From the NCBI GenBank assembly GCA_017523995.1, contig JAFWUX010000002.1, positions 1 to 27,356 on the forward strand: DNA of 27,356 bases, read 5' to 3'. Position numbers and translations under genes: made by a program. Position 1 is the first letter of the stretch. The number at the start of each line of letters is the position of its first letter. The stretch is from Oscillospiraceae bacterium. GTDB lineage: Bacteria > Bacillota_A > Clostridia > Oscillospirales > Ruminococcaceae. A model generated the notes under the pieces. It made no database searches. It was given only the letters and a program-made list of their open reading frames with translations, and was not told the DNA's origin. Shown piece after piece: positions 1 to 27,356 of the stretch.

Positions 1-1022
1 CAATGGCTCATATTGCGGAAATCCTGAATGCGGAGAAAATCCCGTCGCCGTCTGAATACTACTATGGAAAAATCGGCAAGCCCAACCGAAAATCTGTAGC
101 CAATCTCTGGTGCAGAACATCTGTCAGGCGAATCCTGAAGAATCCGATCTACATCGGGACAATGGCGCAGCTTCGCACCACAACGGTCAGTTACAAGAAT
201 CATAAGGTAATCCGCAAAAACAAAGAAGATTGGATCACGGTCGAGCATAACCATGAGCCGATTATCTCACAGGAGCTGTGGAATAAAGTGCGGGAATTGG
301 ACGAGTCCGTAAGCAAAGGAAAGCGCGACAGCTGCGGAAATGTCGCGTTGTTTTCGGGAATGCTGTACTGTCAGGACTGCGGCTACAAAATGAAGAAAAT
401 CTGGCTTAATCGGAAAAAGGGCGATATCGGTTATTCCTGCGGGTATCGGGCACGGTTCGGAAAAGAATTCTGCTCCACACATACGATCAGGGAATCAGCG
501 CTGGCAGCTCTGGTAATCGAGGATATTCAATCCAAGCTGCGGTTGATTATTGACGAGGACAAGGCAAGAAAACAGTTTCTTGAAAAGAAGTCCGGTGTCC
601 GATCTTCTCAGACTGCAAGTGATACAAAGCGAAAGCGTGAGATTGAACATCGTCTTGCCGAGCTGGATACTCTGACACAGAGCGTGTATGAGAATATGGT
701 GCTCGGCAAGATTCCAGAGGATGTTTGCGTGAAGCTGCTGGGAAAATACCAAGAGGAGAGCAAAGCCTTGCAGATTGAGGAGGATACCGTTCAGGAACGG
801 CTTGATGCGGTCAATCAGGATGAACAGGATGTGGATGAGTTTATCCGCCGGCTGAAAAAATATGCTGGGGTTGAGGTACTAACCCGTGAAATGCTCATTG
901 AACTGGTAGAATACATCACGATTGAAGATATCCCTGAGAACCGCAATACGCCGAGAAAAGTCCACATCTACTACAAATTCCTTGACAAAGCTCTTCCCAA
1001 CAGGCACAATGCGAAGTTTTAA
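1..1022 (+). CDS. Large serine recombinase, C-terminal part (5' truncated by window edge)
   Basis: This is the C-terminal part of a large serine (resolvase/invertase-type) recombinase of the kind that integrates and excises mobile elements. The open frame runs in from the left edge; the first Met (base 3) is probably internal because the N-terminal catalytic resolvase domain is absent. Visible parts are the end of the Recombinase domain (about residues 1-90 from that Met, with RRILKNPIYIG), a Cys4 zinc beta-ribbon (C123, C126, C146, C157), a charged helical coiled-coil stretch (about 205-285) and a C-terminal strand region ending near IYYKFLDKAL, typical of the family's natural end. The gene is visibly more A+T-rich than the following genes, consistent with acquired DNA. 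By family knowledge it acts on att sites and may be the last gene of an element extending to the left. Family assignment is firm; the exact element type is unknown. Confidence 0.9.
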   Translation, partial: MAHIAEILNAEKIPSPSEYYYGKIGKPNRKSVANLWCRTSVRRILKNPIYIGTMAQLRTTTVSYKNHKVIRKNKEDWITVEHNHEPIISQELWNKVRELDESVSKGKRDSCGNVALFSGMLYCQDCGYKMKKIWLNRKKGDIGYSCGYRARFGKEFCSTHTIRESALAALVIEDIQSKLRLIIDEDKARKQFLEKKSGVRSSQTASDTKRKREIEHRLAELDTLTQSVYENMVLGKIPEDVCVKLLGKYQEESKALQIEEDTVQERLDAVNQDEQDVDEFIRRLKKYAGVEVLTREMLIELVEYITIEDIPENRNTPRKVHIYYKFLDKALPNRHNAKF

Positions 1023-1120
1023 GTATGTATTGACACATCTCCATTTGAACTGTTTACACCTTAAGAATCCCTTATTTTGTGAGTTGAGAATTTCAACGTA
1101 TTTACATTACTTTTCTTATA

Positions 1121-1200
1121 GTGGGATTCCAAAGGGATAGCATCCCTTTGGCGGGGTATGGGGCAGCGCCCCATTATAATCATCGCGCAGCGATACCTTT
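1121..1200. repeat. Structured intergenic element I (three consecutive hairpins)
   Basis: Three perfect short-loop hairpins follow one another. They are 1129-1138/1142-1151 (10 bp, loop AGC), 1158-1164/1168-1174 (7 bp, loop AGC) and 1182-1186/1190-1194 (ATCGC-GCA-GCGAT). The last hairpin and its flank, CATCGCG(C/A)AGCGATACCTT, recur at 13584-13602, so this belongs to the same modular family as the elements at 13431 and 21187. No coding potential is visible. Confidence 0.6.
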
Positions 1201-1211
1201 ATCGACAAGCT

Positions 1212-1245
1212 GAAGCCGCCCAATTCTGTATCATTGAGCGGCTTC
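1212..1245. other. Intergenic hairpin between convergent genes
   Basis: GAAGCCGC at 1212-1219 pairs with GCGGCTTC at 1238-1245, and CAAT/ATTG extend the stem across one mismatch, leaving an 8-base loop. It lies between the converging recombinase and S41 genes and could block transcription from either side, but there is no strong T-tract, so it is not called a terminator. The rest of 1023-1314 holds element I and no gene. Confidence 0.4.
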
Positions 1246-1314
1246 ATTCTGTTTATGCATAAAAGCGGGATTCCAGAGGTTTACTGACCCTTTGGCGGAG
1301 TCTCATGATAGACC

Positions 1315-3645
1315 TTATTTCTCCTCTTCTTTTCTGCGGAGGACGCCGGAGCCTGCGACTGCAGCGGAACCTGCGCCGAGCAGGAGCAGTGCGGCTGCCA
1401 GTGCAGCGGCGGTGCCGAGGGAGTTGTTGCCGGTCTGCGGGAGATTGACCTCGCCGCCCTTGCTGTCCTTGCCGATGCCGGTATCCGGATTGACTGTGTA
1501 GGTATCGAGCACCTTGCCGGCTGCATCTGTGATCTCAATGGTGACGGTGCCGTCTGCGTTCTCCTTTGCAGCGGTGTTTGCAGGCGCCTTGCCGTTCTTG
1601 GATTCGTAATCCTTGGAAGCCATCTTTTTCAGGTCGCTGACGGAATACTTCTTTGCAGCGGTCTGCGGTGCGGTGGTCTCGGTCGCTTTTGTCTCAGTGG
1701 TCTGTGCAGCGGTTGTCTCGCCGGAGGTGACTGCGGTTGTCACGGTTGTTGTGGTTGTTGTCTCAGAGGATGCGGATTCCGGTGCAGTGGTCTCTGCCGG
1801 TGTGGTGACTTTTTCCGCGGTGCCGTAGAACTCGTCAAAATACTTGCTGATGTTTGCGAAGTTATAGGTCTCGGAGAAATCCTTGCTGCCGTCCTCGAGA
1901 TACTTCACGTTCTCATAGTGCGGCTTGATGCCTGCATCAATGCTCTTGCCTTCCTGATCGAGCAGTGTGGTGCCGGTCGAGATTGCAAACGGAATGCCGT
2001 CCGCAGTGACATGATATTCCACAGCGCAGGCACCGCCGCCGCTCTGCTCGCCCATCAGCAGAATGCCGTTATCCTTTGCGAGCGAGGGCATCCAGTTGCC
2101 GCAGGAGAAGGAACACTGCGAGGTGATGATGCCGTAGCGGAGATCGGGCTTGAATGCCGCATCCTTTTCATCAAATGCCTTGTCCAGATTCTTATCGACC
2201 TTGAAGGGCTCATCCGCCATTTTGCCGAGGGTGTTGTCTGCCATCACAACATGGTCAAGTCCTGTCATAATGTTCATCATATACTGAACAACCAGTGTGA
2301 TGCCGCCGACATTCGTACCGAGATCAACCACGAAATTCTTGATTGCCGGATTTTCGTCGGCTCTGCGGACTGCCTGATAGAACGAGGTCAGGACATCCTG
2401 CGGCAGTTCGCCGTCTTCCAGATAGTAGCCCTTCCAGCCCTCAGCGGAGACAACGAACTGCTCGAAGGAGAAGATTGCGGTATCGCCCTTTTCGATGTAG
2501 AATGCGCCGGGCATTTCCTCTGTGTAATCAGCACCTTCGTTTTCCAGCATTGCCTGTCTTGCTGCGTATACGGAATTAACGGTTATTCTTGAAATATACT
2601 GATCACCGACGTAGTCAATGGAGTTTTCGAGATTCAGATTGTAGGTTGCAGCCTTCTCACGGAACTGAGCGATATAATCCTGATTGCTCAGCGGGGCTGC
2701 GGTAAATGTGGTATGACCGCCGTCCCAGAGGTAGCCGTTCAGGAGGTCAATGCCGACCGAGTAATCCATCAGGCTTTCGGAGTTCAGCAGTTTCTTGATG
2801 TAGCGCGTGGAGTCATTTCCCTCGGAGAGCATGCCGTCCAGACCTTTTTCACGCATCAGCTCGGTGTAGGGCGATCTGCCGGGGAAACCGTAGTACAGGT
2901 CAAATGCAAAGCACAATTCATCGTAGTTGTACTTTACGAAATCGGCAGGTCTGCCGTTCTGATACTGCTCGACCAGCGCGCTTGCGTGCTCCGGCGAACG
3001 GGCAATCAGATAGTTCATAAAGTTCGATGTCAGATCCTTGCCGAAGATCAGCGTGTTTTCCATATAGCTTGCGTTGCGCATGCCGTGATAGAACATGTCG
3101 CAGAGTGTCGGCAGCGGGCACCAGAGATCGTCTCCGCTGCTGCGCAGGTCGATGTTATATTTTGCGAGGTCGAGCGAGAGTGCGGTCTTGTCATCTGCGT
3201 GATCTTCTGCATCATCCGCCTCCTGCACAAAGAGGTGCTGGGTGTAATCCGAACCGTCATGATTCTCCAGCGGCTCAAGGAAGGTCGGTCTGTCCTCGGC
3301 AGTGACGGTATCCTTGACGGTATCGAACACGCCGGTTGTGCCGTAGGGGACTTTGACGTCAAAGACGCCGTCGCCGCGGTTTGTGATCTCGAGCGTATCG
3401 TCAACCCAGAGCGTATAGTAGTCGCTGAGCTTAACATAGGGCACGTTCGGCAGATCTTCATAGAAGCGGCAGTCAATCGCGGAGACATCCTCCGGCGAAT
3501 AGTGCAGCACAGGGAGCTGCGCTGCGGTGAAGTCTGCTTCGGCGGCGTTCTCCGCCTCTGCTGCGAATGCGGTCATGCAGGGCATTGCTGCTAAGATTGC
3601 AAGTGCCGAGATTCCTGCAACGGTTTTGGTGAAAACTTTGGACAT
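1315..3645 (-). CDS. Exported, sortase-anchored S41-peptidase-like protein
   Basis: The 776-residue product is exported and covalently attached to the cell wall. Residues 1-28 are a signal peptide (Lys-containing start, hydrophobic core, probable cut after AFA). A unique N-terminal region runs to about 385. An S41 (C-terminal-processing/tricorn type) peptidase core spans about 388-580, with NFVVDLGTNVGG before it, SFSCG at 512-516 as the likely serine loop, and a Gly-rich GEQSGGGA loop. A Thr/Ala-rich linker (612-664) and a small beta-type domain (about 665-730) follow, then LPQTG at 735-739, a hydrophobic helix and a basic tail (RRKEEEK), the class A sortase signal. The Lys of CtpA-type Ser-Lys dyads is not evident in the Gly-rich loop, so activity is unproven. 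A ribosome site GGAGG lies just upstream of the ATG. Its role (peptide processing or cell-wall function) is unknown. Confidence 0.88.
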   Translation of the reverse strand: MSKVFTKTVAGISALAILAAMPCMTAFAAEAENAAEADFTAAQLPVLHYSPEDVSAIDCRFYEDLPNVPYVKLSDYYTLWVDDTLEITNRGDGVFDVKVPYGTTGVFDTVKDTVTAEDRPTFLEPLENHDGSDYTQHLFVQEADDAEDHADDKTALSLDLAKYNIDLRSSGDDLWCPLPTLCDMFYHGMRNASYMENTLIFGKDLTSNFMNYLIARSPEHASALVEQYQNGRPADFVKYNYDELCFAFDLYYGFPGRSPYTELMREKGLDGMLSEGNDSTRYIKKLLNSESLMDYSVGIDLLNGYLWDGGHTTFTAAPLSNQDYIAQFREKAATYNLNLENSIDYVGDQYISRITVNSVYAARQAMLENEGADYTEEMPGAFYIEKGDTAIFSFEQFVVSAEGWKGYYLEDGELPQDVLTSFYQAVRRADENPAIKNFVVDLGTNVGGITLVVQYMMNIMTGLDHVVMADNTLGKMADEPFKVDKNLDKAFDEKDAAFKPDLRYGIITSQCSFSCGNWMPSLAKDNGILLMGEQSGGGACAVEYHVTADGIPFAISTGTTLLDQEGKSIDAGIKPHYENVKYLEDGSKDFSETYNFANISKYFDEFYGTAEKVTTPAETTAPESASSETTTTTTVTTAVTSGETTAAQTTETKATETTAPQTAAKKYSVSDLKKMASKDYESKNGKAPANTAAKENADGTVTIEITDAAGKVLDTYTVNPDTGIGKDSKGGEVNLPQTGNNSLGTAAALAAALLLLGAGSAAVAGSGVLRRKEEEK

Positions 3646-3726
3646 ACGTTCCTCCTGATAAAATTGAAATTATAGAGTGGCGATTGTAAAATCTTAAACA
3701 TCGGTATTGATTTTACGAACACTCGT

Positions 3727-3756
3727 ATTATAACACTCTGCGCATGCAAAAGTCAA
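3727..3756 (-). promoter_or_regulatory. Promoter of the S41-like gene
   Basis: On the minus strand TTGACT (3756-3751) is followed after 18 bases by a perfect TATAAT (3732-3727). Transcription would start near 3720, leaving a leader of about 75 bases. The promoter diverges from the alaS promoter about 75 bases away. Confidence 0.8.
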
Positions 3757-3831
3757 GTGAAGATGTGTTAAGGTCGGCTAAGGTTATCTTAAGACAGCGA
3801 AAAATGCCCGTATCAGCCCGAAAATGTCTGC

Positions 3832-3867
3832 TTGACAAAAAAGCGTTTTTGCAGTATACTATATACT
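3832..3867 (+). promoter_or_regulatory. alaS promoter with inverted repeat over the -10
   Basis: TTGACA (3832-3837) is followed after 17 bases by TATACT (3855-3860). A second TATACT lies at 3862-3867. CAGTATA (3852-3858) and TATACTG (3862-3868) form a perfect inverted repeat with a 3-base centre across the -10. The leader before alaS is only about 60 bases, too short for a T-box, so tRNA-sensing control of this type is not supported. Confidence 0.8.
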
Positions 3868-3930
3868 GTATTGTTATGCGAGCATGCATGACTGCCATTA
3901 TTTTCTGAAACGAAAGGAATCCTGAATACT

Positions 3931-6564
3931 ATGGAATGGACAGGTCTCAACGAGCTGCGCGAAAAGTATCTCTCTTTCTTTGAGAGCAAGTCGCATACCC
4001 GTATGGACAGCGCATCTCTGATCCCGAAGGGCGATAACTCCCTGCTTCTGATCAACTCCGGCATGGCGCCGCTGAAAAAATACTTCCTTGGACAGGCGGT
4101 TCCGCCCAATGTCCGCGTGACCACATGTCAGAAATGCATCCGCACACCGGATATCGAGAGCGTCGGCAAGACCGCCCGTCACGGCACATTTTTCGAGATG
4201 CTCGGCAACTTCTCCTTCGGCGATTATTTCAAGCATGAGGCGATTGCATGGGCATGGGAATTCCTGACCGGCGTGCTTGCAATCCCGCCCGAGAAGCTCT
4301 GGATCACCGTTTTCGAGAGCGATGACGAGGCGGAGCAGATCTGGGAGAAGGAGATCGGCATTCCGCATGAGCGCATCATCCGTCTGGGCAAGGCGGATAA
4401 CTTCTGGGAGCACGGCTCCGGTCCCTGCGGCCCCTGCTCGGAGATTCACTTCGACCGCGGCGAGGCTTACGGCCCGTTCGAGAGCTTTGAACAGGCAAGC
4501 GACTGCGACCGCGTCATCGAGATCTGGAACCTCGTGTTCTCGCAGTTTGACAGCGACGGCAAGGGTCACTATGCCGAGATGAAGAACAAGAACATCGACA
4601 CCGGCATGGGTCTTGAGCGTCTCGCATGCGTCATGCAGGGCGTGGACAACATCTTCGAGGTTGACACCGTCCAGAACATCATGAAGCATATCTGCAAAAT
4701 CGCAGGCATTGATTACCACACCAATGACAAGACCGACGTTTCGCTGCGTGTTGTCACCGACCACATCCGTTCGACCGTGTTCATGATCGGCGACGGCATC
4801 ACACCGGCAAATGACGGCAGAGGCTATGTCCTCAAGAGACTGCTCCGCAGAGCTGCGCGTCACGGCAGACTGCTCGGCATCAATGAGCCGTTCCTCTATC
4901 AGGTCGCGGAGACTGTCATTCACGAGAATTCATCTGCATATCCGGAGCTGAAGGAGAAGCAGGAGCTCATCACAAAGATCATCCGTCACGAGGAGGAGAG
5001 CTTCGCCCGCACGATCGACCGCGGCACCGAGCTGCTCGTTTCCTCGATCAAAACACTGAAGGCATCCGGCAGCACCGTCATTGACGGCGAGACGGCATTC
5101 AGCCTCAGCGATACCTACGGCTTCCCGATCGACCTGACCATCGAAATGGCAGAGGAACAGGGCATGACCGTTGATGAAGAAGGCTTCCGCCGCTGCATGG
5201 ATGAGCAGAAGCAGCGTGCAAGAGCAGACCGCGCGTCCAAGGTCAAGACCTCGTGGGGCGGCGATGCGGCTGTTCCGAAGGGACTCCCGAAAACCGTATT
5301 TACCGGCTACACCGAGACCGAGGGCGAGGCAAAGATCATTGCAATCCTCTCGGACGGCAAGGCTGTGGATACACTCGAAGCAGGCACCGACGGCGTCCTG
5401 ATCCTTGACCGCACACCGTTCTATGCTGAGAGCGGCGGTCAGGTCGGCGACAGCGGCGAAATCTCTGCAGACGGCACATTCTCCGTCGGCGATACCCAGA
5501 AGGGCGGCGACGGTCAGTTCCTGCACATGGGTACGATGGAGCAGGGCACGCTCAGAGTCGGCGATACTGTCACCGCAAAGATCGACGTCAAGCGCCGCAA
5601 GGCGATCATGCGCAACCACACCGCAGCGCATCTGCTGCAGGCTGCACTGCGCAAGGTGCTCGGCGACCATGTCCATCAGGCAGGTCAGCTGGTCAATGCA
5701 GAGCGCTGCCGCTTTGACTTCTCGCACTTCTCCGGCATGACCGCGCAGGAGCTCCAGCGTGTTGAGGAGCTGCTTAATGCAGAGATTCTGAACGCACTGC
5801 CGGTTTCCACCGAGGAAATGCCGATTGACGAGGCAAAGAAGCTCGGCGCGATGGCACTGTTCGGCGAAAAATACGGCGATGTCGTCCGCGTTGTCCGCGC
5901 AGGCGATGAGTCGATCGAATTCTGCGGCGGTACGCATGTCCGCAACACCGCAGAGATCGGACTCTGCAAGATTCTTTCGGAAAGCTCCGTTGCGGCAGGT
6001 GTCCGCAGAATCGAGCTCGCAACCGGCGAAAATGTCCTGAAGCTCATCCGTGAGCAGGAGAACACCCTCGCAGAGACCGCACGCATCCTCAAGGTCACGA
6101 ATCCGGTCGAGCTGCCGGAAAAGGCAACTGCAATCGTCAATGAGACGCGCAATCTGAGCCGCGAGGTCGAATCGCTGACTGCAAAGCTTGCAAACAGCCA
6201 GATCACGGACATCTTCTCCGGCGCAAAGGAGATCAACGGCGTCAAGATCGTTTCCGCAATGCTGACCGACGTCAAGCCGGATGCACTGCGTTCGCTCGGC
6301 GACCAGATCCGCGATGAGGAGGAAAACGTCATTGCCCTGCTCGCAGGCGTCAACGGCGAGAGCGGCAACTTCTGCTGCGTCTGCTCCAAGAGCGCGGTTG
6401 CAAAGGGTGCGCACGCGGGCAAGATCATTCAGCGTGTTGCAGCGGTCACAGGCGGCAAGGGCGGCGGACGTCCTGACAGCGCAATGGGCAGCATCGGCAA
6501 GAGCTATATGGTCGATGAAGCACTTGGCATGCTCCAGAGCATTGCCGGCGAATTCCTGAAATAA
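3931..6564 (+). CDS. alaS: Alanyl-tRNA synthetase
   Basis: This cytoplasmic enzyme charges tRNA-Ala and clears mischarged Ser/Gly-tRNA. The 877-residue length is normal for the bacterial enzyme. The class II catalytic core fills about residues 1-240, with the conserved LINSGMAPLKKYF and ARHGTFFEMLGNFSFGDYF segments. The editing domain shows its zinc-site motifs HTAAH near 563-567 and CGGTH near 664-668. The C-Ala/DHHA1 region ends with GGKGGGRPD near 841-849. All diagnostic residues expected of an active, editing-competent enzyme are visible. The start is supported by GAAAGGAAT upstream and by homology of MEWTGLNELREKYL to the usual N-terminus. It is transcribed from its own consensus promoter; the HIT gene lies 66 bases downstream. 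Confidence 0.98.
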   Translation: MEWTGLNELREKYLSFFESKSHTRMDSASLIPKGDNSLLLINSGMAPLKKYFLGQAVPPNVRVTTCQKCIRTPDIESVGKTARHGTFFEMLGNFSFGDYFKHEAIAWAWEFLTGVLAIPPEKLWITVFESDDEAEQIWEKEIGIPHERIIRLGKADNFWEHGSGPCGPCSEIHFDRGEAYGPFESFEQASDCDRVIEIWNLVFSQFDSDGKGHYAEMKNKNIDTGMGLERLACVMQGVDNIFEVDTVQNIMKHICKIAGIDYHTNDKTDVSLRVVTDHIRSTVFMIGDGITPANDGRGYVLKRLLRRAARHGRLLGINEPFLYQVAETVIHENSSAYPELKEKQELITKIIRHEEESFARTIDRGTELLVSSIKTLKASGSTVIDGETAFSLSDTYGFPIDLTIEMAEEQGMTVDEEGFRRCMDEQKQRARADRASKVKTSWGGDAAVPKGLPKTVFTGYTETEGEAKIIAILSDGKAVDTLEAGTDGVLILDRTPFYAESGGQVGDSGEISADGTFSVGDTQKGGDGQFLHMGTMEQGTLRVGDTVTAKIDVKRRKAIMRNHTAAHLLQAALRKVLGDHVHQAGQLVNAERCRFDFSHFSGMTAQELQRVEELLNAEILNALPVSTEEMPIDEAKKLGAMALFGEKYGDVVRVVRAGDESIEFCGGTHVRNTAEIGLCKILSESSVAAGVRRIELATGENVLKLIREQENTLAETARILKVTNPVELPEKATAIVNETRNLSREVESLTAKLANSQITDIFSGAKEINGVKIVSAMLTDVKPDALRSLGDQIRDEEENVIALLAGVNGESGNFCCVCSKSAVAKGAHAGKIIQRVAAVTGGKGGGRPDSAMGSIGKSYMVDEALGMLQSIAGEFLK

Positions 6565-6579
6565 TCGGTATATGACGGA

Positions 6580-6608
6580 TGCCGGAGCACCGCAGGCGTT
6601 CTCCGGCA
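6580..6608 (+). other. Hairpin between alaS and the HIT gene
   Basis: TGCCGGAG (6580-6587) pairs perfectly with CTCCGGCA (6601-6608) around a 13-base loop just after alaS. No T-tract follows; the next bases lead into the ribosome site of the HIT gene. It may be a processing or mRNA-stability element rather than a terminator. Confidence 0.4.
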
Positions 6609-6630
6609 CCGCTGAAAAAGGAGGATCACT

Positions 6631-6978
6631 ATGGATTGTCTGTTCTGTAAGATCATTGCCGGAGAGATTCCGAGCACCAAGGTTTATGAGGATGAATATG
6701 TCTACGCATTCAAGGACATCAATCCGATTGCACCGCTGCACTATCTGTTTATTCCGAAGCAGCATATTTCCGGCGCATCCGCGATCACCGAGGAGAATGC
6801 CGAGGTTGTCGGCAAGATTTTCACGGCAATTGCAAAGGTCGCTGCACAGGAAAAGCTGGATTCCGGCTTCCGTGTCATCACAAACTGCGGTAATGATGCC
6901 GGTCAGACCGTTCCGCACCTGCACTTCCACCTGATTGCAGGTCAGAAAATGGGCTGGTCTGCCGAACAGGGTGTGTGA
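6631..6978 (+). CDS. hinT: HIT (histidine triad) family nucleotide-binding protein
   Basis: This 115-residue cytoplasmic protein has the complete architecture of the HinT branch of the HIT family. It has an N-terminal CLFCKIIAGEIPS, a central beta sheet with HYLFIPKQHI, and the triad VPHLHFHLIAG near residues 97-107. Family members hydrolyse purine nucleoside phosphoramidates, including aminoacyl-adenylates, with the central His as nucleophile. That makes its position directly after alaS suggestive, but a functional link is inference. A strong ribosome site (AAAGGAGGATC) precedes the ATG. Its stop codon overlaps the GTG start of the next gene by four bases, indicating translational coupling. 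Confidence 0.93.
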   Translation: MDCLFCKIIAGEIPSTKVYEDEYVYAFKDINPIAPLHYLFIPKQHISGASAITEENAEVVGKIFTAIAKVAAQEKLDSGFRVITNCGNDAGQTVPHLHFHLIAGQKMGWSAEQGV

Positions 6979-9074
6979 AGAACACTGAAACACGGCAGGC
7001 GAATGCTTCGCCGGTTGTTTCGGGGGTTCCGCATCAGATGAAACGAGCCGGCAGCAGGACCTGTCTTCGCGGCGTGGAATGCTTCACGCTCGCATGGACC
7101 GCAGGCCTGCTGGCGGCTTTTCTGTTTGATATCCGCATTGCGCTGTTTCTTGCGGCGGCGGGCATTTTCGTGATGCTGCGCCTGACCGCAAAGGAGCGCA
7201 TTCTGCTGCTGCTCGGGGCGATACTCGGCGCAGCGCTCTGGTTTACATATGATGCCGCCGTGCGCAGACCGCTTCTTGCGCTGGACGGAAAACAGGTGAT
7301 CTGCACCGGAAAAGTCACGGATATCCGCATGCTTTCCGGCGACCGTGCCGTCTATACGCTGCGGACAACGCTCAGCGGTCACCGTGTTTCGCTGGATTGG
7401 TACGCAGAGGCAGGCACGGCGCCGCAGGAGATCGGTTCGGTTGTGGCGCTTGACGCCGCACTGACAAAGATTCAATCAGATTACCGGTATCACACGGCAG
7501 AATATCAGGCGGGCAAGGGCAGATATCTGCGAATCTACAGGGCAAAGCTGCTCCGGACGGAGGATGCGCCCGTCTTTTATCCGCCGCGGTTGCTCCATGC
7601 TTATCGGCAGTATATCACGGGACGGATCACCGCCGCAATGCCGGAGGCAGACGCCGGTCTGCTCTGCGCGATGCTGTTCGGCGACAAGCGCATGCTCTCC
7701 GATGACACCGCGGATGCGTTCCGTGCAGCGGGGCTTGCACATGTCACGGTTGTTTCGGGGCTGCATCTGGTATTTTTCTGCAGTGTCCTCGCGTGGATTC
7801 TGCGCCGGATGCAAGCATCTGCAAGGTTTGTCTGTCTGGCGCATATTCCGGCGATTCTGCTGTTCATCGTGCTCGCCGACCCCTCAATTTCCGAGGTGCG
7901 CGCTGCCGTCATGCTGATGCTTTCGCAGTCGGCGGTGCTGTTCGGGCGGCGGAGCGATACTTTGCGTTCGCTCTGCATCGCGATGTTTCTCTGCACGGTC
8001 ACCGCGCCGTATGTAATCGGCTTGGTGTCCTTCTGGCTTTCGGTCTCGGGCGTGTTCGGGATCGGTGTGCTGGCGCCCTATCTGACAAAGCATGTGCAGG
8101 GCAGCCGGCTCAAAAAGGATTTTCTCAGTCTCTGCTGCGTTTCGGCGGCGATTTTTCCGGCTTCGGTGCTGCTCTGCGGGGAATCCTCGCTGCTGGCACC
8201 GGTCAGCAATCTGCTGATTCTGCCGCTCTGCGTCGGGGTGATCTGCTTCGGATTCTCGCTCCTGCTCACGGGCGGTCTGACGGGATTTCTGCTGCCTGCT
8301 GCAGGGCTGTTCTGCCGCCTGATCCGGACTTCTGCGGCATTTGCGGCACGCCTGCCCTTTTCGCATATTGTGACCGGCGAATCCGCATTCCGGATGATGC
8401 TGATTTTTGCATCCGCGATGCTGCTGTATCTGATGTTTGCGGGAATCCCGCAGAAACCGCTCGCCGCAGCGATGCTCTGGACGGCGGTGCTGCTTGCCGG
8501 ATTTCCGGTGCTGCTGCAGCTCCGCACGATGCATGAGCTGCGGATCGCGGTACTCGGCGGCAGCAAAGAGCGGACGCTCGTGGTCTCGGTCTCCGGCGAA
8601 ACATTCGTCGCCGATCTCACGGATGCGCCGCACAATGCGCAGTATGCGTCACGTTTTCTCGATGATTACGGGCTGTCCGCGGATGTGCTGATCCTCAGCG
8701 GCATGCGTGCAGCGGCGGGCTATGATGCAGCGCTCGCCCCTGAACGGGTGATGTTCCGGCATACAGAAAGCTGGCGCGAAGACAGCCGGATCTGCGGCAC
8801 GGAGCCGACATTCTGCGATGCGGGTGCGGTCACGCTTTCGGGCGATGATTTCACGCTGATGATTTCGGATGAGACAGCGGCGGTGCAATGGGGCGCGCAG
8901 CAGATCATCATCTGCAAAGAGGACGAAACACCGCCCGCGGATGCAGATGCCGTCATCCGGTACGGCGATGCAGCCGGATACACTGTGACAATGAACGGCA
9001 GGGAATCGCAGGGGGAGAATCTGCTTCTGCGCTTTGCAAAGGACGGCGGCGCTGCGGTTTCCCCTGCCGGATAG
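6975..9074 (+). CDS. comEC: ComEC/Rec2-family membrane protein with degenerate C-terminal domain
   Basis: ComEC forms the inner-membrane channel through which single-stranded DNA enters competent cells. The 699-residue product has several hydrophobic helices from about residue 35, an OB-like DUF4131 region (about 90-195) and the Competence domain (about 215-500) with FRAAGLAHVTVVSGLHLVFF. A C-terminal region follows where the family usually has a metallo-beta-lactamase fold. The strand before the metal motif is kept (ADVLILS, about 569-575), but the next residues are GMRAAAGYDA instead of an HxDxDH-type motif, so metal binding looks lost. The GTG start at 6975 overlaps the HIT stop (GTGA). 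An ATG at 7038 (residue 22), behind a G-rich stretch, is an equally plausible start. No other competence gene is in the window, so a role in DNA uptake is family inference. Confidence 0.85.
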   Translation: MKNTETRQANASPVVSGVPHQMKRAGSRTCLRGVECFTLAWTAGLLAAFLFDIRIALFLAAAGIFVMLRLTAKERILLLLGAILGAALWFTYDAAVRRPLLALDGKQVICTGKVTDIRMLSGDRAVYTLRTTLSGHRVSLDWYAEAGTAPQEIGSVVALDAALTKIQSDYRYHTAEYQAGKGRYLRIYRAKLLRTEDAPVFYPPRLLHAYRQYITGRITAAMPEADAGLLCAMLFGDKRMLSDDTADAFRAAGLAHVTVVSGLHLVFFCSVLAWILRRMQASARFVCLAHIPAILLFIVLADPSISEVRAAVMLMLSQSAVLFGRRSDTLRSLCIAMFLCTVTAPYVIGLVSFWLSVSGVFGIGVLAPYLTKHVQGSRLKKDFLSLCCVSAAIFPASVLLCGESSLLAPVSNLLILPLCVGVICFGFSLLLTGGLTGFLLPAAGLFCRLIRTSAAFAARLPFSHIVTGESAFRMMLIFASAMLLYLMFAGIPQKPLAAAMLWTAVLLAGFPVLLQLRTMHELRIAVLGGSKERTLVVSVSGETFVADLTDAPHNAQYASRFLDDYGLSADVLILSGMRAAAGYDAALAPERVMFRHTESWREDSRICGTEPTFCDAGAVTLSGDDFTLMISDETAAVQWGAQQIIICKEDETPPADADAVIRYGDAAGYTVTMNGRESQGENLLLRFAKDGGAAVSPAG

Positions 9075-9648
9075 GATTGCTTATGCTGATACTGATTACG
9101 GGCGCTTCTCACACGGGAAAGACACTGCTGGCACAGAAGCTGCTTGAAAAATACCACATTCCGTATCTTTCCGAGGATCATCTGAAAATGGGGCTGATCC
9201 GGAGCGGTCAGACCGCCCTGACACCCTATGACGACGATGCACTGACGGAATATTTATGGAGCATTGTGAAAGAAATGATCAAAACGGCGATCGAGAATCA
9301 GCAGAATCTGATTGTCGAGGGCTGCTATATCCCGTTTGACTGGCAGCAGAGCTTTGATGCTGCATATCTCAAGAAAATCCGGTATGTCTGTCTGGTGATG
9401 AGCGAAGCCTATATCCGCGCACATTTTGATGCGATTACCGGATATGAGAACGCGATCGAAAAACGGCTGCCGGATCCGGAAATCACCGCGGAAATGCTGA
9501 TCCGCGAGAATCTCGATGTACAGCGGCAGTGCAGACAATCCGGACTTGACTATATCCTGATTGATCGGGATTACGATATAGATGCGATTGCCGCTGTGAT
9601 CTGATCACATATGACAGAACGGAGCTGACCGGCATCCCCTGCCGGATA
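9060..9648 (+). repeat. 14-base direct repeats flanking the P-loop kinase gene
   Basis: TCCCCTGCCGGATA occurs at 9060-9073, covering the last codons and stop of comEC, and again at 9635-9648 just before the ribosome site of the next gene. The kinase gene lies entirely between the copies. The second copy is also the right arm of a CCGGCA-TCCCC-TGCCGG hairpin (9629-9645). Confidence 0.6.
9083..9604 (+). CDS. Small P-loop kinase/ATPase
   Basis: This 173-residue protein begins with a Walker A P-loop, ITGASHTGKTLLAQKLL, directly at its N-terminus. The rest has the alternating alpha/beta pattern of small-molecule kinases, with YLSEDHLKMGLIR as a likely substrate/lid segment, LIVEGCYIPFDW as a Walker B-like strand, and a C-terminal YILIDRDYDID. 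It resembles zeta-toxin, shikimate-kinase and phosphoglycerate-kinase-type P-loop proteins, but the substrate cannot be told. The frame is open much further upstream, inside comEC. The ATG at 9083, 8 bases after the comEC stop, is chosen because it places the P-loop in its normal position. The ribosome site is weak (GGAT), so coupling to comEC is likely. Two 14-base direct repeats flank the gene. Confidence 0.75.
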   Translation: MLILITGASHTGKTLLAQKLLEKYHIPYLSEDHLKMGLIRSGQTALTPYDDDALTEYLWSIVKEMIKTAIENQQNLIVEGCYIPFDWQQSFDAAYLKKIRYVCLVMSEAYIRAHFDAITGYENAIEKRLPDPEITAEMLIRENLDVQRQCRQSGLDYILIDRDYDIDAIAAVI

Positions 9649-9658
9649 AGGAGCGGAT

Positions 9659-10318
9659 ATGGAATTTACGGAGCTGACCGACCGGCAGCGCAGGCAGATT
9701 CTTGGTGCGATTGCAGGTACATTTTTTCATCCGGATTCGATGTATGTCGGGAACACGCTGGATCTGCTCTCGGCGCTGTATGATCCGGAAACGGGCTATG
9801 CGCTGACACAGCATTATTATGTGGGGCCGATCGTGACAAAAGATGCTGCGGAGGAGGGCTTTCTGCTCCTGCATGACGGCTGCGTCCGGATGCTTGCGCG
9901 GGCGGATTGTCCCGATGCGCTCCGGCAGATGATTGAAATCTATCAGACGCGCAGCCGCGAGCGCAATGCCTTTGACAGCGATCTGCTCTCCCGATATGCG
10001 CTGACGGATGCGAACGGGGAACCTGTCCGGACGGGAGCCGGATATCTTGCGTGGTTTTTGCAGTCCTATACGCCGGTGCCGGATGAGCGTATGGCTGAGC
10101 CGGTGAAAAGACCGGAGATCAGCGCGCCTGATGCGGAACCGGACATGATCACAGCAGAACAGCCGGATGACGCGCTGCATCTGCTTTTAGAAAGACAGCG
10201 CAGCGGCAGACTGCCGGTGAAGCCTTTGGCGCTGACGGTCAGCCTTGTGCTGATTCTCGCCGGTTTGCTCATGATGCTGACTGCATTTCTGCTGCAAAGC
10301 GGTAATATCATAAACTGA
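9659..10318 (+). CDS. Unknown protein with one C-terminal membrane helix
   Basis: I do not recognise this 219-residue protein. The first 130 or so residues look like a soluble, mostly helical domain with several aromatic residues (TFFHPDSMYVGNTLD, HYYVGPIVTKD). A Pro/Glu/Asp-rich linker (about 140-170) follows. A single hydrophobic helix of about 22 residues near 188-211 (ALTVSLVLILAGLLMMLTAF) is followed by a short tail, so it is probably tail-anchored with the N-terminal domain in the cytoplasm; orientation is inference. The start has a good ribosome site (AAGGAG) 5 bases upstream. It sits between the P-loop kinase and holA in a same-strand run. No signal peptide, catalytic motif or repeats are visible. 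Confidence 0.7.
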   Translation: MEFTELTDRQRRQILGAIAGTFFHPDSMYVGNTLDLLSALYDPETGYALTQHYYVGPIVTKDAAEEGFLLLHDGCVRMLARADCPDALRQMIEIYQTRSRERNAFDSDLLSRYALTDANGEPVRTGAGYLAWFLQSYTPVPDERMAEPVKRPEISAPDAEPDMITAEQPDDALHLLLERQRSGRLPVKPLALTVSLVLILAGLLMMLTAFLLQSGNIIN

Positions 10319-10342
10319 AATACAGAACGGAGGTGTCCTGAA

Positions 10343-11425
10343 ATGGCAAGACTTGCAGCAAATGAACTGCTGCGCGGGATCGGCTCGGAAAATCCGCCGC
10401 AGCTCGTTTTCCTTTGCGGTGAGGACACGCTGACCGTCGCGCAGACGGAAAAGAAAATCCTCAAAAAGCTGACGGACGGCGATGCGCTCTCCGACACCGC
10501 CTTTGACGGGCAGGATGTCGATCTGGACCGGCTTGCCGATGCCTGCTCGTTCTGTCCGATGTTTCAGCCCTACAATGTCATTTTAATCCGCGATTTCGAT
10601 GCAGATGTACACAATCCTTCGGTGATTGACACGATGCTCGAAATCTTCGGGAACATCGCGCCGCGTGCGGTTGTCCTGATTGTCATGCGCGCGCTCCCCT
10701 GCTATGAGATCAAGCGGAATGCGCCGGTCTTTCTGCCGAAGTATAAAAAGCTGATGTCCTTCTTTGAAAAGCAGGGCGTGCTGTGCATCTGTGAAAAGCA
10801 GGGCGCATTTCAGCTTGCAAAGGGGATTCAGGACCGCGCCAAAAAGGCGGGCTCCGAGATCAGCCGGCAGCTTGCGGAGGAGCTTGCAAACCGCTGTCTC
10901 TGCGATTCGACGCTGATCGACTCGGAGATGAAAAAGCTGCTCGCCTGTGCGGACGGCGGCGAAATCACAAAGGATATGCTCGATGATCTGACGGCGGCAC
11001 TGCCCGATGCGGATGCGTTCCGGCTTGCGAGAGCGGTCACCGGCGGAAACGGCACGGCGGCATTCCGGCTGCTCCGCGATCTGACGGCAAAATCCGAGGA
11101 TTCCAAAACGATTCTCGGGCTGCTTTCCGTCCTCAGCACAACCTTCATCGACCTTTATCGCGCAAAGCTCGGACAGGGCGCCGCCAAGCAGACGGAAGTC
11201 ATCGCGGCGGATTTCGGCTACCCGAAGAACCGCGAATTTGCCGTGCGCAATGCCATGCGCGACTGCGGCGGCATGACGGTTCCGCAGCTCCGCACCTGCA
11301 TCCGGATTCTGCGTGAGACCGATAAAAGCTGCAAATCGACGCGCACCGCACCGCGGCTGCTGCTCGAACAGGCTGTTGTCCGGATGCTGCATGTCCGGCG
11401 CGACGGCACAGAGGCTGCCGGATGA
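10343..11425 (+). CDS. holA: DNA polymerase III subunit delta
   Basis: HolA is the clamp-loader delta subunit that opens the beta sliding clamp at replication forks. The 360-residue length fits the family. Characteristic features are the N-terminal LVFLCGEDTLTV segment, the fold-defining DADVHNPSVIDTMLEIFG and RAVVLIVMRA strands of the AAA+-like but ATP-site-free domain, the middle helical LAEELANRCLCDSTLIDSEM region, and the C-terminal collar helices ending near LLLEQAVVRML. No Walker A motif is present, as expected for delta. A good ribosome site (CGGAGGTG) precedes the ATG. The stop overlaps the start of the RNase M5-like gene (ATGA), implying coupled translation. Confidence 0.93.
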   Translation: MARLAANELLRGIGSENPPQLVFLCGEDTLTVAQTEKKILKKLTDGDALSDTAFDGQDVDLDRLADACSFCPMFQPYNVILIRDFDADVHNPSVIDTMLEIFGNIAPRAVVLIVMRALPCYEIKRNAPVFLPKYKKLMSFFEKQGVLCICEKQGAFQLAKGIQDRAKKAGSEISRQLAEELANRCLCDSTLIDSEMKKLLACADGGEITKDMLDDLTAALPDADAFRLARAVTGGNGTAAFRLLRDLTAKSEDSKTILGLLSVLSTTFIDLYRAKLGQGAAKQTEVIAADFGYPKNREFAVRNAMRDCGGMTVPQLRTCIRILRETDKSCKSTRTAPRLLLEQAVVRMLHVRRDGTEAAG

Positions 11426-12039
11426 AGCCGCGCCGCAAGATCACCCCGGCGATTGTTGTCGAGGGAAAATATGACAAGATCCGGCTGGAATCCGTTGTGG
11501 ATGCAGTGATTCTCGTGACGGGCGGCTTCCGTATCTATCACAATGAGGAGCAGCTCGCACTGATCCGCTACTACGCCGAAACAACCGGTATCGTAATCCT
11601 GACGGACGCCGATGCCGCCGGATTCCAGATCCGCAGCTATCTCAAAAGCACGATCCGCACCGGCACAATCTACCATGTCTATATTCCGGGCATTCACGGC
11701 AAGGAGCACCGCAAGCGGCTGCCCTCTGCGGAAGGTCTGCTCGGCGTTGAGGGCATGGATTCCGAAACGCTGATGTTCGCGCTGGAGCGCGCAGGCGTCT
11801 TTGAGGCGCAGCCGCGCAAACGCGGAGACATCACCCCCGCGATGCTTTACGCCTGCGGTCTGACCGGTGCGCCGGACTGTACGGCGCTGCGTGCGGAGCT
11901 GCTTTCCGCGATGCATCTGCCGCCGCATCTTTCGGTCAAGGGGCTCTGCGAGGTGCTCTCGACCATGACCGATGCCGACGGGCTCGAAGAACTGCTGGCG
12001 CATTATCTGCCGGCGGAGCAGGAGGAGGCGGTTCCATGA
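11422..12039 (+). CDS. rnmV: RNase M5-like TOPRIM protein
   Basis: RNase M5 matures the ends of 5S rRNA precursors on the ribosome in low-G+C Gram-positives. This 205-residue protein carries the N-terminal TOPRIM fold with the catalytic Glu in IVVEGKYD (E14) and the metal-binding pair in VILTDADAAG (D62, D64). The C-terminal DUF4093-type domain (ITPAMLYACGLTGAP onward) aligns in pattern with the B. subtilis enzyme. The usual neighbour ksgA is absent; instead the gene is locked between holA and an MBOAT-like gene by ATGA overlaps on both sides. Substrate identity is family inference; a divergent TOPRIM nuclease with another RNA target remains possible. Confidence 0.75.
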   Translation: MKPRRKITPAIVVEGKYDKIRLESVVDAVILVTGGFRIYHNEEQLALIRYYAETTGIVILTDADAAGFQIRSYLKSTIRTGTIYHVYIPGIHGKEHRKRLPSAEGLLGVEGMDSETLMFALERAGVFEAQPRKRGDITPAMLYACGLTGAPDCTALRAELLSAMHLPPHLSVKGLCEVLSTMTDADGLEELLAHYLPAEQEEAVP

Positions 12040-13364
12040 CATTTGCCTCGCTGCCGATGATTCTGTTTGTCCTGCCGCTGTTCGTAATCCTGACGGCGAT
12101 TGTGCCGGTGCAGTGGAAAGCGGGCGTGCTGGCACTCGGCGGACTTGCCGCAGTCTGGATGACGGGCGGCTTTCCGGCGCTGATTCTGCTGCTGATTTCG
12201 GTCAGTGCAACATGGCTGATAATCCGCCTGCAGCCGAAAAAAACGCAGGCGCATCATCACCGCGCGGAGCTCTGGCTCTACACCGGCATCGGGATACAGG
12301 CGGTGCTGCTGCTGCTCGGCAGATTCATGCTCAGTGATATGGAGCTGGTGCCGCTGCTGATCTGCGCGATGCAGGGCGCGGAGTGCATGTCCGAGCATGC
12401 AAACAACCGCTTCCGGATTCCGGCGCTGTTCCCGTTTTTCTGTTATCAGTGCGATCTGACGCGGCTTCCGGCGGGACCGGTGCTGAGTTACAACACGGCG
12501 GAGCAGCTGCGGACAGAGTACAAGGTCACGCCGGAGCGGATCGGTTCCGGCGCATCGCGGTGCATCCGCGGATTGTTTCAGCTTGTCTGTCTCGGTCTGC
12601 CGATGTACACCATGCAGGAGACCATGCTGACAGGGACCGTTCTGCGTTCCGCCTCGGATGCGGTGCTTGCCGCGCTGAGCTTTTATTTCTGCCTCTATTA
12701 CGGGCTGAAGGGCACGGCGCAGATCGGGCAGGGGCTTGCGCAGATGCTTGGCTACTGCTATCCGGACAGCTTCACGAATCCGGTGCTTGCAGATTCGCTG
12801 CAGGATTTCCGCAGGCGCTTTCTGACGCCGCTCTATGACTGGACAGAGCGCGTGCTGCATCCCGCAGAGGGCACCGATGCCGCCGGATATTTTGCGCGGA
12901 TGGCACTGCTGCTCGGCGGGCTCGGCATCGTGTTCGGGCGGGGCGGCTCCGGTCTGCTCTGGGGCGTGCTGGCGGCGCTGCTCCTGACGGCGGAGTATGT
13001 CTACCGCGGCAAAAAGCATTTTACGATGCCGCTGCAGGCGCGCAGACTGTTTGTTGCAGCGGCGGTGATCTTCGGCATGGGTCTGCTGCGCAGCCGCAGC
13101 ATCAACGAATGCTTTTCGTTTTATGCGGCGCTGCTCGGCGTCAACGGCATCATGCTGAGTGACACCTCTGCGTATCTGATGCGTGAGAACTGGCTGCTGC
13201 TGATTCTCTGCGCCGTCGGGGTCTTTCCGGTCCGCAGGATGCTGCATCTTCTGCCGAGACAGAAAACGCTCAATATCATGTATGTGGTCATCAAAGCGCT
13301 GACAGAACTGCTCATGCTGCTCTGGGCATATTCGGAATTGCTGAGCAGATATCTCAGAGCATGA
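12036..13364 (+). CDS. MBOAT-like polytopic membrane protein lacking the catalytic His
   Basis: This 442-residue protein has about ten hydrophobic segments. Its landmarks match the AlgI/DltB branch of membrane-bound O-acyltransferases. FPFF..DLTRLPAGPVLSY (from residue 132) parallels the FP...AGPI..Y entrance motif. LADSLQDFRRRFLTPLYDW (about 252-270) parallels the SI.EFWRRWHISL motif, and LLRSRSINECFSFY parallels the later FRA.S segment. At the position of the invariant catalytic His (GLWHG...WG in AlgI) it has Phe300 in GIVFGRGG..LLWG, and the second WH is FL (262-263). It is therefore probably catalytically dead or works differently. Family membership by this pattern is inference. The start overlaps the previous stop (ATGA). 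Confidence 0.6.
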   Translation: MTFASLPMILFVLPLFVILTAIVPVQWKAGVLALGGLAAVWMTGGFPALILLLISVSATWLIIRLQPKKTQAHHHRAELWLYTGIGIQAVLLLLGRFMLSDMELVPLLICAMQGAECMSEHANNRFRIPALFPFFCYQCDLTRLPAGPVLSYNTAEQLRTEYKVTPERIGSGASRCIRGLFQLVCLGLPMYTMQETMLTGTVLRSASDAVLAALSFYFCLYYGLKGTAQIGQGLAQMLGYCYPDSFTNPVLADSLQDFRRRFLTPLYDWTERVLHPAEGTDAAGYFARMALLLGGLGIVFGRGGSGLLWGVLAALLLTAEYVYRGKKHFTMPLQARRLFVAAAVIFGMGLLRSRSINECFSFYAALLGVNGIMLSDTSAYLMRENWLLLILCAVGVFPVRRMLHLLPRQKTLNIMYVVIKALTELLMLLWAYSELLSRYLRA

Positions 13365-13430
13365 AAATAGGGTGTGTAACTTTTTAGGCGGCTGGCAAAT
13401 TGCGGCTCAAACAAATCGTTTGAATGGCGC

Positions 13431-13603
13431 CCATATCAAAAGTTTTGATCAAACTTTTTTAAAAGTTTGCGGGAGTCCAGAGGCGCGGAGCCTCTGGTCG
13501 ATCTCCGCAGAGATCGAAACTCCCCCGGCGTTCAAGCGTTCGCGGGCTTGGGTGCCTGCAAGTGAGGCACCCATTCAAAATCGCATCGCGAAGCGATACC
13601 TTA
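13431..13603 (+). repeat. Structured intergenic element II (type A)
   Basis: After the module AAAAGTTTTGATC, stem A forms between CAAACTTTT (13450-13458) and AAAAGTTTG (13461-13469). An outer stem GGGAGT (13471-13476)/ACTCCC (13519-13524) encloses two hairpins: CCAGAGGC/GCCTCTGG (13477-13484/13490-13497) and CGATCTC-CGCA-GAGATCG (13499-13516). Then come GGGTGCCT/AGGCACCC (13550-13557/13565-13572) and ATCGC-GAA-GCGAT (13585-13597). The order matches element III, and the stems differ by paired changes. It fills most of the 13365-13692 gap; no gene is visible there. Confidence 0.8.
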
Positions 13604-13692
13604 TTCATTTTAATCGTTCTGAACCACCTTATTTCTAAGAGAATCCGCCTGAAATTTTATTAGCCCGAAAAGAGAAAGGAAGTTTTCCCCCA

Positions 13693-14505
13693 ATGGAACA
13701 TTTTACCCCGCAGGATTTTGAAATCTACGATATGCATGCGCACATCTTTCCGGATAAGATCAGCGAAAAGGCAACGCTCTCGATCGGAAAGTTCTATGAT
13801 ATCGGCATGGCATATTCCATCGGCGATCCGGAGCATCTGCTGAAGGCAGAGGCACAGATCGGGACAAAGCGCATGCTGGTCTGCTCGGTCGCGACATCGC
13901 CGAAGCAGGTTGTTTCGATCAACAATTTCATCAAGGAGCAGTGCGATCTGCATCCGGAGATGATCGGCTTTGCGGCACTCAATGCGGATTATGAGGATAT
14001 CGAGGGCGAGGTCGAGCGCATCATCTCGATGGGGCTGCACGGCGTCAAGCTGCACGCGGATTTCCAGAAGGAGCCGATTGACAGCCGCAAGTCCTATAAG
14101 ATTTACGAAGCAATCGAGGGCAGACTGCCGGTGCTGCATCACATGGGCGACTACCGGCATGATTATTCGCATCCGCGGATGCTGGTGAAGGTCATGCAGG
14201 ATTTCCCGAAGCTCAAGGTGCTTGCCTCGCATCTCGGCGGATTTGCCGCGTGGGATGAGGCAGAGTCGGTTTTGCAGAGCAGCGAGAACATCCGGTTTGA
14301 TACGAGCAGCTCGGTCTGCCTGATGTCGCCGGAGCGCGCCGTGCGGATGATCCGGAAATTCGGCGTGGACCGCTGCATGTTCGGTACCGATTTCCCGATG
14401 TGGGATCCGCTGAAAGAGGCAGAGACGCTGCTTTCGCTCGGCTTCAATTTCGAGGACTACAGAAAGATGTTCTCCGAAAACGCAAAGGAATATCTGAATC
14501 TTTGA
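13693..14505 (+). CDS. Amidohydrolase family protein (Amidohydro_2 type)
   Basis: This 270-residue protein is a metal-dependent TIM-barrel hydrolase or decarboxylase of the amidohydrolase superfamily. The metal-binding HxH is at the end of the first strand (DMHAHIF, H15 and H17). Further barrel landmarks follow in order: GVKLHADF, VLHHMGDYRHDYSHP, LASHLGG and the C-terminal FGTDFPMWDP, whose Asp is the usual catalytic base. All the metal ligands expected for the Amidohydro_2 (COG2159) branch are in place, so it should be active; the substrate is unknown. The ATG has AAAGGAAG about 10 bases upstream. It stands alone: a structured repeat lies upstream and a terminator directly downstream. Confidence 0.88.
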   Translation: MEHFTPQDFEIYDMHAHIFPDKISEKATLSIGKFYDIGMAYSIGDPEHLLKAEAQIGTKRMLVCSVATSPKQVVSINNFIKEQCDLHPEMIGFAALNADYEDIEGEVERIISMGLHGVKLHADFQKEPIDSRKSYKIYEAIEGRLPVLHHMGDYRHDYSHPRMLVKVMQDFPKLKVLASHLGGFAAWDEAESVLQSSENIRFDTSSSVCLMSPERAVRMIRKFGVDRCMFGTDFPMWDPLKEAETLLSLGFNFEDYRKMFSENAKEYLNL

Positions 14506-14513
14506 AGTATCAG

Positions 14514-14544
14514 CACAGCTGCCGATCGGGCGGCTGTGTTTTTT
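14514..14544 (+). terminator. Intrinsic terminator of the amidohydrolase gene
   Basis: CACAGCTGCC (14514-14523) pairs with GGCGGCTGTG (14529-14538), with one T-G wobble and a 5-base loop, followed directly by six Ts (14539-14544). It starts 9 bases after the stop codon. Confidence 0.9.
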
Positions 14545-14610
14545 GTCCTCAGGCGGCATGCCCGGTCACCTGATATTCCGGATCGGAGCCGCGCACTGCC
14601 CGCCACTGCC

Positions 14611-14770
14611 CGCTGCGATTGATTCATGAACACAAGATGAAAACAGTAAACACAAAACAGACCTTTAGCAAATAGGAAGCGCGCACTGTGCGCTGCGATT
14701 GATTCATGAACACAAGATGGAGACAGTAAACAACAAACAGACCTTTAGCCAAATGGAGGCGGGCACTGCC
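14611..14770. repeat. Two tandem copies of an 80-base unit
   Basis: Bases 14611-14690 and 14691-14770 are direct repeats with exactly 80 bases period, differing at about 11 positions. The core TGCGATTGATTCATGAACAC is identical in both. Each copy ends in a hairpin with loop ACT: AGCGCGC/GTGCGCT (14678-14694) and GGCGGGC/GCCCGCC (14758-14774). A partial flank (ACTGCCCGC) also precedes copy 1. The array ends 14 bases before the -35 box of pyrF. No reading frame is supported. Confidence 0.85.
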
Positions 14771-14787
14771 CGCCTGCGCGGGAGGGC

Positions 14788-14816
14788 TTGACTGTTGAGG
14801 GTTGATGTGGTATAAT
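14788..14816 (+). promoter_or_regulatory. Promoter of the pyrF-ruvX cluster
   Basis: TTGACT (14788-14793) is followed after exactly 17 bases by TATAAT (14811-14816), giving an expected start near 14823 and a leader of about 72 bases before pyrF. No other promoter of this quality is seen up to ruvX. Confidence 0.88.
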
Positions 14817-14819
14817 ATG

Positions 14820-14869
14820 ATTGCGTAATATGGGATAGTGGGGCTTATCGTCCGCTGTCCATGCGCAAT
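14820..14869 (+). promoter_or_regulatory. Two-tier hairpin in the pyrF leader
   Basis: GGATAGTGG (14833-14841) pairs with CCGCTGTCC (14852-14860) over 9 bp including two U-G wobbles. Outside it ATTGCG (14820-14825) pairs with CGCAAT (14864-14869). It begins about at the predicted mRNA 5' end and stops 10 bases before the AAAGGAGAT ribosome site. It does not resemble the PyrR-binding loop as far as I can judge. Confidence 0.5.
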
Positions 14870-14894
14870 TATGAAGTTAAAGGAGATAATAGCC

Positions 14895-15818
14895 ATGTCA
14901 TTCGACCGCTTGATTTCCAAAATTATCAGTATGAAAAATCCGACCGTTGCAGGTCTGGACCCGAAGCTCGAGTATGTCCCTGCGTACATCCGCAAGAGCT
15001 TTCTCGAGGAGGACGGCGAAACGCTGAAAGCCGCCTCCAAAGCGATCTTCCGCTATAACCAGATGCTCATCGACGCACTCTGCGATATCGTGCCTGCCGT
15101 CAAGCTGCAGGCAGCCTACTACGAAATGTACGGTCACCACGGCGTCAAGACCATGGAGCGCACCATCCGCTATGCAAAGCTCAAGGGCATGTATGTCATC
15201 ACCGACGGAAAGCGCAACGATATCGGCGCAACGATGGAGGCATATACTGCTGCACATCTCGGCTCCTGCGTGATCGGCACAACCGAGTGCGAGCCCTTCG
15301 GCGCAGATGCGCTGACCGTCAACGGCTATCTCGGCACCGACGGCATTTCGCCGCTGCTCGGCGTCTGCAGAGAGCGCGATAAGGGCATCTTCGTCCTCTG
15401 CAAGACCTCGAACCCCTCCTCGGGAGAGTTTCAGGATCTGCTGATTGACGGCGTGCCGCTCTACGCAAGAATGGGCGATAAGTGCGAGGAATGGGGCGCG
15501 GATACCGTCGGCGCATTCGGCTACAGCGCAGTCGGCGCAGTTGTCGGCGCGACTTATCCGGAGCAGCTCACCGAGCTGAGAAAGCGTCTGCCGCACACGA
15601 TGTTCCTTGTCCCGGGCTACGGCGCACAGGGCGGCGGTGCAGCAGGCATCGCAGGCGGATTTGATGAAAACGGTATCGGCGCGATTGTCAACAGCTCGCG
15701 CGCGATCCTCTGCGCCTACAAGAAGGAAGGCTGCGACGAAAAGGACTTCGCCGGTGCAGCCCGCAGAGAGGCAATCCGCATGAGAGAGGATCTGACTTCG
15801 TATATCAAGATCGGATGA
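14895..15818 (+). CDS. pyrF: Orotidine 5'-phosphate decarboxylase
   Basis: PyrF converts OMP to UMP, the last step of de novo pyrimidine synthesis. The 307-residue product is the longer 'subfamily 2' form found in many Clostridia. Motifs are AGLDPKLEYVP near the start, the catalytic charged network in TDGKRNDIGAT (Lys and Asp of the DxKxxD-type motif), a phosphate-binding region FLVPGYGAQGGG and the C-terminal NSSRAIL. The frame is open further upstream, but ATG 14895 is chosen because AAAGGAGAT precedes it by 7 bases and the protein then starts at the usual MSFDRLISKI. The stop overlaps the next start (ATGA). It is first in the cluster with pyrK and pyrD. Confidence 0.96.
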   Translation: MSFDRLISKIISMKNPTVAGLDPKLEYVPAYIRKSFLEEDGETLKAASKAIFRYNQMLIDALCDIVPAVKLQAAYYEMYGHHGVKTMERTIRYAKLKGMYVITDGKRNDIGATMEAYTAAHLGSCVIGTTECEPFGADALTVNGYLGTDGISPLLGVCRERDKGIFVLCKTSNPSSGEFQDLLIDGVPLYARMGDKCEEWGADTVGAFGYSAVGAVVGATYPEQLTELRKRLPHTMFLVPGYGAQGGGAAGIAGGFDENGIGAIVNSSRAILCAYKKEGCDEKDFAGAARREAIRMREDLTSYIKIG

Positions 15819-16507
15819 CAGCTGAAAGCAAGCCGCCCGCCGTTCATGTCCATGCGGTCATACGGCGGGGCGGCGGATTTCTGATGCTCCGCAGCGAAAA
15901 ATTCGCTTATTATAAGTTCCCGCACGGCGAACAGCAACCCGGTGAAACGCCGGAACAGGCGCTCAGCCGCATTGTCTCTGCGCAGACGGGACTGACCGTC
16001 CGGCAGAAGGGCATCCGTCCGCTCCTCACGGTCAATGCGGAGCGTGAAAGCGGCGCGGTGCAGGTGCATGCATATTACATCTGCAAAGCGGAGGGCACAT
16101 TGTCAGCCGCAGATGAGCGCTTCAGACCGGTGACCGTTTCCCGCGGGGCGGCGCTCGCGCTCAACATGCAGGGCGATCACGGCGTTTTGTCAGATGATGT
16201 GCGCTTTCGTGCGGTGCTTGAACGCGAGGCGCTTGCGCTGCATTCGGTGCGGCGGTTCAGTCCGGTGCAGCTCAGTATCATGGCAATCGCGGGCTCGGTG
16301 CTGATTCCGCTGATCGGCGGGCTTTCGTGCATGCTTTTCGGCTTTCACAGCCCGACGGACGGCGGCACCGTGACCGGAACAGACGGGTTTATCGCCGGCG
16401 CGTTCTTCGGCTGTTTTCTTGCGCTTCCGGCAGCGGCTGTCAGCGTGATCTGTCTGCTGCTGAGCCTGAAAGACCGCCGCAAAGCCGCGCATCTGAGCGG
16501 CGGATAA
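15815..16507 (+). CDS. Degenerate Nudix domain fused to two membrane helices
   Basis: Residues 10-125 of this 230-residue protein follow the Nudix fold, with HVHAVIRRGGGFLMLRSE, YYKFPHGE and a recognisable Nudix box at 38-60. In the Gx5Ex7REUxEExGU pattern G38, E44, R52 and G59 are kept. The metal-binding Glu positions read I53, A56 and Q57, so pyrophosphohydrolase activity is probably lost. The C-terminal third has two hydrophobic helices (about 148-172 and 190-216) and a basic tail, so the domain sits on the membrane. The gene is locked to pyrF by an ATGA overlap and precedes pyrK by 6 bases. A binding or regulatory role is possible but purely inferred. Confidence 0.65.
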   Translation: MTAESKPPAVHVHAVIRRGGGFLMLRSEKFAYYKFPHGEQQPGETPEQALSRIVSAQTGLTVRQKGIRPLLTVNAERESGAVQVHAYYICKAEGTLSAADERFRPVTVSRGAALALNMQGDHGVLSDDVRFRAVLEREALALHSVRRFSPVQLSIMAIAGSVLIPLIGGLSCMLFGFHSPTDGGTVTGTDGFIAGAFFGCFLALPAAAVSVICLLLSLKDRRKAAHLSGG

Positions 16508-16513
16508 CAACAA

Positions 16514-17314
16514 ATGGTGATGTATATGAAAAAAGACAAATATACCGAAAAGCTGACCTATCGCGTCAGCGCAATGGAGCAGCTCACTGCGGCTGCATGG
16601 AGCATGGTGATCGAATGTCCGGAGGTCGCTGCAAAGGCAGAGCCGGGACAGTTCGTCAATCTGCTGCCGGAGGGAGAATTTACGCTCCGCCGCCCGATCT
16701 CGATCTGCGGGATTGACAGGCAGCAGGGCACGCTCCGCATCGTATTTGAGGTGCGCGGCAAGGGTACAAAGGCGCTCTCTGAGCTCCGTGCCGGTGATAC
16801 GGTCAATATGCTTGCGCCGCTCGGACACGGCTTCACGCTCCCTCAAAAGGATGCGCGCGTGATTCTGGTCGGCGGCGGAATCGGCACACCCCCGATGCTC
16901 CCGCTCGCGCAGTATTTTGGCAGCAATGCTGTTGTAATCAGCGGCTTCCGGAATAAGGATACGGTCATTCTGCAGGATGATTTTGCCGCAGCGGGCGCAA
17001 AAACGATCCTCTGCACCGATGACGGCTCGGCAGGCAGATTCGGTCTTGTCACGCTGCCGCTTGAGGAGGAGATCAAGGCGGAAAAGCCCGCGCTGATCTG
17101 CGCCTGCGGTCCGTTCCCGATGCTGAAAGCAACGGCTGCGCTTGCGGCTGCCTATGAGATTCCGTGTCAGGTTTCGCTCGAGGAGCGCATGGGCTGCGGC
17201 ATCGGCGCATGTCTTGTTTGCGCATGCAGAACAAAGGACGCAAACGGCAATGAGCAGTATACGCATGTCTGCAAAAACGGTCCCGTATTCAATGCGGAGG
17301 AGGTGATCTGGTAA
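16514..17314 (+). CDS. pyrK: Dihydroorotate dehydrogenase B, electron transfer subunit
   Basis: PyrK passes electrons from dihydroorotate oxidation by PyrD to NAD+ through FAD and a 2Fe-2S cluster. The product (up to 266 residues) has the ferredoxin-reductase layout. An FAD-binding barrel holds FTLRRPISICGID, the NAD-binding domain begins with VILVGGGIGTPPMLPLA, and the C-terminal cluster ligands are in MGCGIGACLVCACR with a later Cys in THVCKNGPVF. The start is uncertain: ATG codons at 16514, 16520 and 16526 are in frame. The last is preceded by GGTGAT and gives MKKDKYTEKL, which looks like a natural N-terminus. The stop shares one base with the pyrD start (TAATG). Confidence 0.95.
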   Translation: MVMYMKKDKYTEKLTYRVSAMEQLTAAAWSMVIECPEVAAKAEPGQFVNLLPEGEFTLRRPISICGIDRQQGTLRIVFEVRGKGTKALSELRAGDTVNMLAPLGHGFTLPQKDARVILVGGGIGTPPMLPLAQYFGSNAVVISGFRNKDTVILQDDFAAAGAKTILCTDDGSAGRFGLVTLPLEEEIKAEKPALICACGPFPMLKATAALAAAYEIPCQVSLEERMGCGIGACLVCACRTKDANGNEQYTHVCKNGPVFNAEEVIW

Positions 17315-18225
17315 TGGCTGATCTGTCTGTCAATATCTGCGGCATTCCGTTCAAGAATCCGGTGATTCCGGCATCCGGCGTGTTCGGCTACGGCAGAGAA
17401 TATGAGCGCTACTATGATCTCTCGAAGCTCGGCGGCATCGCAACAAAGGGTACCACTGGCACAAAGCGCACGGGCAATCTGCCGCCGCGCGTTGCAGAGA
17501 CCCCGATGGGCATGCTCAATTCCGTCGGGCTGCAAAATCCCGGCATTGATGCGTTTATCGCAAATGAACTGCCGCATCTGCTCTCCTGCGATACCGTGAT
17601 CCTCGCAAATATCGCGGGCTCGACGCCCGAGGAGTGCGCAGAGGTCGCGGCAAAGCTCGATAAAACCGATGTGCACATGATCGAGCTGAACATCTCCTGC
17701 CCGAATGTCCGGCAGGGCGGCGCGGCATTCGGAACATCCTGCACCGCAGCGGCGCAGGTGACAAAGGCAGTCCGTGCGGCGACGAAAAAGCCGCTGTGTG
17801 TCAAGCTTTCGCCGAATGTCACGAGCATTACCGAGATTGCAAAGGCGGTCGAATCCGAGGGCGCGGATGCAATCTCCCTCATCAATACGCTGCTCGGCAT
17901 GCGCATTGATCTTCGCACGCGCAGACCGATTCTGCACAACAATATGGGCGGCTTTTCCGGTCCGGCGATCTTTCCGGTTGCTGTGCGGATGGTCTGGCAG
18001 GTGGCAAATGCCGTTTCGCTGCCGGTCATCGGCATGGGCGGCGTGATGTCCGGCGAGGATGCCGCAGAGCTGATGATGGCGGGCGCTTCCGCCGTACAGG
18101 TCGGCACAGCGATTGTGCAGGATCCCTATGCACCGCTGCGCATCATTGACGAATTGAATGACTGGCTCGACAGCAATCACATTGCAACCGCTGCCGAGCT
18201 GACTGGAAGTGTCAAAGCATGGTAA
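17314..18225 (+). CDS. pyrD: Dihydroorotate dehydrogenase B, catalytic subunit
   Basis: This is the FMN-containing type 1B enzyme that oxidises dihydroorotate to orotate and works as a heterotetramer with PyrK. The 303-residue TIM barrel has the expected landmarks: NPVIPASGVFGYG, the substrate loop GMLNSVGLQNPG, the catalytic Cys of the class 1 active-site loop in NISCPNV, the FMN-binding LCVKLSPNV, and phosphate-binding GMGGVMSGEDA and GASAVQVGTA. The partner pyrK directly upstream confirms subtype B. The stop lies inside the next gene (7-base overlap). Confidence 0.97.
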   Translation: MADLSVNICGIPFKNPVIPASGVFGYGREYERYYDLSKLGGIATKGTTGTKRTGNLPPRVAETPMGMLNSVGLQNPGIDAFIANELPHLLSCDTVILANIAGSTPEECAEVAAKLDKTDVHMIELNISCPNVRQGGAAFGTSCTAAAQVTKAVRAATKKPLCVKLSPNVTSITEIAKAVESEGADAISLINTLLGMRIDLRTRRPILHNNMGGFSGPAIFPVAVRMVWQVANAVSLPVIGMGGVMSGEDAAELMMAGASAVQVGTAIVQDPYAPLRIIDELNDWLDSNHIATAAELTGSVKAW

Positions 18226-18860
18226 CAACAATCTATCTGATCCGTCACGCGGAGGCGGAGGGCAATGTTGTGCCGTTCTTTCAGGGCAGCCTCGATACGG
18301 CGCTGACCGAAAAGGGCGAGCAGCAGCTCGAATATCTGGCGGAGCGTTTCCGTGAGATTCCGCTTGACGCGATCTATTTCAGCCCTTATCAGCGTGCGCG
18401 CATGACGGCGGAGGCGGTCAACCGGTATCACAATCTCAACATGATTCCCGAGTACGATCTGCGCGAACTCAACGGCGGCAGCTGGGAGGGCAGAAGAATC
18501 CCCGATCTGCGTGTTGAGTATCCGGAGGCGTTTCAGGTCTGGGTGGAGCATATGCAGGATTTTCAGGCGCCGAACGGCGATGCCATGACAGAGGTCTATG
18601 CAAGAATGCGCCGCATCATGCAGAAAATCGCGGATGAGAACCCCGGCAAGACTGTCGCGGTGTTCACGCACGGCTGTGCGCTGCGCAATTTCCTCAGCTA
18701 TGTTGAAAGCGGCTCGATCACAGGGCTGCCGGCAGTCGGCTGGGGCGATAACAGCGCGGTCTCGCTGGTTGAATATGACACCGAAGCCGGCTGGAGGCTG
18801 ATCTATAAAAATGATTCCTCACATCTGCCGAAGGATGCCCACACGGCACTGCCTGTCTGA
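18219..18860 (+). CDS. Histidine phosphatase family protein
   Basis: This 213-residue cytoplasmic protein belongs to the phosphoglycerate-mutase-like branch 1 of the histidine phosphatases. The phosphorylated His is in LIRHAEAEGN (R9-H10). The second Arg is in YFSPYQRARMTAE, the acid residue in LRELNGGSWEG, and the second catalytic His is H151 in FTHGCALRNFL. All four catalytic pocket elements are present, so it should be active. Substrates in this family range from phosphoglycerate to nucleotide and cofactor phosphates, and none can be assigned. It overlaps pyrD by 7 bases and precedes ruvX by 14, so it is probably co-transcribed with the pyrimidine genes. Confidence 0.9.
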   Translation: MVTTIYLIRHAEAEGNVVPFFQGSLDTALTEKGEQQLEYLAERFREIPLDAIYFSPYQRARMTAEAVNRYHNLNMIPEYDLRELNGGSWEGRRIPDLRVEYPEAFQVWVEHMQDFQAPNGDAMTEVYARMRRIMQKIADENPGKTVAVFTHGCALRNFLSYVESGSITGLPAVGWGDNSAVSLVEYDTEAGWRLIYKNDSSHLPKDAHTALPV

Positions 18861-18874
18861 CGGGGAGGAACGCG

Positions 18875-19300
18875 ATGATCATTTTCGGTGTGGATTTCGG
18901 GGATACCCGTACCGGCTGGGCGGTCTGTGACCGCTCGGAGCTCATGGCATCACCGGCGGGCGTCCTGACAGAAAAGAGCTTTCAGCTCTGCGCGGAGAAA
19001 ACGGCGCAGGCTGCAAAGGATGCCAAGGCGGAACGGATCGTTGTCGGATACCCGAAGAATATGGACGGCAGCTGCGGCGCGCGCGCACAGAAATGCGAGG
19101 CGTTTGCAAAGCTGCTCGGAGAGCTGACAGGGATTGAAACGGTGCTCTGGGATGAGCGCTGCACAACCGTCACGGCGCATCAGATTCTCAATGTGACCAA
19201 TACGCGCGGCAAAAAGCGCAAGGCGGTTGTCGATGCCGTTGCCGCGACGATCATTCTCGAAAGCTATCTTGCATACCGCAAAAACCACGCGGATGCGTAA
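18875..19300 (+). CDS. ruvX: RuvX/YqgF-family putative Holliday junction resolvase / pre-16S rRNA nuclease
   Basis: The 141-residue protein has the RNase H-like fold of the YqgF family. The catalytic acid residues sit where expected: D7 in IIFGVDFGDTRTGWA, the Glu in LWDERCTTVTA and the Asp in KKRKAVVDAVAATIILESYL. IVVGYPKNMDG is the usual middle strand. Family members process 16S rRNA 5' ends and have been proposed to resolve Holliday junctions. The ribosome site GGGAGGA lies just before the ATG. It often neighbours alaS in Firmicutes; here it lies 12 kb away at the end of the pyrimidine cluster. Confidence 0.93.
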   Translation: MIIFGVDFGDTRTGWAVCDRSELMASPAGVLTEKSFQLCAEKTAQAAKDAKAERIVVGYPKNMDGSCGARAQKCEAFAKLLGELTGIETVLWDERCTTVTAHQILNVTNTRGKKRKAVVDAVAATIILESYLAYRKNHADA

Positions 19301-19342
19301 AAATGTAACATGCTCCGCAGGCTGTTTCATCTGCGAAGCATG
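19299..19342 (-). terminator. Hairpin between convergent ruvX and the small minus-strand gene
   Basis: CATGCTCCGCAG (19309-19320) pairs with CTGCGAAGCATG (19331-19342) with one mismatch and a 10-base loop. On the minus strand it is followed by TTACATTTTTA, a modest T-tract, so it best serves the minus-strand gene. On the plus strand there is no T-tract. Confidence 0.55.
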
Positions 19343-19346
19343 ATGC

Positions 19347-19520
19347 TCAGTGCAGCAGCTCTGCGACGCTTTCCATCACGGCGCCGATCGCATGTGCCGC
19401 CTTGACCGTGCGGCGCTTGAGCTTCGATTTTTCGCCGGAGCCTGCGCTGCTGACCAGATATCCGAGCATTCCGGCAGCCGCTCCGACTGCCATGCCTTTT
19501 GCGATTGCCTGCATCTGCAT
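19347..19520 (-). CDS. Small YtxH-like glycine/alanine-rich protein
   Basis: This 57-residue protein starts MQMQAIAKGMAVGAAAG and continues with a small-residue hydrophobic segment (about 9-26), then a basic stretch (KSKLKRRTVKAA) and an amphipathic helix. That layout resembles YtxH-like/YvlB-like small proteins of Clostridia, which are thought to associate with the membrane; function is unknown. A longer frame exists upstream, but ATG 19520 is chosen because AAAGGAG lies 10 bases before it and the upstream part has no family-like sequence. It diverges from trmL, 94 bases away, and converges on ruvX. Confidence 0.65.
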   Translation of the reverse strand: MQMQAIAKGMAVGAAAGMLGYLVSSAGSGEKSKLKRRTVKAAHAIGAVMESVAELLH

Positions 19521-19614
19521 GATAGATCCGCTCCTTTCTGTGCCGGATATCTGTATCATGCCGCAGCGCCGGTCGCTTATGCAGACCAGATCAAAGAAAA
19601 AGGATGGGTAGATT

Positions 19615-20163
19615 TTGCATAAACTGCATTTTGTTCTTGTTGAGCCGCGCATCCCGCAGAATACGGGCAGCATCGCGCGGACATGCGCTGTCACCGGTGC
19701 ATCGCTGCATCTGATTCATCCGCTGGGCTTCCGCATTGACGATGCAAAGCTCAGGCGCGCAGGGCTCGATTACTGGGATAAACTCGATATTTTCCACTAT
19801 GAAAATCTGGATGATTTTTTTGCAAAGCATCCGGCGGCATCGGAGCAGAATCCTTATTTTTACTTCACCGCAAAAACCGGCACGCTTTATACGGATGTCA
19901 CCTATCCGGAGGAGACGTTCCTGTTTTTCGGCAGAGAGGATACCGGCCTTGACGATGCGCTGCTCAAAGCACATCCGGAGCGCTGTGTGCGAATCCCGAT
20001 GCGCGAAACGCTGCGCTGCCTGAATCTTTCCAACTCGGTTGCGGTTGCGGCATATGAGGTGCTGCGGCAGCATGATTTTGCAGGACTCGCACGCGACGGC
20101 CGCTGGGCAAAGGCGGATTGGGAACCCGAAACGCCGCGGGAATATGATATCAGTCAGATCTGA
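19615..20163 (+). CDS. trmL: tRNA (cytidine(34)-2'-O)-methyltransferase (SpoU/TrmL)
   Basis: TrmL methylates the 2'-OH of the wobble nucleotide in certain leucine tRNAs. The 182-residue protein has the short SPOUT layout. N-terminal LHFVLVEPRIPQNTGSIART carries the catalytic Arg and Asn. The knotted SAM-binding C-terminus shows LFFGREDTGLDD, RIPM and LNLSNSVAVAAYE. The start must be TTG at 19615: an in-frame TAG lies at 19609-19611 and the conserved LHFVLVEP begins only three codons in. AAAAAGGATGGG provides the ribosome site. The DegV gene follows 17 bases later, so the two are probably co-transcribed. Confidence 0.92.
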   Translation: MHKLHFVLVEPRIPQNTGSIARTCAVTGASLHLIHPLGFRIDDAKLRRAGLDYWDKLDIFHYENLDDFFAKHPAASEQNPYFYFTAKTGTLYTDVTYPEETFLFFGREDTGLDDALLKAHPERCVRIPMRETLRCLNLSNSVAVAAYEVLRQHDFAGLARDGRWAKADWEPETPREYDISQI

Positions 20164-20180
20164 GAAAGGAATCAATCACT

Positions 20181-21059
20181 ATGCTGAAACAGAAAATCAA
20201 GCTGATGACCGATTCGGTCAGCGATATTTCCAGGGATCGCGCCGCGGCACTGGGCATCCACCTGCTCTATATGCCGATTACGATTGAGGGTAAGGCACTG
20301 CGCGAGGAGATCGACTTCACGAAGGAAGAATTCTACAAGATGATCGACGAGGCGCAGGAGTATCCTTCGACGGCGCAGATCACGCCCTTTGAGATTCAGG
20401 AGGCATATGAGCAGATTGCAGCCGAGGGCTACACCGACCTGATCTTCACAACGATCGGCTCGGGCGGCTCGGGCACTTATAACAACGCGATGATGGCGCG
20501 CGAGCAGTATTATGAGGATCACCCGCAGAGCCAGATGAAGATTCATCTGGTGGACGGCAGAAACTACACCGCAACTTACGGCTATGCGGTTGTGGAGGCA
20601 GCAAAGAAGCTCGCACGCGGCGCAAGCGTGCCGGAGCTGATCGACTATATGGATGACTGGGCGCGGCATGCCGGATTGTATTTTGTCCCGATGACGCTGA
20701 AATATGTCAAGCGTTCGGGCAGAGTGAGCGCGGCGGCAGCATTTGCAGGCGAGCTGCTCGGGCTCAAGCCGTTCTGCCGGATCTGCAACTGTGTCTCGAA
20801 CGTGATCCAGAAGGTTCGCGGCGAGCAGAACATCATCCCGAAGATGGTCGAGGTCGTCAAGGCGGATATTCAGCCGCATTCGCCGTATATTGTGATGCAG
20901 GGCGCGGATACGAAAATCGCGCAGGAATTCGGCGCAGCGCTGACAAAGGCGCTCGGTTATCCGCCGGAGTGCTACTGGAATATCGGCGCGGCGATATGCT
21001 GCAATGCGGGTCCGCATGTTGTGGGATTTGTCATCAAGCGGAAAGAAGAAACAGTATAA
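20181..21059 (+). CDS. DegV family fatty-acid-binding protein
   Basis: DegV proteins bind a fatty acid in a buried pocket and, as FakB, present it to the kinase FakA for phosphorylation. The 292-residue length is normal. Landmarks are the N-terminal KLMTDSVSDIS, the STAQITPFEIQEAYEQIAAEGYTDLIFTTI region with Thr/Ser residues that bind the carboxylate, GSGTYNNA, VDGRNYTATYGYAV and the C-terminal domain loop LKYVKRSGRVS. Ala and small residues near the end (NIGAAICCNAGPHVVG) match the family's closing motif. A ribosome site (AAAGGAA) precedes the ATG. No fakA-like gene is in the window. Confidence 0.93.
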   Translation: MLKQKIKLMTDSVSDISRDRAAALGIHLLYMPITIEGKALREEIDFTKEEFYKMIDEAQEYPSTAQITPFEIQEAYEQIAAEGYTDLIFTTIGSGGSGTYNNAMMAREQYYEDHPQSQMKIHLVDGRNYTATYGYAVVEAAKKLARGASVPELIDYMDDWARHAGLYFVPMTLKYVKRSGRVSAAAAFAGELLGLKPFCRICNCVSNVIQKVRGEQNIIPKMVEVVKADIQPHSPYIVMQGADTKIAQEFGAALTKALGYPPECYWNIGAAICCNAGPHVVGFVIKRKEETV

Positions 21060-21090
21060 CCTAACAACTGAAAGCGATCACGGCGAAGCC

Positions 21091-21186
21091 GAAATAAAAG
21101 TTTTGGTCGAGCTTTTTCACCGCGCCGTGCGCGGCTCCGTATTGCTAAAGCATTCCGGATTCGCATTACGCCGCCGGAGCGTCAAA
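21091..21186 (+). repeat. Intergenic element, type B unit
   Basis: A shared 5' module (ATAAAAGTTTTGGTCGAGC) is followed by CACCGCGCCGTGCGCGGCTC with the perfect hairpin CCGCGC-CGT-GCGCGG, then ATTGCTAAAGCATTCCGG. The same unit recurs three times, in a 111-base form, at the right end of the window. Here it is 93 bases from module to module and is followed directly by a type A unit. Confidence 0.8.
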
Positions 21187-21415
21187 ATAAAAGTTTTGGT
21201 CGAGCTTTTTCAAAAGCTCGCGGAGTCCAGAGGCAGCGCCTCTGGGCGCGCTCCGCAGAGCGCGAAACTCCCCAGCGTCAAGAGCTCCGCAGGGGTGAAT
21301 CCGAAAAACGATCCGGTGGATCGTTTTTCGGAGAGGGGCGCCCTGCGATAGAGGGCGCCCCTAAGTGAATTGCAGAGCAATTCACATGGGAATGCAACTT
21401 TCGCATTGATAACCC
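21187..21415 (+). repeat. Structured intergenic element III (type A)
   Basis: Stem A is CGAGCTTTT (21201-21209)/AAAAGCTCG (21212-21220). The outer stem GGAGT (21222-21226)/ACTCC (21267-21271) holds CCAGAGGC-AGC-GCCTCTGG (21227-21245) and CGCGCTC-CGCA-GAGCGCG (21247-21264). Three more perfect hairpins follow: 21302-21330 (13 bp, loop GGT), 21335-21361 (10 bp) and GTGAATTGC-AGA-GCAATTCAC (21365-21385). The order matches element II with compensating changes. Nothing recognisable lies between 21480 and 21565. Confidence 0.8.
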
Positions 21416-21433
21416 ATACCCCATAACCCACAG

Positions 21434-21471
21434 ACTGCACGGCTGCTGACAGAGCGGCTGTGCAGTTTTTT
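21434..21471 (+). terminator. Intrinsic terminator after the trmL-degV region
   Basis: ACTGCACGGCTGCT (21434-21447) pairs with AGCGGCTGTGCAGT (21453-21466) with two G-T wobbles and a 5-base loop, followed by a run of Ts to 21471. It lies beyond the repeat block, about 375 bases after degV. Confidence 0.85.
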
Positions 21472-21569
21472 GTGAGAGAAATCGGGCAGATGAAAAGCGC
21501 GCCGTCCGGAATGGGGAAAAGCGCCAATTTTATGTGCATAGCATCTCTGTAAATTTCTGCATAAAGCAC

Positions 21570-21598
21570 TTGCGTTTTTTACGAAAATAGAGTATAAT
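21570..21598 (+). promoter_or_regulatory. oadG promoter
   Basis: TTGCGT (21570-21575) and TATAAT (21593-21598) are separated by 17 bases. Transcription would start about 27 bases before the oadG ATG. Confidence 0.75.
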
Positions 21599-21631
21599 AA
21601 ATATGTATGTAATCAAAAGGGAGGTCTTTCC

Positions 21632-22099
21632 ATGTTATCGTTCCCCGTCATGCTTGCGGATAAGGTTCTGCACGGCACCGAGAAGCTCAACGGCACCCAG
21701 ATTGTCTCCATGACACTGATCGGTCTGCTTGTTGTGTTCTGTGCACTGCTGATCCTTGTAGCATTCCTCTATTTCTCCGGCGGTATCTTCAAAAAGACAT
21801 CCGGCGGAAGTCAGAAGGCTGCTCCGAAGAAGGATGCGCCAAAACCCGCACCGGCTGCAAAGGCTCCGGCACCCGCCGCAAAGGCTGCCGTGCCGAAAAA
21901 AACAGCACCGCCCGCAGCATCTGCCTCCGGTGAGGATGATGAGGAGGTCATTGCGGTCATCATGGCGGCGATCTCGGCAATGGGCGCTGCGGAGGGCAGG
22001 CAGTATCAGCTTCGCTCAGTCCGTCAGGTCACGCGCGGCGGCTCCGGCAGATCGGTCTGGGCACAGGCTGGCATTCTTGATGCGACTCGCCCCTTTTAA
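21632..22099 (+). CDS. oadG: Sodium-pump decarboxylase gamma subunit (OadG family)
   Basis: OadG is the small membrane subunit that holds the Na+-translocating decarboxylase complex together. The 155-residue protein has one membrane helix (about 27-50, SMTLIGLLVVFCALLILVAF). An Ala/Pro/Lys-rich flexible linker (about 62-98) follows, then a conserved C-terminal segment: EDDEEVIAVIMAAISAMGA and a final WAQAGILDATRPF. That ending is typical of the family's contact region for the other subunits. GGGAGG lies 8 bases before the ATG. The gene is 50 bases from oadB. It lacks a biotinyl domain, so the biotin carrier must be elsewhere. Confidence 0.88.
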   Translation: MLSFPVMLADKVLHGTEKLNGTQIVSMTLIGLLVVFCALLILVAFLYFSGGIFKKTSGGSQKAAPKKDAPKPAPAAKAPAPAAKAAVPKKTAPPAASASGEDDEEVIAVIMAAISAMGAAEGRQYQLRSVRQVTRGGSGRSVWAQAGILDATRPF

Positions 22100-22149
22100 C
22101 ATCTGATTGAATCAGCAATAGATAAAAATAACTTTGGAGGACTTAAACA

Positions 22150-23361
22150 ATGGGCGGTGTATTAGATTTCTTTACCAACACCCTCGGCGGTCTTTGGTCA
22201 GACAGCGGCCTGCATGCGCTGTTTGCCGAGGGCGGCTGGAAGAATCTGATTATGATTCTGGTTTCGTTTGTATTTATGTATCTGGCAATTGCAAAGGGCT
22301 TTGAGCCGCTGCTGCTGCTGCCGATTTCCTTCGGCATGCTGCTGACCAACCTTCCGATGGCAGGGCTCTATCACCCCGATCTCTGGGTGCTCGTGGACGG
22401 GCATGTCAATTACGGCGAGGTATTGAAAGAAGGCGGCCTGCTTGATATATTGTATCTGGGCGTAAAATTGCAGATCTATCCGCCGCTGATCTTCCTCGGC
22501 ATCGGCTGTATGACCGACTTCTCCCCGCTGATCGCAAACCCCAAGAGCTTCCTGCTCGGTGCTGCTGCGCAGGGCGGCATCTTCTTCACCTTCGTTGTTG
22601 CAGGTCTGCTGGGCTTCACGGCTGCGGAGGCAGGCTCCATCGCCATCATCGGCGGTGCGGACGGCCCGACTGCAATCTATGTTTCCACCAGACTGCTGAC
22701 CGGCGGCGGCGCCATTACGACGGGTAATATCGCGCTGGCTGCATATACTTATATGGCACTTGTCCCGATCATCCAGCCGCCGATCATGAAGGCGCTGACT
22801 TCCAAGAAGGAGCGCGCGGTCAAGATGGAGCAGCTCCGCACGGTCTCCAAGACCGAGAAGATCATCTTCCCGATTGCCGTTACGATTATTGTTTCGCTGC
22901 TGGTTCCTTCCGCAGCACCGCTCGTCGGCATGCTGATGTTCGGCAACCTGCTCAAGGAATCCGGCGTTGCAGCAAGACTCATCGACACCGCACAGAACGC
23001 ACTGATGAACATCATCACGATTTTCCTCGGCGTCTCCGTCGGTGCAACGACAAAGGCAGATCAGATCATCAATATCAAGTTCGGCGGCGTCATGCTGCTC
23101 GGTGTTATCGCATTCTCGCTCGGCACGGCATGCGGTCTGATCTTTGGTAAGATCATGTACAAGGTGACAGGCGGCAAGGTCAATCCGCTGATCGGTTCGG
23201 CAGGTGTTTCCGCTGTTCCGATGGCTGCACGTATCTCGCAGAAGGTCGGTGCGGAAACCGATCCGACAAACTTCCTGCTGATGCATGCAATGGGACCGAA
23301 TGTTGCCGGCGTAATCGGCTCGGCAGTTGCAGCAGGTGTTCTGCTCTCTGTCATCGGCTGA
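22150..23361 (+). CDS. oadB: Sodium-pump decarboxylase beta subunit (OadB family)
   Basis: OadB is the polytopic membrane subunit that decarboxylates carboxybiotin and pumps Na+ out of the cell. The 403-residue length and about nine to eleven hydrophobic segments fit. Conserved sites are the carboxylate in FLGIGCMTDFSPLIANP (the family's essential Asp of the Na+ path), the AIIGGADGPTAIY loop, and a C-terminal half with FGNLLKESGVAARL and an MHAMGPNVAGVIGSA ending. The ribosome site TGGAGG precedes the ATG. No alpha (carboxyltransferase) or biotin carrier gene is present nearby, so whether the complex works on oxaloacetate, methylmalonyl-CoA or glutaconyl-CoA cannot be told. Confidence 0.93.
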   Translation: MGGVLDFFTNTLGGLWSDSGLHALFAEGGWKNLIMILVSFVFMYLAIAKGFEPLLLLPISFGMLLTNLPMAGLYHPDLWVLVDGHVNYGEVLKEGGLLDILYLGVKLQIYPPLIFLGIGCMTDFSPLIANPKSFLLGAAAQGGIFFTFVVAGLLGFTAAEAGSIAIIGGADGPTAIYVSTRLLTGGGAITTGNIALAAYTYMALVPIIQPPIMKALTSKKERAVKMEQLRTVSKTEKIIFPIAVTIIVSLLVPSAAPLVGMLMFGNLLKESGVAARLIDTAQNALMNIITIFLGVSVGATTKADQIINIKFGGVMLLGVIAFSLGTACGLIFGKIMYKVTGGKVNPLIGSAGVSAVPMAARISQKVGAETDPTNFLLMHAMGPNVAGVIGSAVAAGVLLSVIG

Positions 23362-23387
23362 GGTCGGCAGTGCCGACAGCCGTTTTT
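23356..23387 (+). terminator. Terminator of oadG-oadB overlapping the oadB stop
   Basis: GTCGGC-AGT-GCCGAC (23363-23377) is extended by GGCT (23356-23359)/AGCC (23378-23381) across a 3-base bulge, and TTTTT follows at 23383-23387. The left arm includes the oadB stop codon. Confidence 0.85.
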
Positions 23388-23455
23388 GCTTCGCCTTTCT
23401 TTTGCTCCGTCTGCAAAATAAGGGAAGTTCCCTGTTAAATTTCATATCGTTTTTC

Positions 23456-23512
23456 AGGCGGCAGAGTGTCTCCGGATTCCGATTCTCGGAGCACGGAGGG
23501 GCTTTGCCGCCT
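23456..23512 (+). promoter_or_regulatory. Structured leader upstream of adhE
   Basis: AGGCGGCA (23456-23463) pairs with TGCCGCCT (23505-23512), enclosing a CTCCG/CGGAG hairpin (23470-23474/23487-23491). A short GGGA/TCCC hairpin lies just upstream (23422-23432). The outer stem ends 14 bases before AAGGAGG. No clear promoter and no convincing Rex operator were found between the oadB terminator and adhE. Confidence 0.4.
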
Positions 23513-23539
23513 CTGCTTATCACCTGAAGGAGGTTCACT

Positions 23540-26155
23540 ATGAAGGAGTATCCGATTGTTGATACGGTTGATGCACTGAAGGCGCTGCTCGCAAGAGTGC
23601 GGAAGGCGCAGGAGGAGTTTGCACAGTTCCCGCAGGAGAAGGTCGATGCGATCTTCCGTGCGGCGGCGATTGCAGCCAATCAGGCGCGGATTCCGCTTGC
23701 CAAAATGGCGGTCGAGGAGACCGGCATGGGTGTTGTCGAGGATAAGGTGATCAAAAACCACTTCGCATCCGAGTATATCTACAATGCTTACAAGGATACC
23801 AAAACCTGCGGCGTGATCGAGCGCAATGAGGCGTTCGGTACCATGCGCATCGCAGAGCCGCTCGGTGTCATTGCGGCTGTCATCCCGACAACCAACCCGA
23901 CATCGACCGCGATTTTCAAGACACTGATCACGCTCAAGACCAGAAACGGCATCATCATCTCGCCGCATCCGCGTGCAAAGGAATCGACAATCGCAGCGGC
24001 AAAGATCGTTGCCGAGGCTGCATATAAAGCGGGCGCACCGGAGGGCATCATCGGCTGGATTGACAAGCCCTCGCTCGATATGACCAATACCGTCATGAAG
24101 TATTCGGATATCATCCTTGCAACGGGCGGCCCGGGCATGGTGCATGCAGCATATTCCAGCGGCAAGCCGGCACTGGGCGTCGGCGCGGGCAATACGCCGG
24201 CGATCATTGATGACACCGCCGATATCACGCTCGCCGTCAACTCGATCATCCACTCCAAGACCTTCGATAACGGCATGATCTGCGCTTCGGAGCAGTCCAC
24301 CATCGTGCTTGATAAGATCTATGAGAAGGTCAAAAAGGAGTTTATCGCCCGCGGCTGCTATTTCCTCAAGGGCAAGGAGCTCGACAAGGTTCGCCAGACC
24401 ATTATCATCAACGGCTCGCTGAACGCAAAGATTGTCGGTCAGAAGGCGCACACGATTGCAGCCCTTGCAGGCGTTGAGGTGCCCGAGAGCACCAAGATCC
24501 TGATCGGTGAGGTTGAGAATGTTGACATCACCGAGGAATTCGCACACGAAAAGCTTTCGCCGGTGCTTGCAATGTACCATGCGAAGGATTTTGAGGAGGC
24601 AATGCAGAAGGCAGAGCGCCTCATCGCAGACGGCGGCTACGGTCACACCTCGTCTGTCTATCTCAATGCCGTGACCGAGCGCGCAAAGATCGACGAAATG
24701 GCAGAGCGCATGAAGACCTGCCGTATCCTTGTCAACACGCCTTCTTCGCACGGCGGCATCGGTGATCTCTATAACTTCAATCTGGCACCTTCCCTGACGC
24801 TGGGCTGCGGCTCGTGGGGCGGCAACTCGGTCAGCGAGAATGTCGGTGTCAAGCATCTGCTCAATATCAAAACCGTTGCGGAGAGGAGAGAGAATATGCT
24901 GTGGTTCCGTACGCCGGAAAAGGTCTATATCAAGCAGGGCTGCCTGCCTGTCGCACTTGATGAGCTGGGCTCTGTGCTCGGCAAGAAGCGCGCGTTTATC
25001 GTCACCGACAGCTTCCTGTTCAAAAACGGTTATACCAAGCCCATCACCGATAAGCTCGAGCAGCTCGGCATCGTATACAGCACCTTCTTCGAGGTTGAGC
25101 CGGATCCGACGCTCAGCTCTGCAAGAAAGGGCGCTGCGGCGATGACCGCATTCCAGCCGGATGTCATCATCGCGCTCGGCGGCGGCTCCGCGATGGATGC
25201 GGGCAAGATCATGTGGGTGCTCTATGAGCATCCGGATGCGGATTTCGCAGACATGGCAATGCGTTTCTCGGATATCCGCAAGCGTATCTACACCTTCCCG
25301 AAGATGGGCGAAAAGGCATATTTCATCGCAGTGCCGACCTCTGCCGGAACGGGCTCCGAGGTCACGCCGTTCGCAGTTATCACTGATGACAGCTGCGGCA
25401 TCAAGTATCCGCTCGCAGATTACGAGCTGATGCCGGATATGGCGATTGTCGATCCGGACATGATGAAGACCGCGCCGAAGGGTCTGACCTCGGCATCCGG
25501 CATTGACGTTGCAACCCATGCACTCGAAGCATATGCTTCCATGATGGCAACCGATTACACCGACGGTCTTGCAATCCGTTCGCTGAAGCTCGTCTTTGAG
25601 AATCTGCCGCGCACCTATCAGAACGGTGCAGAGGATATCGAAGCATGGGGCAACATGGCAAATGCGGCGACAATGGCAGGTATGGCGTTTGCAAACGCAT
25701 TCCTCGGCGTCTGCCACTCGATGGCACACAAGCTCGGCGCATTCCACCACATTCCGCACGGCGTCGCAAATGCGCTGATGCTCGAGCAGGTGCTCCGCTT
25801 CAATTCCGCGGAAGTGCCGCCGAAGATGGGTACCTTCCCGCAGTACAGCTATCCGCACACCCTCGCACGCTATGCTGAGGTTGCGACCGCGCTCGGCATG
25901 AAGGGCAAGACCGATCAGGATAAGCTCGAAGCACTGATCAAGGCGCTCAACGATCTGAAGCACACAATCGGTATTCCGGACAGCATCAGGGAATGGGGCA
26001 TTGATGAAAAGAAGTTCCTCGAGCAGCTCGATGCAATGAGCGAGCAGGCATTCGACGATCAGTGCACCGGCGCAAACCCGCGCTATCCGCTCATCAGCGA
26101 GATCAAGCAGATGTATCTGAATGCATATTACGGCAAGAACAGCGAAACAGTCTGA
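23540..26155 (+). CDS. adhE: Bifunctional acetaldehyde/alcohol dehydrogenase
   Basis: AdhE reduces acetyl-CoA to acetaldehyde and then to ethanol, regenerating two NAD+ per turn during fermentation. The enzyme forms long filaments (spirosomes) in the cytoplasm. The 871-residue length is normal. The N-terminal aldehyde dehydrogenase half has the catalytic Cys248 in GMICASEQS and an NTPAIIDDTADI segment. After a linker near 450, the Fe-dependent alcohol dehydrogenase half has the NAD-binding GGGSAMDAGK (547-556), PTSAGTGSE, and metal ligands in HALEAY and HSMAHKLGAFHHIPHG (from H726). All key residues of both halves are present. AAGGAGG lies 7 bases before the ATG. The kinase-like gene follows after 19 bases. 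Confidence 0.97.
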   Translation: MKEYPIVDTVDALKALLARVRKAQEEFAQFPQEKVDAIFRAAAIAANQARIPLAKMAVEETGMGVVEDKVIKNHFASEYIYNAYKDTKTCGVIERNEAFGTMRIAEPLGVIAAVIPTTNPTSTAIFKTLITLKTRNGIIISPHPRAKESTIAAAKIVAEAAYKAGAPEGIIGWIDKPSLDMTNTVMKYSDIILATGGPGMVHAAYSSGKPALGVGAGNTPAIIDDTADITLAVNSIIHSKTFDNGMICASEQSTIVLDKIYEKVKKEFIARGCYFLKGKELDKVRQTIIINGSLNAKIVGQKAHTIAALAGVEVPESTKILIGEVENVDITEEFAHEKLSPVLAMYHAKDFEEAMQKAERLIADGGYGHTSSVYLNAVTERAKIDEMAERMKTCRILVNTPSSHGGIGDLYNFNLAPSLTLGCGSWGGNSVSENVGVKHLLNIKTVAERRENMLWFRTPEKVYIKQGCLPVALDELGSVLGKKRAFIVTDSFLFKNGYTKPITDKLEQLGIVYSTFFEVEPDPTLSSARKGAAAMTAFQPDVIIALGGGSAMDAGKIMWVLYEHPDADFADMAMRFSDIRKRIYTFPKMGEKAYFIAVPTSAGTGSEVTPFAVITDDSCGIKYPLADYELMPDMAIVDPDMMKTAPKGLTSASGIDVATHALEAYASMMATDYTDGLAIRSLKLVFENLPRTYQNGAEDIEAWGNMANAATMAGMAFANAFLGVCHSMAHKLGAFHHIPHGVANALMLEQVLRFNSAEVPPKMGTFPQYSYPHTLARYAEVATALGMKGKTDQDKLEALIKALNDLKHTIGIPDSIREWGIDEKKFLEQLDAMSEQAFDDQCTGANPRYPLISEIKQMYLNAYYGKNSETV

Positions 26156-26174
26156 GAACAGGGAGGTTTTTGAT

Positions 26175-26933
26175 ATGCTTTACAAGGAAGAACAGGTCAT
26201 TGCGACACGCCCGAAAAAGGTGATCTACCGCGACGGCGATACGGTTGTCAAGCTGTTCAGCGCAGATTACTCCAAGGCGTCCGTGCTGAATGAGGCGCTG
26301 AATCAGGCGCGCGTTGAGGAAACCGACCTGAATATCCCGAAGATCATTGAGGTGTTCAAAGAGGGCGAGCAGTGGGCAATCCGCTCGGATTATATCGAGG
26401 GCAAAACGCTCCAGCAGATGATGGATGAGAATCCCGACAAAAGAGACGAATATCTTAAGCAGTTTGTCGAGCTGCAAATGCTGATTCACACCAAGCGTGC
26501 GCCGCTGCTGACCAAGCTCAAGGATAAGATGCACCGCAAGATCAGCGACAGCAAATTCGAGGCGACAGTCCGCTTTGAGCTGCATACGCGCCTTGAGGGC
26601 ATGCCGAAGCACAAGAAGGTCTGCCACGGCGACTTCAACCCCTCGAATGTGATCATCACACCGGAGGGCACACCGTTCATCATTGACTGGGCGCATGCAA
26701 CGCAGGGCAATGCATCTGCGGATGTTGCAAGAACCTATCTTTATATGATGCTGAACGGGCAGGAGCAGCTTGCAAAGGATTATCTCAAGCTGTTCTGCAA
26801 GATGAGCGACACAGCGCTGCAGTATGTGCAGAACTGGATGCCGATTGTAGCGGCATCGCAGTCGGTCAAGGAGAACAGCGACGATGATTTCGAGCTGCTC
26901 TCGCGCTGGGTGAATGTTGTAGACTATGTGTAA
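26175..26933 (+). CDS. APH-like phosphotransferase family protein
   Basis: This 252-residue protein has the protein-kinase-like fold of aminoglycoside/choline phosphotransferases. It has an N-terminal lobe with VIYRDGDTVVKLF (nucleotide-binding Lys), a hinge with AIRSDYIEGKTL, the catalytic loop HGDFNPSN (151-158, Asp153) and the metal-binding IIDW (Asp171). All the core catalytic residues are present, so activity is likely; the substrate is unknown, and nothing points specifically to antibiotic resistance. The frame is open 18 codons upstream into adhE, but ATG 26175 is chosen because GGGAGG lies 10 bases before it and MLYKEEQVIA is the natural start. It is probably co-transcribed with adhE. 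Confidence 0.85.
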   Translation: MLYKEEQVIATRPKKVIYRDGDTVVKLFSADYSKASVLNEALNQARVEETDLNIPKIIEVFKEGEQWAIRSDYIEGKTLQQMMDENPDKRDEYLKQFVELQMLIHTKRAPLLTKLKDKMHRKISDSKFEATVRFELHTRLEGMPKHKKVCHGDFNPSNVIITPEGTPFIIDWAHATQGNASADVARTYLYMMLNGQEQLAKDYLKLFCKMSDTALQYVQNWMPIVAASQSVKENSDDDFELLSRWVNVVDYV

Positions 26934-26935
26934 CT

Positions 26936-26977
26936 GACAAAAGAGCGCGCAGAGTGATTCTGCGCGCTCAGTTTGTC
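26936..26977 (+). terminator. Long perfect hairpin after the kinase gene
   Basis: GAGCGCGCAGA (26943-26953) pairs perfectly with TCTGCGCGCTC (26959-26969) around GTGAT, and GACAAA/TTTGTC (26936-26941/26972-26977) extend it. It starts 3 bases after the stop codon, so it is probably the transcript end, although no T-tract follows. Confidence 0.6.
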
Positions 26978-27051
26978 GAAAAAGTGTTAAAAAATGAGGA
27001 CTTACAGGATTGCTGCGGCTCAGTATCGGCGCACAACATATCGAAAGTTTT

Positions 27052-27356
27052 GATCAAACTTTTTCACCGCGCCGTGCGCGGCTCCGTATTGCTAAAGCAT
27101 TCCGGTCACGCACTGTGCTGCCGGAGCATAACACGCTGCGGGAGCGCCAATATAAAAGTTTTGATCAAACTTTTTCACCGCGCCGTGCGCGGCTCCGTAT
27201 TGCTAAAGCATTCCGGTCACGCACTGTGCTGCCGGAGCATAACACGCCGCGGGAGCGCCAATATAAAAGTTTTGGTCGAGCTTTTTCACCGCGCCGTGCG
27301 CGGCTCCGTATTGCTAAAGCATTCCGGTCACGCACTGTGCTGCCGGAGCATAACAC
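27052..27356 (+). repeat. Tandem array of a 111-base type B unit, running off the window
   Basis: The unit beginning AAAGTTTTGRTCRARCTTTTTCACCGCGCCG recurs with exactly 111 bases period: CACCGCGCCG starts at 27065, 27176 and 27287. Each copy carries CCGCGC-CGT-GCGCGG, TTGCTAAAGCA and a CCGG...CCGG hairpin region, with almost no differences between copies. The third copy carries the GGTCGAGC form of the 5' module where the first two carry GATCAAAC. Bases 26978-27051 show nothing recognisable. The array continues beyond the window. Confidence 0.9.

Follow-up and report, generated by a model that had tools for sequence, protein, structure and literature searches.

The two intergenic elements described here lie in a window of 27,356 nucleotides (the whole stretch of DNA that was analysed) and are copies of a dispersed intergenic hairpin repeat that is probably mobile. 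Each contains three modules, A, B and C, and we judge it likely that this A-B-C unit is the core of a mobile, non-autonomous DNA repeat in which hairpins are strung together as a mosaic of approximately 200-450 nt, found in gut and rumen Oscillospiraceae and their relatives. The family as a whole is best read as an undescribed mosaic mobile repeat, similar to MITEs and BOX elements. A first-pass annotation had reported copies at 13438-13524 and 21189-21271, with a stem A, two inner hairpins and a CGCA loop, and both are present as it stated; the reported stretch is, however, only the front (A-B-C) of a longer hairpin string. The features of the window are the following, L018 being the locus of the closest relative.

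13370-13673 (304 nt, no strand assigned): stretch missing from the orthologous site of L018, which there reads CTGAAAATAGAAAGG
13370-13666: copy 1 element, when 13370-13673 is read as element plus putative duplication
13363-13369 and 13667-13673: putative 7-nt duplication, GAAAATA and GAAAAGA with one mismatch, by eye
13370-13391, + strand: left end GGGTGTGTAACTTTTTAGGCGG, an imperfect inverted repeat of 13645-13666 (15/22 by eye)
13438-13469, + strand: copy 1 leader AAAAGTTTTGAT and stem A (arms 13450-13458 and 13461-13469)
13471-13524, + strand: copy 1 outer stem as proposed in the first-pass annotation (arms 13471-13476 and 13519-13524), unconserved among copies
13477-13497, + strand: copy 1 hairpin B, CCAGAGGC/GCCTCTGG
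13498-13517, + strand: copy 1 hairpin C, TCGATCTC-CGCA-GAGATCGA
13549-13573, + strand: copy 1 hairpin E, TGGGTGCCT/AGGCACCCA, a like module being present in other copies
13580-13597, + strand: copy 1 hairpin F, ATCGCATCGCGA/TCGCGAAGCGAT
21060-21408, + strand: copy 2 composite, about 350 nt of hairpins within the 456-nt stretch 21060-21515 (78 nt instead in L018); order: left end, T1 module, A-B-C, three further hairpins and a putative end ...CGCATTG at 21408, the ends being assigned by eye
21060-21076, + strand: putative degenerate beta-type left end of copy 2, CCTAACAACTGAAAGCG, by eye
21097-21187, + strand: T1 module (family D1), with the leader of the core and then a different hairpin
21190-21277, + strand: copy 2 core (stem A 21201-21220, hairpin B 21227-21245, hairpin C 21247-21264)
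21300-21362, + strand: copy 2 hairpins E' (21300-21332) and F' (21334-21362)
26943-26969, + strand: hairpin before the tandem T1 units
26968-26983, + strand: alpha-type end TCAGTTTGTCGAAAAA before the tandem T1 units, by eye
27044-27356, + strand: T1 array of three tandem units of 111 nt, the third truncated by the end of the window

The leader is common to the two cores and to four further pieces of the window, namely 21097-21187 and the three tandem units. Where the window has this T1 array, L018:19340-19480 shows by eye a decayed copy of the hairpin string, in reverse, after a terminator hairpin; for this copy no BLAST match was obtained at E<=1e-3.

Relatives were located via the neighbouring pyrD gene; 80 loci were kept, 15 of those genomes were searched for the repeat and, besides the returned loci, stretches were taken from six of the 15. 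A descriptor of the element fitted 115 of 140 matching stretches, leaving 25 outside, and the alignment comprises 93 distinct copies, without L003, two repeats and L203, a copy at a contig end. The four double changes noted earlier between the window copies, in stem A and in the CGCA-loop hairpin, are real, and the covariation test extends them: 99.3% of the cells of stems A and C are paired, with 211 two-sided changed cells against a shuffled mean of 57.6 (0 of 500 shuffles as high), in an alignment selected by a descriptor demanding at least five Watson-Crick pairs in stem C, a bias that persists in alignment A1 and covariance model R1. Without the Watson-Crick filter, the seven inner pairs of stem C comprise 792 Watson-Crick, 6 GT, 0 AC and 0 other cells in 114 copies, which carry 22 different 5' arms and, in 113 cases, the CGCA loop; the outermost pair is weaker, being unpaired in 5 of the 93 aligned copies. 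The corresponding counts are 809 Watson-Crick, 1 GT, 2 AC and 21 other for stem A (119 stretches, including T1 units without a 3' arm) and 734, 6, 5 and 18 for stem B (109 copies). The RNAalifold consensus of the copy alignment likewise contains stem A together with hairpins B and C. There is good support for the view that pairing is maintained in the hairpins. The outer GGAGT/ACTCC stem, which had been proposed to enclose the two inner hairpins, found no such support: it is absent from the RNAalifold prediction, and at least five Watson-Crick pairs occur in 15 of the 93 copies, a value equalled in 469 of 500 partner shuffles.

From the paired changes the first-pass annotation had argued that the fold, as RNA or as extruded DNA, is selected. 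The pairing of the hairpins stands, but covariation alone is no evidence for RNA function, because the repeat is dispersed in high copy number, its sites are polymorphic, terminal inverted repeats are present on a part of its copies and its orientation relative to genes is mixed. Strong covariation, and the fact that all six non-Watson-Crick cells of stem C are GT on the + strand and none AC, would suit a structured RNA (a 3'UTR element or a small RNA) that has spread by duplication to many loci and whose fold is under selection as RNA. We nevertheless regard this as unlikely. Stems A and B together give 7 GT against 7 AC, and the total over the three stems, 13:7, gives no clear sign of which strand is folded or whether it folds as RNA or as DNA. 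Both strands of the window copies fold about equally well: against shuffles, RNA folding of copy 1 has z scores of -5.5 (+ strand) and -6.0 (- strand) and that of copy 2 of -4.0 and -4.7; the DNA values are -7.6/-7.9 and -5.4/-6.1 (+/- strand), respectively. A promoter-like site on the + strand is present at neither copy, and there is one on the - strand at copy 2. The earlier statement that this is not a named RNA holds, since Rfam 15 gave 0 matches at gathering score in the 27,356 bases of the window and, for copy 1, 0 matches at E<=5; matches to SNORA77, rox1, mir-5360 and Listeria sbrA near copy 2 all fell under their gathering scores and were rejected. Besides, 85 copies classified with a crude longest-ORF caller comprise 30 with both neighbouring genes forward, 19 with both reverse, 18 between divergent and 14 between convergent genes, and 4 undetermined. 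An RNA that acts in cis and keeps to one side of genes does not fit this mixed orientation.

The preferred reading, a mobile DNA repeat, draws on the architecture, the spread and the sites of the copies. Downstream of the A-B-C core there are often more hairpins, with loops that are fixed and stems that vary but remain paired, either of type E (loop TGCGATAGA) and type F (loop GCATCCGCGAAGCGGAT) or, alternatively, of a second hairpin series; the E-type loop word occurs within 200 nt downstream in 110 of 211 copies and the F-type word in 40 of 211. In the long contigs of genome G160 the cores stand in facing inverted pairs, 12 in the fetched stretches, approximately 207-387 nt apart. The modules reassort in some genomes. 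Thus, the 26 copies of G001 display 20 distinct A-B-C combinations, with A and B associated (p 0.001) and A-C and B-C unassociated (p 0.22 and 0.45), and the 23 copies of G007 display 19 combinations, only A-C being associated, and weakly (p 0.04). In G004, on the other hand, all three modules show association with one another (p 0.001 or less), the pattern to be expected if there were few master copies.

The repeat was found in 13 of the 15 related genomes, with at least about 40 copies in several of them. Covariance model R1 matched 38 of the 148 family genomes and 11 of the 196 class genomes searched, two of them (G001 and G078) belonging to both samples, and its per-genome copy counts are lower bounds; most genomes are draft assemblies, which lose repeats. 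As in MITEs, the copies are non-coding, short, numerous and dispersed, and 21 of 85 overlap some ORF of at least 100 amino acids in a crude scan. A plasmid search for the element gave no match, and a phage search gave one record, without annotation, matching 50% of the query. The scan of viral contigs returned 8 loci, among which L003 is one clear copy, as well as 9 loci with the leader, mostly in other architectures.

Evidence for movement comes in the first place from L018, which is 87-93% identical to the window in aligned blocks and has neither window copy. Copy 1 parts two genes that are only 24 nt apart in L018, and where the window has 21060-21515, L018 has 78 other bases. This presence/absence evidence consists of two sites in one relative, and the differences could in principle be deletions in L018.

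The same core is found between at least three types of terminal inverted repeat, named alpha, beta and gamma. Of 211 copies, 14 carry the alpha end (CAG..TGTCGANAAA) on both sides and a further 32 carry it on one side only, and beta and gamma ends are each two-sided in 3 of 211. At least one of the three motifs is present in 65 of the 211 copies, and two-sided in 20; in a reversed-flank control alpha gave 5 chance hits, and neither beta nor gamma gave any. The other 146 carry none of the three, a window copy being among those listed. The beta motif is specific to G001, with 20 matches there versus 0 for the reversed pattern and 3 versus 4 in the other seven genomes. The alpha motif exceeds its control in G004 (31 versus 4) and G012 (23 versus 4), is weak in G006 (9 versus 6) and G007 (9 versus 5) and stays at control level in G001 (5 versus 6). 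The beta end, CAATGCTNACAACTTAAG, presumably resembles the end of IS231 (IS4 family), ...CAACTTAAG. A further likeness to the IS231/IS4 family is the single case, at L218, in which a beta element lies within hairpin B belonging to another copy and is accompanied by a direct duplication of 10 nt, CGAGGGGCAG; the difference is that here no transposase was found with the beta end.

Some alpha elements of 210-225 nt are flanked on both sides by copies of a hairpin that is, by eye, terminator-like and that differs from site to site. Such hairpin duplications, of 23-34 nt, were observed in 5 of 18 candidate alpha pairs (four identical, that of L178 with one mismatch); the control gave none at score >=30, and the 18 include some pairs that arose by chance in other loci. 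A hairpin-like direct duplication flanks 9 of 211 copies versus 7 of 2099 swapped controls; five of the nine are the alpha-pair sites just described, and at L151 the duplication is far from the core. Among 29 copies looked at in G066, L341 has a similar 25-nt duplication with one mismatch. These sites raise the idea that insertion takes place at a transcription terminator, with duplication of its entire hairpin, whose length would set that of the duplication, a proposal that we regard as tentative and rather doubtful. Different hairpins stand on the two sides of the alpha pairs L179, L207 and L262, which argues against a universal duplication rule, and most copies have no visible target-site duplication. 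For the duplication site L183, the best relative (81%) lacks the element and has a single terminator-like hairpin, which is a different one; its next gene also differs, and the second-best relative has no such hairpin by eye, so that a clean empty site is not at hand. If the proposal were true, the integration enzyme would nick both feet of the hairpin, unlike the usual DDE or Y1 transposases. CRISPR repeats, which are duplicated on spacer capture, offer a comparison. Among the matches listed, no title or abstract opening in the literature outside subscription papers names a hairpin-duplicating element. As a separate observation, many terminator-like hairpins (L235-L264) have the motif CAGTTTGTCGANAAA directly after them, and this motif leads into several different repeats, e.g. 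GGTATCTCCGATGGATTGATAATGGGGC.

The terminator-like hairpins also bear on the alternative that the copies are bidirectional transcription terminators or insulators that selection has placed at gene ends and maintains there. The subset of copies lying, by eye, exactly between two such hairpins speaks for it, and so does hairpin F of copy 1, which contains a single terminator-like site on the - strand. Against it, the scan of copy 1 gave 2 sites (one of them outside the hairpins) versus 0.6 in shuffles, near the shuffle level, and that of copy 2 gave 0 versus 1.0; divergent gene positions occur, and the genes that copy 1 separates are nearly adjacent in L018. This explanation is accordingly considered highly unlikely.

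The search for a driving enzyme bears on the weakest alternative, that of REP/REPIN (BIME) elements mobilised by RAYT (TnpA-REP, a Y1 transposase). The defining feature of REP systems is a RAYT-type transposase. It is true that the present repeat is likewise palindromic, dispersed, intergenic, high in copy number and arranged in mosaic arrays, and that GGAG at the foot of hairpin B presumably resembles the REP tag tetranucleotide, but the tag is not conserved (GGAG, GGTC and GGTT are all common, many copies having GGTC or GGTTTCC) and Y1_Tnp exceeded the cut-off in only 2 (G044 and G160) of 21 tested genomes with at least 10 copies, being below it in the remaining 19; these 21 are drawn from a larger set, the family and class samples having ten or more other copy-rich genomes. 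The Y1-rich G066 and G146 (17 and 74 matches), in turn, have only 4 and 1 copies. This explanation can hardly be right. Many of the Y1_Tnp matches of G146 contain stops. DDE_Tnp_1 was detected at 13 loci in 4 of 15 genomes, and a good beta end was absent from all 13. With no link found, RAYT and DDE_Tnp_1 were both rejected as drivers. No autonomous partner or transposase with alpha or beta ends was found in these draft genomes, and no alpha-end pairs at insertion-sequence distance were seen by eye in five of them. Related to this, partial DDE_Tnp_1 genes, which we take to be IS1182-like, are situated at contig ends in G006 (L268 and L272), as expected for collapsed multi-copy elements.

Several known systems resemble the mobile repeat in part. 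BOX from Streptococcus pneumoniae is likewise a short modular repeat whose modules have a fixed order, with stem-loops and MITE-like ends, and it likewise clusters and nests with other repeats (PMC3049150). The elements described here differ in having hypervariable complementary stems, other modules, another host group and several end types per core; the comparison with boxA, boxB and boxC is one of architecture. With prokaryotic MITEs the repeat shares its short, high-copy, non-coding and intergenic nature, and it may also share with them terminal inverted repeats, on a part of the copies, and direct duplications, at some sites (PMC10969869, PMC4596501). It differs from them in that no parent insertion sequence was found, at least three end types exist and the duplications extend from 10 nt up to the 23-34 nt of an entire hairpin. 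The repeat is filed under neither BOX nor MITE because no parent element was found, its ends are of several types and undefined in most copies, and the likeness to BOX is one of architecture. The use of inverted-repeat structures as targets would be shared with IS1272, for which an inverted-repeat-replacing transposition without target duplication is reported (PMC5678879); in the present repeat, unlike in IS1272 as described there, a hairpin is duplicated around a minority of copies.

Taken as a mobile repeat, the copies would be moved in trans by transposases reading their ends, and the hairpins of other copies or of terminators may serve as landing sites, with arrays growing by nesting. The complementarity of the stems might be kept because single-strand folding is needed for mobility or, alternatively, because both arms are renewed together, by recombination between copies or by intrastrand template switching. 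Effects at the transcript level (termination, insulation) would be secondary.

The implications concern both the genomes and the methods used to study them. A large repeat family, unnamed in the sources searched, fills intergenic regions of common gut and rumen bacteria; among the matches listed in the literature outside subscription papers, no title or abstract opening names such a repeat in Ruminococcus-like bacteria. Its hypervariable and nearly perfectly paired stems are a caution that a dispersed DNA repeat can yield strong covariation. The hairpin duplications, if confirmed, would point to an unusual insertion mechanism.

Other differences between the window and its relatives were observed. 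The window has an 80-nt tandem repeat at 14604-14763, where L018:6378-7418 has approximately 1 kb of different sequence. Finally, changes of gene order relative to the window (21565-26929 moved beside ~14800) break at intergenic repeat sites (L021:5620-5850 and L023:2245-8122), and the junction in L021 holds a copy of the element.
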